Program-made: the position numbers and the translations under genes
Shown here: one piece after another, positions 1 through 62,899 of the stretch
How the letters are laid out: the number at the start of each line of letters is the position of its first letter
Position numbering within the stretch: position 1 is the first letter of the stretch
Source of the DNA: Bacteroidales bacterium
Lineage (GTDB): Bacteria > Bacteroidota > Bacteroidia > Bacteroidales > Marinilabiliaceae
Length of the DNA stretch: 62,899 nucleotides
Assembly: GCA_024401355.1 (NCBI GenBank)
Contig: JAKSLF010000016.1
Span: forward strand, 1-62,899
Direction: 5' to 3'
Notes under the pieces: model-generated
Seen by the model: the letters and a program-made list of their open reading frames with translations, nothing else
What the model was told of the DNA's origin: nothing
The model's database searches: none

Positions 1-46
1 GCCGATGGTACTGCGATGAAATGTGGGAGAGTAGGTAGCCGCCCTT
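1..46 (+). rRNA. rrf: 5S ribosomal RNA, 3' end (partial)
   Basis: The first bases match the conserved 3' end of bacterial 5S rRNA: GCCGATGGTACTGCG, a short variable stretch, then GTGGGAGAGTAGGTAGCCGCC. The gene starts left of the window, so an rRNA operon ends here. The exact 3' end is approximate. A strong terminator hairpin follows directly. Confidence 0.85.
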
Positions 47-57
47 TTAAAACAAGA

Positions 58-94
58 GAAGTCTTTCAGAAATTCTGGAAGACTTCTTTAATTT
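58..94 (+). terminator. Rho-independent terminator of the rRNA operon
   Basis: A 13-bp stem (GAAGTCTTTCAGA pairing with TCTGGAAGACTTC, one G-U) is followed by a T-rich tract. It lies just after the 5S 3' end and before the next gene. Confidence 0.85.
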
Positions 95-110
95 CATATA
101 TATATTATCT

Positions 111-830
111 ATGTCAAAAGGGAAAATATATCTTATACCAAACTTTCTTGGAGAGATAAATGAGAGTGAATCGGAGCGTAATTTTCCGTTGGAGAACATT
201 CGTATAATTCAGTCGATTAAACACTATATAGTAGAAGATATACGTACGGTGCGTCGTTTCCTAAAACGTGTGGATAAGACTATAAACATAGATGAACTTA
301 CATTTTATGAGTTGAACAAGAGAACTCGTCCAGAGGACATTCCGACATATATAAAAGCTGCTGAGCAGGGACATGACATGGGAATAGTGTCGGAGGCTGG
401 ATGTCCTGGAGTTGCAGATCCTGGTGCTGACGTAGTTGCTATAGCACATCAAAAGGGTATACAGGTAGTTCCATTGGTTGGTCCATCGAGTATATTGATG
501 GCCATGATGGCGTCGGGAATGAACGGTCAAAATTTTGCATTTGTGGGTTATCTTCCTGTAGAAAAGAGTGGGAACATAAAAGCAATAAAACATTTGGAGG
601 AGCGTTCACAGCGTGAAGGTCAGACACAGATATTCATAGAAACGCCATTCAGAAATGTGAAGATGTTTCAGGACTTGGTATTTGCATTGAAACCTCAGAC
701 GAGACTATGTGTCGCATGTAACGTTACATGTCTTGACGAGTATATAGTAACAAAAACTGTATCGCAGTGGCGAAATGTTGCTGCGCCAAATATAGATAAA
801 CGTCCAACGATATTTCTCATACAAGCATAA
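111..830 (+). CDS. RsmI-like SAM-dependent tetrapyrrole-methylase family protein
   Basis: A 239-residue protein of the tetrapyrrole (corrin/porphyrin) methylase fold. The RsmI-type core is visible: VSEAGCPGVADPG (residues 94-106) followed by VPLVGPSSILMAMMASG. RsmI 2'-O-methylates C1402 of 16S rRNA in the ribosomal decoding centre. The N terminus (IYLIPNFLGEI) differs from the LVATPIGNL of canonical RsmI, so this may be the variant Bacteroidota form with another target. It lies right after the rRNA operon terminator and 10 bp before nadE. The ATG start is the only sensible one. The family call is firm; the RNA target is inference. Confidence 0.8.
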   Translation: MSKGKIYLIPNFLGEINESESERNFPLENIRIIQSIKHYIVEDIRTVRRFLKRVDKTINIDELTFYELNKRTRPEDIPTYIKAAEQGHDMGIVSEAGCPGVADPGADVVAIAHQKGIQVVPLVGPSSILMAMMASGMNGQNFAFVGYLPVEKSGNIKAIKHLEERSQREGQTQIFIETPFRNVKMFQDLVFALKPQTRLCVACNVTCLDEYIVTKTVSQWRNVAAPNIDKRPTIFLIQA

Positions 831-840
831 AACATAAAAA

Positions 841-2778
841 ATGAGTACAGATTTTGGCTTTATTAAAGTAGCCTCGGCCGTACCTAGCGTCAAGGTTGCA
901 GACTGTGACTATAATACTTCGGAGATAATTGCTTTGATGAGAAAGGCAGATGACGAAGGAGTTGCCCTTGTTGTATTCCCAGAATTGTGTTTGACAGCAT
1001 ATACTTGTGCAGACCTTTTTACGCAACCTTTTTTGATAGAGGCGTCAGAACATTCGCTGGGAAGGATTGTTGAGGAATCGAAAGCAATAAAGACACTGGC
1101 AGTAGTTGGCATGCCTGTAGAGATAGGAGGGCGATTGTTCAATTGTGCAATCGTAGTAGGCAACGGAAAAATATATGGTGCTGTTCCGAAGACATATCTA
1201 CCTAACTATGGAGAATTTTATGAAGCTCGATGGTTTTCTCCGTCTCCTTTATCGGGAGTGACAGAGATAATATTGTGTGGTCAGAAAATTCCTTTTGGAA
1301 ATCTATTATTTAATGCTGGTGATGCTGTAGTCGGGATAGAAATCTGCGAAGACTTGTGGACTCCAATACCACCATCGTCGTATGAAGCGCTGCATGGGGC
1401 GAATGTTATTGTTAACCTTTCGGCGTCGAATGATATGGTGGGTAAACACCAGTATTTGACATCACTTGTAAAACAGCAGTCGGCACGGACGATCTCGGCT
1501 TATATCTATGCTTCATGTGGATATGGTGAATCGTCGACAGATCTAGTATTTGGTGGCAGTTCATATATCGTTGAAAACGGATCGGTATTGGCAGAGGGAA
1601 AGAGATTTGAGATGAACAGCCAGATGATAGTTGCAGATATAGATTTGGAAAAGATAAAAGCTCAACGTCTGCATCAGAAGACATTCTATTCATCGGTAGA
1701 GTCGAAAATAGACTTCACAACAGTAGATATAGAGATGAGAGAAGATAGTGGAGTGCATGAAGTGAAGAGATACTTTGAGCCTTATCCATTTATTCCTAAT
1801 GACGACAGGACAATGTCGGAGCGTTGTGAGGAGATTTTCTCGATACAGATTAATGGATTTGCGCAGCGATATATAGCATCGTATTCGAAATGTGCTGTAA
1901 TAGGCATATCTGGTGGCTTGGATTCGACTTTGGCGTTGCTGGTGGCAGTAAGGACAATGGATAAACTTGGTTTGTCGCGAAAGAATGTGTTGGGAGTCAC
2001 GATGCCCGGATTCGGAACAACGGGTAGGACATATAACAATGCGATAAACCTGATGAAAGAGCTTGGTATCACAATACGTGAGATAAGCATAAAGGATGCA
2101 TGTGTACAGCATTTCAAAGATATAGACCTGCCTTTAACAGACAGAAGCGTGACATACGAAAATGGTCAGGCCCGAATGCGAACATTGATACTGATGGACC
2201 TAGCGAACAAAGAAGGCGGACTAGTGGTTGGCACTGGCGACCTTTCGGAATTAGCTTTGGGCTGGGCAACATATAATGGCGATCATATGTCGATGTATGG
2301 CGTAAACACCAGTGTGCCAAAGACATTGGTTAAATACCTTGTGAAGTGGGTTGCGTTGGACGGAACAGACGAGAAGGCAAAACCATATTTGTTGGATATA
2401 GTAGACACTCCGATAAGCCCAGAACTTTTACCAGCGGACGAAAAAGGAAACATCGCTCAAAAGACAGAAGACCTTGTCGGTCCGTATGAGTTGCATGACT
2501 TTTTTCTATATAACTATGTAAGATTTGGTTTCGGCCCAAAGAAATTGTACTTTATGGCTCAAAGAGCCTTTGATGGAAAATATGAAAACAAAGTCATCAA
2601 AAAATGGCTAGTGACATTCATGAGAAGATTCTTTAATCAGCAATTCAAGAGGTCGGCATTGCCAGATGGTCCTAAAGTCGGATCAGTCAGCTTATCGCCA
2701 CGAGGTGACTGGAGAATGCCAAGTGATGCCCAGTCGAAGATGTGGCTGGCTGAAGCAGATATGATAGAAACGGAGTAA
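841..2778 (+). CDS. nadE: Glutamine-dependent NAD(+) synthetase
   Basis: A 645-residue two-domain enzyme that makes NAD from nicotinic acid adenine dinucleotide, ATP and glutamine, the last step of NAD synthesis in the cytoplasm. The N-terminal nitrilase-type glutaminase domain has the expected triad: Glu48 (FPELCLTAYT), Lys117 (VPKTYLPNYGEF) and Cys169 (GIEICEDLW). The C-terminal synthetase domain has the ATP-pyrophosphatase loop SGGLDS (357-362) and GTGDLSELALGW. Length matches the long glutamine-dependent form. It starts 10 bp after the methylase gene and ends 11 bp before an MFS gene, suggesting cotranscription. Confidence 0.97.
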   Translation: MSTDFGFIKVASAVPSVKVADCDYNTSEIIALMRKADDEGVALVVFPELCLTAYTCADLFTQPFLIEASEHSLGRIVEESKAIKTLAVVGMPVEIGGRLFNCAIVVGNGKIYGAVPKTYLPNYGEFYEARWFSPSPLSGVTEIILCGQKIPFGNLLFNAGDAVVGIEICEDLWTPIPPSSYEALHGANVIVNLSASNDMVGKHQYLTSLVKQQSARTISAYIYASCGYGESSTDLVFGGSSYIVENGSVLAEGKRFEMNSQMIVADIDLEKIKAQRLHQKTFYSSVESKIDFTTVDIEMREDSGVHEVKRYFEPYPFIPNDDRTMSERCEEIFSIQINGFAQRYIASYSKCAVIGISGGLDSTLALLVAVRTMDKLGLSRKNVLGVTMPGFGTTGRTYNNAINLMKELGITIREISIKDACVQHFKDIDLPLTDRSVTYENGQARMRTLILMDLANKEGGLVVGTGDLSELALGWATYNGDHMSMYGVNTSVPKTLVKYLVKWVALDGTDEKAKPYLLDIVDTPISPELLPADEKGNIAQKTEDLVGPYELHDFFLYNYVRFGFGPKKLYFMAQRAFDGKYENKVIKKWLVTFMRRFFNQQFKRSALPDGPKVGSVSLSPRGDWRMPSDAQSKMWLAEADMIETE

Positions 2779-2789
2779 AAAGGCAATAG

Positions 2790-3971
2790 ATGACAAACAA
2801 TAGTAAGACCTCATATGGAATATTAATAGCACTGAGCATGTCGCATTTATTCAACGACATGCTTCAGTCGCTTATAACCTCGGACTATCCATTGTTGAAA
2901 GAAGATATGGGGTTGACCTTTGCTGAGATTGGGCTTGTTACATTGTTTTATCAGATAGCAGCATCGGTATTCCAGCCTGTCATGGGACTTCTGCTTGACA
3001 AGAAACCTAATCCGTATTTCTTGCCTATAGGAATGGGCTTCACATTTGTCGGCCTTACATTGCTGGCATACGCTGGTCATCTGCCTATAGTATTTCTAAG
3101 TGTAGTTTTAGTTGGCATTGGATCGTCGATACTACATCCGGAAGCATCACGATTGACCTCAATGGCATCGGGTGGGAAGCGAGGGCTTGCGCAGTCTGTA
3201 TTCCAAGTAGGTGGAAACACAGGAAGTGCGATAGGACCGCTGCTGGCGGCAATGTTTATAGCACCATACGGAAGAGAGAATACCGCATTGCTCGCCTTGA
3301 TAGCCTTTGTTGGAATGGCAGTAATGTCGCCTGTTTGCAGATGGTATCGGAGAGTTTTAAAAGAACATCGCAAAAGAGGAGCCCAACCAATAGTCGTGCA
3401 GGAGATGCCATTGTCGAAGAAGAAGACAATCTTTGCTATAGGAATACTGCTTGTATTGATATTTTCGAAATACATGTATATGGCAAGCTTGACCAGCTAT
3501 TATACATTCTATCTGATAGAAAAATTTGGTGTGTCAATAGAAACATCACAAATACTGCTCTTTGTGTTTCTTGCAGCCACAGCAATAGGAACATGTATTG
3601 GTGGTCCTGTAGGAGATAGGATAGGAAGAAAGTATGTGATATGGGCTTCGATATTAGGAACAGCACCGTTTGCGTTGTTGATGCCATACGCGCCATTGGT
3701 GGGGACAGTAGTATTGAGCTTCATGGTTGGATTGATATTGTCATCGGCATTTCCTGCAATCGTAATCTATGCACAGATTCTGTTGCCTAATCATATTGGT
3801 TTGGTTTCAGGTCTGTTTTTTGGCTTCGCATTTGGTATAGCCGGAGTGTCATCGGCATTATTGGGGCATTTTGCTGACATATATGATATCTTTACTGTCT
3901 ATAATATTTGTGCATATATCCCACTTCTTGGACTGATTACCTATTTCTTACCTGACATAGAGAAGAAGTGA
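2790..3971 (+). CDS. MFS transporter, fosmidomycin-resistance (Fsr) type
   Basis: A 393-residue integral membrane protein with about 12 hydrophobic segments and the MFS signature region GDRIGRKYVIWAS between the halves. The N-terminal stretch SHLFNDMLQSLITSDYPLL and the GVGSSILHPEASRL-like stretch around residue 110 resemble the Fsr branch of drug efflux pumps. The substrate cannot be told from sequence. It follows nadE by 11 bp, so it may be cotranscribed without a functional link. Confidence 0.8.
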   Translation: MTNNSKTSYGILIALSMSHLFNDMLQSLITSDYPLLKEDMGLTFAEIGLVTLFYQIAASVFQPVMGLLLDKKPNPYFLPIGMGFTFVGLTLLAYAGHLPIVFLSVVLVGIGSSILHPEASRLTSMASGGKRGLAQSVFQVGGNTGSAIGPLLAAMFIAPYGRENTALLALIAFVGMAVMSPVCRWYRRVLKEHRKRGAQPIVVQEMPLSKKKTIFAIGILLVLIFSKYMYMASLTSYYTFYLIEKFGVSIETSQILLFVFLAATAIGTCIGGPVGDRIGRKYVIWASILGTAPFALLMPYAPLVGTVVLSFMVGLILSSAFPAIVIYAQILLPNHIGLVSGLFFGFAFGIAGVSSALLGHFADIYDIFTVYNICAYIPLLGLITYFLPDIEKK

Positions 3972-4068
3972 GATAGTTCAGCGTTATAGAATTTATGCAA
4001 GAATATAGCGATATATTGGATTATTGTTTTTATTTTTGCAATAGTGGAAAAATTTAGATAGTGAACCG

Positions 4069-5259
4069 GTGAAAGAACGCATATATATAGTAGTATTAGG
4101 CGTAATAGCATCATTGAATATATCGCTAGGGCAAGTGTCATCGCCCAAAGCCGCTGATAAGACAGTGGTTGGGGGGGATACTATATACTGGTATAAGAGT
4201 TGGGAAGATGCCACCGTAGAAGTGAAAGTGTCGGGGACTACTAAAATAACCTGGTATGAATTTGATGAAGAATCGATGTCATTCAGCAAATTGTTAAAGA
4301 CATCGGATGGAACTAATGACAGTTATACGGCCAGTGGGCCTATCGGAATCAAATGTGAGATTGTAGAAGGTGAAAAGAAAAAGGAACAGAGGTTTTGGAT
4401 GGAAGTGCCTGAGATTACTGGTGTAAGTTTTTCGATAGACTCTGTATATTGTGATGGAATGGATGTGACAGTGAATGCTGACGGCAACAAAGCGAAAGTG
4501 TTTGACGCAAGCGTCGGAAAAATGAAAGATATAGCGCAGAAGGTAGTATATGAATGGTATGTTGCAGATACATTGCAGATGGTGTCGGGACAGAATGAAG
4601 TGACACTTGAATCACCGATGGAAGATAGTTCAATAAAAGTAATTGCGCGTAATCAGGTTGACAAGACAGTTGAGGCGGTGGACTCAATCATGAGTTATGG
4701 TGTGAAGGCAAAGTTCAGCCATAAGCAAAGAGAAAGAGAAGTGAAGAATGAGATGACTAGTGGGAACTCATATTCATCACCGGCAGAGATAGAATTCACA
4801 AATGAATCGAAAGGGAATGTGACTGTATATGAATGGGTAATGGGAACAATGTCGAGAGTCTATGACAAGAATCCTGTGTATTCATTTCAGCCGACAGGAA
4901 CTCATAGAGTGTCGCTGATAGTGACAGATGAAACAACTGGATGTAGCAGTATTGACTCGACATTACAAGTGACTATAACAGATGCATTCTTAGGGTTCCC
5001 TAACGTGTTTACACCCAATGGAGATGACGTGAACGATGAATTCCGTTGTGCATATAAATCATTGAAAACATACGAAATAACGATATATAACCGTTGGGGT
5101 CGAGAAGTATATCATTCGACAGACCCATCGAAAGGCTGGGATGGAAAAGAGGGAAATGCAAAAGCAGCGGAGGGGTTGTATATGTATGTCGCCGAAGCTA
5201 CAGGTTATGACAAGGGAGTAAGAATACGGAAACATGGATCGGTGACTTTAGTCCGTTAA
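4069..5259 (+). CDS. Secreted protein with PKD-like region and C-terminal type B sorting domain
   Basis: A 396-residue protein starting at GTG, with a signal peptide (IVVLGVIASLNISLGQ). The middle has Ig/PKD-like strands; one repeat near residues 240-300 contains TVYEWVMGTMSRVYD and GTHRVSLIVTDETTGC. The last 85 residues are a gliding-motility/CHU_C-type C-terminal domain (FPNVFTPNGDDVNDEF, ITIYNRWGREVY, GWDGK, AAEGLYMYVAEA), the type B sorting signal used by the type IX secretion system. It is therefore predicted to be exported to the cell surface or outside. No secretion-system component is nearby. Its function is unknown. The 97-bp upstream gap has no clear promoter. Confidence 0.75.
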   Translation: MKERIYIVVLGVIASLNISLGQVSSPKAADKTVVGGDTIYWYKSWEDATVEVKVSGTTKITWYEFDEESMSFSKLLKTSDGTNDSYTASGPIGIKCEIVEGEKKKEQRFWMEVPEITGVSFSIDSVYCDGMDVTVNADGNKAKVFDASVGKMKDIAQKVVYEWYVADTLQMVSGQNEVTLESPMEDSSIKVIARNQVDKTVEAVDSIMSYGVKAKFSHKQREREVKNEMTSGNSYSSPAEIEFTNESKGNVTVYEWVMGTMSRVYDKNPVYSFQPTGTHRVSLIVTDETTGCSSIDSTLQVTITDAFLGFPNVFTPNGDDVNDEFRCAYKSLKTYEITIYNRWGREVYHSTDPSKGWDGKEGNAKAAEGLYMYVAEATGYDKGVRIRKHGSVTLVR

Positions 5260-5273
5260 AAAACAAATTGCTT

Positions 5274-7514
5274 ATGTCAATAGACGATACTACAGTTCAG
5301 GAACAGGAAGAGCTTGCCCGCAAGCAAGTTTTAGACCTTATAGCGCAGTGTCCTAGATGTCATCAGAATGAGGAAGAAGTTCAGATGATAAGAAAAGCCT
5401 TTGAGCTTGCCAATGACGCCCATAGGGGAATGAAACGCAAGAGTGGTGAATTGTATATATTTCACCCTGTAGCAGTGGCTCGTGTTGCAGCCTTTGAGAT
5501 AGGTCTTGGTGCAAAGAGTGTTACAGCAGCATTGCTTCATGACGTAGTTGAGGATACAGACATCACGCTAGGGGACCTAGAGTCGTTGTTTGGCTCGAAA
5601 GTAGCGGCCATAGTGGACGGTTTGACAAAGTTGGAAGGTGTGTTTGACCAGTCGGCATCGTTGCAGGCTGAGAACTTCCGTAAGCTTCTGGTGTCTATGA
5701 TCGAGGACGTAAGAGTGATACTCGTCAAGCTGGCAGACAGGTTGCACAATATGCGAACATTGTCGTCGATGCCAGAGCACAAGAGATATAAGATAGCGGC
5801 AGAGACATTATACATATATGCTCCTATAGCGCATCGTCTGGGACTATTCAATATCAAGAGTGAACTTGAGGACTTGAGTCTCAAGTATGAGCATCCGATG
5901 GAATATGAGGAGATAGTGAAAAAGCTGCAGGATAGTGCAGTAAGCTATCAGAACGTAATAGATTGTGTGTCGGCTCCGATAAAAGAGCGTCTGAATATGC
6001 AGGGGTATGAATATACATTGAAAGCGCGTCCTAAATCGATATATTCAATATGGCGAAAGATGCAGACCAAGAATGTGCCATTTGAAGAAATATATGACAT
6101 CTTTGCGATGCGAATAATATTCAAGCCTCATGAGGGATTGTCTGAAAAAGCGCAGTGTTGGAACATATATTCGATAATAACGGACCTTTATCAGCCCAAG
6201 CCAGACCGTTTGCGTGACTGGGTGAGTATGCCGAAGGCGAATGGTTATGAAGCGTTGCATACAACTGTTATGAGTCCTGGCGGACGATGGGTGGAAGTGC
6301 AGATACGCACAGAGAGAATGAATGACATAGCTGAGAGAGGATTTGCAGCACACTGGAAGTATAAAGAAGATGGTAAGGAGAGTGAGATAGACAACTGGCT
6401 GAAGAGCGTGAGGGACATGCTTGAGACTGCAGAATCGGACTCTATGGAATTTCTTGATTCTGTCAAGTTGAACCTCTTTTCACAGGAAATGATGATATTT
6501 ACTCCGAAGGGAGAGGTGAAAGTTATGCCAGTTGGAGCGACTGCCCTTGACTTTGCGTTTGAGATACATTCGAAACTGGGATATCATTGTATCGGAGCGA
6601 AAGTGAATTACAAGCTTGAACCTTTGAGTCATGAGCTTAAGAGCGGTGACCAGGTGGAAATAATCACGTCAGACAGGCAGACTCCTAAATATGAATGGAT
6701 GAACTTTGTAACAACCGTCAAAGCCAAGACGTGTATCAAAGAGATATTCAGGGAAGAGCGTCATGAATTCATTGTCAAGGGAGAGCAGGTGTTAACAGAT
6801 GAACTGCAGAAACGTAAACTATCAATCAATGCCCGAATACTGAAAAAACTTATGCGTACGTATCACGTCACTACGCGTGAAGAATTGTACTATCAGATAG
6901 GCAAGGGAACCGTCAAGCTGGATAACATAGAAAAGTCGCTTACCCAGAAATCGACAAGCAAGTGGGTGAAGATGTGGAGACTGACATTTGGCGGAAATCA
7001 GGAAGACGAATTTGAAGAAGATGATGATATAGATTCTATATCAGTGCCGAAGAGCAAGAAAATCGTACTTAGTGACGAAGCTGAAAAACAATACACGATA
7101 GCATCATGCTGTAATCCGATACCGGGTGATGACGTTGTTGCATTTCTTGATGATGATAATTCGATAGTGTTACATTCACGAAGGTGTCCGGAATGCATAA
7201 AACTGATGTCGAGTCGTGGAGACAGAATCGTGTCGGCACAATGGGAGTCTCATAAAGTGTTGTCGTATCTTGTGGTTATAGAGTTGTCGGGTATAGACAG
7301 ACAAGGACTTGTAAGTGAGGTGACCAAGATTATATCGATGGAGCAGAAAGTGAATATGCGATCAGTTCATTTTGAAAGTCATGACGGAGTGTTCTCTGGA
7401 AGTATCTACTTATATATATATGATACCGTTGACTTGCAGACATTGATAGACAAGTTGATGCAGGTAAAGGGAGTATATAAAGTAGTGAGGAAAGAGCGTA
7501 ATGACAATAACTGA
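5274..7514 (+). CDS. Bifunctional (p)ppGpp synthetase/hydrolase (Rel/SpoT family)
   Basis: A 746-residue stringent-response enzyme. Domains in order: HD hydrolase (FHPVAVARVAAF, LLHDVVEDTDIT, KLADRLHNMRT), RelA/SpoT synthetase (RPKSIYSIWRKM, IYDIFAMRIIF, NGYEALHTTV), TGS (IFTPKGEVKVMPVGATALDF), a conserved linker with a CCNPIPGD motif, and a C-terminal ACT domain. Both catalytic halves look intact, so it should make and degrade (p)ppGpp. I chose ATG 5274 over an in-frame TTG six bases upstream. It follows the secreted-protein gene by 14 bp and precedes tgt by 31 bp. Confidence 0.95.
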   Translation: MSIDDTTVQEQEELARKQVLDLIAQCPRCHQNEEEVQMIRKAFELANDAHRGMKRKSGELYIFHPVAVARVAAFEIGLGAKSVTAALLHDVVEDTDITLGDLESLFGSKVAAIVDGLTKLEGVFDQSASLQAENFRKLLVSMIEDVRVILVKLADRLHNMRTLSSMPEHKRYKIAAETLYIYAPIAHRLGLFNIKSELEDLSLKYEHPMEYEEIVKKLQDSAVSYQNVIDCVSAPIKERLNMQGYEYTLKARPKSIYSIWRKMQTKNVPFEEIYDIFAMRIIFKPHEGLSEKAQCWNIYSIITDLYQPKPDRLRDWVSMPKANGYEALHTTVMSPGGRWVEVQIRTERMNDIAERGFAAHWKYKEDGKESEIDNWLKSVRDMLETAESDSMEFLDSVKLNLFSQEMMIFTPKGEVKVMPVGATALDFAFEIHSKLGYHCIGAKVNYKLEPLSHELKSGDQVEIITSDRQTPKYEWMNFVTTVKAKTCIKEIFREERHEFIVKGEQVLTDELQKRKLSINARILKKLMRTYHVTTREELYYQIGKGTVKLDNIEKSLTQKSTSKWVKMWRLTFGGNQEDEFEEDDDIDSISVPKSKKIVLSDEAEKQYTIASCCNPIPGDDVVAFLDDDNSIVLHSRRCPECIKLMSSRGDRIVSAQWESHKVLSYLVVIELSGIDRQGLVSEVTKIISMEQKVNMRSVHFESHDGVFSGSIYLYIYDTVDLQTLIDKLMQVKGVYKVVRKERNDNN

Positions 7515-7545
7515 TAAGGAAGCCAAAAGAAGAAAGAATTAGAAG

Positions 7546-8676
7546 ATGAAATTTGACTTACAATATACAGACAAGCAATCGGCTGCACGTGCAGGCAAAA
7601 TAACAACAGACCATGGTGAAATATTGACGCCAATATTCATGCCTGTTGGTACTGTGGGGTCGGTAAAGGGACTGCATTTTAAGGAAGTTGAAGAAGATGT
7701 CAAGGCGCAGATAATATTGGGCAATACATATCATTTGTATTTGCGTCCGGGACTTGAAGTGTTGAAGTCTGCCGGTGGTTTGCATGGATTTAATGGATGG
7801 GATAAACCAATCTTGACAGATAGTGGTGGTTTTCAAGTGTTTTCATTGGCAGAGAACCGAAAATTGACAGAAGAAGGAGCGACATTTAGATCGCACATAG
7901 ATGGATCGAAGCACCTGTTTACCCCAGAGAGGGTTGTTGACATACAGAGAATAATAGGATCGGACATTATGATGGCATTTGACGAATGTCCTCCTGGTGA
8001 TTCAGACTACAAATATGCGTCGAAATCGCTTGATTTGACACTGAAGTGGCTTGTTAGAGGATTGAAGCATTTTGACGAGACAGAACCATTGTATGGTAAA
8101 TCTCAGACGTTCTTCCCGATAGTTCAAGGTGCTGCACATCGAGATCTCAGAATGAAATCGGCAGAATTTATAGCTAACTTACAGCGTGAAGGAAATGCTA
8201 TTGGTGGTTTGGCAGTAGGTGAACCAACAGAAGTAATGTATGAAATGGTTGAACTTGTAAATAGTATATTACCTAAGGACAAGCCGAGATATCTGATGGG
8301 AGTGGGAACTCCTGCGAACATATTGGAAAACATAGCTTTGGGAGTCGATATGTTTGATTGTGTAATGCCAACACGAAATGGACGTAATGGAATGATATTT
8401 ACCAGCAATGGAATAATAAACCTCAGGAACAAGAAGTGGGAGATGGATTTTACAGAACTGGATCCTGATGGTCCGTCGTTTGTTGACCACAGATATAGCA
8501 AAGCATACGTCCGCCATTTATTTGTGGCAGACGAAATGCTTGGTCCGCTGATTGCCAGTCAACACAATATTGCCTTTTACTTGTGGCTTGTTGGTGAAGC
8601 TAGAAAGCACATAATAGAAGGAGACTTCAAAGAGTGGAAAGATGTGATGGTTAAGAAAGTGACCACGAGACTATGA
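7546..8676 (+). CDS. tgt: tRNA-guanine transglycosylase (queuine tRNA-ribosyltransferase)
   Basis: A 376-residue enzyme that exchanges the wobble guanine of GUN-anticodon tRNAs for a queuosine precursor. Family motifs are clear: ILTDSGGFQVFSL with the conserved Asp, GGLAVGE, MGVGTPANIL, and DCVMPTRNGRNG with the nucleophile Asp. The C-terminal part has YSKAYVRHLF, where zinc-type enzymes carry a CxCxxC motif just upstream; here that stretch reads DPDGPSFVDHRYS and the whole protein has only two Cys, neither in this region. The zinc site therefore seems absent. Its 3' end nearly touches the convergent Nudix gene (2-bp gap). Confidence 0.95.
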   Translation: MKFDLQYTDKQSAARAGKITTDHGEILTPIFMPVGTVGSVKGLHFKEVEEDVKAQIILGNTYHLYLRPGLEVLKSAGGLHGFNGWDKPILTDSGGFQVFSLAENRKLTEEGATFRSHIDGSKHLFTPERVVDIQRIIGSDIMMAFDECPPGDSDYKYASKSLDLTLKWLVRGLKHFDETEPLYGKSQTFFPIVQGAAHRDLRMKSAEFIANLQREGNAIGGLAVGEPTEVMYEMVELVNSILPKDKPRYLMGVGTPANILENIALGVDMFDCVMPTRNGRNGMIFTSNGIINLRNKKWEMDFTELDPDGPSFVDHRYSKAYVRHLFVADEMLGPLIASQHNIAFYLWLVGEARKHIIEGDFKEWKDVMVKKVTTRL

Positions 8677-8678
8677 TA

Positions 8679-9128
8679 CTATTCTTCACCAGCACTAATT
8701 ATTTCAAGTGCTAAATCAAGGATGTCTTCATGGTCGAAGGCAAGTTGAGGAAGATCTTCAACAGGAAACCATTTGGCCTCTGCAGCGTCATCGAGACCTG
8801 TCACTTCGGTTGGCGATTCGATGATAGTGCAGAACGCTATAGAAATAGTTCGTCCACGAGGGTCGCGGTCGAGGCGAGAAAATGCTCCTATTTGGACTAA
8901 CTCGTCAGGGCTGATAGAAAGTCCGGTTTCCTCTTTTAGTTCTCGAAGAGCGCAATCTTCGGCAGTCTCGTCCATGTTGAGAAAACCTCCGGGAAATGCC
9001 CATTGGTCTTTGAACGGTTCGTTTGCTCGTCGGATAAGGAGAATGTTGGGTTTGTCGTGGTTGTCGTAGCAGAAAACAACGCAATCTGTTGTTACTGCAG
9101 GACGTGGGTATTCGTAAGTGTAAGACAT
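8679..9128 (-). CDS. Nudix hydrolase, ADP-ribose pyrophosphatase-like
   Basis: A 149-residue Nudix protein. A complete Nudix box is present: GGFLNMDETAEDCALRELKE followed by ETGL, matching GX5EX7REUXEEXGU. The leading stretch VVFCYDNHDKPNILLIRRANEPFKDQWAFPGG is typical of ADP-ribose or NADH-type hydrolases. The substrate is not certain. It is convergent with tgt and divergent from rpsA across a 254-bp spacer. Confidence 0.85.
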   Translation of the reverse strand: MSYTYEYPRPAVTTDCVVFCYDNHDKPNILLIRRANEPFKDQWAFPGGFLNMDETAEDCALRELKEETGLSISPDELVQIGAFSRLDRDPRGRTISIAFCTIIESPTEVTGLDDAAEAKWFPVEDLPQLAFDHEDILDLALEIISAGEE

Positions 9129-9277
9129 GTTGAAATGTTTTTATGTATTAACACAAAGTTAATGAATAAAATGATATTATGGAATGTGTTTAAAAAAAAG
9201 ACATATAAAGATGTGATATAATGCTGGGAAAAATGTTATGTAAAAAATATTTAATGGCATATTTATTTCTATGATTT

Positions 9278-9309
9278 TTTGGAAAATGTCGTGTTAATGT
9301 GTATCTTTG
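9278..9309 (+). promoter_or_regulatory. Bacteroidota-type promoter of rpsA
   Basis: TTTG at 9278-9281 and TATCTTTG at 9302-9309 are separated by 20 bp, an exact fit to the -33/-7 consensus. The predicted transcript has a leader of about 65 nt containing a small CTGCA/TGCAG hairpin near 9321-9334. The rest of the 254-bp spacer is AT-rich with no further recognisable feature. Confidence 0.8.
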
Positions 9310-9382
9310 CGGCCGTTAGTCTGCATGTGTGCAGAACAGCATAATGTCTAATAACTAATTAGTAAAAATTTAATTAATTAAA

Positions 9383-11164
9383 ATGAGTAACGAAGTACAG
9401 GGCGTAGCAGATTTCGACTGGGAAGCTCTTGAAAATGGTGGTGTAACTGCCGAGCTCAGCCAGGAAGAGCTCACTAAGAAGTACGACGGCTCTCTCTCTG
9501 CAATTGTAGAGAAGGACGTAACAAAGGGCGTGGTTATCTCGCTCAACAAGCGCGAAGTTGTAGTAAACGTAGGCGCTAAGTCTGATGGTATCGTAAGCCG
9601 TAGCGAGTTCCGCTACAACCCAGAGCTCAAGGTGGGTGACGAGGTTGAGGTTTATGTAGAGAACCAGGAGGATAAGAAGGGTCAGTTGATCCTTTCTCAC
9701 AAGAAGGCTCGTGCAATGCGTTCATGGGACAGCGTAAATGCTGCTCTTGAGAACGATGAGATTGTTAAGGGCTACATCAAGTGCCGCACTAAGGGCGGTA
9801 TGATTGTTGACGTATTTGGTATCGAGGCATTCTTGCCAGGCTCACAGATTGATGTTAAGCCAATCCGTGACTACGATATCTTCGTTGGCAAGACAATGGA
9901 ATTCAAAGTTGTTAAGATTAACTCAGAGTTCCGTAATGTTGTTGTTTCTCACAAGGCTCTTATTGAGGCTGAGTTGGAACAGCAGAAGAAAGAAATTATC
10001 TCTAAGCTTGAGAAGGGTCAGGTACTTGAAGGTACAGTTAAGAACATTACTTCATACGGTGTGTTCATCGACCTTGGTGGCGTAGATGGTCTTGTACATA
10101 TTACAGACCTTTCGTGGGGCCGTGTTTCTCATCCAGAAGAGATCGTACAGCTTGATCAGAAGATTAATGTAGTTATCCTCGACTTCGATGACGAGAAGAA
10201 GCGTATTGCTCTTGGTTTGAAGCAGCTTACACCACATCCATGGGAGGCTCTCAATGCTGACTTGAAGGTTGGTGATCGTGTTAAGGGTGAAGTAGTCGTA
10301 ATTGCTGATTACGGTGCATTTGTAGAGATTGCTCCAGGTGTAGAAGGTCTTATCCATGTTTCAGAGATGTCATGGTCACAGCATCTTCGTTCAGCACAGG
10401 ATTTCCTTAAGAAGGGTGATGTAGTTGAGGCTCAGATATTGACACTTGATCGTGAGGAGCGTAAGATGTCACTTGGTATCAAGCAGCTCCATCCAGATCC
10501 ATGGGCAAATATCGAGGAGAAGTATGCAATCGGTTCGAAGCACACAGCTACAGTTCGCAACTTCACAAACTTCGGTGTATTTGCTGAGATTGAGGAAGGT
10601 ATCGATGGTTTGATTCATATTTCAGACCTTTCTTGGACAAAGAAGATTAAGCATCCAGCAGAATTTACTGCAATTGGAGAGAAGATTGATGTTGTAGTTC
10701 TTGAAATAGACAAGGAAAACCGTCGTCTTAGCCTCGGTCATAAGCAGCTTGAGGAGAATCCATGGGATGTATTCGAGACAGTATTTACTGTAGATTCTGT
10801 ACATGAGGGTACAATCACTGAGATTTTTGACAAGGGTGCTGTTGTAGCTCTTCCATACGGCGTTGAAGGTTTCGCAACTCCACGTCACCTTGTTAAGGAG
10901 GATGGTTCACAGGCTAAGGTTGAGGAGAAGCTTCCATTTAAGGTTCTTGAATTCAACAAGGGTGCTAAGCGTATCATTCTTTCACACTCTCGTACATTCG
11001 AAGAGGCAAAGGGGGAAGAGACAAAGAAGGCATCTAAGCCAGCAGCTAAGAAGGCTGCTCCAAAGAAGGTTGAGAAAGCAGCAGAGCCAGGTACAACACT
11101 TGGTGATATCACAGGTCTTGCAGCTCTCAAGGAGCAGTTCGAAGCTCAGGAGAAGAAGGACTAG
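9383..11164 (+). CDS. rpsA: 30S ribosomal protein S1
   Basis: A 593-residue protein made of about six successive S1 RNA-binding domains; clear repeats begin with GQVLEGTVKNITSYGVFIDL, GDRVKGEVVVIADYGAFVEI and GSKHTATVRNFTNFGVFAEI. The C-terminal tail is rich in Lys, Ala and Glu. S1 helps mRNA binding to the 30S subunit, notable because Bacteroidota rarely use strong Shine-Dalgarno sites. Codons are strongly biased toward the highly expressed set. It has its own promoter and a strong terminator after it. Confidence 0.96.
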   Translation: MSNEVQGVADFDWEALENGGVTAELSQEELTKKYDGSLSAIVEKDVTKGVVISLNKREVVVNVGAKSDGIVSRSEFRYNPELKVGDEVEVYVENQEDKKGQLILSHKKARAMRSWDSVNAALENDEIVKGYIKCRTKGGMIVDVFGIEAFLPGSQIDVKPIRDYDIFVGKTMEFKVVKINSEFRNVVVSHKALIEAELEQQKKEIISKLEKGQVLEGTVKNITSYGVFIDLGGVDGLVHITDLSWGRVSHPEEIVQLDQKINVVILDFDDEKKRIALGLKQLTPHPWEALNADLKVGDRVKGEVVVIADYGAFVEIAPGVEGLIHVSEMSWSQHLRSAQDFLKKGDVVEAQILTLDREERKMSLGIKQLHPDPWANIEEKYAIGSKHTATVRNFTNFGVFAEIEEGIDGLIHISDLSWTKKIKHPAEFTAIGEKIDVVVLEIDKENRRLSLGHKQLEENPWDVFETVFTVDSVHEGTITEIFDKGAVVALPYGVEGFATPRHLVKEDGSQAKVEEKLPFKVLEFNKGAKRIILSHSRTFEEAKGEETKKASKPAAKKAAPKKVEKAAEPGTTLGDITGLAALKEQFEAQEKKD

Positions 11165-11212
11165 TCGTCTGATTGCAGCATAGTTGTAGTTGGACTCGGT
11201 TCAATAATAACG

Positions 11213-11253
11213 GGACGTTGGGGTTAGCCGAAAGTGAAGCCCCACGTCCTTTT
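11213..11253 (+). terminator. Rho-independent terminator of rpsA
   Basis: A 13-bp stem with two G-U pairs (GGACGTTGGGGTT against AAGCCCCACGTCC) is followed by CTTTTA. It lies about 50 bp after the rpsA stop. Confidence 0.8.
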
Positions 11254-11278
11254 ACCAAATTAAAACATCTTTATTGCG

Positions 11279-11614
11279 ATGAACTTTAAAGTTGAGAAAA
11301 GGGATACGTATTCGGTTATCACGATGCTTTCAGAGCGTCTGGATGTTCATACTACAGCCGAACTCCGTTCAGAACTTGTTTTGCTCGCCGGTGATTCGGT
11401 GAAGAATATGTTGCTGGACTTGAGTTCCTGTAACTATTGCGACACATCGGGTCTTAGTGCTATCCTTATAGCTCATCGTCTCTGCAAAGATGGAAGGCTC
11501 GTGTTGGTGAGTACTAGTAAGAGCGTGGAGAATATGCTTTCTATACAGCGATTTGATCCTCCAGTGCTTATCATAGAGACACTAGCCGAAGGTGAAGCTG
11601 AAATGGAGAAGTGA
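11279..11614 (+). CDS. STAS-domain protein, anti-sigma-factor-antagonist-like
   Basis: A 111-residue single STAS domain. The conserved stretch LLDLSSCNYCDTSGLSAIL contains the DTSGL motif whose Ser is phosphorylated in SpoIIAA/RsbV-type antagonists. No partner kinase or sigma factor lies nearby. It precedes the RNase Z gene by 22 bp, a pairing consistent with cotranscription. Its pathway is unknown. Confidence 0.8.
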   Translation: MNFKVEKRDTYSVITMLSERLDVHTTAELRSELVLLAGDSVKNMLLDLSSCNYCDTSGLSAILIAHRLCKDGRLVLVSTSKSVENMLSIQRFDPPVLIIETLAEGEAEMEK

Positions 11615-11636
11615 ATGATATAACCTATAGTTATAT

Positions 11637-12548
11637 ATGTCAATGGAGCTTACAGTTCTCGGATGTAATTCGGCTCTGCCAACTTCACAAAGGAATCCGT
11701 CCGCTCAGATACTAACAGTTTCGGGGCGGACTTTTCTTATTGATTGTGGCGAAGGGACGCAGTTTCAGATTAGGAAGATGCACATAAACTTTATGCGCAT
11801 CGATTATATATTTATATCCCATACTCATGGTGATCATGTGTTTGGGCTTATTGGCTTATTGTCAACGATGTCGCTATTGAACAGGACTACACCGCTGACG
11901 ATATTTTGTAATTCTAAACTTGAGGAGTTGTTGAGACCGCAACTTACTTATTTTATAGATAATCTTTCTTTTAAGTTGAATTTCCATCATCTTCGGTATG
12001 ATAAACCGGAAGTGATATTAAATATAAAAGGCGTAAAGGTGAGTTCGGTACCGTTAAGACATCGACTCCCTACGTGTGGATTTGTATTCTGTGAGCAGGA
12101 AAAAGAGCCAAATATAAAAAAACAGGCTATATATAAATATGGTCTTACGATTGCAGATATAGTTTCTATAAAAGGTGGCAGACCATATTATGATGTAGAT
12201 GGTACTGAAGTGCCCCGAGAGGAACTTGTGATGTCATCGCAGCCGGTGAAGAGCTATGCATATATCAGTGATACAGCCTTTTTGCCAGAAATAGTGGCAC
12301 ATATTGGTGGAGTGTCATTGCTCTATCATGAAGCGACATTCGCGGAAGATAATGCCATGCTGGCCAAGAAGACGTTGCATTCGACCGCAATTCAAGCAGC
12401 AACGATTGCTCGTTTGGCCGGAGCCGGAAAACTGTTGATAGGCCATTATTCTAGTAGGTACAAGGAGACGGATATACTTGAACAGGAAGCACAATCTGTG
12501 TTCCCAGATACTACTGCAGTATTTGATGGGTTCAAGATAATGTTTTGA
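11637..12548 (+). CDS. rnz: Ribonuclease Z
   Basis: A 303-residue metallo-beta-lactamase-fold endonuclease that removes tRNA 3' trailers. Motifs: LGCNSALPTSQRNPSAQ, DCGEGTQFQIRK, the metal motif SHTHGDHVFGL (HxHxDH), AYISDTAF and LLIGHYSSRY. Length matches the short bacterial form. A second in-frame ATG lies two codons downstream of the chosen start; either is possible. Confidence 0.94.
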   Translation: MSMELTVLGCNSALPTSQRNPSAQILTVSGRTFLIDCGEGTQFQIRKMHINFMRIDYIFISHTHGDHVFGLIGLLSTMSLLNRTTPLTIFCNSKLEELLRPQLTYFIDNLSFKLNFHHLRYDKPEVILNIKGVKVSSVPLRHRLPTCGFVFCEQEKEPNIKKQAIYKYGLTIADIVSIKGGRPYYDVDGTEVPREELVMSSQPVKSYAYISDTAFLPEIVAHIGGVSLLYHEATFAEDNAMLAKKTLHSTAIQAATIARLAGAGKLLIGHYSSRYKETDILEQEAQSVFPDTTAVFDGFKIMF

Positions 12549-12589
12549 TGTTGGGTTTTGATGTTTTAGCAAACGTTAATATTAATGTC

Positions 12590-12621
12590 TTGGCGATTGA
12601 ATGGATAAATTAGTATATTTG
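12590..12621 (+). promoter_or_regulatory. Probable Bacteroidota-type promoter of pyrG
   Basis: TATATTTG at 12614-12621 fits the -7 consensus; TTGG at 12590-12593 sits 20 bp upstream and matches three of four bases of the -33 element. It lies 90 bp before the pyrG start. Confidence 0.6.
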
Positions 12622-12695
12622 CAACTTGTTTTAGTAGGTGACGTTGTCGTGCTAAGACATGAAAAAGAGTTAAATATAATATGCCAATAGCATAA

Positions 12696-14324
<1,629 letters not shown>

Positions 14325-14351
14325 TAGTTACAAATATAAAAAGAATACAAA

Positions 14352-16196
14352 GTGAATAAACAGTCATACATAGGACTAGCATTGATCTTCGCCATAATGA
14401 TGGCATTCTACTGGATTAATAAGCCAAATGAATTACAGAGACAAAGATGGCAAGCGTATCATGATTCGCTGGCCCGTGTAGAAGCACAGAAGAATGACAG
14501 TTTGAGTGCTGCGGCAGCACTGTCTCAGAGGGAGGCTGAAGAAACTGATTCAGTTGCAATTGAAAAGAGGAATGCAAAGTATGGTTTGCTTGCTGAATCG
14601 GCAACTGGGAAGGCAGAGAAAATCGTTGTAGAGAATCAGAATCTTAAAGTGACATTTACTACAGAGGGAGCAAGGGTTTATTCGGTAGAAGTTAAAGGAT
14701 ATAAGGACCAGGAAGGCAATAATGTGAAACTCTTTGATGGAGAGGGTAATGAATTTGGATTCCATTTCGTTCATAACAACAGGACATTCTACACCAACAA
14801 TCTGTTTTTCCAAAGTTCTGGTGTCACTATGGATGCAGACAGCACTCAAAGAGTAAGTTTTATAGTGAATGCAGGGGAAGGTAGTCTTGTGTATGAATAT
14901 GCGTTGAAGAATGAGAGTTATGAACTTGACTTCAATATTTCAAGCAAAGGGTTAGGTGATGTTGTTTCTGTGTCTGGTGCCGCATTTGAACTAGACTGGA
15001 AAGTCGACATGCGTGCACAGGAAAAAGGCCACAAATCAGAAGGTATGTGGAGTGGCGTATACTATAGATACAATGGTGGTGACGTAGAAGATCTTGGCGC
15101 AACTGGAAAGCAGAGTCAGGAAGAGAATATGTCGATAGACTGGGTTGCCTTCAAGGACCAGTTCTTCAGCTCTATATTTGTTGCTGATAATACTTTCGCT
15201 GGCGCATTGATGAATTCGGAGGCTCGTGCAGAGACTGATTCGATTATTAAGCATGTTGAGGCATCATTGGGAGTCAAATATAACTTCTATCAAGATTCAA
15301 AAGCCTCATTTAAATTCCTCTTCGTGCCAAACTATTATTATACGCTTAATAGCTATGATGGACTTGAGTTAACGGAATTGCTCCCATTGGGATGGGGCAT
15401 CTTTGGCTGGGTAAATGAATGGTTTATAATTCCAGTGTTCAAACTGCTTGAAAACTATTTTACAAGCTATGGTATAATAATACTGCTTTTGACAATCATA
15501 ATCAAGACGATATTGATGCCATTGATGTACAAGTCGTACAAGAGTCAGGCAAAAATGAGAGTTCTCAAGCCACAGGTGGATGAGATAACTGCCAAGATAC
15601 CAGAGAGTGATCCGATGGCACGTCAGAAAGCAACAATGGAGCTTTACAATAAAGCTGGTGTCAATCAGATGGCTGGTTGTTTGCCAATGCTTCTGCAGAT
15701 GCCTATCTTGTTCGCTGCATTCCGTTTCTTCCCAGCTGCCATTGAATTGAGGGGAGAGTCGTTCTTGTGGGCAGAAGACCTCGCAACATACGATTCTATT
15801 TGGGACATGCCGTTTTCTATACCATTTTATGGTTCACATGTCAGCTTGTTCTGTTTGTTGATGGCAATAGTCAATGTGGTCTATACGAAGATAAATATGT
15901 CGTCGCAAGGATCGGCTGCAATGCCAGGAATGAAAATGATGACATATTTTATGCCTATAATGATGTTGTTTTTCTTGAACGATTATCCTGCTGGTCTCAA
16001 CTATTATTATTTCATATCAACATTGATTACAGTTCTTTCGACTACATTCATCAAGAGCTTTATGATAGATGACAAGGCAATACTTGCTCAGCTTGAGGCA
16101 AACAAGAAAAAGCCTATGAAGAAGTCTAAATGGGCGATGAAGATGGAGGAAATCATGAAAGAGCAGGAGAAGGCGAGAAGGATGCAGAAAAAGTAA
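14352..16196 (+). CDS. yidC: Membrane protein insertase YidC
   Basis: A 614-residue inner-membrane insertase. It has an N-terminal anchor (IGLALIFAIMMAFYWIN), a large periplasmic domain (about residues 60-360), and the conserved C-terminal transmembrane core (YGIIILLLTIIIKTILMPLMYKS, MAGCLPMLLQMPILFAAFRF, MPIMMLFFLNDYPAGLNYYY), then a basic tail. It inserts proteins into the membrane alone or with Sec. The start is GTG, chosen because it places the anchor at the N terminus. A terminator follows. Confidence 0.97.
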   Translation: MNKQSYIGLALIFAIMMAFYWINKPNELQRQRWQAYHDSLARVEAQKNDSLSAAAALSQREAEETDSVAIEKRNAKYGLLAESATGKAEKIVVENQNLKVTFTTEGARVYSVEVKGYKDQEGNNVKLFDGEGNEFGFHFVHNNRTFYTNNLFFQSSGVTMDADSTQRVSFIVNAGEGSLVYEYALKNESYELDFNISSKGLGDVVSVSGAAFELDWKVDMRAQEKGHKSEGMWSGVYYRYNGGDVEDLGATGKQSQEENMSIDWVAFKDQFFSSIFVADNTFAGALMNSEARAETDSIIKHVEASLGVKYNFYQDSKASFKFLFVPNYYYTLNSYDGLELTELLPLGWGIFGWVNEWFIIPVFKLLENYFTSYGIIILLLTIIIKTILMPLMYKSYKSQAKMRVLKPQVDEITAKIPESDPMARQKATMELYNKAGVNQMAGCLPMLLQMPILFAAFRFFPAAIELRGESFLWAEDLATYDSIWDMPFSIPFYGSHVSLFCLLMAIVNVVYTKINMSSQGSAAMPGMKMMTYFMPIMMLFFLNDYPAGLNYYYFISTLITVLSTTFIKSFMIDDKAILAQLEANKKKPMKKSKWAMKMEEIMKEQEKARRMQKK

Positions 16197-16217
16197 TATA
16201 CTATATGTAATCTAATG

Positions 16218-16252
16218 GATGGAGCGGTTGAATTGCCGTTCCATCTTTTGCT
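16218..16252 (+). terminator. Rho-independent terminator after yidC
   Basis: GATGGAGCGG pairs with CCGTTCCATC (one G-U), followed by TTTTGCTTTTTT. It ends the pyrG-yidC unit. Confidence 0.85.
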
Positions 16253-16377
16253 TTTTTATGATGTGTTTGGTGTAAAAGTTGAAAAAAAGAGTCTTAAATA
16301 CATTGATGAGGCAACATTATGCGATTAGATGCGTAAAATTAGTATGAATAAATCGAGGTTTATTGTGTTATAAAAGT

Positions 16378-16385
16378 TATCTTTG
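16378..16385 (+). promoter_or_regulatory. Promoter -7 element of the polysaccharide group
   Basis: TATCTTTG matches the Bacteroidota -7 consensus, 20 bp before the chosen ATG at 16405. It lies inside a longer open frame that begins at 16363, which is why I reject the upstream start. No good -33 element is seen. Confidence 0.6.
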
Positions 16386-16404
16386 CAAAAATATACGTTT
16401 GAGA

Positions 16405-17205
16405 ATGAATAGTCAAATTAAAAGAATAGCCTATAAATCACTAGTATACTGCATTATGATGATTGCGGTAGGTTTGTCGATGGTGTCGTGTATACCTCAG
16501 AAAAATATTGTCTTGATGCAGAATAAAGATAACGGAAAAGATGTTTTTGAGGCAGTAGATTCGATAACAAACAGATATCGTCTTCAACCTAATGATTATT
16601 TGTTCATAAACGTGTCTTCGCCAGATGCTAAATTGTCGTCTTTCTTTAATCCGTGGCAAGGTACAGGTTCGTCAAACACGACAAATAGAGAGTTCTACTA
16701 TTATTTGCTTGATGATAGCATGAATGTTGATTTCCCAATAACAGGAAAGATAAATCTGAAAGGATGTAATGTAGAGCAGGCAAAGGAAAAAATACGCAGT
16801 GCGGTTTCGAATTATTTGAATGATTTTACTCTTATTGTTAGACTGGCCTCCAATAGTTTTACCATACTTGGTGAGGTAAATAAACAAGGTCATATTACAA
16901 TGCCTCGTGACCAGATAACTATATATGATGCGATAGCTCAAGCTGGTGGCTTTACTTCATACGCGAAGCGAAAGGAAGTAAAGTTGTTGAGAAAAGATGA
17001 TACGGGAAGGGTGCACATGTATGTTTTAGATGTCACTGATGACAATATAATTAATTCAGACTTCTACTATATCTATCCGAATGATGTGTTGTATGTGCGT
17101 CCTCTTAAAGTTAAGTCACTTGGATTCGGCGAAGTGTTGTCTGTGAGTCTTGTTACGTCATTGATTACACTATACTTGTTGGTACTCAATGTGACAAAAA
17201 AATAA
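16405..17205 (+). CDS. Polysaccharide export outer-membrane lipoprotein (Wza/BexD family)
   Basis: A 266-residue protein with a lipoprotein signal (VGLSMVSC, Cys29), a polysaccharide-export (Poly_export) domain (YRLQPNDYLFINVSSPDAK), an SLBB-like segment (FTILGEVNKQGHITMP, TIYDAIAQAGGFT) and a C-terminal hydrophobic helix. It should form the outer-membrane channel for an extracellular polysaccharide. It is followed after 7 bp by the Wzc-like kinase, its expected partner. The open frame extends upstream to 16363, but a promoter overlaps that part, so the ATG at 16405 is preferred. Confidence 0.88.
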   Translation: MNSQIKRIAYKSLVYCIMMIAVGLSMVSCIPQKNIVLMQNKDNGKDVFEAVDSITNRYRLQPNDYLFINVSSPDAKLSSFFNPWQGTGSSNTTNREFYYYLLDDSMNVDFPITGKINLKGCNVEQAKEKIRSAVSNYLNDFTLIVRLASNSFTILGEVNKQGHITMPRDQITIYDAIAQAGGFTSYAKRKEVKLLRKDDTGRVHMYVLDVTDDNIINSDFYYIYPNDVLYVRPLKVKSLGFGEVLSVSLVTSLITLYLLVLNVTKK

Positions 17206-17212
17206 TTAATAA

Positions 17213-19675
17213 ATGGAGAATCAGAATTCACAATATCCACAGAGAGCAGCGGAAGAAGAATTGTTTATTAATATAGACTTCAAGAAACTGTTCGCTGATG
17301 TTGTAAAGCTATGGTGGCTTTTTGTTTTGTCCATAGCTGTTGCAATGACCGCGTTGTATTTCTATCACAAATATACAATCCCTGTATATAGTTCCTCAAT
17401 ATCAATCATCGTTGATGACCAAAGTCAAAATACACGTTCGGGCAGCCAAAGTATGATTGATGGATTTATGCTAGATCCGGGAATGAGAAGCATTGACAAC
17501 CAGATTGCAGTTTTGCAGTCTCGCTCGTCGGTTGATAGAGTTATAGAAAAGATGGGAATATACATCTCATATTTCCATGAGGGTCGTGTTGTTACTAGTG
17601 AATTATATGGCTATAATGAATTCAAAGTTGTTATGGACTCTACTCATGTCCAGCCATTGGATGTGCCTATCTATATATCGGATATAGATGATTTGACGTA
17701 TAAGCTTGAAGTCCATGCAGAAAATATGATGCTATATAATTATTCTGAGCGTGAAATAAAAGGGAAAATAGCTTCTGTGAATTGTAGTGTCAAATGTAAA
17801 TATGGTGATCCTATAGTTACACCATGGGGTGCATTCTCTGTTATTAAGAACAAAGACTTTGGGTCTGGTGTCTTTTTTAAATTTAATGACCCAGAAGCAG
17901 TGGTTAATAGTTTCAGGAAGTCATTGTCAATAAATAGAGATGAAGAGTCTAATTCATCAGTAGTTAATCTATATGTGAGTGGTACGAATGTGAGAAAGAA
18001 TAATGATTTTCTTAATACATTAGTGGAGACCTTCATCAGTGATAATTTAGCGCAGAAGAATCTGATTGCAGAAAATACTATAAAATTTATAGAGGAACAA
18101 CTTGGATCGATCTCAGACTCGTTGTATGACATTGGCACCAAACTCAGTTCGTTTAAGGTGGTACATGGAATACAGCAGTCAATCTCTTCGAAGGGTGAGT
18201 CCATGTTTAGAGAGATGCAGCAGTATCAGAAAGAGATTCAGCAGCATCAGATAGTAGACGCGTATTATGACTATTTGCTATCGTATTTTTCGAATGATTC
18301 CGTGCTTGTCGGTGTGATAGCTCCTGCTGTTTTCAATACAGACAGTCCAGTTATTACTGAACAACTAAAGCAAATTATGTCGTTGAATTCGGAACGGCAG
18401 GCTTATCGAGATACATTTGGGAAACCTATAAATCCGGTGGCTCGTACGGTAGATGCAAAACTCCAGATAGCCAAGAATACATTGCTACAGAGTGTTGCTA
18501 GTCACAAGGCACAGGTGAACAATGATATTAAAGAACTTAAGTCTAAGGTAGATGCAATAAACAAGGAGCTTTCTTCGTTGCCAGAGACTGAGAGACAGCT
18601 TTTGGGAATAGACAGAAAATATTCCTTGAACAGTGATGTATATACATTCCTGTTGAGAAAACGATCAGAATCTCAGATACAGAAAGCATCGAATACATCA
18701 GACCATAGAATTCTTGATTCTGCAGCATTGGTTGGTAAAGTTTCTCCGAACACTAAGAAGAATCAGACAATGGCACTTGCCTTGGCTATAATACTTCCGT
18801 TAGGATTTATTGTTCTTCGACAGCTGTTGGATAATAAGATTCGTACGCAAGATGATGTGAAGAAATTGACACAATTCCCAATCGTTGGTGAAGTGACAAG
18901 TAATAATAAGGATACGTCTCTTGTTGTTATGGAACATCCCAAGTCGATTTTGTCGGAAGTTTTCAGAAGAATGCGTTCGAGAATAGAGTTCATGGTTGGT
19001 GGAAAGGATGTGCCAGTAATAGCAGTTACATCGTCAATGCCAGGCGAAGGTAAGACGTTTTGTGCTGCAAATATAGCATCTGTTTTTTCTATAAGTGGAA
19101 AGAAAACTGTATTGTTAGGTTTTGACCTTAGAAAACCAGGACTATCTAAATTGTTCAAGACAGATGATAATGTTGGATTGTCGAATTATATCATTGGCAA
19201 TTGTACACTTGAGGAAATGACATTGAAAATTGCGGATAATTTTGATTTGTTGCCTTCGGGTGATATACCACCCAATCCAGCCGAGCTTATAGCTAGTCCT
19301 CGATGTCAGGAGTTGATAGAAATACTTAAGACGAAATATGATATTATAATAATAGATACACCTCCGATGGGCTTGGTTTCGGATGCATACACAATTGCAC
19401 GTTGGATAGACACATTGATATTCATAGTAAGACAGGATTATACTATGAAAGATGCGTTTAAGTATACAACTTCAACATTAGTTGAAGAGGGTATAAAGAA
19501 TGTTGGTCTTGTTATAAATGATGTGAACAATAAGAAATCGCGTTATGGCTATGGTTATGGTTATGGTCATTACGGCAGATATGGGAAATATGGTAGATAC
19601 GGTAAGAAATATGGCTATGGTTACGGCTATGGTTATGGAGAAAAAGAGGTGAAAGGTTATTATACGGAAGATTAA
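17213..19675 (+). CDS. Wzc-type polysaccharide co-polymerase and tyrosine autokinase
   Basis: An 820-residue inner-membrane protein. It has an N-terminal Wzz domain between two membrane helices (near residues 35-55 and 520-540), a long coiled-coil periplasmic region, and a cytoplasmic BY-kinase domain with Walker A (SSMPGEGKTFCAANIA), Walker A' (LLGFDLRKPGLSK) and Walker B (IIIDTPPMGLVSDA). The C-terminal tail is a dense Tyr-Gly cluster ending in YYTED, the usual site of autophosphorylation. It controls polymerisation and export of a polysaccharide. It directly abuts the next gene (TAA then ATG). No glycosyltransferases are nearby, so the polysaccharide genes lie elsewhere. Confidence 0.93.
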   Translation: MENQNSQYPQRAAEEELFINIDFKKLFADVVKLWWLFVLSIAVAMTALYFYHKYTIPVYSSSISIIVDDQSQNTRSGSQSMIDGFMLDPGMRSIDNQIAVLQSRSSVDRVIEKMGIYISYFHEGRVVTSELYGYNEFKVVMDSTHVQPLDVPIYISDIDDLTYKLEVHAENMMLYNYSEREIKGKIASVNCSVKCKYGDPIVTPWGAFSVIKNKDFGSGVFFKFNDPEAVVNSFRKSLSINRDEESNSSVVNLYVSGTNVRKNNDFLNTLVETFISDNLAQKNLIAENTIKFIEEQLGSISDSLYDIGTKLSSFKVVHGIQQSISSKGESMFREMQQYQKEIQQHQIVDAYYDYLLSYFSNDSVLVGVIAPAVFNTDSPVITEQLKQIMSLNSERQAYRDTFGKPINPVARTVDAKLQIAKNTLLQSVASHKAQVNNDIKELKSKVDAINKELSSLPETERQLLGIDRKYSLNSDVYTFLLRKRSESQIQKASNTSDHRILDSAALVGKVSPNTKKNQTMALALAIILPLGFIVLRQLLDNKIRTQDDVKKLTQFPIVGEVTSNNKDTSLVVMEHPKSILSEVFRRMRSRIEFMVGGKDVPVIAVTSSMPGEGKTFCAANIASVFSISGKKTVLLGFDLRKPGLSKLFKTDDNVGLSNYIIGNCTLEEMTLKIADNFDLLPSGDIPPNPAELIASPRCQELIEILKTKYDIIIIDTPPMGLVSDAYTIARWIDTLIFIVRQDYTMKDAFKYTTSTLVEEGIKNVGLVINDVNNKKSRYGYGYGYGHYGRYGKYGRYGKKYGYGYGYGYGEKEVKGYYTED

Positions 19676-20539
19676 ATGAAATATAGTATAAGAATAATAA
19701 TCTGTTTGGTGTCTGCATGTGTCATGTCTTCATGTGGAAGTGTCAAGACGGGTTCGTTGAATTTGAGAAAACAAGCTGATCAGGCTTTTGAGAGCGGTGA
19801 TTACCTGAGTGCTTTGACATGCTATCAGAATATTGATTCGTTGAGTAGAGATGCTGAATTGTATCGAAGAATGACGATTTCTGCTCTTAATATTGAAGAC
19901 TACGGAAGGGCATATCAATATTGTCAGCAAGTAAATGAATATGATTCATGCATTGTGTCTGGTTTCAAGACCTTGACAGAAAATTTTATAAAACATCAAC
20001 GTGAGGTTCAAATAGTAGAAAATGATAAAAAATTCTTCTATAACGTAGTTGGGAAGGAATACTTGCTTAAGCAATTGTCGTCATATTATGTATATTGCAA
20101 TTCTGAGAAAATTTTAGATGTATATTCAGACATAGAAGATAAAAACCTTAGAAAGGATATTTTTCCGACGTATCTCTCCGTTGCAAAGAAAGTTAAGAGT
20201 GATGATGAATTGAAGGCAATCTGTCTTGAGATGTTGAAAGAAGACAAAGAGCAGTTGCAAGCGTTGAAGTATTTGGGCTTAAATAAGTACAATTATGCAG
20301 AAGATGAGTACAAGAAAGCCATGGCGGAATACAACAAGAAAAAGAACTCAACGACATACGCGTATTTGCTACGTGATTTGAAAATTGTGTCAAAGGAATA
20401 CGTTAAGAGTAAGGAATATCTAGAGAAGGTTCATAAGTTAGATCCAGAAGATCAGACCGCAATCAAGTGCTTGGTCAATATATATAACCGTCTTGATCAG
20501 CCTGCTAAAGCGAAATCATTACAGAAACTATTGAAATAA
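19676..20539 (+). CDS. TPR-like lipoprotein of the polysaccharide group
   Basis: A 287-residue lipoprotein (signal ending VMSSC, Cys20). The rest is helical with TPR-like units, for instance ADQAFESGDYLSALTCYQNI near residue 34 and a C-terminal repeat KSKEYLEKVHKLDPEDQTAI. It begins immediately after the wzc stop codon, implying translational coupling and a role in the same envelope process. I do not recognise the specific family. Confidence 0.7.
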   Translation: MKYSIRIIICLVSACVMSSCGSVKTGSLNLRKQADQAFESGDYLSALTCYQNIDSLSRDAELYRRMTISALNIEDYGRAYQYCQQVNEYDSCIVSGFKTLTENFIKHQREVQIVENDKKFFYNVVGKEYLLKQLSSYYVYCNSEKILDVYSDIEDKNLRKDIFPTYLSVAKKVKSDDELKAICLEMLKEDKEQLQALKYLGLNKYNYAEDEYKKAMAEYNKKKNSTTYAYLLRDLKIVSKEYVKSKEYLEKVHKLDPEDQTAIKCLVNIYNRLDQPAKAKSLQKLLK

Positions 20540-20545
20540 ACATAG

Positions 20546-21574
20546 ATGAAAATATTCTCATTTGTTTTGCCGCTAGTTATATATATATTAGCGGAACTTT
20601 TTTTTGGTGTATATATTGCATTAGGATTGTCGCTGTTGATTCCTGTTGGAAATATTGTTTATTCATTGGTGCGTGGTAATGGATGGAGTGTGTCGTCTTT
20701 GGCGGATATCGGAATAATAGTTGTATTTGCATTGGTGGAGATGATGCCGTATAAATATTGTGTTTGTTTCCTTTTGTTTGGTATTTTGCTATTGTTGTCG
20801 TCATTAAAAATCATAGATATATTTAAACTTGCTGGGAAAACCGATATTATTGATTTGTCGAATCCATATATGTTGTATAATGTACGGAAAAGTCAATTAC
20901 GAATGGGATTGTGGTGTCTTATTGGCTCGTTGGTTTATTTCTTGAAGGAAGTGATATGGCAGGATGGTCCAGTAGGGGAGTGGATAGATGAGTGGTGGCT
21001 TTTGACCTTATTGTTGGCATACGTTGCAACAGAAATAATCGCTGGTAGAATAAACAGATATAAATATAAAAATTCTGAATGGGTGCCATTGATGGCAACT
21101 GATGGAAAAGTTGTTGGGGCGTGTCCTCGTCCGTTGGTGCATAATGGTTCTATGTGGTTGCATCCGGTGGTTCATCTTCATGTAGTGCATAATGGAAAAA
21201 TATTACTTCAGTTGAGGCCGAAGTCGAAGAAAATACAGCCAGGGAAATGGGATACTGCAGTTGGTGGTCATATAGCAGCAGGGGAGAAACTAGAGGATGC
21301 CTTGAAGAGAGAAGTGTGGGAGGAAATAGGGTTGAGTAATTTTGAAGCTAAGCTCGTTAAGCAATATGTGTGGGAATGCCCCGTAGAGCATGAGTTTGTT
21401 TTTTCATTTGTGACTGATGCCGAAGGACCATTCGTTACGAAGAATGTTGGCGAAGTAGATGAATTGAGATTTTGGTCAAGTGGCGAACTTAGTGAAAACA
21501 TAGGTAAAGGTCTTTTTACACCTAATCTTGAACATGAATTGACAGATTGGATATTGCCAATGATGAAGAGGTGA
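20546..21574 (+). CDS. Multi-pass membrane domain fused to a Nudix hydrolase
   Basis: A 342-residue protein in two parts. Residues 1-170 hold about five hydrophobic segments (near 3-35, 53-67, 70-92, 120-135 and 148-166). Residues 205-340 form a Nudix domain of the isopentenyl-diphosphate-isomerase-like branch: HPVVHLHVVHNGKILLQLR, GKWDTAVGGH and an intact Nudix box at 241-263 with REVWEEIGL. The catalytic part probably faces the cytoplasm. It starts 6 bp after the TPR-like lipoprotein, so it belongs to the polysaccharide run. The substrate is unknown; a lipid-linked diphosphate is only a guess. Confidence 0.75.
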   Translation: MKIFSFVLPLVIYILAELFFGVYIALGLSLLIPVGNIVYSLVRGNGWSVSSLADIGIIVVFALVEMMPYKYCVCFLLFGILLLLSSLKIIDIFKLAGKTDIIDLSNPYMLYNVRKSQLRMGLWCLIGSLVYFLKEVIWQDGPVGEWIDEWWLLTLLLAYVATEIIAGRINRYKYKNSEWVPLMATDGKVVGACPRPLVHNGSMWLHPVVHLHVVHNGKILLQLRPKSKKIQPGKWDTAVGGHIAAGEKLEDALKREVWEEIGLSNFEAKLVKQYVWECPVEHEFVFSFVTDAEGPFVTKNVGEVDELRFWSSGELSENIGKGLFTPNLEHELTDWILPMMKR

Positions 21575-21638
21575 GTCTTTCTGCTTTCTTGTCTGTTGGT
21601 TTTTGCTGTTATAAGAGGAATATGTGAGTTGAAATACT

Positions 21639-21646
21639 TATATTTG
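21639..21646 (+). promoter_or_regulatory. Promoter -7 element before the SDR gene
   Basis: TATATTTG matches the Bacteroidota -7 consensus, 37 bp before the ATG at 21684. No matching -33 element is seen at the right distance. Confidence 0.5.
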
Positions 21647-21683
21647 CAGAAATTTATAAATTGGGTAAAAATTAATCTGTGAT

Positions 21684-22448
21684 ATGATAAAGACAGCTTT
21701 GGTTACTGGAGCAACATCTGGCATCGGTCGAGCAACGGCGTTGATGTTGGCTCGTCGTGGATATAATATAGCGATAACAGGTAGAAGGCTTCCTTTGTTG
21801 CAAGATTTGTGCAGAGAAATAGAAAAGACATCAGGTGTAGAGTCGTATATATTGAATTTTGATATACGTGACAAACATGATGTTTTTGATTCATACGATA
21901 TGCTTCCTGATTCTTGGAAAAAACATTTGCTTGTATTGGTAAATAATGCAGGACTAGCTCTTGGTGATGATAGTTTTGAAATGTGTGACGACAACGAGTG
22001 GGATCAGATGATAGACACGAATGTGAAGGGTCTTTTGTATATGTCTCAGCTTGTTGCGAACACGATGAAGCAGAATGGTGGCGGACATATAATAAACATT
22101 TCTAGTGTAGCTGGTCGTCATGTTTACTATGGAGGAAATGTCTATTGTGCGACAAAGCATGCCGTTGACGCCATTACACAAGGTATGCGAGTTGATCTTT
22201 TGCCATACGGAATAAAAGTATCATCGGTGGCGCCAGGAATGGTGAATACGGATTTTTCTGTTGTCAGGTATCGTGGTGATGTCGCACGAGCACAGAAGGT
22301 GTATGAAGGTATCAAGCCTTTGTCGGCTGACGATGTTGCAGCAGCAATAGAGTTTATAGTCACACGTCCGGATCATGTGTGTGTTAATGACATGTTGTTG
22401 ATGCCGGCTCAGCAGGCTATGCCATATTATGTGAATAGGAATTCGTAA
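21684..22448 (+). CDS. Short-chain dehydrogenase/reductase (YdfG-like)
   Basis: A 254-residue classical SDR. It has the cofactor motif TGATSGIGRATAL with an Arg-rich segment after it (ARRGYNIAITGRR), which favours NADP. NNAG is present, as are the catalytic Ser in NISSVAGRH and the YxxxK motif in YCATKHAVD. The sequence most resembles the YdfG branch acting on 3-hydroxy acids such as serine or malonic semialdehyde; that substrate is inference. It is 18 bp before the LysM gene. Confidence 0.85.
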   Translation: MIKTALVTGATSGIGRATALMLARRGYNIAITGRRLPLLQDLCREIEKTSGVESYILNFDIRDKHDVFDSYDMLPDSWKKHLLVLVNNAGLALGDDSFEMCDDNEWDQMIDTNVKGLLYMSQLVANTMKQNGGGHIINISSVAGRHVYYGGNVYCATKHAVDAITQGMRVDLLPYGIKVSSVAPGMVNTDFSVVRYRGDVARAQKVYEGIKPLSADDVAAAIEFIVTRPDHVCVNDMLLMPAQQAMPYYVNRNS

Positions 22449-22465
22449 CGTTTTAAAAAATTGTG

Positions 22466-24649
22466 ATGATGTTCCAAGGTATAAAGGTCTTATTTCTGTT
22501 GATTACGGTGCTCTTGGGTGTTTCGGCGCATGCTCAGCAAGTTATAACTGAAAACGGAAGAGCATATAAGCTTCATACAGTAGAAAAGGGTGAAGGTCTA
22601 TATCGTCTTAGTGTCAACAACAACATATCTCAGGAAGAGATAATCGCAGCTAACCCAGAACTTAAGACTCAGGGTCTAGTGGTAGGTATGACGTTGAGAA
22701 TTCCTTTGAAAACCGTCAACACATCAAACCAGGTGCCTGTAGCCTCTTCTGCGAATTATTCTACTCATATTGTCGCAAAAGGAGAAACTGCATATTCTAT
22801 TTCAAAGCAATATGAGATGTCCTTGGCTGATTTTTATTCTATGAATCCTAGTGCACAAGGAGGATTGTCGGAAGGTCAGGCTGTTAAAGTAAAGTCGAAA
22901 TCGACGACCCCGTCTGCATATAGAATTCATGTGATACAGGCAGGTGAGACGTTGTATAGAATTGGTGTGAAATATGGCGTTAAAGCAGAAGAAATAGTAG
23001 CTGCAAATCCTGTGTTAGACGTAAATGCAATGTCTGTTGGGTCTCTTTTGAGAATACCAGATACAGAAATACCAGTAGAAGACAATTACTTTTATTATCA
23101 TCACATCTCTGCCGGTGAGACATTGTTCTCGTTGGGTGTGAAATATAATGTTCCACAGGAAAAGATAACAACAATGAATCCAGACATCAACTGGTCGTCA
23201 TTGCAAGTTGGACAGATAGTTGCAGTTCCGAAAATTGGGGTGAAGAAAGTAACGTATACAACTCATGAGGTTCAGAAAAGAGAGACGTTATATGGTATCA
23301 CAAAGCAGTATGGAATAACGGAGGATCAGTTGGCAGAAGCTAATCCTAGTATTGCTATCGCTGCACTTCAGAAGGGACAAATGTTGAATATTCCGCATTA
23401 TGAAGTAGTAGGTGAGGAGTTGCCTGCAACATTAAACCCATTGTTTGTGGGTTCTTCGAATGTTGAATTCAATGATGCGGCATATAACTATGAATCGGAA
23501 GGCCGTCCGGTTATAAACTTGGGTTTGATGCTGCCGTTTGATTCTGAAGCTGAAATGAGTAAATTGAGGATGGCTCGTCAGGATAATGCGCCTTTTGCTT
23601 ATAAATCATATCGATACATTGAGTTCTTCCAGGGAGTAAAAATGGCAGCAGATTCAATGTCGTCGCAGGGCGTAAATGTGCACTTGAAAGTTTATGATAC
23701 AAGTAATAAAATGACGTTGGCAACGCTTAGTCAGTCCTCAAGTCTTGATTGTGATTTGATAATCGGTCCAGCAAAAGGTGACGAAATGCACGCGATAGCT
23801 CAAATGGCTCAGATAAATAAGATACCAGTTGTATTGCCTTTTGCTCAGATGGATAGTACAATAAAGGATAATCCATATTTGTTTCAGGCAAGTGTGATTG
23901 ATTCGGTTACAACTAATATCGTTGCAGACCAGATAGTAAAAGCATGTGAAGGTAAAAATGTTATACTTTTGACTTGTTCGACCAAGAGTAAACTGGACCA
24001 GAAGCGTTATGACAGGATTCGTCAGCAGTTGAAGGCCAAAGGAATTGTTAGTCATCAGATAGCATACGACGCATCCAAGAGTAGTGTTTTGTTGGAAAAA
24101 TTAAGTCTCGATCAAGAAAACGTCTTGTTGATGCCAACAACATCAGAAGCTCAGATTAATAGTGTTATTGTGGCAGTTGCAGGTGTTATAGACCAGAAGA
24201 AAGAGGCTAAAGTGTCATTGTATGGACTTGGTGAATGGTTGACATTCCAGACTATAGAAGTAGATGTGTTCCATAAATTAAATACTCAGATATTTACAAC
24301 CTTTGCAATTGACTACTCGGATAAAAAAGTCAACTCTGTTCTGAGTAAGTATAGAAAAGAATATTTTGCCGAGCCGGTAGCCTTTACTCCTTATTTTCAA
24401 AAGAACAAAGGTATGTCTGGTTATAGTGAATATGCTTTGTGGGGATATGACATAGCGATGAAATTCCTTTCGGCATATAAACAGCAAGGAGCATCGTTCA
24501 TCAGGAAAATAAACGATTCGAAAATTGATCTGGTTCAGTCGAATTTCAAGTTCGCGAAGTTGACGAACTGGGGTGGGCAGGTGAATGTCGGCCTTCGTAA
24601 GGTTACGTTTGCTCCCAACAATGATATTATTGTAGAAAACATAGATTAA
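22466..24649 (+). CDS. Five-LysM protein fused to a periplasmic-binding-protein domain
   Basis: A 727-residue exported protein with a signal peptide ending SAHAQ. Five LysM repeats follow at about residues 35-80, 98-142, 151-197, 209-253 and 264-310; each contains a variant of GETLYRIGVKYGV and a closing LRIP-like strand. Residues 350-727 form a type 1 periplasmic-binding/LivK-like domain (NLGLMLPFDSEAEMS, YIEFFQGVKMAADS, DLIIGPAKGDEM). LysM binds peptidoglycan, so the protein is probably held on the cell wall with a ligand-sensing lobe. I chose ATG 22466 over GTG 22463. It precedes the ABC-F gene by 7 bp. Confidence 0.85.
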   Translation: MMFQGIKVLFLLITVLLGVSAHAQQVITENGRAYKLHTVEKGEGLYRLSVNNNISQEEIIAANPELKTQGLVVGMTLRIPLKTVNTSNQVPVASSANYSTHIVAKGETAYSISKQYEMSLADFYSMNPSAQGGLSEGQAVKVKSKSTTPSAYRIHVIQAGETLYRIGVKYGVKAEEIVAANPVLDVNAMSVGSLLRIPDTEIPVEDNYFYYHHISAGETLFSLGVKYNVPQEKITTMNPDINWSSLQVGQIVAVPKIGVKKVTYTTHEVQKRETLYGITKQYGITEDQLAEANPSIAIAALQKGQMLNIPHYEVVGEELPATLNPLFVGSSNVEFNDAAYNYESEGRPVINLGLMLPFDSEAEMSKLRMARQDNAPFAYKSYRYIEFFQGVKMAADSMSSQGVNVHLKVYDTSNKMTLATLSQSSSLDCDLIIGPAKGDEMHAIAQMAQINKIPVVLPFAQMDSTIKDNPYLFQASVIDSVTTNIVADQIVKACEGKNVILLTCSTKSKLDQKRYDRIRQQLKAKGIVSHQIAYDASKSSVLLEKLSLDQENVLLMPTTSEAQINSVIVAVAGVIDQKKEAKVSLYGLGEWLTFQTIEVDVFHKLNTQIFTTFAIDYSDKKVNSVLSKYRKEYFAEPVAFTPYFQKNKGMSGYSEYALWGYDIAMKFLSAYKQQGASFIRKINDSKIDLVQSNFKFAKLTNWGGQVNVGLRKVTFAPNNDIIVENID

Positions 24650-24656
24650 AACGGCG

Positions 24657-26615
24657 ATGATCTCAATAAATGGTCTGACAGTAGAGTTCGGTGGCTTCCG
24701 TCTGTTTGAGAACATAACATATAATATAAATCCCAAGGATAGACTTGGCTTGGCGGGCAAGAATGGTGCAGGCAAGTCAACCATGCTAAAAATAATAGCC
24801 GGTGTACAGTTGCCTTCGAGTGGTTCCGTAAACATACCGAAGGGATATCGTATAGGTTATTTGCCTCAGCACATGAATCATGAAAATACAAGGACTGTAT
24901 TTGAAGAGGCTGAATTGGCGTATGCAGAGTTGAAGCAGATGCAGGCCGAGCTTGAAGAAATGAATAATGAGCTCTCTCAAAGAACGGACTATGAGAGTGA
25001 AGAGTATATGGATTTCTTGAGCGAACTAACCGATAAAACGGAACGATTGTCGTATATGGGCGCCGACAACTATAAAGCGCAAATAGAGACAACGCTTAAA
25101 GGACTTGGTTTTGAGCGATCAGACTTTAATAGAAATACTGGTGAATTCTCTGGTGGATGGCGAATGCGTATAGAGCTTGCCAAGATATTGCTAAGTCGTC
25201 CTGATATATTTCTTCTTGATGAGCCAACCAATCATCTTGATATAGAATCAATACAATGGCTTGAAGATTTCCTTAAGGATTATAATGGAGCAGTTGTTGT
25301 TATCAGTCACGATAAGGCATTTCTTGACCATGTTACGAATAGGACCATCGAGATAGTCTTGGGAAAAATCTATGACTATAAAGCAAACTATTCTAAATAT
25401 TTAGTATTGCGTCAAGAGCGGTTTGAGCAGCAGATGAATGCATACAAGAACCAGCAAAAGATGATTGAAGACACCGAGAAATTCATCGAGAGATTTAGAT
25501 ATAAGGCAACAAAGAGTGTTCAGGTGCAGAGCCGTATCAAACAGCTGGACAAGATAGAAAGGATAGAAGTTGATGAATTTGATACCTCGTCGCTACATAT
25601 AAAATTCCCTCCTGCACCTCATTCGGGTGTGATATCGGTTAAAGGCAAGAATGTTACCAAGGCATTTGGTGATCATGTCGTGCTTGAAAATGTAGACTTT
25701 GAAGTAGCTAGAGGCGAAAAGATAGCGTTTGTAGGACGAAATGGCGAAGGAAAAACCACAATGGCCCGAATGATAATGCACGAGTTGGACCATAAAGGTG
25801 AAATAGTTCTTGGCCATGGAGTTAAGATCGGTTATTTTGCCCAGAATCAGGCGGATAAATTGAATCCGGAAGATACTGTTTTTGATACGGTAGACAAAGT
25901 GGCCGTAGGTGAAATCAGGACAAAGATAAGAGATATACTTGGTGCATTTATGTTTTCGGGTGAAGACATCGATAAAAAAGTGTCAGTCTTGTCTGGAGGT
26001 GAAAAGACACGTCTTGCAATGGTGAGACTGTTGCTTGAGCCAGTTAATCTGCTTGTGCTTGATGAGCCAACGAACCATTTGGATATTCGCTCAAAAGAGA
26101 TTCTGAAGCAGGCGATTAAGGAATTTGATGGTACAGCAATTGTCGTCAGTCACGATAGAGAGTTCTTGGATGGACTAGTCTCAAAAGTTTATGAATTCAG
26201 AGACAAGAAAATGAAAGAACACTTGGGTGGCATATATGAATTCCTCAATGAACGAAAGCTGGAAAACCTTAAGGAGTTGGAGCAGAGACAGAAGACTCCT
26301 GCGCCTAAGAAAGATTCAGGAATTGTTAGTCAAAATGCTCATGAAGAGCCTGCTGTCAAATCAAAGATCAGTTATGAAGAGCAGCGTGAGATAAACAAGA
26401 AGCGAAATAAAGCAGAGAAGGCCGTTAAGGAATCGGAATTAAAGATAGAGCAGCTTGAAAATTTGATAATGGAGCTAGAGGAACAGATGAATTGCAGTTC
26501 CAATGACAAAGTGATGGAGTTGGCCAAGAAGCATGAACAGGCCAACTGGGATCTTGGATTGGAGATGGAGAAGTGGGAAGCAGCTCAACAGGAACTGGAA
26601 AAATACAATAAATAA
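24657..26615 (+). CDS. ABC-F family ATPase
   Basis: A 652-residue soluble protein with two ATP-binding cassettes. The first has GKNGAGKST, SGGWRMRIELA and DEPTNHLD; the second has GRNGEGKTT, LSGGEKTRLAMV and DEPTNHLD. The long inter-domain linker (about residues 240-320) is helical and basic, and there is a C-terminal coiled coil of the Uup type (about 570-650). No membrane segments, so it is a translation factor of the ribosome-associated ABC-F class rather than a transporter. It may be Uup-like. Confidence 0.9.
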   Translation: MISINGLTVEFGGFRLFENITYNINPKDRLGLAGKNGAGKSTMLKIIAGVQLPSSGSVNIPKGYRIGYLPQHMNHENTRTVFEEAELAYAELKQMQAELEEMNNELSQRTDYESEEYMDFLSELTDKTERLSYMGADNYKAQIETTLKGLGFERSDFNRNTGEFSGGWRMRIELAKILLSRPDIFLLDEPTNHLDIESIQWLEDFLKDYNGAVVVISHDKAFLDHVTNRTIEIVLGKIYDYKANYSKYLVLRQERFEQQMNAYKNQQKMIEDTEKFIERFRYKATKSVQVQSRIKQLDKIERIEVDEFDTSSLHIKFPPAPHSGVISVKGKNVTKAFGDHVVLENVDFEVARGEKIAFVGRNGEGKTTMARMIMHELDHKGEIVLGHGVKIGYFAQNQADKLNPEDTVFDTVDKVAVGEIRTKIRDILGAFMFSGEDIDKKVSVLSGGEKTRLAMVRLLLEPVNLLVLDEPTNHLDIRSKEILKQAIKEFDGTAIVVSHDREFLDGLVSKVYEFRDKKMKEHLGGIYEFLNERKLENLKELEQRQKTPAPKKDSGIVSQNAHEEPAVKSKISYEEQREINKKRNKAEKAVKESELKIEQLENLIMELEEQMNCSSNDKVMELAKKHEQANWDLGLEMEKWEAAQQELEKYNK

Positions 26616-26642
26616 TATTGTGGTCATCTAATATTAAAAACA

Positions 26643-27380
26643 ATGAAGGAAAACTATATATTTGGTATACGTGCAGTCATTGAAGCTATTAATGCAGACA
26701 AGAAAGTAGATAAAATTGTTGTGCGTAAGGGATTGAATGGTGATTTGTTCAAAGAATTGCAGGAGTTGTGTCAAAAAAGACATGTAAGAATGCAATTTGC
26801 GCAGCCAGAAGTTCTTGACAGAATAACCACCAATAATCATCAAGGCGTTGTAGCATTCTTAAGCGACGTTGAATATATATCCTTGGATGAAATTGAAGCT
26901 ATTGCCAAGTCGCGTGGAGAAGAGCCGTTCGTTGTTGTTTTGGATGGAATCACAGATGTCAGGAACTTGGGTGCGATAGCTCGTTCGGCTGATTGTGCTG
27001 GAGTGCACGCTATTATAGTTCCGGAAAAAGGTTCGGCGCCAATAAATGGAGAGTCGATCAAGACATCAGCAGGAGCACTTCATTATTTGCCAGTTTGTCT
27101 TACTCAGAAAACTTTTTTTGCTGTTAAGACATTAAAGGATAGAGGCTACAAAATAGTTGGTGCTACAGAGCATGGAGCAGATGATTATCACAAAGTAGAT
27201 TTCCGTGGTCCTGTGGCAGTCGTTATGGGGTCGGAAGATAAGGGAATATCAAACCAGTTGCTGAAATTGTGTGACCAGAATGCGAAAATAGACATGTATG
27301 GTCATATAGAAAGTTTGAATGTGTCAGTTGCTGCCGGAATAATATTGTTTGAGGTCGCGAATCAAAGACATGCAAAATAA
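26643..27380 (+). CDS. rlmB: TrmH-family rRNA 2'-O-methyltransferase, RlmB-like
   Basis: A 245-residue SpoU/TrmH-type methyltransferase. The N-terminal L30e-like substrate domain starts IFGIRAVIEAI; the SPOUT catalytic domain has LDGITDVRNLGAIARSADCA, VMGSEDKGIS and the knot strand SLNVSVAAGIILFE. RlmB methylates G2251 of 23S rRNA. The target is inferred from similarity. It follows the ABC-F gene by 27 bp. Confidence 0.88.
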   Translation: MKENYIFGIRAVIEAINADKKVDKIVVRKGLNGDLFKELQELCQKRHVRMQFAQPEVLDRITTNNHQGVVAFLSDVEYISLDEIEAIAKSRGEEPFVVVLDGITDVRNLGAIARSADCAGVHAIIVPEKGSAPINGESIKTSAGALHYLPVCLTQKTFFAVKTLKDRGYKIVGATEHGADDYHKVDFRGPVAVVMGSEDKGISNQLLKLCDQNAKIDMYGHIESLNVSVAAGIILFEVANQRHAK

Positions 27381-27436
27381 TAAGTTTCTGTTTTATTTTG
27401 TTTGGTGGTTTGCTCTGATAATCCGAAAGATTTTCT

Positions 27437-27444
27437 TATCTTTG
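27437..27444 (+). promoter_or_regulatory. Promoter -7 element before the KDG-kinase paralogue
   Basis: TATCTTTG matches the Bacteroidota -7 consensus. A TTTG at 27409-27412 lies 24 bp upstream, longer than the usual 19-21 bp. The ATG at 27521 is 76 bp downstream. Confidence 0.5.
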
Positions 27445-27520
27445 TTTTATTAATTGTTAGAAATTAATAGATGATAATAGATGGATGCATGGCAAACATG
27501 TGTCATATAAGAAAAAGATT

Positions 27521-28570
27521 ATGAACAATAAAGTTGTGACCTTTGGCGAGATACTGCTTCGCTTGACTCCTCCGGGTTATATGAAGTTTTCGCAGTCAAA
27601 CACATTGTGTGCCACATTTGGTGGAAGTGAAACAAATGTAGCTGTATCATTGGCTCATTTTGGGTTGGATAGTAAGTTTGTAACCCGTTTGCCTCAGAAT
27701 GACATAGCGCAAGCATGTGTAATGGATTTGCGTTCACATGGTGTTGATGCTAATGATATAATATATGGTGGTGACAGATTAGGTCTTTATTATTTTGAAA
27801 ATACAGCTTCAGCTCGAGTTGCAAAAGTTGTATATGATAGGGCAAATTCTGCGTTTAGTACCATAGAGAAGGGAATGATAGATTGGGACAAGGTGTTTGA
27901 AGGTGCAGACTGGTTCCATTGGTCGGGAATTGGACCATCATTGTCTCAGAGTGCTGCAGATGTTACACTTGAAGCAATAATGGCAGCAGAGGCCAAGGGA
28001 ATGACAATCTCATGTGACTTGAACTATAGAAAGAACCTTTGGAAATATGGCAAAGATGCATCGGAAGTTATGCCAGAGCTAGTGAAGCATTGTGATGTAC
28101 TCTTTGGTACTGAGGGTGAATATCAAAAATCTGTTGGTGGTGTTGAGCCAGTAGGGTATAGCGTCAGAAGTGTTGACGAAAAGATTGATTTGAAGGCCCA
28201 TGAAGAATTCTGTCGTCGAGTGATGGAGAGGACTCCTAAGTGTAAGAAGATGTTTGTTGCACTTAGAAATGTATTGAATGCTAATATTCATATACTGACC
28301 GAATTATTGTATACCCGTGATGAACAATTCTATGCAGGCAAGGCATATATGATAGACCATGTTGTTGATTGTGTAGGTTGTGGAGATGCTATGTGTGCTG
28401 GCTTGATCTACGGATTAAAGAATTTCACGAATGACAATCGAAAGGCTTTGGAGTTCTCTATCGCAGCAGGAACATTGAAGAATACGATAGTAGGCGACTA
28501 CAATCTTGTCAATGCAGATGAAGTCAAGGCATTGATGGAAGGTAATGGTTCAGGACGTATTTCAAGATAG
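27521..28570 (+). CDS. PfkB-family sugar kinase, paralogue of the KDG kinase
   Basis: A 349-residue ribokinase-fold protein, clearly homologous along its whole length to the KdgK encoded at 50989. Shared stretches include FVTRLPQNDIA, KVVYDRANS and CDLNYRKNLWKYGK. The C-terminal PfkB signature here reads CVGCGDAM, against RVGGGDSF in the other copy; the catalytic Asp is kept but the neighbouring Gly is Cys. Codon use is ordinary, unlike the strongly biased uronate copy. It is followed after 9 bp by a nucleosidase-like gene, not uronate genes, so its substrate may differ. The upstream in-frame ATG at 27485 is less likely because homology starts at MNNKVVTFGE. Confidence 0.85.
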   Translation: MNNKVVTFGEILLRLTPPGYMKFSQSNTLCATFGGSETNVAVSLAHFGLDSKFVTRLPQNDIAQACVMDLRSHGVDANDIIYGGDRLGLYYFENTASARVAKVVYDRANSAFSTIEKGMIDWDKVFEGADWFHWSGIGPSLSQSAADVTLEAIMAAEAKGMTISCDLNYRKNLWKYGKDASEVMPELVKHCDVLFGTEGEYQKSVGGVEPVGYSVRSVDEKIDLKAHEEFCRRVMERTPKCKKMFVALRNVLNANIHILTELLYTRDEQFYAGKAYMIDHVVDCVGCGDAMCAGLIYGLKNFTNDNRKALEFSIAAGTLKNTIVGDYNLVNADEVKALMEGNGSGRISR

Positions 28571-28579
28571 CAGCAAGTT

Positions 28580-29143
28580 GTGGACAAGAAAGTAATTGTT
28601 ATACAAGCACTGGAGGAAGAACGTGTAGAACTTCCGGAAGTGGATGGGTATAAGTTTCTTCATGTTTTTTGTGGCTGTGGAAAAGTAGCAGCGGCAATTG
28701 CGTTGTTGAAGGCAATCATAGAAGAACGTCCGTGTGCTGTTTTGAATGTAGGAACCGTTGGTTCGGTAGCACATCGTGTTGGTGACATTGTGTTGTGTGA
28801 CAAGTTTGTGGATAGGGATTTAAATCCTCTTTGTATATACGGAATCGTTTCAGAAGTTAACAGCGACTGTAATGAGGAAATATTGAAGAGAATCGTATCG
28901 TCCCATGACGATGGTTTAGAGACTTGTAGCACGGGAGACAGCTTTGTTACTGATACATTAGAAAAAGGTGACGTCTGTGACATGGAGTCTTTTGCAATAG
29001 CGTTGGTTTGTGAGCGTGAAAAGATACCTTTCTTGGCTATTAAATATGTTACTGATATTGTTGGGCAAAACTCAGTTGCAAGTTGGGAAAGTAAACTTGC
29101 AGATTCACGAAAGGCATTAACTCAATATTTATCAAAGATATAA
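28580..29143 (+). CDS. Nucleoside phosphorylase/nucleosidase family protein
   Basis: A 187-residue protein starting at GTG. It has the PNP_UDP (MTA/SAH-nucleosidase-like) fold signatures: VIVIQALEEERVELP, GCGKVAAAIALLKAII, LNVGTVGSVAHRVGDIVLCDKF, the substrate Met-Glu in DMESFAIALVCE and a closing Asp in KYVTDI. It is about 40 residues shorter than MtnN. It probably cleaves or phosphorolyses a nucleoside, possibly an adenosine or futalosine derivative. It sits between the kinase paralogue (9 bp) and an SGNH lipoprotein (4 bp), likely one operon. Confidence 0.75.
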   Translation: MDKKVIVIQALEEERVELPEVDGYKFLHVFCGCGKVAAAIALLKAIIEERPCAVLNVGTVGSVAHRVGDIVLCDKFVDRDLNPLCIYGIVSEVNSDCNEEILKRIVSSHDDGLETCSTGDSFVTDTLEKGDVCDMESFAIALVCEREKIPFLAIKYVTDIVGQNSVASWESKLADSRKALTQYLSKI

Positions 29144-29147
29144 TACA

Positions 29148-29792
29148 ATGAAAACTTGGATTGTAGCAATATGTGCTTCACTTGCCATGATGTCATGTGC
29201 AAAGAATGAATATGTTAAAATAGCATGTGTCGGAGATAGTATCACCGAAGGTATGCAAATAGACTGGCAGAGTGACAATGCATATCCGGCATTGCTTGAT
29301 TCTATTCTTGGAGATGGCTATGAGGTTATGAACTTTGGTCGCAGTGCAACTACAATGATGAAGACAGGTGATTTCCCATATTGGAGTGCAAAGGAGTTTA
29401 CAAATGCGTTGCGTTACCATCCGGATATCATTGTGTTGAAATTGGGTACAAATGATTCGAAATTGTTTCAGTGGGATGCAAAGAAATATGAAGAATCATA
29501 TGAAGCGATGCTGGATACCTTTATGTCGATAGTTCCAAAGCCGGAAATAATACTATGTTCTCCGGCTTGGGTGATGACAGACAGATGGGAGATTACAGAT
29601 TCGGTTGTAGTGAATGAAGTTATTCCTATAGTGAATGAAATTGCGAAAAGACGTAACCTTGAGGTGATAGATCTTTATTCAGCATTGGAAGGGCATAATG
29701 AAGCATATCATGAAGATGGTATACATCCAATAAAGGGTGGAGCAAAGATCATAGCCGAGGAGGTTGCGAAACATATTAAAACAATGCGTTAG
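29148..29792 (+). CDS. SGNH/GDSL-type hydrolase, lipoprotein
   Basis: A 214-residue lipoprotein (lipobox AMMSC, Cys17). SGNH catalytic blocks are visible: GDSITEG (block I Ser), the Gly of NFGRSATTMM, LGTNDSK (block III Asn) and DGIHPIKGG (block V Asp and His). It is probably a surface or periplasmic esterase acting on acetylated sugars; that substrate is inference. It follows the nucleosidase gene by 4 bp. Its TAG stop overlaps the stop of the convergent MBL gene within TTAG. Confidence 0.85.
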   Translation: MKTWIVAICASLAMMSCAKNEYVKIACVGDSITEGMQIDWQSDNAYPALLDSILGDGYEVMNFGRSATTMMKTGDFPYWSAKEFTNALRYHPDIIVLKLGTNDSKLFQWDAKKYEESYEAMLDTFMSIVPKPEIILCSPAWVMTDRWEITDSVVVNEVIPIVNEIAKRRNLEVIDLYSALEGHNEAYHEDGIHPIKGGAKIIAEEVAKHIKTMR

Positions 29793-30454
29793 CATTGTTG
29801 GCGCAGATACGGATTAAAACGTTTCTCGTCATCAACGGTAGTTGCATGTCCATGTCCAGGAAAGATAGTAGTATCGTCTGGCATGGACATTATTTTTTGC
29901 TGAATAGATTGAATGAGTTGCATGCCGTCGCCTCCATATAGGTCGCTTCGTCCTATGCTGCATTGGAAAAGAACGTCGCCGCTTATGCAAAAGCCTTGTT
30001 CTTGGCTGTAAAAGGCAATACTGCCAGGTGAGTGTCCAGGAACATGAAGTGCAGTGATCTTGCTGTTGCCAAAAGACAAAATGTCTCCATCGTTGACATT
30101 GTTACTGATAGTCAAGTCGTAGTCGGGAAGGTCGATGCCCCATTGCATAGCCATGACCTTGTTGCCAGTCAGCAGCGGCAGGTCAAGGAAATTGGCATAC
30201 GTTGGTATATTTTTCCCATCGATGGAGTATGTTTCGAGTATGTGTTGGGCACCCATCATGTGGTCGAGGTGAAGATGGGTGAACCATATAGCCTTGATTT
30301 TTAGATTGTTTTTGTTGATGAACTCGTTTATGATGTTCTTCTCCTTGTCAGAGTAAAAGCCGGGGTCAATAATGACACATTCGTTAGTCTCGTCGCTTAG
30401 AATGTACGTCTGCTCATGGAGCATGTTTGTGGTTAGTGTGTTGATGCTAATCAT
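29789..30454 (-). CDS. MBL-fold metallohydrolase, glyoxalase II-like
   Basis: A 221-residue metallo-beta-lactamase-fold hydrolase. The metal site THLHLDHMMGAQ (HxHxDH), the second His in HVPGHSPGSIAF, Asp in CISGDVLFQ and His in FPGHGHATT fit the glyoxalase II/YcbL group of thiol-ester hydrolases. The substrate is unknown. It lies 24 bp downstream of the serine acetyltransferase gene on the same strand, so cotranscription is likely. Confidence 0.85.
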   Translation of the reverse strand: MISINTLTTNMLHEQTYILSDETNECVIIDPGFYSDKEKNIINEFINKNNLKIKAIWFTHLHLDHMMGAQHILETYSIDGKNIPTYANFLDLPLLTGNKVMAMQWGIDLPDYDLTISNNVNDGDILSFGNSKITALHVPGHSPGSIAFYSQEQGFCISGDVLFQCSIGRSDLYGGDGMQLIQSIQQKIMSMPDDTTIFPGHGHATTVDDEKRFNPYLRQQC

Positions 30455-30478
30455 GACTAAATGGATTTGTCGTTGTCA

Positions 30479-31327
30479 TTAAATGCCTGCACCATCGGTA
30501 AAAGTTGTCGCAACGGCCTTGGACTGAAGTATTTTCGAAAATGGTGGAACATTGTTTGTCAGCCAGACGTTGCCTCCTATTATAGTATCGTGTCCGATTG
30601 TGATTCTTCCGAGAACGGATGAATTGGAATATATCGTAACATTGTCTTCTATGATAGGGTGGCGAGGTGTGTTGAGTGGGGTTCCGTTATCGTCGAAAGT
30701 GAAACTTTTGGCTCCGAGAGTGACACCTTGATAAAGCATGACGTGATTGCCAATGATGCAAGTTTCGCCTATGACAACGCCAGTTCCGTGGTCGATACAG
30801 AAATATTCTCCGATTTGGGCTCCTGGATGGATGTCTATACCAGTCTTGGAGTGAGCCATTTCAGTAATAATGCGAGGAATGATAGGGACGCCAAGTAGCA
30901 AGAGTTCGTGTGCTACTCTATAATGAAGCATAGCTTGAACGAAAGGGTAGCAGAAAATGATTTCGCTAAGTGCTGTTACTGCGGGGTCGGAATGAAACAT
31001 CGCATTTATGTCTGTATATAAAATGCGTTTTAGTTCGGGTATACGTTCAATGAAAGAAATGGTCTTTTCTTCAGACTTGAGCTGTGTCTTGAGTAGAGAG
31101 AACAGTTCCTCCATATTGACGCCGATATAGTAGTAGCGAGTATCGTCGTTGGTGAGCTTTGAGTCAAAGAAACCTGGAAAAATAATTCTTTTGACAAGTT
31201 CGACAATCTTTTCAAGTGACTCTATAGAAGGCATAGTCGCTCCTAGAATGGCATTTTTTCTTTCTTCCTCTGAAAGCTGCGAAAGAAGCGTAACGTTTTT
31301 CAGCAAAATGTTATTACTATTATCCAT
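30479..31327 (-). CDS. cysE: Serine O-acetyltransferase
   Basis: A 282-residue enzyme of the CysE/EpsC type that acetylates serine, the first step of cysteine synthesis. It has an N-terminal helical region and a left-handed beta-helix of hexapeptide repeats (about residues 155-270): GIDIHPGAQIGEYFCIDHGT, VVIGETCIIGNHVMLYQGVT and DNVTIYSNSSVLGRITIG. His in DHGTG and HPIIED fit the active site. It diverges from the antiporter gene over 153 bp. No leader peptide or riboswitch is evident upstream. Confidence 0.9.
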   Translation of the reverse strand: MDNSNNILLKNVTLLSQLSEEERKNAILGATMPSIESLEKIVELVKRIIFPGFFDSKLTNDDTRYYYIGVNMEELFSLLKTQLKSEEKTISFIERIPELKRILYTDINAMFHSDPAVTALSEIIFCYPFVQAMLHYRVAHELLLLGVPIIPRIITEMAHSKTGIDIHPGAQIGEYFCIDHGTGVVIGETCIIGNHVMLYQGVTLGAKSFTFDDNGTPLNTPRHPIIEDNVTIYSNSSVLGRITIGHDTIIGGNVWLTNNVPPFSKILQSKAVATTFTDGAGI

Positions 31328-31442
31328 GGCATCTGTAAAAATTGATGCGAATATAATTAAATTTTTCTGTATATATGGGATGAATGGTTAGTCATTTTGT
31401 GTCTTTTATGAATTTTGGTGTTATTGGCAATTGAAATAGTGT

Positions 31443-31450
31443 TATATTTG
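31443..31450 (+). promoter_or_regulatory. Promoter -7 element of the antiporter gene
   Basis: TATATTTG matches the Bacteroidota -7 consensus, 30 bp before the ATG at 31481. A TTTG 25 bp upstream (31414-31417) is further than usual. Confidence 0.5.
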
Positions 31451-31480
31451 CGTTGTCAATAACGAAAGCGAATAAATATT

Positions 31481-32422
31481 ATGGATATATTAATCGATAT
31501 ATTATATATAGTTATAGGATTTGTCCTATTAGTCAAGGGTGGTGATTATCTAGTAGATGGTGCGGTGGCAATAGCTCGAAAGGCGAAGTTGAGTTCTATG
31601 GTTATAGGACTGACGATAGTGGGCTTTGGTACATCTGCGCCAGAGTTGTTGGTTAGTTTGCAGGCAGCATTGGCAGGTTCGCCAGGAATCTCTATAGGAA
31701 ATGTTGTTGGTTCAAATATTGCAAATATTGCTTTGATACTTGGTGTGACTTCAATAATATGTGCATGTCCTGCATCAAAGTCGACCCTTGCAATAGACAC
31801 TCCATTTATGGCTTTGTCTGTCATTTTGTTTATGGCTGTAGCAATGACGGGAACAATATCTAGAATTGCCGGAGTTGTTGCGGTATTGATGTTGGTGTCG
31901 TTTATTGTATGGCAGATAAGAAATTCGCGTAAAAATGCCAAGAATGATGATAGCAATGATGAGCAGATAATGCCATTGTGGAAGTCGATTGTGATAGTAT
32001 TGCTATCATTTGCTGCTTTGGTTATTGGTGCGGACGTGCTTATTGACGGTGCTCAAGGAGTTGCAAAATCATTTGGTGTGTCGGAAAGAATTATCGGCTT
32101 GACAATAATAGCTGTTGGAACCAGTTTGCCAGAGTTGTTTGCTTCTATCATGGCAGCGCGAAAAGGTGAGACGGACATGGCAATTGGAAATGTTATAGGA
32201 AGTGTGACGTTTAATGTGTTGTGTGTTATAGGACTTTCGGCAGTCGTATGTGAGATACATGATACTGCAGAAGGATTTTTGTTTGACTACATCCTTATGG
32301 TTGCTCTTGGATTGCTGTTGTGGCTTTTCCTTTTTACCAAGCGTAATCTTGAACGTTGGGAAGGTGTGGTTTTGGTTTTGATATATATTGGATATATTGT
32401 CAGGACGGTTGTTATGCAGTGA
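31481..32422 (+). CDS. Calcium/sodium antiporter (YrbG/CaCA family)
   Basis: A 313-residue inner-membrane protein with about ten hydrophobic segments in two inverted halves. Each half carries the CaCA alpha-repeat with its acidic ion ligand: GFGTSAPELLVSL near residue 48 and AVGTSLPELFASI near residue 210, each followed by GNVVGSNIANI or GNVIGSVTFNV. The family exchanges Ca2+ or other cations for Na+ or H+. It is transcribed alone. Confidence 0.92.
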   Translation: MDILIDILYIVIGFVLLVKGGDYLVDGAVAIARKAKLSSMVIGLTIVGFGTSAPELLVSLQAALAGSPGISIGNVVGSNIANIALILGVTSIICACPASKSTLAIDTPFMALSVILFMAVAMTGTISRIAGVVAVLMLVSFIVWQIRNSRKNAKNDDSNDEQIMPLWKSIVIVLLSFAALVIGADVLIDGAQGVAKSFGVSERIIGLTIIAVGTSLPELFASIMAARKGETDMAIGNVIGSVTFNVLCVIGLSAVVCEIHDTAEGFLFDYILMVALGLLLWLFLFTKRNLERWEGVVLVLIYIGYIVRTVVMQ

Positions 32423-32568
32423 TGGGCTGCCTGTCACAGTTTGCGTTTTGATCGCAATACCTCTCAAATCTTTTTGTCACATAAGAATTAAATGTTAAAA
32501 ATGGCAAGTCGGTACCAGAAATGCTCAGGACGATTGTTAAAAAATGAATGTAAAAAGTCGAAAATCGA
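32423..32568. other. Spacer between the antiporter gene and repeat copy A
   Basis: No gene is seen. A weak hairpin (TTGCG at 32441-32445 with CGCAA at 32453-32457) has no tight T-tract. The last 30 bases have loose similarity to the flank of the other repeat copy, so the left edge of the repeat could extend a little into this stretch. Confidence 0.5.
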
Positions 32569-32850
32569 GTTTGACCACTTTGACCATGACCATTGTTAAT
32601 GCGAGTTAAAGAAATGCCGTTTTTAATGGAGTCAAAAAGGTATGGTAAGGGTACGGTAAGGTACCGTTATCCCTCCGAGAAAAGTGTCGGAAGTCGAGAT
32701 TGTCTAAATTGTGAAAGATGATTAAATAATGCTAAGGGTTATAAGTCGGATTTAACAAGTGTTATTGGGTTTTTAACTATAAAGGAAGTAAGTCATTTGG
32801 AGTATAACGCAGAAAATATGGAATGGTCGCGGTCAAAGTGGTCAAAGTTG
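32569..32850 (+). mobile_element. MITE-like repeat, copy A
   Basis: A non-coding element of about 282 bp. The left end (32569-32594) and right end (32822-32850) are inverted repeats matching at 23 of 26 positions, including 16 identical bases TTTGACCACTTTGACC, then GACCATT. The interior is closely related to the inverse of 60003-60277 (about 80-85% by hand alignment). The best kept stretch is around 32640-32696 with a KpnI-type palindrome GGTACC. No ORF and no clear target duplication are seen. It resembles a miniature inverted-repeat transposable element; I do not recognise the family. Confidence 0.75.
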
Positions 32851-32917
32851 TTTTGGGGGGTGTTGGGTTCTTTTTTTTCTGAATTGGTTTACATGAATAG
32901 GGTTTGTTAATAAATAA

Positions 32918-32947
32918 GGCTGAATCTCGCATAATGGAGGTTCAGCC
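32918..32947 (-). terminator. Terminator of the aromatic amino acid operon
   Basis: An 11-bp stem (GGCTGAATCTC with GAGGTTCAGCC, one wobble) with an 8-base loop lies 29 bp after the tyrA stop. On the minus strand it is followed by TTATTTATTAAC. The same stem recurs at 61946-61974 with a different loop. Confidence 0.7.
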
Positions 32948-32975
32948 TAAGTTTTATGAATTACGACTTGGGGTG

Positions 32976-33752
32976 TTAGTCGAGTATGTTTTTACGCAGT
33001 TCGGTGAGATATTTTTTCATTTCTTTGGTGTCCTTTTTCTCGACTATGTCTTTCAATCTCTTCATCTGTTCGATTACTTGATCGATTTTGTCTGGTGTAT
33101 ATGGACTGAAGAGAATCTCGGAAAGAAGATAGTCGTCTTCTGAGAGTACACCTTTGGCGGTTTCGAGATGTCTGTTGAACGTAGTTCCTGGGGCGTCTGG
33201 GTATCTCATAGAAGCGGCAAATGCCATTGATGCAACAAATGGGATAGACAGAGAGTATGTCATAGTCTCATCGTGTTCGTCAAAAGTATATTCGTGGAGG
33301 TTTAGCCCTAGTGAGGCATAAAAGTCCTTGAAGAATACTTTCCCCAGATGGTCACCTTCAGAGATAATGATTGCATGGTTTTTCTTTAGTTCTCTAAGAT
33401 TGGCGAAAGTAGGTCCGAACATAGGGTGAGTTGACACATAGGTATGTCCTGACTTTTCGTAGAACTCCTTGAGACCGGTCTTTACGGATGCGATATCTGA
33501 AAGCATGCAGCTTGGCGAAAGATATGGCAGTACGTCATTGAAAGTTTTGAGAGTGTACTTGAGAGTTACTGCATTAATGAGCAGTTCTGGGTCGAAGTCC
33601 CGTATTTCTTCTAGTGTCGTCAGTCGGCGGGTGTTGAATACATACTGAAGTCGTCTGACCTCGATGTCGTAAATCGCAACCTCATGAAGCAAGCACATGG
33701 AGTCAGCAAGAAATGCTCCCATTTTTCCTGCGCCAACGATACAAATTCTCAT
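32976..33752 (-). CDS. tyrA: Prephenate dehydrogenase
   Basis: A 258-residue NAD-dependent enzyme of tyrosine synthesis. The Rossmann motif is CIVGAGKMGAFLADS; YVSTHPMFGPTFANL carries the conserved His and substrate-binding residues; a helical dimerisation domain follows (about residues 165-258). It has no ACT or chorismate mutase domain. It is the last gene of the pheA-aminotransferase-DAHP synthase/chorismate mutase-tyrA operon, 77 bp after the preceding gene, with a strong hairpin in that gap. Confidence 0.9.
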   Translation of the reverse strand: MRICIVGAGKMGAFLADSMCLLHEVAIYDIEVRRLQYVFNTRRLTTLEEIRDFDPELLINAVTLKYTLKTFNDVLPYLSPSCMLSDIASVKTGLKEFYEKSGHTYVSTHPMFGPTFANLRELKKNHAIIISEGDHLGKVFFKDFYASLGLNLHEYTFDEHDETMTYSLSIPFVASMAFAASMRYPDAPGTTFNRHLETAKGVLSEDDYLLSEILFSPYTPDKIDQVIEQMKRLKDIVEKKDTKEMKKYLTELRKNILD

Positions 33753-33765
33753 GGTGTATAGTTTT

Positions 33766-33818
33766 ACATGGTTATAGAATTAAGAGGAGTGCCCTCTTAA
33801 TTCGTGTTTTAACCATGT
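33766..33818 (-). other. Long intra-operon hairpin before tyrA
   Basis: An outer stem ACATGGTTA/TAACCATGT encloses an 11-bp stem GAATTAAGAGG/CCTCTTAATTC with a 5-base loop. It fills the gap between the DAHP synthase stop and the tyrA start. It lacks a good T-tract, so it may be a processing or stability element, or a weak terminator that lowers tyrA output. Confidence 0.6.
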
Positions 33819-33829
33819 GTGATAGATTA

Positions 33830-34924
33830 TTATTTTTTCGACAGAGTCTTCATTATAATGTTCTGTGTAGCCACAGATTCTTCGTGAATGTCCTCGTAGA
33901 CTTTAACGACGAAGTCAGGGTTAAGTCCTTGCTTGACAGCCTGATCGCGTCTGCTATTGAGTACTTCGTCGTATCGGCCTTCCTGAAGGATAGTGATGCC
34001 GTGTTCGAATTTGTATGTACCGATAGCCTCTGATACTTTCATTCGTTTAGCGAGTGTTTCGAGAAGAAGTTTGTCGAGTTTGTCGATTTCACTTCTTAAT
34101 TCATCAAGAGTTTGTCTTGGTTTGTCGTCAATTGCGTGGTCGCGAAGAACTATTGAATCCATAATCATTTTCAAATGAGCTGGTGTAACTTGTTGTTTTG
34201 CATCACTCCATGCACGTGCAGGGCATTCGTGGCTTTCGATAATAAGACCTTCGAAGTTGAGGTCCATTGCTTCTTGGGAAGTCTCTTGTATGAGGTCACA
34301 GTTGCCTGTTATGTGTGAAGGGTCTGTAATGATTGGCAGATTAGGAATTCGTCGATGAAGTTCGATAGGAATCTGCCACATAGGATGGTTGCGGTATTTG
34401 GTCTTTTCGTATGTAGAAAAGCCGCGGTGGATAGCTCCGAGTTTTTTGATTCCGGCTCTGTTGAGTCGTTCGAAAGCTCCGATCCACAAGTCGAGATCGG
34501 GGTTTACCGGATTCTTGACGAGGACAGGAATGTTAGTGCCACGAAGTGCGTCGGCGATTTCTTGTACGGCAAAAGGGTTGGCTGTAGTACGCGCGCCAAT
34601 CCAGAGAATGTCTATGCCATATTTTATTGCCTCGTGGACGTGGTGTGCAGTAGCCACTTCGGTAGAAGTGAACATGCCAGTTTCCTTTTTTACGCGCTGA
34701 AGCCAAGGAAGGCCTTCAGAGCCTACGCCTTCGAAAGCGCCAGGTCTTGTGCGTGGTTTCCAAATACCTGCTCTAAATATTTTTATGCCTTTAGCAGCCA
34801 ATTCAACGGCTGTGTTGATAACTTGTTCTTCTGTTTCTGCGGAGCATGGACCTGCTATAACAATTGGTCGAGTGAGTTCCACACCGGGAAGTGATATGGG
34901 CTCTAAATCCAATTTTGTTTCCAT
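33830..34924 (-). CDS. DAHP synthase-chorismate mutase fusion
   Basis: A 364-residue bifunctional enzyme. Residues 1-265 form a type I DAHP synthase of the beta/KDO8P-like group (IAGPCSAETEEQV, GIWKPRTRPGAFEGVG, DPSHITGNCDLI), which starts the shikimate pathway. Residues 275-362 form an AroQ-type chorismate mutase (LDELRSEIDKLDKLLLETLA, RMKVSEAIGTYK). The fusion joins the first committed step to the branch toward Phe and Tyr, so the mutase domain may serve as a feedback sensor. It is the third gene of the aromatic operon. Confidence 0.93.
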   Translation of the reverse strand: METKLDLEPISLPGVELTRPIVIAGPCSAETEEQVINTAVELAAKGIKIFRAGIWKPRTRPGAFEGVGSEGLPWLQRVKKETGMFTSTEVATAHHVHEAIKYGIDILWIGARTTANPFAVQEIADALRGTNIPVLVKNPVNPDLDLWIGAFERLNRAGIKKLGAIHRGFSTYEKTKYRNHPMWQIPIELHRRIPNLPIITDPSHITGNCDLIQETSQEAMDLNFEGLIIESHECPARAWSDAKQQVTPAHLKMIMDSIVLRDHAIDDKPRQTLDELRSEIDKLDKLLLETLAKRMKVSEAIGTYKFEHGITILQEGRYDEVLNSRRDQAVKQGLNPDFVVKVYEDIHEESVATQNIIMKTLSKK

Positions 34925-34954
34925 CTTTATCTATGGTTTTGAATTGTTCGAATA

Positions 34955-36124
34955 TTATTTCATGTTTTTGATTCTGTTGAGAGCGTCTTGGAAGACGGCT
35001 ACTTTAGCGCAAAGTGAGATGCGAAGGAATCTTTCGCCCTGTGAGCCAAAAATGAAGCCAGGAGTAATAAATACGCCAGTCTTGTTGAGAACTTCATCGC
35101 TTTGAGCCTCAGCGCTGCTCCATTTGTCATCGATGCGTGCCCAAACAAAGAGTCCTCCTTGTTTTTTGTTCACCTTGCATCCGAGAGTCTCCATAATTTC
35201 GAATGCATATTTCTGTCGCTCTCTATATTCCTTGTTGATAGAGTCGAACCAATCCTTTTTGAGTGAAAGTGCCTTTACTGCAGCCGACTGCATAGGGCGG
35301 AAAACTCCACTATCCATGTTGGACTTTACCTTCAGCACGGTAGCAATGACTTCTGGGTTTGAAGCGGCCATTCCGAATCTCCATCCTGCCATGTTATGTG
35401 CTTTGGACATTGAGTTGAGTTCGATAGCCACATCTTTAGCTCCTGGTATGGACAACATGCTTATCGGGTGTTCGTTGAGGATAAAGCTATATGGGTTGTC
35501 GTTACAGATGAGTATGTTGTGACGACGTCCGAAATCAACAATCTTTTCGTATAGAGCCATAGATGCAGGAGCGCCAGTTGGCATGTTAGGGTAGTTGATC
35601 CACATCATCTTGACCCCCTTGAGATCCATCTTTTCTAGTTCGTCAAAATTAGGCTGCCATTCGAGTTCTTCGTAGAGTTTGTATTTTGTTGTACGTGCTC
35701 CGACAAGATTGGCAACAGATGAATAAGTAGGATATCCAGGATCAGGTACTAATACTCCGTCGCCTTCGTTGATGAAGGCCATCATGATGTGCATAATGCC
35801 TTCCTTTGAGCCGATGAGAGGAAGAACCTCGTTGGCGGGGTTGAGTTCTACTCCATACCACTCCTTGTACCAATTAGAATATGCTTCGCGAAGTTCTGGT
35901 ATGCCGATGTATGACTGGTATCCATGAACGTTAGGCTTTGCAGCTTCTGTAGACAAAGTGTCTATTACTTCCTTAGCAGGTGGCATGTCAGGGCTTCCTA
36001 TGCCTAGATTTATGATGTCTACACCTGACTTACGCATGGCGTCGAGACGTCGGTTGTTGCGTGAGAAATAGTATTCTTGAACGGTGCTTACTCTTTTGGC
36101 TGGCTCTATTATCATAGTATTCAA
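34955..36124 (-). CDS. Class I/II PLP aminotransferase, probably aromatic
   Basis: A 389-residue fold-type I aminotransferase. Motifs: NLGIGSPDMPPAKEVI, PLIGSKEGIMHI, PDPGYPTY, NYPNMPTGAPAS, the Asn-Asp-Tyr equivalents in CNDNPYSF, and the PLP Lys in SMSKAHNMAGWRFG. It most resembles the LL-diaminopimelate/aspartate-type branch. Placed between pheA and DAHP synthase, it most likely transaminates phenylpyruvate and hydroxyphenylpyruvate; that role is inferred from context. A second in-frame ATG three codons in is an alternative start. Confidence 0.85.
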   Translation of the reverse strand: MNTMIIEPAKRVSTVQEYYFSRNNRRLDAMRKSGVDIINLGIGSPDMPPAKEVIDTLSTEAAKPNVHGYQSYIGIPELREAYSNWYKEWYGVELNPANEVLPLIGSKEGIMHIMMAFINEGDGVLVPDPGYPTYSSVANLVGARTTKYKLYEELEWQPNFDELEKMDLKGVKMMWINYPNMPTGAPASMALYEKIVDFGRRHNILICNDNPYSFILNEHPISMLSIPGAKDVAIELNSMSKAHNMAGWRFGMAASNPEVIATVLKVKSNMDSGVFRPMQSAAVKALSLKKDWFDSINKEYRERQKYAFEIMETLGCKVNKKQGGLFVWARIDDKWSSAEAQSDEVLNKTGVFITPGFIFGSQGERFLRISLCAKVAVFQDALNRIKNMK

Positions 36125-36145
36125 TTGTTGACGAAGTTATTAAAA

Positions 36146-37015
36146 TTAGTCTTCATGGCTTTGTCTGCCATTTTCATATTCTCCAAGTACAAGAAGCTGT
36201 GAGCAGAGTGGTCTGACAGCGCTTAAAGCCTGTATGTATCTTGTGTAGTTGTTGAACGAAAGGTCTACATAAAAGAGGTATTCCCATTCGTGTCCTACGA
36301 CAGGGTTGGACTGAATCTTTGAAAGATTTACACCATAGAAAGCAAGTATTGTAAGGACTTTCGATAGGCTTCCGACTTCTTTTGCTTGTGGGAGAGAGAA
36401 AACGATAGAGGACCTGTTTATTCTATTTTGTGCCAGGAGTTCGTCGATTTCGGTACGTCCCTTGTCGCTTACCACGAGGAAACGAGTGAAGTTTTTCTTA
36501 TTTGTTTCGATACCCTTGTGAAGTATTTCGAGTCCGTAGAGTTCGGCAGCCAATTCTGGTGCTATAGCTCCGACGTGTCGAAGTCCCTTTTCGGCAACAT
36601 CTTTGGCAGAGAGTGCGGTATCGTCGCTTTCTATGAGTCGGATGTTAGGGTAGTTACGGAAGAAAGCTTCGCACTGACGGAGAGCCATTGGATGAGAGCG
36701 GACTTCTGTGAGGTCTTCCATTTTTACGCCTGGCATAACCATAAGATTGTGCTTTATCCTAAGTTTGTATTCTCCGATGACCTCGAGACCGGAATCTTTA
36801 AGTAGGGTATAGTTGGACTGTATTGAACCTACTAGTGTATTCTCTATTGCGACAATTCCGTAGAGAGAACGGTCTTGTCTCACTCTGTCGAAAAGTTCCT
36901 GGAAAGTATAGCAAGGAACTACCTCAACATCATAGCCTTCAAAAAATTCTCTTGCAGCAATCTCATGATTTGCTCCAGCGACACCCTGGATGGCAACTCT
37001 TTTAATTTCTTTCAT
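36146..37015 (-). CDS. pheA: Prephenate dehydratase
   Basis: A 289-residue enzyme converting prephenate to phenylpyruvate. The dehydratase domain (about 1-190) has VAIQGVAGANHEIAA, IVAIENTLVGSI, the catalytic TRF motif in NFTRFLVVSDK, and SHPMALRQC. A C-terminal ACT domain follows (GSLSKVLTILAFYGVNLSKI), in which the usual Phe-binding ESRP reads QSNP, so feedback binding may be altered. No chorismate mutase domain is present; that activity is fused to DAHP synthase two genes downstream. First structural gene after the Phe/Tyr attenuator. Confidence 0.94.
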   Translation of the reverse strand: MKEIKRVAIQGVAGANHEIAAREFFEGYDVEVVPCYTFQELFDRVRQDRSLYGIVAIENTLVGSIQSNYTLLKDSGLEVIGEYKLRIKHNLMVMPGVKMEDLTEVRSHPMALRQCEAFFRNYPNIRLIESDDTALSAKDVAEKGLRHVGAIAPELAAELYGLEILHKGIETNKKNFTRFLVVSDKGRTEIDELLAQNRINRSSIVFSLPQAKEVGSLSKVLTILAFYGVNLSKIQSNPVVGHEWEYLFYVDLSFNNYTRYIQALSAVRPLCSQLLVLGEYENGRQSHED

Positions 37016-37045
37016 CTTGTCCTACTTACTTATATCCATATAAAT

Positions 37046-37076
37046 CAAAAACCCACCTTGTTCGGGTGGGCTTTTG
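37046..37076 (-). terminator. Attenuator terminator upstream of pheA
   Basis: A 12-bp stem on the minus strand (CAAAAGCCCACC with GGTGGGTTTTTG, one G-U), loop CGAACAA, T5 at its end. It lies 30 bp before the pheA start and 22 bp after the leader-peptide stop. Its 5' arm (CCCACCC) can instead pair with GGGTGGG at 37108-37114 in the leader reading frame, giving the antiterminator. Confidence 0.85.
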
Positions 37077-37098
37077 ACTATGTATTATATCTTAATTA

Positions 37099-37176
37099 TT
37101 AGCAACACCCACCCATTTCTTGGCGATAACCAAAAAAGTAAAAGTAAAATCCGATATAAAATCGTGTGTTGCGCAT
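37099..37176 (-). CDS. Phe/Tyr-rich leader peptide of the aromatic operon attenuator
   Basis: A 25-codon ORF that starts with ATG about 34 bp after a -7 promoter element and ends 83 bp before pheA. Codons 6-17 read FYIGFYFYFFGY, so nine of twelve are Phe or Tyr. The last codons (GGT GGG TGT TGC) contain the GGGTGGG segment that can pair with the 5' arm of the downstream terminator. A ribosome stalled at Phe/Tyr codons would leave that segment free, form the antiterminator and allow pheA transcription. Composition, spacing and competing pairings fit classical attenuation; function is inferred. Confidence 0.85.
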   Translation of the reverse strand: MRNTRFYIGFYFYFFGYRQEMGGCC

Positions 37177-37209
37177 AATGTTTTTTATATTTTTGTTTTA
37201 TTTACTGCG

Positions 37210-37217
37210 CAAAGTTA
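37210..37217 (-). promoter_or_regulatory. Promoter -7 element of the aromatic operon leader
   Basis: On the minus strand TAACTTTG matches the Bacteroidota -7 consensus, placing the transcript start near 37204 and the leader peptide ATG about 28 nt further. No strong -33 element is seen. Confidence 0.6.
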
Positions 37218-37329
37218 CAAAAACAATCTTTACGTTGTTCAGTAAAACGCAATAAAGTTTGAAAAAATATATTTAGTGTTGAATATATAACTCTTTGTAT
37301 TTTGAATGTTTAACTTCTAATGTTCTAGG

Positions 37330-39960
37330 CTAGAAGTCGCCTCCCATAGAGCCTCCATTCTGTCCACCGTCGTCATCGCCGCCTTGTTCCATTGGGCCTT
37401 CAGGCTTCTTTTTGTTGTTGTTCATGTTGCCGAAGCTCCATGCGATTTGAATCATGCCTCGGCGGCCGCCTCTCCATGACTCGCTGTCCTGTCTGAAACC
37501 TACGCCACTGGTTTCGCTTCTGAACTTACGTGATGCGAGAAGGTCTCGTCCATTGACAGCAACGGTGAGTTTCTTGTTGAAGAACGTCTTTCTCATACCC
37601 ATGTCGAGGTTGTAGTTGGCCTTGCGTTTACCCTGGGTGATTACTCTTGCTGCGTTGTAGTTGAAAGTGGTCTGGAAAGATATTTCCTTTGGAAGCATTA
37701 CAGAAGCCAGTACTTTTGCGTTCCATGAGAAGTCGTCGTCGCTATTGACAACGATTGGGTAAGTCTTGCCATCTGAAAGCTTGTAGTCGAAAGTTCCGCC
37801 ATCGAGCTTATAATAATAGAAGTTGATGGTTGATGTGAGGTCCAACCTTGTAAACAAACGGTTTTTTACGATAATTTCCAGACCAGAATTGAGATCCTTG
37901 GCCATATTCTCGGTAGTAGAGTATCGAATGCCATTGTCTATGTAGCTGATGCGCTGCATGATGTTGGTTGACGGACGATAGTATGCCGAGAGTGAAAGAG
38001 TATGATTGTCCCAAGTTTTGATATAGTTGAACTCGAGCGAATTGCTATAAGTTGGTGTCAACTCTGGATTACCATACGAGATGTTTGTTGAGTCGGAGAT
38101 GTTTTTGAATGAATTGAGCTGTCCGCCCCATGGACGACGCAAACGTCGAGTGTAGTTGAGCTGCAATTCCTGGCTTTCGCTAATGTGATAGCTGAGGTAA
38201 GCAGTAGGGAACATCTTGAAGAAACTCTTTTTGAAAGTCTCTGATTCTCCGCCTTTGAATTCGGCAGCGTAGTCTTTACTTTCTGCATCGACATTCCATC
38301 CTTCGCCTCTCAGACCTAGCTGATAGCCGAACGCTTCGTTGATCTTTTGCTGCCAGTTGAGGTAGACGGCATGGATGTTAGAATCGTATATGAAGCGATT
38401 GTATAGGCTTTCGTTGATTGCGAGGTTATGTGTGTCAATAGATTGTACTCCATCCTGTGGGTTGAAAGACGTAGCTGGTGGGTTGAAAGTCTTAGTTGGT
38501 GAGTTCTGGTGTGAGAAATCGCCCTTATATCCAGCCTCGATTTTGATGTCGTCAGTTATTGGCTGCTGATAGTCGAGCTGTACTTCCCAGTCCTTGTGCT
38601 TGTTGTCCATTTCCTGCTTCTGGTATGAAATAACGTCCTGGTCTGTTATGTTGACCAATTCTTGTTGGTTGAAAACAGGTGTGTAGTGTGAAGTCTGAAG
38701 GTATTCGGTTTCTCCATCCATATTGAAAATGCCTCTTGAAATAGTCAAGTCAATATCATGTCCAGTCTTCCATTCGTGACGGTATCCGAAATTGAAATTG
38801 ATCATTCGCATATCGTTGTCGCTGTTGTTGTCTCTTCGGCGGTCCATGCGGTATCCGAGAGTGCTGTATCCGGGATAGTCGGCACTTTCATATTTATATT
38901 CTTGTTTGTTTTCTCCACCGCCATTCATGCTCATGAAGCCCAATGTGAGGTCGTCATGCATAGTGATGTGCCAAGTCAAACCTGCACGGCCGAAGATGTT
39001 GAGACCTTCGTTTTTGCCTTTGTTTGTTGAATTCAGATAAGAAAGTGGAGTGCCGAATGGTGCAATTGAGCTGTTTTCTGTAGCCTGAAGGTTGTCACGG
39101 TCTGTAAATCCGCCACTTTTCATCTTTCGTCTGCCGACACCGATGTTGCCGTATGCATCGATGATGCCGCTTGAGAAATTGATATTGGCACCGATTCTGA
39201 AACCTTTGTTTGTGTTGGCGTTAGCCTGAATGCCACCATAATAACCTGCTTTGCGGTCGCGTTTGAGTACGATGTTTATGATACCGGCAGAACCTTCGGC
39301 AGAATATTTTGACGAAGGATTACTGATGACCTCGATGTGGTCTATGCTTTCGGCAGGCAGCTGCTGAAGGATGTCGCCTCGGTTGTCGCTTGTCATGCCT
39401 TGAGCCTTACCATTTATCCATATTGTTACAGATGACGAGCCGCGCAAAGATATATTACCTTCGGCATCAACCTCGACAGATGGAATGTTTTCGAGCACTT
39501 CGCTAGCCGAGCCACCAACAGAAGCAATGTCCTGGTCGACGTTGAACACCTTCTTGTCTATGTCGAGTTTCATAGTCTGCTTCTGTGCAACAACAGCGAC
39601 CTCTTCGAGCTGTTCGGAGTCTTCCTCGAGTACGATTTTGAGTTTTGCCTTATGTTGGTTCTGGCTGCTAAGAACGACGGTGCGAGATACAGGGCGGTAT
39701 CCCATCATTTGTATCTTAAGTTGAAAAGTTCCGTCGTTGACTCCAGGAATAGTGAAGTCGCCATTTATGTCACTGATGGTTCCCTTGACCATTGTCGTCC
39801 CGTCCTGCTGGTAAAGGATGACGTTGACAAATTCCATAGGATTGCCTGCTGCGTCATTGATTTTACCTTCTATAGATCCTGCCATTGCAAGTGTTGTCGT
39901 CACTAGAAGTGAGAGCATGATTGAGAGGCGTCGAAAAGCCTGTGACATTTTGTTTTTCAT
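37330..39960 (-). CDS. Outer-membrane beta-barrel receptor of the TonB-dependent class (OMP_b-brl_3 type)
   Basis: An 876-residue outer-membrane protein with a signal peptide (SIMLSLLVTTTLAMAGS). It has an N-terminal CarboxypepD_reg-like domain (IEGKINDAAGNPMEFVNVIL), a plug domain (about 120-230: GGSASEVLENIPSVEVDAEG, SSVTIWINGK, DHIEVISNPSSKYSAEGSAG), then a large C-terminal barrel. The C terminus is Gly/Asp-rich. No SusD partner is adjacent, so the ligand is unknown. The frame extends upstream to a TTG, but a promoter at 40012-40019 and the signal peptide favour ATG 39960. Confidence 0.88.
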   Translation of the reverse strand: MKNKMSQAFRRLSIMLSLLVTTTLAMAGSIEGKINDAAGNPMEFVNVILYQQDGTTMVKGTISDINGDFTIPGVNDGTFQLKIQMMGYRPVSRTVVLSSQNQHKAKLKIVLEEDSEQLEEVAVVAQKQTMKLDIDKKVFNVDQDIASVGGSASEVLENIPSVEVDAEGNISLRGSSSVTIWINGKAQGMTSDNRGDILQQLPAESIDHIEVISNPSSKYSAEGSAGIINIVLKRDRKAGYYGGIQANANTNKGFRIGANINFSSGIIDAYGNIGVGRRKMKSGGFTDRDNLQATENSSIAPFGTPLSYLNSTNKGKNEGLNIFGRAGLTWHITMHDDLTLGFMSMNGGGENKQEYKYESADYPGYSTLGYRMDRRRDNNSDNDMRMINFNFGYRHEWKTGHDIDLTISRGIFNMDGETEYLQTSHYTPVFNQQELVNITDQDVISYQKQEMDNKHKDWEVQLDYQQPITDDIKIEAGYKGDFSHQNSPTKTFNPPATSFNPQDGVQSIDTHNLAINESLYNRFIYDSNIHAVYLNWQQKINEAFGYQLGLRGEGWNVDAESKDYAAEFKGGESETFKKSFFKMFPTAYLSYHISESQELQLNYTRRLRRPWGGQLNSFKNISDSTNISYGNPELTPTYSNSLEFNYIKTWDNHTLSLSAYYRPSTNIMQRISYIDNGIRYSTTENMAKDLNSGLEIIVKNRLFTRLDLTSTINFYYYKLDGGTFDYKLSDGKTYPIVVNSDDDFSWNAKVLASVMLPKEISFQTTFNYNAARVITQGKRKANYNLDMGMRKTFFNKKLTVAVNGRDLLASRKFRSETSGVGFRQDSESWRGGRRGMIQIAWSFGNMNNNKKKPEGPMEQGGDDDGGQNGGSMGGDF

Positions 39961-40011
39961 CTGTAATCTTCTGATGTTGATTTGTGCCAAAATAATTGAT
40001 TATTATATTTG

Positions 40012-40019
40012 CAAAGTTA
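40012..40019 (-). promoter_or_regulatory. Promoter -7 element of the outer-membrane receptor gene
   Basis: On the minus strand TAACTTTG fits the -7 consensus; ATTG at 40040-40043 lies 20 bp upstream and matches three of four -33 bases. It lies 52 bp before ATG 39960. Confidence 0.65.
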
Positions 40020-40138
40020 GTCCATTGCGATGATTGGAGCAATAGTGTTTGTCGGTGAAAATAGGGTTTATATCGATATGATATATGCGATAAAGGGCTT
40101 TATTGCTTGTTGCCAAATGCTTTTTTGTAACTCTTGTA

Positions 40139-41503
40139 TCAGACCAAGACATTACGGACATAGTTGATGGTTTCTGTTCCTCGACAATATCCATGTTTGA
40201 CAACAGGGTCGGAATAGTATTGTGCATTAGCCTTCAGGAGTAGTGCGACTTCGACATTACCGTCCCACACGTCGGGGAGTTTGCCTTGTTTTTCGCTTAG
40301 TCGCATAGCGTCCATGATGTGTCCCAGACCAATATTATATGCAGCCAAAGTGAACTTTACACGTTCCTGCATATCGGGAATGTATTTTATGAGGCGAGCG
40401 TCAAGCCATTTGAGATATAGTATTCCAGCCTCTATATTTTGTTCTGGATGGCTTATGTCTTCCACACCAAATCGTTTGGCGGTCTCGGGCATGAGTTGCA
40501 TCAGGCCGCTAGCTCCGGCCCAACTGCGTGCTTCTGGATTGAAATGTGACTCTTGGTAGATTATGGATGAAATGAGCATCCAGTTGTATCTGTCATCGTC
40601 AGCAGTCAGTTTTTTTACTATCTCTTCGAAATCGTCTTGATAGGTGTCGGCTGTAGTTTTCTGGACATTGCTATGGATTTCGCGAGGGTCTATGACATAT
40701 TTTCTGTATATCTGCTTGAAACGTGTCGTGCGTTTGAATTCGCGCATCCAGTTGTCTATATCCTCCTTCAGTTTTGTTGCGTTAGTCCTAATGCCCCAAG
40801 CAAGATCATAGTCTGGCGAAATCGGTACGCTGACATCGATAGTAGGGTAGTACCATGCATTAGCACGAGCAATGTTTTCGAGAGCAACCGTCTGCTTTAT
40901 CTCGTTTTCGGCAACAAGCTGTATGATTTGTTCTACATCATAATGTTCTATAGGGTCGATGATGATGTTGTCGAACGAAGACGTGTCGTTGATATTTTCG
41001 ATAGCAGTTTCGTAGAATGAGTTGGCCAGCAGACTTATGGTGTCATTTCCGAGCATGCCGAGTGAGTCGGCTTTTATGTGTATCAGTCCGTTGTCGTTGC
41101 GCTGAATGAGTACGATTTTGCTTCGTCCGTATGGTTCGCTGAACGATATGCGTTGTTCGTTGATAGTGTCAGCAATGAGAGATGTAGCAATGATGTCTGC
41201 CTTGCCATTGTCGAGCATCTCGATGTTTAGTTCATTGTCGTTGGATACTATTATTTCAACTTCGACACCGAGTGTTTTTGCATATTCGTTAGTAAGGTCA
41301 TACTGGTAGCCGACAGCCATGTCCTTGCACACGAAATAGTTAAGGGAATTATAGTCGGTTACTATTCTGATTTTGCCTCTGCTGATGATGCTGTCCAAGT
41401 CGAAGTCGACAGGCTCGGTTAGCGATGTGGTTCGCTGATGCCGTCCACAAGAACAACATGTCAATAGAGTTATGGTGAGTATTGTAAATGCGACGGCTTT
41501 CAT
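40139..41503 (-). CDS. mltF: Membrane-bound lytic transglycosylase F-like lipoprotein
   Basis: A 454-residue lipoprotein (signal LTITLLTCCSC, several Cys near 16-19). The N-terminal part (about 35-270) is a family 3 solute-binding domain (IRIVTDYNSLNYFVCKDMAV, GYQYDLTNEYAKTLGVE); the C-terminal part (about 300-440) is an SLT lysozyme-like domain with the catalytic Glu in IYQESHFNP and GASGLMQLMPETAKRFGV. This is the MltF architecture, cleaving peptidoglycan with 1,6-anhydro products at the outer membrane. It is downstream of galM with a hairpin between. Confidence 0.9.
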   Translation of the reverse strand: MKAVAFTILTITLLTCCSCGRHQRTTSLTEPVDFDLDSIISRGKIRIVTDYNSLNYFVCKDMAVGYQYDLTNEYAKTLGVEVEIIVSNDNELNIEMLDNGKADIIATSLIADTINEQRISFSEPYGRSKIVLIQRNDNGLIHIKADSLGMLGNDTISLLANSFYETAIENINDTSSFDNIIIDPIEHYDVEQIIQLVAENEIKQTVALENIARANAWYYPTIDVSVPISPDYDLAWGIRTNATKLKEDIDNWMREFKRTTRFKQIYRKYVIDPREIHSNVQKTTADTYQDDFEEIVKKLTADDDRYNWMLISSIIYQESHFNPEARSWAGASGLMQLMPETAKRFGVEDISHPEQNIEAGILYLKWLDARLIKYIPDMQERVKFTLAAYNIGLGHIMDAMRLSEKQGKLPDVWDGNVEVALLLKANAQYYSDPVVKHGYCRGTETINYVRNVLV

Positions 41504-41540
41504 TGTTTTTCTTTTTTTTGTTATTGATTTGCAGATAAGA

Positions 41541-41571
41541 TAAGAGACCTACTAAAGGTGTAGGTCTCTTA
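41541..41571 (-). terminator. Strong hairpin after galM
   Basis: A perfect 12-bp stem TAAGAGACCTAC/GTAGGTCTCTTA with a 7-base loop, between galM and mltF. On the minus strand only a weak T-rich stretch follows, so termination may be partial. Confidence 0.65.
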
Positions 41572-41621
41572 TGGTATAGTCGAAAGTTCGATAATCTTCC
41601 GATGAAAGTACGTGTTTCAAC

Positions 41622-42665
41622 TTACTTTGTTCCGAAGCGGTAGACAGTAGTCTGTGTGTATGTTTCGCCTGGCTTGAGTAAAGTTGTAGGGAATTCTTTC
41701 TGGTTTGGCGAGTCAGGATAGTGCTGTGCCTCGAGTGCAAAACCACCGAATGAACCGAACTTGAGTGGTCCGCGGCTATAGTTGCCGTTGAGCCAATAGC
41801 CGGTGTAGAACTGGAATCCAGGTTCGGTAGTGAGGAGTGCCAATGTACGTCCGCTTGTCTCTTCGTATGCTTCTGCAGCAAGTCGAAGTTCGCCAGCGTT
41901 ACCATCTATGACGAAGTTGTGGTCATATCCGTCATCAGACATGTGAACACGTTCGCCAATTGAATGTTCGAGTGTGAAGTCGACCATAGTGCCTTTGACG
42001 CTTTCGATTTTTCCGAGTGGAATAAGAGTTTCGTCGGTTGGCGTATAGTTGCTTGCGTGCATCACAAGTTTAGTGTCGAGTATATCACCTTCGCCCTTGA
42101 GGTTGAAGTAGCTATGGTTTGTGAGGTTCAAGATAGTAGTCTTGTCGGTTGTAGCCTGATAGTTGAGCTGTAGTTCGTTGTTGTTGTTGAGTGTGAACAC
42201 AACAGTAACGGTGAGCTCGCCAGGGTATCCGTTCTCCATGTTGGCGCTGACGTATGACATTTTTACACCTACACGTCCTTCAGCCGAGAATTCTTCAGAA
42301 TTCCATATCTTTGTGTGGAACGAGCCAGTGCCGCCATGAAGGTGGTTAGGTCCGTTGTTTGTTTCGAGTTCATATACCTTGTTGCCGATCGAGAATTTGC
42401 CTGCCTTGATACGGTTGGCATATCTGCCGACTGTGGCGCCGAGGAACATTCCACTAGCAAGATATTCTGGGTCGATGTATGTCATTGGGTCGTCGAATCC
42501 AAGTGCTATTTCGCCGAGTTTGCCATTCTTGTCAGCAGTACGTATGCTCATTATTATGGCACCTATGTTAGTCAGTTTTACTGCTGTTCCATTGTCTGCC
42601 GTTAGTTCGTATACAAAGGCTTCCTGTCCTTCTACTAATCCGGCTGATGTCTTAGTGATATTCAT
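41622..42665 (-). CDS. galM: Aldose 1-epimerase (mutarotase)
   Basis: A 347-residue GalM-family enzyme interconverting alpha and beta anomers of hexoses. Motifs: GATVGRYANRIKAGKF, NGPNHLHGG, the catalytic His in NLTNHSYFNL and the catalytic Glu in FALEAQHYPDSPNQ. No signal peptide, so cytoplasmic. It lies 84 bp downstream of dapF on the same strand, not within a sugar operon. Confidence 0.94.
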   Translation of the reverse strand: MNITKTSAGLVEGQEAFVYELTADNGTAVKLTNIGAIIMSIRTADKNGKLGEIALGFDDPMTYIDPEYLASGMFLGATVGRYANRIKAGKFSIGNKVYELETNNGPNHLHGGTGSFHTKIWNSEEFSAEGRVGVKMSYVSANMENGYPGELTVTVVFTLNNNNELQLNYQATTDKTTILNLTNHSYFNLKGEGDILDTKLVMHASNYTPTDETLIPLGKIESVKGTMVDFTLEHSIGERVHMSDDGYDHNFVIDGNAGELRLAAEAYEETSGRTLALLTTEPGFQFYTGYWLNGNYSRGPLKFGSFGGFALEAQHYPDSPNQKEFPTTLLKPGETYTQTTVYRFGTK

Positions 42666-42749
42666 ATAGTAGAAAATTGATTGTTTTTATAGTGTTATTT
42701 TGAGTCCAAAAGTAATTATATAAATCTTTAATTGCAAATAAATGTAAAT

Positions 42750-43553
42750 TTATTTTATACGCCAAACTCCTTCGAACACTTTTACTGCTGGACCACAAAG
42801 GTAAACGTGGGTATATTTGCTTCCATCGAAATTGAATGTTACCTTGAGTTTTCCACCTTTGGCGTTGATGTCGAAAGAGTTTTTATTTGTTCGTCTTGAT
42901 GCCGCAATAGATGATGCTACGATGCCTGTCCCACAAGCAAGAGTCTCACCTTCAACTCCTCGCTCGTATGTCCTTATTGAAATCTCGTTGTCTTTGTCGA
43001 TTGAAATGAAGTTGACGTTTGTGCCTCCCTCGCCAAATGATGTTTTGTCATAGCGAATTTGTGGTGCAGTCTTCATGATGTCGACAGCGTCAATATCGTC
43101 AACTATGCTTACAAAGTGTGGAACTCCGGTGTTGAGAAATATGCCTCCACAGATATCTTCCACTTTTACGACGTCTATCATTTTCAAGTCGACCCAATCA
43201 GTTGCGCAAGTAGCTTCGTGATGGCCATCATCGGCTATGAAATGGAACTTCTCTCCTTTCTTGACCACTCCTATTTCTTCAGCAAATGCACATATACATC
43301 TTGCGCCATTTCCACAGAAGGATGCCAATGAACCGTCGCTATTATAATATTTCATTCTGAAGGAGAATCCGTCCTCGTTAGACAGCAATAGAATTCCATC
43401 TGCACCGATACCGAATCGTCTGTCACAAAGTTTGGCTATTTCGTCAGTAGTCAAAGTGCTGTATCTTCCCGTCCTGTTGTCGAGCATCACGAAGTCGTTG
43501 CCGGCTCCCTGATATTTCATGAAATTTATTGTGTCTGGCGATATGTTGTCCAT
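42750..43553 (-). CDS. dapF: Diaminopimelate epimerase
   Basis: A 267-residue enzyme making meso-diaminopimelate for peptidoglycan and lysine. Both active-site Cys are seen: FCGNGARCICAFAEE and ACGTGIVASSIAA; GAGNDFVMLDN opens the protein. It lies 20 bp after the NusG-like gene and is probably in an operon with mltG and ftsE, all envelope functions. Confidence 0.96.
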   Translation of the reverse strand: MDNISPDTINFMKYQGAGNDFVMLDNRTGRYSTLTTDEIAKLCDRRFGIGADGILLLSNEDGFSFRMKYYNSDGSLASFCGNGARCICAFAEEIGVVKKGEKFHFIADDGHHEATCATDWVDLKMIDVVKVEDICGGIFLNTGVPHFVSIVDDIDAVDIMKTAPQIRYDKTSFGEGGTNVNFISIDKDNEISIRTYERGVEGETLACGTGIVASSIAASRRTNKNSFDINAKGGKLKVTFNFDGSKYTHVYLCGPAVKVFEGVWRIK

Positions 43554-43573
43554 TTCTGTTGTGTTTTTTGTTG

Positions 43574-44158
43574 TCAGTCCTCTATATCTTCAACTGTTTC
43601 GAAGTGAACATTGTCGTTAAGGTCGACAATCATTGTGACACCAATGGCGGTGAGCAGGATGTTGACCTTTTTGGATGTCAGGTTCTCAACGACTCCGATA
43701 GCTCCTGTCATTGGACCTGTGAGAATTCTTACTCTCTTGCCTTTGCGCAAGAGTCGGCTTTCTATTTCTACCGAGAGCATGCTGTCTACGGTTTTCTTCA
43801 TTGCCTCTATTTCTGCCTCTGGTATAACTACTGGATGACGATCTTTAGAAACGAAACCGACATATCCAGGAGCCTCGAATACCTTTTGTCTCTCGCGGTT
43901 GGCGTCGAGATATACGAAGCAGTATGAATTTATCATAGGCACTTCAATCAGCTTCTTTCTGTCTGACCACTTGTGCAGTTCCTTGCGCATTGGCACGTAT
44001 GCGGTATATCCAAGGTCGGTGAGGTGAGTATATATTTTTTTCTCACATCGGCTTTTGGTATAAATTGCATACCATTTTCTTTCGTATTTGACTTCCTGCT
44101 GGTTGTCGGTGTCTTTTTGGATAGACTTGATAAGCTGCTCTTTAGATGTTGCTTCCAC
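43574..44158 (-). CDS. NusG-like (UpxY-family) transcription antiterminator
   Basis: A 194-residue NusG paralogue. The NGN domain (about residues 26-125) starts KWYAIYTKSRCEKKIYTHL and includes SYCFVYLDANRERQKVF; a KOW-like C-terminal domain (about 135-190) has GKRVRILTGPMTGAIGVVEN. In Bacteroides, UpxY proteins lead capsule operons and act on them. Here the gene sits between ftsE (10 bp) and dapF (20 bp) with no capsule genes next to it, so its target is unknown. Full length and apparently intact. Confidence 0.85.
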   Translation of the reverse strand: MEATSKEQLIKSIQKDTDNQQEVKYERKWYAIYTKSRCEKKIYTHLTDLGYTAYVPMRKELHKWSDRKKLIEVPMINSYCFVYLDANRERQKVFEAPGYVGFVSKDRHPVVIPEAEIEAMKKTVDSMLSVEIESRLLRKGKRVRILTGPMTGAIGVVENLTSKKVNILLTAIGVTMIVDLNDNVHFETVEDIED

Positions 44159-44168
44159 AGTTTCTTCG

Positions 44169-44903
44169 TTAATTCATGAAGTCAAATTCAAAAGGCTCGT
44201 CCTGATGTTCGCTGACCATCGAGTTTTCGCATTTCAGTGTTCGTGCGTGATAGTTTCTGACGACAGTATAGTTGTGTGTCGCCATCACGATGGTTTTGCC
44301 TTCCTTGTTAATTTGGACAAGAAGTTGCATGAGTGCGTCGGTTGTATCAGGGTCGAGGTTGCCTGTTGGCTCGTCGGCAAGTATGAGTTCAGGGTTGTTG
44401 AGCAGTGCACGTGCTATGGCAACTCTCTGCTGTTCACCTCCTGATAGCTGGTGTGGCAGCTTGTATCCTTTGTGAACCATGTCAACTTGTGAAAGTACCT
44501 CTCTGATTCGTCGGTCCATTTCATTTTTTGACTTCCATCCAGTCGCTTTCAAGACGAAATTAAGGTTGTCGTATACTGTTCTGTCTGACAAGAGTTGGAA
44601 GTCCTGGAATACTACTCCCATGCGTCGACGGAGAAAAGGAACCTCTTTGTCGCGGATCTTTCCCAAGTCGTAACCAACAACAAAACTATCGCTGCCAGAA
44701 TATGGCAATTCGGAGTAGAGTGTCTTGAGCAGACTCGATTTGCCGCTGCCGACACGTCCTATGAGATATACAAAGTCGCCCTGCTTGATGTCTAGGTTGA
44801 CATCGCGCAATACGATGTTTTCTTCCTGCATCACCGTAGCACCTCTCAGTTCTATGATGTTGCCTTCAGAATTAACAAATGGTCTGTTCTCTGTTTTTGC
44901 CAT
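44169..44903 (-). CDS. ftsE: Cell-division ATP-binding protein FtsE
   Basis: A 244-residue ABC ATPase. Walker A is [11 protein letters not shown], the signature is [16 protein letters not shown], and Walker B is [12 protein letters not shown], with the FtsE/LolD-like ending. FtsE with membrane partner FtsX activates peptidoglycan hydrolases at the septum; no ftsX is adjacent. The open frame reaches to 45071, overlapping mltG, but homology starts near the ATG at 44903, giving a 25-bp gap to mltG. Confidence 0.88.
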
Positions 44904-44928
44904 AGGTTTTATATAATGTATTGACGTT

Positions 44929-45990
44929 TTATCTATATATTTTCCTTTTGTTGAGTTCCTGCTGGTATAGTGCAGCATTGCGCGAATGTTCAGCATTTGT
45001 GCGTGCGAAGTTATGGCGTCCCGATCCATCAGGACGTGCACACATAAATAGGTATTCGTGGTCGGCTGCATTCAATACTGCATCGATAGCAGTTATCGAC
45101 GCTATACGTATTGGTCCAGGTGGAAGTCCTGCATATTTATATGTATTATAAGGCGACTCTACTTCCATGTCCTTTTTCAGGATGCGATGAAGAGTAAAGT
45201 CTCCCAAAGCATATTTGAGTGTAGGGCAGGCCTGTAGTGGCATGCCACGTTTTAGTCTGTTTATGTAAATTCCTGCTATGATTGGCAGTTCGTCAGTCTT
45301 GTTTGTCTCTTCTTCAATTATCGAACCAATTGTTGCTACTTCGATAGGAGTCAGTCCGAGTGAGTCTGCCTTGTGCATGCGTTTGTCGTTCCAGAAATGC
45401 TTGTATTCACGGTTCATTCGTTCCATCCATTGTTCTCCGCTTGTGTTCCACATGCATTGATATGTGTTAGGGATGAACATCGCTGGTATCGTTGCCTCTG
45501 TGAATCCGTATTTCTCTATCAGGTTTCTGTCGGTGAGTGCTACAAGTATGTCAACTGAATCGGCTTCCAGATTTCTCGACACGTATGATGCCAATTGTGG
45601 CATTGTCCTTACGTTGTTGAAAGTGACGTTGACTGGTGCCTGGTTGCCACTTCGTAGTCTGTTTATGAGGTCGTTGGCCGACATTCCGTCGTTTATCTCA
45701 TATCGTCCTGCTTTTACGTTGTTCTTGTAGTTCTTGATGTCAGAAAGGAATCTGAACTGCTCCTCATCTGTTAGCCATCCGTCAAACTTCAGAAGTTGGC
45801 ACACTTCTTCAAAATCTGAGCCTGTCGGTATGTAAAGCATCTCTTTCTTCTGCCCCTTGAGGTCTATGACTGGTCTCTTGAGGTATCCAAGAGCCCACAG
45901 ACCGATGCCAACGACAACAAGTGCTGTGATGCTTGCTATGACAATCATTTTGCCATTCGGACGTATGTTATGTAATTGCTTTATTGGCAT
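44929..45990 (-). CDS. mltG: Endolytic transglycosylase MltG
   Basis: A 353-residue single-pass membrane protein (helix MIVIASITALVVVGIGLWAL near residue 15) with a YceG/MltG domain: GRYEINDGMSANDLINRLRS, ATIGSIIEEETNKTDELPII with the catalytic Glu, GMPLQACPTLKYALG, and YNTYKYAGLPPGPI. It cuts nascent glycan strands. The open frame extends to 46059, but a promoter at 46030-46060 lies within that extension, so ATG 45990 is preferred. First gene of the mltG-ftsE-upxY-like-dapF run. Confidence 0.92.
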   Translation of the reverse strand: MPIKQLHNIRPNGKMIVIASITALVVVGIGLWALGYLKRPVIDLKGQKKEMLYIPTGSDFEEVCQLLKFDGWLTDEEQFRFLSDIKNYKNNVKAGRYEINDGMSANDLINRLRSGNQAPVNVTFNNVRTMPQLASYVSRNLEADSVDILVALTDRNLIEKYGFTEATIPAMFIPNTYQCMWNTSGEQWMERMNREYKHFWNDKRMHKADSLGLTPIEVATIGSIIEEETNKTDELPIIAGIYINRLKRGMPLQACPTLKYALGDFTLHRILKKDMEVESPYNTYKYAGLPPGPIRIASITAIDAVLNAADHEYLFMCARPDGSGRHNFARTNAEHSRNAALYQQELNKRKIYR

Positions 45991-46029
45991 ATCTAAAGAA
46001 TGTGTCCTGTTAATGACCTCTTTTCGTTG

Positions 46030-46060
46030 CAAAATTATAACATTTTTCATAAATGACAAA
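46030..46060 (-). promoter_or_regulatory. Bacteroidota-type promoter of the mltG operon
   Basis: On the minus strand TTTG (46057-46060) and TAATTTTG (46030-46037) are 19 bp apart, a close fit. The predicted start is about 30 nt before ATG 45990. Confidence 0.75.
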
Positions 46061-46094
46061 TAAACCGGAAGTCTTTGTTTAAACTCCCGGTTTA
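46061..46094 (-). terminator. Terminator of the kdu operon
   Basis: A 12-bp stem with TAAACCGG and CCGGTTTA at its base and one wobble. It lies immediately upstream of the mltG promoter and about 200 bp after the kduD stop; a TTTATTTG stretch follows on the minus strand. Confidence 0.6.
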
Positions 46095-46294
46095 TAGTTC
46101 ACTAACCTTACATTAATAATGAAACGAAAACAATCAATATATAAACGCTGTCACAGCGTTTTTATCTCTTTGAGAGAAAGCTCATCCGGGATTGTGAGTC
46201 GCTTCGACCGTCACGGCAGAAGAAAAATTCAAAAAAACACAAAACATTCAACAAATACAATAGTCCCGGATGTGCCTTCTTCCTTGTACCTTTG
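46095..46294. other. Spacer rich in inverted repeats, no gene
   Basis: About 200 bp with no ORF. A perfect hairpin AACGCTG/CAGCGTT (46144-46160) is followed by T5 on the plus strand. CATCCGGGA (46183-46191) pairs with TCCCGGATG (46264-46272), enclosing a smaller GTGA/TCAC hairpin near 46195-46215. The nested layout could be a structured RNA or the 3' UTR of kduD. Confidence 0.5.
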
Positions 46295-47101
46295 TTATTT
46301 AGGCTGCTTGCCGATGTATGCAAGTATACCACCATCTACATACAATACGTGACCGTTTACTGCGTCCGACGCATGAGATGCGAGGAATACTGCTGGACCA
46401 CCAAGCTCTTCTGGGTCGAGCCAGCGTCCGGCAGGAGTCTTGGCGCAAATGAATGAGTCGAATGGATGACGGCTGCCGTCAGCCTGCTTTTCACGCAATG
46501 GAGCAGTCTGTGGCGTTGCAATGTAGCCCGGACCGATGCCGTTGCATTGTATGTTGTATTCGCCATACTCTGAGCAGATGTTTCTTGTTAGCATCTTCAA
46601 ACCACCCTTGGCTGCTGCGTAGGCAGAAACAGTCTCGCGGCCAAGTTCAGACATCATAGAGCAGATGTTGATGATCTTTCCCTCTCGACGTTCCATCATT
46701 TCTGGAAGGACTGCAGCCGAGACGATGTATGGTGCTACAAGATCGACGTCGATTACTTGCTGGAACTCAGAACGTTTCATCTCGTGCATTGGTATGCGCT
46801 TGATGATTCCTGCGTTGTTGACGAGGATGTCGATATTGCCTACTTCTGTGTGAATCTTGTCAACGAGTGCCTTGACTGCATTTTCGTCTGTGACGTCACA
46901 TACATAACCTTTTACATTTGTGATTCCAGCTTCCTTGTAGTTGTCGAGACCTCTCTGGAGAGCAGCCTCGTTGATGTCGTTGAAGATTATGTTCTTTATG
47001 CCTGCAGCAACAAATGCCTTGGCGATGTTGAAACCAATTCCATAAGATGCACCAGTAATCCATGCATTCTTTCCTTCGAGTGAAAAAATATTCATTCCCA
47101 T
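46295..47101 (-). CDS. kduD: 2-dehydro-3-deoxy-D-gluconate 5-dehydrogenase (gluconate 5-dehydrogenase family)
   Basis: A 268-residue SDR. NAD-binding GASYGIGFNIAKAF, NNAGIIKRIPMHEM, catalytic Ser in NICSMMSELGRE and YAAAKGG are present; RWLDPEELGGPAVFLAS is typical of KduD/IdnO. Next to kduI, it most likely reduces 2,5-diketo-3-deoxygluconate to KDG. Start is ATG 47101 or the ATG two codons downstream. It is 22 bp downstream of kduI. Confidence 0.92.
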   Translation of the reverse strand: MGMNIFSLEGKNAWITGASYGIGFNIAKAFVAAGIKNIIFNDINEAALQRGLDNYKEAGITNVKGYVCDVTDENAVKALVDKIHTEVGNIDILVNNAGIIKRIPMHEMKRSEFQQVIDVDLVAPYIVSAAVLPEMMERREGKIINICSMMSELGRETVSAYAAAKGGLKMLTRNICSEYGEYNIQCNGIGPGYIATPQTAPLREKQADGSRHPFDSFICAKTPAGRWLDPEELGGPAVFLASHASDAVNGHVLYVDGGILAYIGKQPK

Positions 47102-47123
47102 ACCTTTTTTATATTATTGTGTT

Positions 47124-47960
47124 TTACTTTAGATCCGTAATTGAAGAGAAATCCTGGTCGCCATAATCAAGGTTCTCGCCAGCCATTCCCCAGATGAAAG
47201 TGTAGTTTGATGTTCCGGCAGCAGAGTGGATAGACCATGATGGTGATATCACAGCCTGCTCGTTGTGCATCCAGATGTGTCGAGTCTCGTCGACTGGTCC
47301 CATGAAGTGGCAAACTGCTTGCTCCTGTGGTACTTCGAAATAGAAGTATGCTTCCATTCTCCTGTTGTGCACATGTGCCGGCATCGTGTTCCATACCGAA
47401 CCTGGCTTCAGTTCTGTCATTCCCATCTGGAGTTGGCATGTCGGAACAACCGAGTTGATTATCATTCTGTTTATCTGTCGGTGGTTCGAGCCTTCCATGG
47501 TTCCAAGCACCATGATGTCGGCTTCGCCCTTTGTCACTTTCTTTGATGGGTATTCCTTGTGGGCTGGAGCTGAGTTGAAGTATAGTTTTGCTGGAGAGTG
47601 TGGGTCGACCGAGGCGAATGTTACATTCTTCTTGCCTCTGCCGATGTAGAGCATCTCCTTGTATCCTATTTCGAACGTTTCGTTGTCGGCAGTTATTTTT
47701 GCTGTCCCGCCAACGTTTATGATTCCTATTTCGCGTCTCTCGAGAAAATATTCCGACTTCAGGTCGTCAACCGTAGGCAATGTTATTGTTGTCCATGCCG
47801 GCATTATTCCACCAACTATATATCTGTCATACAACGAATATACCATGTTGATGTCGTCTTCGGTAAATATGGTTTCGATCAGAAATTCCTTTCTGAGTCG
47901 CGAAGTGTCATAGTTTTTTGCGTCGTCCGGATGCGATGCGTATCTTAGTTCGTAATTCAT
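47124..47960 (-). CDS. kduI: 5-dehydro-4-deoxy-D-glucuronate isomerase
   Basis: A 278-residue cupin-fold isomerase acting on the product of pectate or glycosaminoglycan lyases. Conserved blocks: RKEFLIETIFTEDDINMVYS, DRYIVGGIMPAW, EIGIINVGG, MPAHVHNRRMEAYFYFEV with metal-binding His and Glu, and PSWSIHSAAGTSNYTFIWGM. The frame extends to 48005, but the family normally starts close to ATG 47960, 16 bp after the lacI stop. It lies between the regulator and kduD. Confidence 0.94.
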   Translation of the reverse strand: MNYELRYASHPDDAKNYDTSRLRKEFLIETIFTEDDINMVYSLYDRYIVGGIMPAWTTITLPTVDDLKSEYFLERREIGIINVGGTAKITADNETFEIGYKEMLYIGRGKKNVTFASVDPHSPAKLYFNSAPAHKEYPSKKVTKGEADIMVLGTMEGSNHRQINRMIINSVVPTCQLQMGMTELKPGSVWNTMPAHVHNRRMEAYFYFEVPQEQAVCHFMGPVDETRHIWMHNEQAVISPSWSIHSAAGTSNYTFIWGMAGENLDYGDQDFSSITDLK

Positions 47961-47976
47961 CTCTTCTCCTTTTGTT

Positions 47977-48981
47977 TTATCCTTTGCGTGATGAGTCTCT
48001 GACAATCAGTCGCATCGGTATTTCAATCTTCAGTTCTGCATCACTCTTGCCCTGCTTGATGTCAAGGAATGCCTGTGCTGCACGGTTGCCCATGTCAAAT
48101 GCATTCTGCTCAAGTGTCGTGAGAGCTGGTGTCAACAGTTCCGCGAAGTTTTCGTTGGCAGTTCCTATTACACCGAATTCGTTAGGAATGTCAATGTTGT
48201 TGTGCCTTGCATATTCTATCACGCCCAATGCTGCATAATCGCCCGAGCAATATAGAGCGTCGCATCCTGCCTGTAATGCTTTCGCCATGTTGTAGAATCC
48301 CTTGTCGCGTGTTATGCTGTCGTTGAATATGATTGACTCGTCTATTTCGATTCCGTTGTCGGCCAACGCTTTCTTGTATCCTTCCATTCTGTCGGTGTAT
48401 ACATTCGACAAAAGGTCGCCTCCAAGATGTCCTATGCGTTTGTATCCGCTTTTTATAAGGTGCGCCGTTGCCTGGTATGCACCAGTAAAGTTGTCGTTCG
48501 TTACAGAAGCACCTTCGATGTCTCTGAATGCACGGTCGAACTGCACGAGTGCAAGTCCGCTTTTTGTTATGTCGGCCAATGATTTGCTGTCGGTCGTTTC
48601 AAGCGAATGCGACATTATTATTCCAGCCACTTGATTACGCATGAGTGTCATGATCGCTCTCTTTTCATCCTCCTGTCTCTCGTGCGACTGACAGATGATG
48701 AGGTTGTATCCTGCTGGGTTCAGTATGGCTTCGGCTCCGCTGATGACGTTAGAGAAAAATTGTCTGTTGATTCTTGGGACAATCATGCCAACGGTGTCTG
48801 TCGACCCTTTTCTGAGTGACGATGCAAGAAGGTTGCGTTCGTATCCCATCTCTGCCGCCGTCCTGCTTATCAGTTCGCGTGTCGCAGCACTTACTCGCGT
48901 GTTGCCCGCAAGTGCTCTCGATACTGTCGAAGGCGTTATGTTGAGTGCTTTCGCTATGTCGTTAATTGTTGGCCTTGCCAT
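47977..48981 (-). CDS. LacI-family transcriptional regulator of the uronate locus
   Basis: A 334-residue regulator. The N-terminal helix-turn-helix reads TINDIAKALNITPSTVSRAL, then the hinge helix RNLLASSLRKGSTDTVGMIV and a periplasmic-binding-like sensor domain. First gene of the lacI-kduI-kduD operon. A palindrome CAAACGTTTG lies between the -33 and -7 elements of its own promoter, pointing to autorepression. The inducer is probably a uronate intermediate. The longer frame to 49029 overlaps the promoter, so ATG 48981 is chosen. Confidence 0.9.
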   Translation of the reverse strand: MARPTINDIAKALNITPSTVSRALAGNTRVSAATRELISRTAAEMGYERNLLASSLRKGSTDTVGMIVPRINRQFFSNVISGAEAILNPAGYNLIICQSHERQEDEKRAIMTLMRNQVAGIIMSHSLETTDSKSLADITKSGLALVQFDRAFRDIEGASVTNDNFTGAYQATAHLIKSGYKRIGHLGGDLLSNVYTDRMEGYKKALADNGIEIDESIIFNDSITRDKGFYNMAKALQAGCDALYCSGDYAALGVIEYARHNNIDIPNEFGVIGTANENFAELLTPALTTLEQNAFDMGNRAAQAFLDIKQGKSDAELKIEIPMRLIVRDSSRKG

Positions 48982-49006
48982 CTTCTGTTCTTTTTTGTTC
49001 TGTGTG

Positions 49007-49037
49007 CAAAAATACAAACGTTTGCGCATATTTCAAA
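49007..49037 (-). promoter_or_regulatory. Promoter and operator of lacI-kduI-kduD
   Basis: On the minus strand TTTG (49034-49037) and TATTTTTG (49007-49014) are 19 bp apart. The spacer contains a perfect LacI-type palindrome CAAACGTTTG (49015-49024) within GCGCAAACGTTTG, exactly where a bound repressor would block polymerase. Confidence 0.8.
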
Positions 49038-49145
49038 ACTTTTTGGAGAAAAATTCATATTATTCTTGCTGTTTGTTGTTTATGGGTTTTTGTCGTCTAT
49101 ATTTATAAGGTATGGTTGGGTGCTTTGCCTGGGGCGTCTTTTTAA

Positions 49146-49286
49146 ATCGTTTGCACGTTATTTTGAGGGTAGTGGCAACGTTTGCACACTAAAAACACGG
49201 ATTCTGCGTTTGTGTGTGGTTCGTGTGTCTTGGAAATGGATATGTAACTATTTGATATACAATACTAATAAAAAAATGTTTGCAAA
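49146..49286. promoter_or_regulatory. Cluster of LacI-type operator-like sites in the divergent region
   Basis: Three further sites resemble the lacI operator: ATCGTTTGCAC near 49146-49156, GCAACGTTTGC at 49175-49185, and GTTTGCAAATG around 49278-49288 (core TTTGCAAA 49279-49286). They lie between lacI and uxaC. The rest of the 425-bp gap is AT-rich with no gene. Confidence 0.55.
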
Positions 49287-49289
49287 TGT

Positions 49290-49321
49290 TTTGTATTTTT
49301 CGTGTCTTTCGTGTAATTTTA
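49290..49321 (+). promoter_or_regulatory. Candidate promoter of uxaC
   Basis: TTTG (49290-49293) and TAATTTTA (49314-49321, one mismatch to the -7 consensus) are 20 bp apart. The operator-like TTTGCAAA lies just upstream. The leader to ATG 49407 would be about 80 nt. Confidence 0.45.
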
Positions 49322-49406
49322 CCGCCAGAAATGAAACATTGATGTCTCAACTGCGTATTCTATCAATGTATTCGCAATATAATTTGATACTAAAATTTTT
49401 TATAAT

Positions 49407-50828
49407 ATGGCAAAAGCATTCATTAATCCTGATTTCATTCTCACTAACGAGACTGCAAAGACACTCTATCATGAGCATGCTGAGAAAATGCCTATAATCG
49501 ACTATCACTGTCATCTTATTCCACAGATGGTTGCCGAGAATAAGCGTTTTGAGTCTATTGCTCAGATTTGGCTCATGGGTGATCACTACAAGTGGCGTGC
49601 AATGCGTTCTAATGGAGTCGATGAGCGTTTCTGTACTGGCAAGGATACTTCCGATTGGGAGAAGTTTGAAAAGTGGGCAGAGACTGTTCCATACACTTTC
49701 CGCAATCCTCTCTATCATTGGACTCACCTCGAACTTCATACTGCTTTCGGTATCGATAAGCTCCTGAGCCCTAAGACTGCACGTGAAATCTTTGATGAAT
49801 GTAACGACAAGATCAAAAACGACCCTAAGTTTACTCCACGTGGACTTATGGAGTTCTATAATGTAAAGGTAGTCTGCACAACTGATGATCCTATCGACTC
49901 GCTCGAACATCACAAGACTGTCGCTTCTGATCCAACTGCAAAAACTCGTATGCTTCCTACTTGGCGTCCTGATAAGGCTATGGCTGTCGAGGTCCCTGCT
50001 GATTTTAAGGCTTATGTTGAAAAACTCAGCCAGGCTGCTGGCAAGAATATCTCCAACTTCGATGATTTCGTCGATGCCCTCCAGGCTCGTCACGATTTCT
50101 TCGAGTCTATGGGATGCCGACTCTCTGACCATGGTATCGAGGAGTTCTATGCTGAAGATTATACCGATGCTGAAATTAAGGCTATATTTAATAAGGTATA
50201 TGGCGGCTCAGAACTGACTAATGAGGAAATCCTCAAGTTCAAGAGTGCGATGATGATTATCTTCGCCGAGCAGGATGCAACATCTGGTTGGACTCAGCAG
50301 TTCCACTATGGTGCAATCCGCAACAACAATACAAAGATGTTCAAGCTTCTCGGTCCTGATACTGGTTTCGACTCTATCGGTGAGTTTACAACTGCCAAGA
50401 AGTGCGCCAAGTTCCTTGATAAGCTTAATTCAGAAGGTAAGCTCGCCAAGACTATCCTCTACAATCTTAACCCTTGCGCCAACGAAGTTCTTGCCACAAT
50501 GCTCGGCAACTTCCAGGATGGCTCGGTTCCAGGCAAGATTCAGCTCGGCTCGGGCTGGTGGTTCCTCGATCAGAAGGATGGTATGCAGAAGCAGATGAAT
50601 GCACTTTCTGTTCTTGGCCTTCTCAGTCGTTTCGTCGGCATGCTTACTGACTCGCGTTCGTTCCTCTCATATCCACGTCACGAATATTTCCGTCGTACTC
50701 TTTGCAACCTCGTTGGTACCGACATCGAAAACGGCGAAATACCTTATTCTGGTTATGAGGCTGAACGAGTAAATCAGATGATTGAGGACATTAGCTATAA
50801 CAATGCTAAGAACTACTTCAATTTCTAA
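49407..50828 (+). CDS. uxaC: Uronate isomerase
   Basis: A 473-residue amidohydrolase-fold enzyme converting galacturonate to tagaturonate and glucuronate to fructuronate. Motifs: PIIDYHCHLIPQMVAEN (HxH metal site), DHYKWRAMRSNGV, VVCTTDDPIDSLEHHK and WWFLDQKDGMQKQ. Codons are strongly biased toward C-ending and preferred forms, as in rpsA, suggesting high expression. First gene of the rightward uronate group. Confidence 0.97.
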   Translation: MAKAFINPDFILTNETAKTLYHEHAEKMPIIDYHCHLIPQMVAENKRFESIAQIWLMGDHYKWRAMRSNGVDERFCTGKDTSDWEKFEKWAETVPYTFRNPLYHWTHLELHTAFGIDKLLSPKTAREIFDECNDKIKNDPKFTPRGLMEFYNVKVVCTTDDPIDSLEHHKTVASDPTAKTRMLPTWRPDKAMAVEVPADFKAYVEKLSQAAGKNISNFDDFVDALQARHDFFESMGCRLSDHGIEEFYAEDYTDAEIKAIFNKVYGGSELTNEEILKFKSAMMIIFAEQDATSGWTQQFHYGAIRNNNTKMFKLLGPDTGFDSIGEFTTAKKCAKFLDKLNSEGKLAKTILYNLNPCANEVLATMLGNFQDGSVPGKIQLGSGWWFLDQKDGMQKQMNALSVLGLLSRFVGMLTDSRSFLSYPRHEYFRRTLCNLVGTDIENGEIPYSGYEAERVNQMIEDISYNNAKNYFNF

Positions 50829-50988
50829 ACAAAAGTAAATCATGTCCCTCCTTTCCCCAAGGGTTCCGTCCACTTGGGGGTCTCGTAGGGATACCGTAGG
50901 GATACCGAAGGAATGAAGAATGTCTGACTTCTGTTTTTCCCGACATATAACAATAAATAGTTTATAAATTTTTAACTGTAACAATACA
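50829..50988. other. uxaC-kdgK spacer with hairpin and tandem repeat
   Basis: Contains a CCCCAAG/CTTGGGG hairpin (50855-50879) without a T-tract, then two exact copies of GTAGGGATACC (50885-50895, 50896-50906). TCTCGTAGGGATA followed by TCTGACTTC also occurs in repeat copy B with similar spacing. No promoter was recognised. Confidence 0.5.
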
Positions 50989-52029
50989 ATGGCAAAAGTT
51001 GTAACTTTCGGTGAGATTATGCTTCGTCTGGCAACTCCAGGCTATCTCCGTTTCTCTCAGGCTAAGGAATTTAACGCTACTTTCGGTGGTGGCGAAGCTA
51101 ATGTAGCCGTTTCTCTTGCTAACTATGGCGTAGAGACTTCTTTCGTAACTCGTCTCCCACAGAACGATATAGCAGAATCATGCATCATGGATCTCCGTGC
51201 ACACAATGTTGGCACAAAGGACATCATCCGTGGTGGTAACCGTGTAGGCATCTACTTCCTCGAGACTGGTGCTGTAGCTCGTGCTTCTAAGGTTGTTTAC
51301 GACCGTGCAAATTCCTCTATCGCTGAGATTCAGCCAGGTATGGTAAACTGGGAAGAGGTTCTCAAGGGTGCCGATTATTTCCACTGGACTGGTATCACTC
51401 CAGCTCTCTCTCAGGGTGCTGCCGATGCTTGCCTCGAGGCTATCAAGGTTGCTAACAAGCTTGGTGTTAAGGTCTCTTGCGACCTCAACTATCGCAAGAA
51501 TCTCTGGAAGTATGGCAAGACTGCTTCTGAAGTTATGCCAGCTCTCGTTGAGGGTTGCGATGTTATCCTTGGCAACGAGGAAGACTGCGAAAAGGTGTTC
51601 GGCATCAAGCCAGAAGGTTTCGACGTAACTGCAACAAATGGCGAGGTTAACGCTGCTGAGTTCGAGTCTGTCTGCACTCAGATGATGAAGAAGTTCCCAC
51701 GTTGCAAGAAGATGATCGTTACTCTCCGTGGTGCTATCAATGCAAATCACAACACTTGGGGCGGCGTTCTCTACTCTGATGGTTCGCTCAAGCAGTCAAG
51801 ACGTTATGATATCACTCACATCGTCGATCGTGTAGGTGGTGGCGACTCATTCATGGGCGGTCTTCTCTATGGTCTTATCGCTTATCCAACTGACGACCAG
51901 AAGGCTCTCGACTTTGCTGTTGCAGCTTCTTGCCTCAAGCATACTATCTATGGCGACTTCAACCTTGTGACTGTTGCCGAGGTCGAGAATCTCATGAAGG
52001 GTGATGGCTCAGGTCGTGTTTCTCGTTAA
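50989..52029 (+). CDS. kdgK: 2-dehydro-3-deoxygluconokinase
   Basis: A 346-residue PfkB-family kinase phosphorylating KDG to KDPG. N-terminal FGGGEANVAVSLANYGVE, CDLNYRKNLWKYGK, and the C-terminal signature RVGGGDSFMGGLLYGL with catalytic Asp are intact. Its place before eda and after uxaC fixes the role. A homologous copy lies at 27521. Highly biased codons. Confidence 0.95.
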   Translation: MAKVVTFGEIMLRLATPGYLRFSQAKEFNATFGGGEANVAVSLANYGVETSFVTRLPQNDIAESCIMDLRAHNVGTKDIIRGGNRVGIYFLETGAVARASKVVYDRANSSIAEIQPGMVNWEEVLKGADYFHWTGITPALSQGAADACLEAIKVANKLGVKVSCDLNYRKNLWKYGKTASEVMPALVEGCDVILGNEEDCEKVFGIKPEGFDVTATNGEVNAAEFESVCTQMMKKFPRCKKMIVTLRGAINANHNTWGGVLYSDGSLKQSRRYDITHIVDRVGGGDSFMGGLLYGLIAYPTDDQKALDFAVAASCLKHTIYGDFNLVTVAEVENLMKGDGSGRVSR

Positions 52030-52061
52030 TTGATGTTTGATAATTTATAATTGATATTTCA

Positions 52062-52733
52062 ATGGCAAAATTTGATAAGGTGGCCGTACTCGACAAGATC
52101 GGCTCTACAGGCATGGTTCCTGTTTTCTATCATAAGGATCTCGATACATGTAAGAAGGTCGTTAAGGCTTGTTACGACGGTGGCGTTCGTGCTTTCGAAT
52201 TCACTAACCGTGGCGACTTCGCTCATGAGATTTTCGGCGAGCTTGTAAAGTGGGCTAATACCGAATGTCCTGAACTCGCTCTTGGTATCGGCTCTGTTGT
52301 CGACGCTCCAACAGCTGCTCTCTACATCCAGCTCGGTGCTAATTTCGTCGTAGGTCCACTTTTCAACGAAGAGATTGCTCCAATCTGCAACCGTCGTCTC
52401 GTTCCTTACTGCCCTGGTTGCGGTACTGTGTCTGAGATTGGCAAGGCTCAGGAACTTGGCTGCGACCTTACTAAGCTCTTCCCTGGCGATGTCTATGGTC
52501 CTAATATGGTCAAGGGTCTCAAGGCTCCAATGCCATGGTCAAAGATTATGGTTACTGGTGGCGTTGCTCCAGAAAAAGAGAACCTCGAGAAGTGGTTCGC
52601 TGCTGGTGTGTTCTGCGTCGGCATGGGCTCTAAGCTCTTCCCTGGCGACAAGGTTAAGGCTGGCGACTGGCAGTATGTTACTGACAAGTGCAAGGAGTGC
52701 CTTGACATCATTAAGCCTCTTTTGAAGAAGTAG
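52062..52733 (+). CDS. eda: KDPG/KHG aldolase
   Basis: A 223-residue class I aldolase splitting KDPG to pyruvate and glyceraldehyde 3-phosphate. The TIM barrel has VPVFYHKDLDTCKKVVKACY, GGVRAFEFTNRG, NFVVGPLFNEEIAPICNRR, PYCPGCGTVSEIGKAQELG, KLFPGDVYGPNMVKGLKAP with the phosphate or Schiff-base region, and MVTGGVAPEKEN. It follows kdgK by 32 bp; a strong terminator comes next. Confidence 0.95.
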   Translation: MAKFDKVAVLDKIGSTGMVPVFYHKDLDTCKKVVKACYDGGVRAFEFTNRGDFAHEIFGELVKWANTECPELALGIGSVVDAPTAALYIQLGANFVVGPLFNEEIAPICNRRLVPYCPGCGTVSEIGKAQELGCDLTKLFPGDVYGPNMVKGLKAPMPWSKIMVTGGVAPEKENLEKWFAAGVFCVGMGSKLFPGDKVKAGDWQYVTDKCKECLDIIKPLLKK

Positions 52734-52754
52734 TTTTTTCATTCTTATAACGTG

Positions 52755-52804
52755 CTCGTGGAGACTGGTGTCTTCATGACTGGCTGGTCTCCACGAGTTT
52801 TTTT
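52755..52804 (+). terminator. Rho-independent terminator after eda
   Basis: A perfect 11-bp stem CTCGTGGAGAC/GTCTCCACGAG with a 21-base loop is followed by seven Ts. It separates uxaC-kdgK-eda from exuT. Confidence 0.9.
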
Positions 52805-52839
52805 CCATCATTCCTAATCACAGAAAAAAGGATTTATTT

Positions 52840-54282
52840 ATGAGTGGTTCAATAAAAATGACTAATTGGCGTTGGTATATTTGTATGCTGCTTTTTGTGG
52901 CTACTACCGTCAATTATATGGATCGTCAGGTCCTCTCTATGACTTGGAAGGAGTTTATTTCTCCTGAATTTCATTGGAACGACGAACATTATGGTATCAT
53001 TACCGGCGTGTTCTCAATTATATATGCCATCGCATGTCTTTGTGCTGGCCGATTCGTCGATTGGATGGGTACTAAGAAGGGTTATCTCTGGGCAATTGGC
53101 ATCTGGTCGCTTGGCGCATGTCTTCATGCCGGATGTGGATGGGCAACTATCGAATTCGGTGGTTTCGAAGGTGTCTCTTCTGCTGCCGAACTTGCTAAAA
53201 CAACAGGCGATGTAGCTGCTTCTGTAGCTACTATTTCTGTCTATCTGTTCATCTTCTGCCGTACTGTTTTGGCACTTGGCGAGGCGGGCAATTTCCCTGC
53301 TGCCATTAAGGTGACAGCCGAATATTTCCCTAAGAAGGACCGCGCTTTCGCGACTTCTATTTTCAATGCAGGCGCTTCTGTAGGTGCCCTTGCGGCTCCT
53401 CTCACTATCCCTTCACTAGCAGCCGCTTATGGTTGGGAGATGTCTTTCATCATCATTGGTGCACTCGGTTTCGTCTGGATGTTCTTCTGGGTATTTATGT
53501 ACGACAAACCAGAGTCTTCGTCACATGTCAACAAAACTGAACTTGAATATATCCATCAGGATGACGCTTCGGCTGAGGTCGCTGAAACTCCTGTCGAGAC
53601 AAAGGCTATCCCTTTCCTCAAGTGCTTTACTTTCAAGCAGACTTGGGCTTTCATCGCTGGTAAGTTCTTTACCGATGGTGTGTGGTGGTTCTTCCTTTTC
53701 TGGGCTCCATCCTATTTCCAGGATCAGTTTGGTATCAAGGCGTCCGACTCTATGGGACAGGCTCTTATCTTTACTTTGTATCTTATCTGTACCGTGATTT
53801 CTATCGGTGGCGGATATCTTCCTAAGTTCTTCGTTGAGAAGAAGGGTATGGAACCTTATGCCGGACGTATGCGTGCGATGCTTATCTTCGCTTTCTTCCC
53901 TATCTTCGCTCTCTTCGCTCAGCCACTTGGAGCTTACTCTGCATGGTGGCCTGCTATTATAATCGGACTTGCTGGTGCCGGACATCAGGCTTGGTCGGCC
54001 AATCTGTTCTCGACTATCGGCGATATGTTCCCTAAGTCAACTGTAGCAACTATTACTGGTATTGGCTCTATGGTTGGTGGTATCGGTTCGATGCTTATTA
54101 ATACAGGTTCTGGTAAGCTTTTCACTTATGCTGCTGAGCAGGGTTCCGCTTTCTCTTTCTTCGGATTTGAAGGTAAACCTGCCGGTTACATGATTATCTT
54201 CTGCATCTGTGCCGTAGCTTATCTTCTTGCGTGGAGCATTATGAAGTATTTGGTTCCTAAACACAAGCCTGTCGAAGAATAA
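52840..54282 (+). CDS. exuT: MFS hexuronate transporter (ExuT-like)
   Basis: A 480-residue membrane protein with about 12 hydrophobic segments of the anion:cation symporter (ACS) family. NYMDRQVLSMTWKEFI near residue 25, CAGRFVDWMGTKKGY, and ALGEAGNFPAAIKVTAEYFP are typical of ExuT/GudP-type uptake proteins. It probably imports galacturonate or glucuronate. An insertion around residues 100-130 between helices is somewhat long. No standard promoter was recognised behind the eda terminator. Confidence 0.9.
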   Translation: MSGSIKMTNWRWYICMLLFVATTVNYMDRQVLSMTWKEFISPEFHWNDEHYGIITGVFSIIYAIACLCAGRFVDWMGTKKGYLWAIGIWSLGACLHAGCGWATIEFGGFEGVSSAAELAKTTGDVAASVATISVYLFIFCRTVLALGEAGNFPAAIKVTAEYFPKKDRAFATSIFNAGASVGALAAPLTIPSLAAAYGWEMSFIIIGALGFVWMFFWVFMYDKPESSSHVNKTELEYIHQDDASAEVAETPVETKAIPFLKCFTFKQTWAFIAGKFFTDGVWWFFLFWAPSYFQDQFGIKASDSMGQALIFTLYLICTVISIGGGYLPKFFVEKKGMEPYAGRMRAMLIFAFFPIFALFAQPLGAYSAWWPAIIIGLAGAGHQAWSANLFSTIGDMFPKSTVATITGIGSMVGGIGSMLINTGSGKLFTYAAEQGSAFSFFGFEGKPAGYMIIFCICAVAYLLAWSIMKYLVPKHKPVEE

Positions 54283-54303
54283 TAGATATTTATTGCATTC
54301 CGT

Positions 54304-55347
54304 ATGAGGACTAATAAGGTTACAATTAAGGATATTGCCAAATTGGCTGGTGTGTCAATCGGTACTGTCGATCGTGTGTTCCACAATCGAGGTGAGGTCG
54401 CACAGCAGACTCGCGACAAGATTCTTCGCATTGCTGCTGATTTGGGCTATTCCAATGATGCCGTCAGAGAACCTCGTCCTCTCAAGATTGTTGCGGTCAT
54501 GCCTAGCCCCGATTCCGAAAACACTTTCTGGAATCTTCATCGCAATGGCATCATGCAGCAGGCGTCTTTGACTTCCGATTGTCGTGTCGATGTCGAGATT
54601 CTCGATTTCAGCATGCATGACGAATCAGATTTCAGGGAAAAGGCAAAGGCAGCCATAGCGCTTAATCCCGATGGTGTCATTTATGCTCCTGTGTTTCAAG
54701 ATGAAAGTTTGGAGTTTTCTGTCGATCTCGATCGGTTGAATATTCCATACATTTTTGTCGATACCATTCTTAATGGCACCAACCAGATAAGCTATATTGG
54801 TGAAGATGCATATCAGAGCGGTAGGGTAGCGGCTAGTATTATCGATTTCGGAGTCTCTCCCGACAAGGATATTCTGATGGTCAATATCGCTAGAAATATC
54901 GGCAGTATGCCCCATCTCGCTGCTCGCAATCAAGGCTTCCTTAGTTATTTCATGGATGGTGGGCGAAATACAGGTCTTAAGATTTCTGTCGATATCCCAT
55001 CTGCCGATTTTGAAGCTATAGACAGCCGTCTGCAGCATGTCCTTAGTCACAACAATGTTGGTGCTATATGGGTCTCTAATTCTAAAGGATATATTGTCGC
55101 ACAGTATCTTGATAAGATTGATCGTAAGGATGTGGTGATTGTCGGTTATGATGTCTACGAGAAGAATATTGAATATCTTCGTCGCAACAAGATTAATTTC
55201 CTCGTCGCTCAACGTCCGTCCGAGCAGGGTAGAAGAGCTCTTAGGGCTATGGTTGACTATCTGGCTAAACATAAACGACCTATGCAAACCGACTTTCAAA
55301 GGGTTGAGGTCGTTAATGCAGAGACTCTCAGATACTATTTTGACTAG
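54304..55347 (+). CDS. Second LacI-family regulator of the uronate locus
   Basis: A 347-residue LacI regulator. The DNA-binding region reads TIKDIAKLAGVSIGTVDRVF, then hinge residues and a periplasmic-binding domain of the ribose-binding type (KIVAVMPSPDSENTFWNLHR, VGAIWVSNSKGYIVAQYLD). It follows exuT by 21 bp and precedes yhcH by 24 bp, so it is embedded in the operon it may control. It is quite different from the first regulator at 47977. Confidence 0.9.
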   Translation: MRTNKVTIKDIAKLAGVSIGTVDRVFHNRGEVAQQTRDKILRIAADLGYSNDAVREPRPLKIVAVMPSPDSENTFWNLHRNGIMQQASLTSDCRVDVEILDFSMHDESDFREKAKAAIALNPDGVIYAPVFQDESLEFSVDLDRLNIPYIFVDTILNGTNQISYIGEDAYQSGRVAASIIDFGVSPDKDILMVNIARNIGSMPHLAARNQGFLSYFMDGGRNTGLKISVDIPSADFEAIDSRLQHVLSHNNVGAIWVSNSKGYIVAQYLDKIDRKDVVIVGYDVYEKNIEYLRRNKINFLVAQRPSEQGRRALRAMVDYLAKHKRPMQTDFQRVEVVNAETLRYYFD

Positions 55348-55371
55348 AGTAATTATTAAAGTTTTTATAAT

Positions 55372-55845
55372 ATGGCAATTTTCGGAACTGTTGCTACTCT
55401 GGAGACTCAGGGATGCAACAAGAAGTATGGCAAAGTTTTCGAGTTTCTTAAGAACCACGATCTGGCAGCAGAGTTTGCTGGAATGAATCCTGGCGATAAG
55501 AAGACTGTCGTTATTGATGACAACAATAAGGCTATCTTCCAGGTCTACAATACTAAGGTTCATGCTCTGGCACGACTCGAGGGACATCGAAAGTTCGCTG
55601 ATGTTCAGTATATTTTTGAAGGACAGGAAATAATAGGCTGTACCGATATCAAGAATATCTCTGAAACACCTGACTATAATGAAGAAAAGGATATCTTCTT
55701 CATTAATGCCAATAAGCAGCTCTCACACCTGGTTCTCTCTGCTGGTGAAGCCGCTATTCTTGAACCTTCCGATCTGCATGCTCCTTGCATGATGATTGGC
55801 GAGCAAAAGGTGGCTAAGAAAATCGTTTTCAAGGTCAAATTGTAA
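55372..55845 (+). CDS. YhcH/YjgK/YiaL family protein
   Basis: A 157-residue cupin-like protein (DUF386 type, also the EbgC family). HALARLEGHRKFADVQYIFE, IGCTDIKNISETPDYNEEKD and LEPSDLHAPCMMIGEQKVAKK with metal-binding His/Glu are family hallmarks. Members occur in sialic acid and uronate gene clusters and may speed anomer conversion; function here is inferred. It precedes uxaB by 68 bp. Confidence 0.88.
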   Translation: MAIFGTVATLETQGCNKKYGKVFEFLKNHDLAAEFAGMNPGDKKTVVIDDNNKAIFQVYNTKVHALARLEGHRKFADVQYIFEGQEIIGCTDIKNISETPDYNEEKDIFFINANKQLSHLVLSAGEAAILEPSDLHAPCMMIGEQKVAKKIVFKVKL

Positions 55846-55913
55846 TTTAATTGTAAACTAAGTATTTAATTCATGAAATAGAGTTTGTCCTCTATTCTAT
55901 AATCTTATTTAAT

Positions 55914-57395
55914 ATGGTAGCACTTAATAAGCGTACTGCTCCTAAGAGCCAGGCTCCAGAGCGTATTATTCAGTTCGGTGAGGGAAATTTCCTCCGTGCT
56001 TTTGTTGACTGGATTATCTACAACATGAACCAGCGTACAAACTTCAACTCATCTGTTGTTGTCGTTCAGCCTATCGACAAGGGTATGGTCGAGTGGCTCA
56101 ATGGTCAGGATTGTCTTTATCATGTGAATCTTCAGGGCCGTCAGAATGGTAAGCCTGTCGACGAGCTTACACGCATCGACGTCATTAGCCGTGCGCTCAA
56201 TCCTTATAGCCAGAATGCTGCTTTCATGGCTTTGGCCGAGCAGCCTGAAATTCGTTTCGTGATCTCCAACACTACTGAGGCTGGTATCACTTTCGATCCT
56301 AACTGCAAGTTTACCGACGCACCTGCTTCTTCTTATCCAGGCAAGTTGACACAGCTCCTCTATCGTCGTTTCAAGGCTTTCAATGGCGATCCTAAGAAGG
56401 GTCTTATCATTATGCCTTGCGAGCTTATCTTCTTGAATGGTCACCATCTTAAGGATTGTATCTTCAAGTATATCGAGCTCTGGAAGAATGATTTCGGCAA
56501 GGACTACGAAAAGTTCAAGAACTGGTTCGCAAAATATTGCTATGTATGTGCAACTCTTGTCGATCGTATCGTTCCTGGTTTCCCTCGCAAGGATATTGCT
56601 AAGCTCCAGAAGCGTGCTGGCTATGAAGATAATTTGATGGTTCAGGCCGAAATCTTCCATCTATGGGTTATCGAGAAGCCTGAAAATATGTCTATCGCTA
56701 ATCTCCGCAAGGAGTTCCCTGCTGAAAAGGCTGGTCTCCATGTCCTTATCGCTGAGTCTGAAAAGCCATACCACGAGCGTAAGGTAACTCTCCTCAATGG
56801 CCCTCATACTGTCCTTTCGCCTGTCGCATACCTTTCTGGTATCAACATCGTTCGCGACGCTTGCCATCATCCTGTTGTCGGCAAGTATATTAAGAAGGTT
56901 CAGTTCGACGAACTCATGCAGACTCTCAACCTCCCAATGGCTGAACTCGAGCAGTTCGGAAAGGACGTCCTTGAGCGTTTCGACAATCCTTATGTCGACC
57001 ATCAGGTGACTTCAATCATGCTCAATTCATTCCCTAAGTTTGAAACTCGCGATCTCCCTGGATTGAAGATCTATCTCGAGCGTAAGGGTGAACTTCCTAA
57101 GGGTCTCGTACTCGGTCTCGCCGCTATCATCACTTACTACAAGGGTGGTGTACGCGCCGACGGAGCTCCTATCCAGCCTAACGACGCTCAGGAGATTATG
57201 GATCTTTTGAAGAACCTCTGGGCTTCCAACGATACTCGTAAGGTTGCCGAGGGCGTTCTCGCTTCTACTGATGTTATCTGGAAGGAAAGCAAGCAGGATC
57301 TCAACAAGATTCCTGGTTTGACTGATATGGTTACTGATTTCCTCAACCAGATTCAGTCTAAGGGTATGCTCGAAACTGTTAAGGGTATTCTCTAG
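55914..57395 (+). CDS. uxaB: Tagaturonate reductase (altronate oxidoreductase)
   Basis: A 493-residue mannitol-dehydrogenase-family enzyme reducing tagaturonate to altronate with NADH. Motifs: IIQFGEGNFLRAFVDWIIYN, VISNTTEAGI, IIMPCELIFLNGHHLKDCI, DRIVPGFPRKD and the catalytic Lys/His region KVTLLNGPHTVLSPVAYLSG. It pairs with uxaA downstream, which supports UxaB over fructuronate reductase UxuB. Highly biased codons. Confidence 0.92.
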   Translation: MVALNKRTAPKSQAPERIIQFGEGNFLRAFVDWIIYNMNQRTNFNSSVVVVQPIDKGMVEWLNGQDCLYHVNLQGRQNGKPVDELTRIDVISRALNPYSQNAAFMALAEQPEIRFVISNTTEAGITFDPNCKFTDAPASSYPGKLTQLLYRRFKAFNGDPKKGLIIMPCELIFLNGHHLKDCIFKYIELWKNDFGKDYEKFKNWFAKYCYVCATLVDRIVPGFPRKDIAKLQKRAGYEDNLMVQAEIFHLWVIEKPENMSIANLRKEFPAEKAGLHVLIAESEKPYHERKVTLLNGPHTVLSPVAYLSGINIVRDACHHPVVGKYIKKVQFDELMQTLNLPMAELEQFGKDVLERFDNPYVDHQVTSIMLNSFPKFETRDLPGLKIYLERKGELPKGLVLGLAAIITYYKGGVRADGAPIQPNDAQEIMDLLKNLWASNDTRKVAEGVLASTDVIWKESKQDLNKIPGLTDMVTDFLNQIQSKGMLETVKGIL

Positions 57396-57408
57396 GATAT
57401 TTGACTTT

Positions 57409-57450
57409 TGGACCATTTGCATGCTATTGTGAATGGTCCATTTTATTTTT
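57409..57450 (+). terminator. Terminator-like hairpin between uxaB and uxaA
   Basis: A perfect 9-bp stem TGGACCATT/AATGGTCCA is followed by TTTTATTTTT. It sits 13 bp before the uxaA start, so it may reduce or control uxaA expression rather than end the operon fully. Confidence 0.75.
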
Positions 57451-57462
57451 GACATTTTAACG

Positions 57463-58968
57463 ATGAAAGATTTTCTCAAGATAAATCCAGCCGACAACGT
57501 GATGGTCGCTATTAGCGATATGGCTAAAGGAACTGTTGTTAATGTTGACGGCGAAAACATAACTCTTGCGACCGATGCTAAGGCAGGACACAAGATTGCT
57601 CTCAGGGATATTGCCGAGGGTGAAAATGTTATTAAGTATGGTTTCCCTATCGGTCACGCTCGTCATTCAATAGGTAAAGGCTCGTATCTCGATCATGAGG
57701 ATATTAAGACTAATCTTGAAGGACAGCTCGATTATTCCGACATCAAGCTAAAGGGACTTAAGCCTTGTCTGCCTTCTGGCGAACAGTTCACATGGATGGG
57801 CTACGAACGTAAGGATGGTCAGGTCGGCATCCGTAATGAGGTCTGGGTTATCCCTACTGTCGGATGTGTTAACGGTGTGATTAAGCAGATCGTTGAAAAG
57901 GTTAAGGCCGAACTCGGCAGCAATATCGAAGGCATTGATGGCATTTTCGATTTCCCTCACAACTATGGCTGCTCGCAGCTTTCTGAAGACCACGAGAATA
58001 CTAAGAAGATTCTCCGCGATATGATTCATCATCCTAATGCTGGCGGTATTCTTGTCGTTGGTCTTGGTTGCGAAAACAATCAGCCTAAGGTTTTCGCTGA
58101 GTTCTGTGGCGACTACGACAAGGACCGCGTGAAGTTCATGGTAAGTCAGGAGGTCGATGGCGACGAGGTTGAATATGGTGCTAAGCTTCTGAAGGATTTG
58201 GTGCTGAACGCTCAGAAGTGTAAACGCACCAAGCAGCCTGCTTCTAAACTCCGAATAGGTCTCAAGTGCGGTGGCTCTGATGGCTTTTCTGGCATTACTG
58301 CCAATCCTCTCCTGGGTGCATTCTCCGATTTCCTTTGCGAGACTCAAGGCGGTACTACTATTCTTACTGAGGTCCCTGAAATGTTCGGCGCCGAAACTAT
58401 CTTGATGGAGCGTTGTGCTAACGAGGAGTTGCTCGGACAGACTATCAGTCTTATCAATAATTTCAAGGAGTATTTCCTTAGTCATGGCGAACCAGTAGGC
58501 GAAAATCCATCTCCTGGCAATAAGGCCGGTGGCATTTCTACTCTTGAAGAAAAGGCTTTGGGCTGTACTCAGAAGTCTGGTAAATCTGCCGTGTGTGGCG
58601 TGATGGAATATGGCGACAGACTGAAAAATAATGGTCTCAACCTTCTCTCTGCTCCAGGCAACGATCTCGTCGCTGCTACTGCTCTCGCCGCTGCTGGTTG
58701 TCAGATGGTGCTCTTTACTACTGGCCGTGGTACGCCTTTCGCTACTTTTGTCCCTACAATGAAGGTTTCTACTAATAGTGGTCTCGCTACACGCAAACCT
58801 CGTTGGATCGACTTTAATGCCGGCGTTTTGGTTGAAGATAAGACTATGGATGAGGTCCTCAAGGATTTTATTCAAAAGATTCTCCGTACTGCAAGCGGCG
58901 AATATGTAAATGCAGAAAAGAGCGACATACATGAAATTTCAATTTTCAAAAATGGTGTGACTTTATAA
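57463..58968 (+). CDS. uxaA: Altronate dehydratase
   Basis: A 501-residue enzyme dehydrating altronate to KDG. An N-terminal SAF domain (about 1-90) has NPADNVMVAISDMAKGTVV and GFPIGHARHSIGKGSY; the main GD/AH domain has GYERKDGQVGIRNEVWVIPT, FPHNYGCSQL, GLGCENNQP, LKCGGSDGFSGITANPLLG and TTGRGTPFATFVPTMKVSTN. The frame reaches to 57433, but that ATG lies in the preceding hairpin. A terminator follows. Confidence 0.95.
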   Translation: MKDFLKINPADNVMVAISDMAKGTVVNVDGENITLATDAKAGHKIALRDIAEGENVIKYGFPIGHARHSIGKGSYLDHEDIKTNLEGQLDYSDIKLKGLKPCLPSGEQFTWMGYERKDGQVGIRNEVWVIPTVGCVNGVIKQIVEKVKAELGSNIEGIDGIFDFPHNYGCSQLSEDHENTKKILRDMIHHPNAGGILVVGLGCENNQPKVFAEFCGDYDKDRVKFMVSQEVDGDEVEYGAKLLKDLVLNAQKCKRTKQPASKLRIGLKCGGSDGFSGITANPLLGAFSDFLCETQGGTTILTEVPEMFGAETILMERCANEELLGQTISLINNFKEYFLSHGEPVGENPSPGNKAGGISTLEEKALGCTQKSGKSAVCGVMEYGDRLKNNGLNLLSAPGNDLVAATALAAAGCQMVLFTTGRGTPFATFVPTMKVSTNSGLATRKPRWIDFNAGVLVEDKTMDEVLKDFIQKILRTASGEYVNAEKSDIHEISIFKNGVTL

Positions 58969-58988
58969 GCATATATTATATATAGTCG

Positions 58989-59022
58989 AAGCCAGATTGA
59001 GATATTCTCGGTCTGGCTTTTG
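58989..59022 (+). terminator. Terminator after uxaA
   Basis: AAGCCAGA pairs with TCTGGCTT (8 bp), followed by TTTGTCTT. Its T-tract also contains the -33 TTTG of the next gene. Confidence 0.8.
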
Positions 59023-59050
59023 TCTTATAATTATTTATTTGTTATTTTTG
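59019..59050 (+). promoter_or_regulatory. Bacteroidota-type promoter of the hydrolase gene
   Basis: TTTG (59019-59022) and TATTTTTG (59043-59050) are 20 bp apart, an exact fit. The leader to ATG 59067 is only about 10 nt. Confidence 0.75.
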
Positions 59051-59066
59051 CGAAAAACCTAAATTC

Positions 59067-60011
59067 ATGGAAATGACGATTATTATTTGCTTAAGTTTAC
59101 TTGCCGCTTTTTTGGTGATTATGATTGTTGTCGGATATGTTTTGGTTAATACTGGCATTTTCCGCAATCCACTTGGTCTTGACGAATGGGCTTTTGTTGA
59201 TAAGGTCACTAATTCCGAGTATCCTGGCACTAAAGATTGGATCACGTCAAAATTGAATGATGGTACTATAAAGGAGCTGTCCGTCGTTTGCCGAGATATA
59301 AAGGTTCATGCCTATTATGCTGCTTGTCCTGGCGCTGTTCGTACTGTTGTCCTCACTCACGGCTATTCAGGCTGTGCTCTTCAGATGATGCCTTATGCTC
59401 GTATGTGGTTCGAACAGCTTCATTGTAATATTCTTGTTCACGATTTGCCTCATCATGGTCAGAGTCAGGGTACTATGACTCAAATGGGATGGTATGATCG
59501 CTTTTTTCTCCTGAACTGGATTAATAAGGCTAAGGAGTTGTTCCCTAATACTGATATTTATCTTCAGGGACTTTCCATGGGTTCTGCTACCTCTCTCAAT
59601 GTGTTGAGAGAACAACTTCCTGCAGAACTTAAAGGTGTAGTCGCTGATTGTTCATTCAGTTCCGTATGGGATTTGTTCGACTATCAGATACGAGTAGGTT
59701 ACAAATACTTGCCAACTAAGATTTCCCTCTTCTTTGCTAGCACTATCTGCTATTTAAGGTGTGGCTGGTCGTTCCGTGAGGCTTCTGTTGTCGAATCTAT
59801 TAAAAAGTCCGATGTTCCTGTTTTGTTTATTCATGGCGATGCCGACCGCCGAGTCCCTGTAAGTCATGTTTATAAGTTATACAATGCAAGACCTTCCAAT
59901 TTGTCTTCGCTTTGGATTACTAAAGATGCCGGACATGGATGCTCTCTTATTCTCTATCCTAATGATTATTGTAAAAAAATTCAACAGTTTCTACACGAAA
60001 ATCAACTTTGA
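59067..60011 (+). CDS. Membrane-anchored alpha/beta hydrolase
   Basis: A 314-residue protein with one N-terminal membrane helix (about residues 5-28) and an alpha/beta hydrolase domain. LTHGYSGCALQMMP forms the oxyanion region, QGLSMGSATSL carries the nucleophile Ser, HGDADRRVP the acid Asp, and KDAGHGCSL the catalytic His. The substrate is unknown. Its TGA stop lies inside the terminal repeat of the mobile-element-like copy B, so the C terminus may have been trimmed or altered by insertion. It has its own promoter. Confidence 0.85.
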   Translation: MEMTIIICLSLLAAFLVIMIVVGYVLVNTGIFRNPLGLDEWAFVDKVTNSEYPGTKDWITSKLNDGTIKELSVVCRDIKVHAYYAACPGAVRTVVLTHGYSGCALQMMPYARMWFEQLHCNILVHDLPHHGQSQGTMTQMGWYDRFFLLNWINKAKELFPNTDIYLQGLSMGSATSLNVLREQLPAELKGVVADCSFSSVWDLFDYQIRVGYKYLPTKISLFFASTICYLRCGWSFREASVVESIKKSDVPVLFIHGDADRRVPVSHVYKLYNARPSNLSSLWITKDAGHGCSLILYPNDYCKKIQQFLHENQL

Positions 60012-60277
60012 CCATTTGACCGTGACCATTCCAGCTTTTCTGCGTTTTCGTCCAAACGGTTTTCATACTTTATGGTTAAAAACCCGATAACGTTTGTTAA
60101 TTTTGACGTGTAACCTTTAGCGTTATTTAATTATCTTTCACAATTTAGGCCGCCCCGACTTTCGACACTTTTCTCGTAGGGATAACGGTACCTTAACGTA
60201 CCCTTACCATACCTTTCTGACTTCATTAAAAAAGACATCCCTTTAACTTACATTAACAATGGTCATGGTCAAAGTTG
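60003..60277 (-). mobile_element. MITE-like repeat, copy B (inverted relative to copy A)
   Basis: About 275 bp, reverse-complement homologue of 32569-32850. Ends: CAACTTTGACCATTTGACCG at 60003 onward (ending GACCATT at 60030) and AATGGTCATGGTCAAAGTTG at 60258-60277. The two ends differ by one TTTGACC unit. Conserved interior blocks include GGTATGGTAAGGGTACG and CGTTATCCCT on the minus strand. The left end overlaps the last codons and stop of the hydrolase gene. No ORF and no target duplication was identified. Confidence 0.75.
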
Positions 60278-60320
60278 TAAAATCGATTTTTGATTGTTTT
60301 TGTCCTTTTTTTTAATACTT

Positions 60321-60350
60321 TTTTTGTTTTTGTTTTTGTTTTTGTTTTTG
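60321..60350 (+). repeat. Simple repeat, five TTTTTG units
   Basis: Five perfect hexamers in a row, flanked by T-rich sequence. They lie between repeat copy B and the FISUMP lipoprotein gene, about 100 bp before its start. Such tracts can slip and change length. Confidence 0.9.
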
Positions 60351-60383
60351 TTTTACTTTGTGCCCCGTAATCAGATACTCTAT

Positions 60384-60391
60384 TATCTTTC
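60384..60391 (+). promoter_or_regulatory. Weak candidate -7 element of the FISUMP lipoprotein gene
   Basis: TATCTTTC matches seven of eight consensus positions; the TTTG at 60357-60360 is 23 bp upstream. The leader to ATG 60454 would be about 55 nt. Confidence 0.35.
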
Positions 60392-60453
60392 CCTTTTATA
60401 GGGGACTGAGAATATTTAGAAAATAATTAAGAATACAATTAATACCTAAAATC

Positions 60454-61809
60454 ATGAATAGATTAATTTCATGCACGGCTGTTGTTGCGTTGATGTTAGG
60501 CTTTGCAGGATGCAAAGAAGATGAACCGAGCAGAATTCCGACAGCGCCTACTTCATTTGGCATAGAAGATGGTGCTGTGGTAGAAAAGACGGATGTTAAG
60601 CTTTCTGCTTCTGGAAGCACAACGGAAATGGACGACATTTCTATTTCTTATGAATATTACATTGGCACTTCACCAGAGGAACTGAATCTAACAGATGCAA
60701 AAGTTGTCCTAGAACCATATGCGCAGTACTTTTGGAAAGCAATAGCAGTAAGTGATTATGGCGCATGCGAATCAGATGTGAGAACATTCTATTGTGTGCC
60801 TCCTTTGGATATTGAAACGGACAATGGTGATGGTGAGTGGGCTGCAGTGTTGCGCTTCAAAGGTTTGAAAAAAATCAAAGGAGGTGTAGTGACAGCAACT
60901 CCAAATCACGAAGGATACGAAATGGATCCGATAAACATACCTGAAGGGCAAGATTCGTGCTACATTAAATTGAAGTATTACACGGCAGAAACAAGCAATG
61001 CATGGGTACAGAATTTCGATGATGAACACGGAGTGTTGTATGAACCTGTAATTTACGATTTTGATGTAAAGTTGGACGTGACAGTCGGAGACAAGACTTT
61101 TTCATTAAACAACAGTTCAAAGGAAATAATCCTCGACAAGCAGTCATGTGTTCGTGACCATGAATTCAATGTGTATCGATTGGTGAAGATTGGTAGTCAA
61201 ACATGGCTCGCTGACGATTTGAGAACAACGACATATTTTAACGAATATGGGGACCAAGTAGGAAATGATTATCGTACTCCTACATTGAATACGGGATTAT
61301 CTGGGGTGGTGTATAAATACCCATATAATGTACTTTGCTATAGTGACAAATACGAATACTGGGCTAAATCAATAGCTCCGAAGGGGTTTCATGTTTCTAC
61401 TGATGAAGATTGGATGGTTTTAGAGAATTATCTTGGAGCTAAGATTAAGGAAACTTCATCAAAGTCAATGGATTTTTCACCATATTTTTTAATAGACTAT
61501 GCTTATCATGTCGTAAGCAAAGATCGTGTAGATGAGGTGATAAGCACATGCTCATATGGAGAAGATTCGGCACTAAAGAGAAAATTGTGTTCAAGATATG
61601 GCTGGAATGATGGACGGCATGATGGCTACTTGTCTATGTTAAACATAAAACCCTGGGCAGAAGATGGTAAAGGTGCAGTGATACTATCACCATCTGAAAC
61701 TCACATATATTGCTGCAGAGTGTTTACAGAACATTTGGATGGTGTTGTAAGGTGTTTCACGAGTCCAACTGGAATGTATCATTTTGTTATTCGTTGTGTA
61801 AAAGACTAA
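60454..61809 (+). CDS. FISUMP-type lipoprotein
   Basis: A 451-residue lipoprotein (lipobox GFAGC, Cys20, then KEDEPS). Residues 30-130 look like an Ig/fibronectin-type domain (SISYEYYIGTSPEEL, AQYFWKAIAVSDYG). The C-terminal half from about residue 235 is a Fibrobacter succinogenes major paralogous (FISUMP) domain: VKIGSQTWLADDLRTTTY, the long IAPKGFHVSTDEDWMVLENY stretch and closing FVIRCVKD. Such proteins are surface exposed; function unknown. It is isolated and lies beside repeat copy B. Confidence 0.8.
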   Translation: MNRLISCTAVVALMLGFAGCKEDEPSRIPTAPTSFGIEDGAVVEKTDVKLSASGSTTEMDDISISYEYYIGTSPEELNLTDAKVVLEPYAQYFWKAIAVSDYGACESDVRTFYCVPPLDIETDNGDGEWAAVLRFKGLKKIKGGVVTATPNHEGYEMDPINIPEGQDSCYIKLKYYTAETSNAWVQNFDDEHGVLYEPVIYDFDVKLDVTVGDKTFSLNNSSKEIILDKQSCVRDHEFNVYRLVKIGSQTWLADDLRTTTYFNEYGDQVGNDYRTPTLNTGLSGVVYKYPYNVLCYSDKYEYWAKSIAPKGFHVSTDEDWMVLENYLGAKIKETSSKSMDFSPYFLIDYAYHVVSKDRVDEVISTCSYGEDSALKRKLCSRYGWNDGRHDGYLSMLNIKPWAEDGKGAVILSPSETHIYCCRVFTEHLDGVVRCFTSPTGMYHFVIRCVKD

Positions 61810-61832
61810 CTAGAAATCCAAGAAGTCTATCT

Positions 61833-61919
61833 ATGAAGGCGTATATATTATTAATTTGTTTTCTTCTCCAGTCAATGACTATATGGGGACAAGAAAAATC
61901 TATTGTTGTCGTCCGCTAA
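61833..61919 (+). pseudogene. Truncated secreted-protein ORF (28 codons)
   Basis: An ATG-started frame encoding a signal-peptide-like segment (YILLICFLLQSMTIWGQ) followed by EKSIVVVR and a stop. It begins 23 bp after the FISUMP gene and is followed by a terminator. It looks like the 5' remnant of a secreted-protein gene whose body has been lost; a genuine tiny peptide cannot be excluded. Confidence 0.5.
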
Positions 61920-61945
61920 ACCTTTTTAGATCATATAAGACAATA

Positions 61946-61980
61946 GGCTGAATCTCATTGGCAGAGGTTCAGCCTTTGCT
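61946..61980 (+). terminator. Terminator after the FISUMP region
   Basis: The stem GGCTGAATCTC/GAGGTTCAGCC is identical to that at 32918-32947, with another loop (ATTGGCA), followed by TTTGCTTT. Confidence 0.75.
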
Positions 61981-62032
61981 TTATGCTTCGCTACATAACT
62001 CGATAAACGATGAGCATACGCATTTTATACCA

Positions 62033-62068
62033 ATAAAAAAAAGAGGTTGTCCGTTTCCGAACAACCTC
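62033..62068 (-). terminator. Rho-independent terminator of gapA
   Basis: On the minus strand GAGGTTGT/ACAACCTC closes a hairpin followed by eight Ts, 30 bp after the gapA stop. Confidence 0.9.
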
Positions 62069-62097
62069 CATATATCTAAACTATTCTAGTTCCGATA

Positions 62098-62899
62098 TTA
62101 CTTAATCTCTGAGAAGTACTTGATTGTACGAACCATCTGAGAAGTGTATGAGTTCTCATTGTCATACCAAGATACAACCTGTACCTGATAAGTGTCGTCG
62201 TCGATCTTGCTAACCATTGTCTGAGTAGCATCGAAGAGTGAACCGAACTTCATACCGATGATATCGCTAGAAACGATCTGATCCTCAGTGTAACCGAAAG
62301 ACTCAGTTGTAGCAGCCTTCATAGCAGCGTTGATACCCTCTACAGTTACGTCCTTAGCCTTAACAACAGCAACGAGGATAGTTGTAGAACCTGTTGGAGT
62401 TGGGATACGCTGTGCAGAACCGATGAGCTTACCGTTGAGCTCAGGGATTACAAGACCGATAGCCTTTGCAGCACCTGTTGAGTTTGGAACGATGTTCTGA
62501 GCACCAGCACGTGAACGACGGAGGTCGCCCTTACGCTGTGGACCGTCAAGAATCATCTGGTCACCAGTGTATGCGTGGATTGTTGACATGATACCTGACT
62601 GGATAGGAGCGTATGCGTTAAGAGCAGCTGCCATTGGAGCCAAGCAGTTTGTTGTACAAGAAGCAGCAGAGATAACCTTATCAGCAGCTGTCAAAGTCTT
62701 GTGGTTAACATTGTAAACGATTGTTGGGAGGTCGTTACCAGCAGGTGCTGAGATAACTACCTTCTTTGCACCAGCTGTAAGGTGAGCTGAAGCCTTCTCC
62801 TTTGATGTATAGAAACCTGTACACTCGAGAACTACGTCTACGTTGTTAGCCTTCCAAGGGCAGTTTGCAGCGTCCTTCTCAGCAGAGATCTTGATCTCC
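62098..62899 (-). CDS. gapA: Glyceraldehyde-3-phosphate dehydrogenase (5' part outside window)
   Basis: The C-terminal 267 or so residues of GAPDH, open to the window edge. The catalytic Cys motif [12 protein letters not shown], the upstream [55 protein letters not shown], and the C-terminal [20 protein letters not shown] are all intact. It oxidises glyceraldehyde 3-phosphate in glycolysis, also the fate of the Eda product. Codons are strongly biased. The in-frame TTG at 62694 is not the start; coding continues upstream. Confidence 0.97.

Follow-up and report, generated by a model that had tools for sequence, protein, structure and literature searches.

Attenuation of transcription through a translated leader peptide is a textbook mechanism. 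In enterobacteria, the pheA attenuator (Phe_leader) consists of a leader peptide with Phe codons, followed by an antiterminator and a terminator before pheA; the leader of E. coli pheA contains Phe codons and is not known to contain Tyr codons. The Bacteroid-trp motif, likewise, is a leader with Trp codons. A published table gives it as an RNA of Bacteroidetes with a probable cis-regulatory role (RF01692; PMC2864571). The authors of a 2010 study stated that, to their knowledge, their own case from Firmicutes was the first such leader-peptide system to be shown in a group other than Proteobacteria and Actinobacteria (PMC2965389). Short open reading frames (ORFs) reminiscent of leader peptides were reported in Bacteroides thetaiotaomicron (PMC7366714), and structured 5′ elements were described before pheA and hisG of Flavobacterium psychrophilum and other Flavobacteriaceae, where the pheA element is conserved (PMC9723704). 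The latter work presents strong clues for leader-peptide attenuation before amino-acid operons, and the elements it names, that of pheA included, had no Rfam hits. The element analysed here belongs to the same phylum and precedes the same gene as the flavobacterial one; in contrast, leader codons, dual sensing of Phe and Tyr, tandem modules and occurrence in Bacteroidales are not described in the available part of that account (PMC9723704). The kind of element is long known, and its flavobacterial occurrence is partly in print already. For a mixed Phe/Tyr leader, its spread through Bacteroidales, a fixed spacing and a tandem form, we found no description in the literature searched, which mostly did not extend to subscription journals. 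A comparative study of 2010 by Lopatovskaya et al. may cover Bacteroidetes.

We analysed a stretch of 62,899 nucleotides from a Bacteroidales bacterium (hereafter, the window), in which four genes for aromatic amino-acid synthesis, headed by pheA, are preceded by a set of short sequence elements on the minus strand (Table 1). We consider it very probable that these elements form a ribosome-mediated transcription attenuator, which reads charged tRNA-Phe and tRNA-Tyr before pheA. An initial annotation, made from the window alone, had proposed that the operon feeds both Phe and Tyr; the four gene products, as identified by Pfam, indeed match the codons of the leader. The gene order is shared with relatives: an aminotransferase gene follows pheA on the same strand in 140 of 163 pheA loci, and a DAHP synthase/chorismate mutase gene does so in 122 (the loci counted have 1300 nt or more of downstream sequence, which is too short for the dehydrogenase, and a genome may appear twice).

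Table 1. Features of the pheA leader region and operon in the window, in order of transcription.
Feature	Sequence	Position	Strand	Basis or remark
Promoter -7 box	TAACTTTG	37217-37210	minus	Bacteroidota consensus TAnnTTTG; read from sequence
Leader peptide ORF	MRNTRFYIGFYFYFFGYRQEMGGCC	37176-37099	minus	25 codons and TAA; read from sequence
Possible region 1	GCAACAC	37172-37166	minus	Complementary to 37108-37102; weakly supported
Phe/Tyr core	FYIGFYFYFFGY	37161-37126	minus	Leader codons 6-17, Phe/Tyr at 9 of 12; predicted stall sites
Region 2, antiterminator 5′ arm	GGGTGGGT	37114-37107	minus	Within last leader codons; folds of RNA cut before terminator 3′ arm, and covariation
Intrinsic terminator hairpin, region 3 with region 4		37079-37043	minus	Folds and covariation
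Region 3	GCCCACCC	37071-37064	minus	Common to antiterminator and terminator; folds and covariation
pheA, prephenate dehydratase, first structural gene		37015-36146	minus	Pfam PDT, E 8.7e-56
Class I/II aminotransferase, operon gene 2		36124-34955	minus	Pfam Aminotran_1_2, E 2.2e-59
DAHP synthase fused to chorismate mutase, operon gene 3		34924-33830	minus	Pfam DAHP_synth_1 and CM_2
Prephenate dehydrogenase (tyrA), operon gene 4		33752-32976	minus	Pfam PDH_N, E 1.6e-08

The 25-codon ORF with its run of aromatic codons at positions 6-17 was read directly from the sequence and proved to be as annotated, in coordinates as well as in content. Such a run is not expected by chance. When the 430 nt preceding pheA were dinucleotide-shuffled 3000 times, no shuffle contained a short ATG-initiated ORF with at least nine Phe/Tyr codons in 12 (the number observed), and 20 contained one with at least six. 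A search of the genome with a six-codon pattern returned a mismatch-free match at the window leader only, which gives no support to a second Phe/Tyr leader in the same genome. Five further places match with one mismatch; two of them fall in short open frames (of 22 and 20 aa), the other three in longer frames.

Ahead of the leader, the initial annotation had placed a promoter, and a box of the Bacteroidota type is present there, from which we infer promoter use. A sigma-70 scan of positions 36900-37400 found no promoter site. This blank is uninformative, because the scan applies a sigma-70 model while the host phylum uses another box, the flavobacterial -7 box being TAnnTTTG (PMC9723704). Past the Phe/Tyr core, leader codons 21-23 contain the segment GGGTGGG (37114-37108, minus strand), which is complementary to CCCACCC at the 5′ side of the terminator. 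Both the sequence and the folds of truncated RNA confirm this segment, which had been proposed as the antiterminator. Promoter, leader, antiterminator and terminator thus follow one another on the minus strand in the order needed for attenuation, in agreement with the initial reading.

The arms of the terminator (37076-37065 and 37057-37046) pair over 12 bp, or up to 15 bp depending on the fold, with a GC core of CCCACC/GGTGGG; the second half of this core is region 4 (37057-37052, minus strand), and it is followed by a U-run at 37051-37047, which is short in the window (UUUUUGAUUU). A 12-bp terminator with CCCACCC as its 5′ arm had been annotated, and the hairpin was found; the last C of that motif, however, sits in the terminator loop and pairs in the antiterminator instead. 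The whole leader RNA (37205-37046) folds with -39.1 kcal/mol, as good as none of 200 shuffles (z -4.1), into the 12-bp terminator and a hairpin that pairs GCAACAC (codons 2-4) with the end of the leader. The terminator alone was likewise matched by none of 200 shuffles (z -6.6). When the RNA was cut before the 3′ arm of the terminator, it folded into the GGGUGGG/CCCACCC antiterminator, both when the upstream part of the leader was included (37060-37205) and when it was left out (37060-37125). With the 3′ arm included (37040-37125), the terminator won at equilibrium even with region 2 free, indicating that the choice must be kinetic, made during transcription. Computation of the alternative folds of this region, which had been suggested as a check, returned both the terminator and the antiterminator state.

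These parts suggest the following mechanism. RNA polymerase would start just past TAACTTTG, and a ribosome would trail it through the 25-codon leader. Upon scarcity of Phe or Tyr, the ribosome would stall in codons 6-17, its front remaining short of GGGTGGG; the freed GGGTGGG would pair with CCCACCC once the latter is made (2:3 pairing), which would allow read-through into pheA and the other Phe/Tyr genes. When both amino acids are plentiful, the ribosome would reach the stop codon and cover GGGTGGG, so that CCCACC would pair with GGTGGG (3:4 pairing), and the hairpin with its U-run would terminate transcription. As a stall at either kind of codon would suffice, the leader is expected to behave as an OR gate that responds to scarcity of Phe or of Tyr.

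To describe the distribution of the element, we scored as a leader at least six Phe/Tyr in 12 codons after an ATG, GTG or TTG start. A PheA match was present in 65 of the 71 genomes of the window's family, one of which (G015) was skipped, as a mere 12 nt separate the end of its contig from the match. The order set comprises 66 upstream regions, one just 15 nt long, from 107 non-family genomes with a match; the named set comprises 80 loci minus six that repeat genomes of other sets, with two further near-identical pairs kept; and the phylum set comprises the best-scoring 29 loci of 127 other genomes of the phylum with a match, these 29 standing outside the 204 regions of the other sets. Leaders were found in 62 of 64 upstream regions of the family set, 61 of 66 of the order set, 61 of 74 of the named set and 27 of 29 of the phylum set (211 of 233 in total). 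Leader and terminator together were found in 60 of 64, 60 of 66, 61 of 74 and 27 of 29, respectively (208 of 233); the chance rates given below apply to the leader alone. All these sequences are related, and the counts are not independent events. Judged by named loci with identical upstream sequence, the family takes in a Marinilabiliaceae MAG as well as Carboxylicivirga; among named relatives, a Bacteroidales MAG is nearest, with 81% PheA identity. Named carriers include Phocaeicola vulgatus (ATCC 8482, a cultured commensal), Bacteroides fragilis, Bacteroides xylanisolvens and a Prevotella sp., and two of the 27 wider-phylum carriers (L214 and L236) lie outside the class. Leaders with a GTG start occur at L127, L088, L128 and L153.

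The leader was below threshold in 22 of the 233 regions. Contig ends truncate the two family regions without a leader (to 101 and 84 nt), in which a terminator-like hairpin is still visible by eye. Some of the leaderless regions are short (L008, L021, L124, L170 with 156 nt and L181 with 229 nt), and the leader of L092, with five Phe/Tyr, is just under the threshold. At five loci (L160, L175, L180, L201 and L210), pheA has no Phe/Tyr leader at threshold, and the upstream DNA resembles, by eye, the end of another gene, which suggests that these are moved or differently controlled copies of Bacteroidota pheA.

The aromatic run stands out from background in relatives as it does in the window. With ATG starts only, at least six Phe/Tyr in 12 codons were found in 179 of 204 real regions as compared with 12 of 204 reverse complements and 65 of 2030 shuffles; for at least seven, the numbers were 177, 1 and 11, respectively. 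Of the 204, the 151 that combine a leader with a terminator under a strict definition form a set of their own (20 regions without a leader, and 33 with a leader and no hairpin passing the strict rule, were left out). In this set, 147 leaders contain at least two Phe and at least two Tyr, and TAnnTTTG lies no more than 110 nt ahead of the leader start in 124, as against 10 of 151 after one shuffle of each region. Codons 1-18 of the leader are free of gaps in an alignment of 16 sequences. In codons 6-17 of these sequences there are 57 departures from the majority codon, of which 25 are synonymous, 14 exchange Phe and Tyr, 15 lose the aromatic residue and 3 are of other kinds; outside the core, leader residues differ widely among relatives. 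The leader looks to be kept as a counter of Phe and Tyr, in which either residue is often acceptable. Such interchangeability fits an operon that makes both amino acids.

Covariation was analysed in the same 16 sequences (alignment A2), with 500 shuffles per test. For the antiterminator (2:3), 96.1% of cells were paired and 17 cells were changed on both sides, each value being reached by none of the 500 shuffles, and pairing fell to 29-45% when the arms were slid by one to three columns. Two of the five covariation measures were not above shuffles: pairs with a double-sided change (3 versus a shuffled mean of 2.7) and further pair types (6 versus 6.8). For the terminator (3:4), 90.5% of cells were paired and 12 cells were changed on both sides (reached by none of 500 shuffles), and five pairs were changed on both sides (reached by 14 of 500); further pair types (9 versus a shuffled mean of 9.4) were the sole measure not above shuffles. 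Exchange of arms between sequences points the same way. Native 2:3 pairing had a mean of -16.7 kcal/mol, as opposed to -10.8 kcal/mol with arms from other families, and the swapped mean was weaker than the native value in 148 of 151 cases; distinct region-3 cores of at least 6 nt numbered 93. Within the window's family, native 2:3 pairing beat the genus-swapped mean in just 45 of 57 cases, probably because the stems there are alike. The initial annotation had named leader codons and pairings that are not kept in relatives as grounds for rejecting the attenuator; what we found, as far as sequence can tell, is that the aromatic codons and both pairings are conserved with compensatory changes, in the family and beyond.

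A 1:2 hairpin of the E. coli type, which acts as pause or protector hairpin in trp and phe, was also considered. It paired in 61.6% of cells versus a shuffled mean of 56.1% (reached by 9 of 500 shuffles) in the 16 sequences, and native arms did better in the swap test in 112 of 151 cases overall and 46 of 57 in the family. Its covariation score (0.256), however, is matched by a three-column slide (0.250), and the hairpin was not upheld as a conserved element; its presence before pheA is weakly supported.

A ribosome covers about 10 nt downstream of its A-site codon. Region 2 starts 10.4 nt (s.d. 3.0) past the point where the core has its last Phe/Tyr codon. Measured from the stop codon, in contrast, its position drifts (s.d. 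12.4); the start of region 2 lies beyond the stop codon in 13 of 92 groups. We also folded the leaders with a model ribosome, whose footprint was assumed to extend 12 nt from the first A-site base and which leaves only the downstream RNA to fold. In the 151 leaders, relative 2:3 pairing was 0.91 for stalls in the core versus 0.18 at the stop codon, and the switch fell at a median of two codons past the last Phe/Tyr codon. Once the model ribosome stood at the stop codon, less than half of the 2:3 pairing was left in 141 of 151 leaders, and 10 kept at least half.

Rfam holds a T-box family as well as models of leader-peptide attenuators. At gathering score, no Rfam family was found in the window, in eight pheA loci of relatives or in three other leader loci of the same genome (see below), and no NCBIfam model matches the leader peptide; annotation based on these two libraries would therefore miss the element. 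A permissive Rfam search at the element gave ten sub-threshold matches up to E 5, including Thr_leader (29.7 bits), Phe_leader (27 bits), Trp_leader (18.1 bits) and unrelated families. A T-box riboswitch was discarded as a candidate, given that none was detected in the window at gathering score or at the element among these ten matches. The Phe_leader model (RF01859) aligns over the whole window element (E 0.016), though its gathering score, 55 bits, is far higher than the score obtained. Unlike Phe_leader, the window leader mixes Phe and Tyr and is without a well-supported 1:2 hairpin, and it comes from another phylum with another promoter type. Bacteroid-trp (RF01692) differs in that it concerns trp rather than phe/tyr, and it has no gathering-score match in the window or in the trpE locus of the same genome.

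The structured and conserved 5′ region with its alternative stems would also be expected if the RNA hairpins sensed directly, as a riboswitch or by T-box-like binding of tRNA, with the ORF being incidental. We regard this as highly improbable, since no Rfam family reaches gathering score in the window, the reading frame is kept with 39 of the 57 codon departures being synonymous or Phe/Tyr exchanges, and region 2 holds its distance to the Phe/Tyr codons.

Alternatively, the terminator could end the upstream gene or make a short RNA, and the ORF could encode either a small protein with a function of its own or a leader peptide that acts in trans, of which peTrpL is an example (PMC7298713). A same-strand gene, with a weak match to SusC/RagA outer-membrane proteins, does lie upstream of the leader; a promoter box nevertheless separates the two, the residues outside the Phe/Tyr core vary widely among relatives, and the 2:3 pairing covaries, which a simple terminator would not need. 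The chance that either version is correct is, in our estimate, very small. An equally slim chance goes to the proposal that translation of the leader controls translation of pheA or stability of its mRNA, rather than transcription. Leader genes may work by reinitiation (PMC4833913), but the pheA start is 83 nt away from the leader stop, and a hairpin and then a T-run follow the leader in 208 of 233 upstream regions.

The attenuators of Salmonella mgtCBR respond to signals other than Phe and Tyr. They are arranged in tandem, with two short leader ORFs in one transcript leader (PMC3641672). A comparable arrangement, before different genes, is seen in 14 of 233 upstream regions (440-451 nt upstream of pheA), where two Phe/Tyr leader-plus-terminator modules lie in series (L067, L068, L070, L072, L082, L095, L098, L104, L111, L125, L130, L132, L199 and L213); the window element has one module only. 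The tandem loci span nine numbered families and one named locus (L199, Phaeodactylibacter). At L068, no second promoter box was seen by eye between the two modules. In six of the tandem loci (L067, L068, L070, L072, L082 and L095, from families f54, f80, f86 and f71), the core of the second leader ends in Tyr-Phe-Met, and this shared end suggests an old duplication.

We lean, by a little, towards the view that the dual Phe/Tyr attenuator is an ancestral, phylum-wide control of aromatic amino-acid synthesis in Bacteroidota, which keeps about 10 nt, the reach of a ribosome front, between codons and antiterminator, reports the scarcer of the two charged tRNAs and has duplicated into two complete modules in several families. 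If so, termination steps would be multiplied by modules in series, making the response sharper. It would also be strong evidence that the ribosomes of Bacteroidota follow RNA polymerase closely enough for attenuation, because translation in this phylum mostly starts without Shine-Dalgarno sequences. Such starts have been reported for F. psychrophilum (PMC9723704). The element would provide a concrete, testable case of coupled translation-transcription control in a phylum that has its own promoter type and includes gut bacteria, among them the carriers P. vulgatus, B. fragilis and B. xylanisolvens; the mixed Phe/Tyr leader would serve as a natural OR gate, and its tandem versions as natural variants bearing on the value of a second attenuator.

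Leader ORFs of the same layout, with other codons, were observed elsewhere in the genome of the window. Before hisG (L242, contig C5), a His-rich leader, MNNLHQHHHHHTDD, starts at locus position 1200 and is followed by a terminator-like hairpin, making this a likely candidate for a his attenuator. Before trpE (L243, contig C5), the leader MIQMNSNWWWWRLTSNKPE starts at locus position 1299 and has four consecutive Trp codons, with a hairpin and a T-run after it; it is likely to be a candidate trp attenuator. Before ilvD (L244, contig C1), the leader MMTRLFNIQVLHVVVVLLVVMP, rich in Leu and Val, starts at locus position 1222 and is accompanied by a terminator-like hairpin, which makes a branched-chain attenuator candidate likely. 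By eye, all three leaders are preceded by a TTTG-type box and have a hairpin that ends at a T-rich stretch or close to one.
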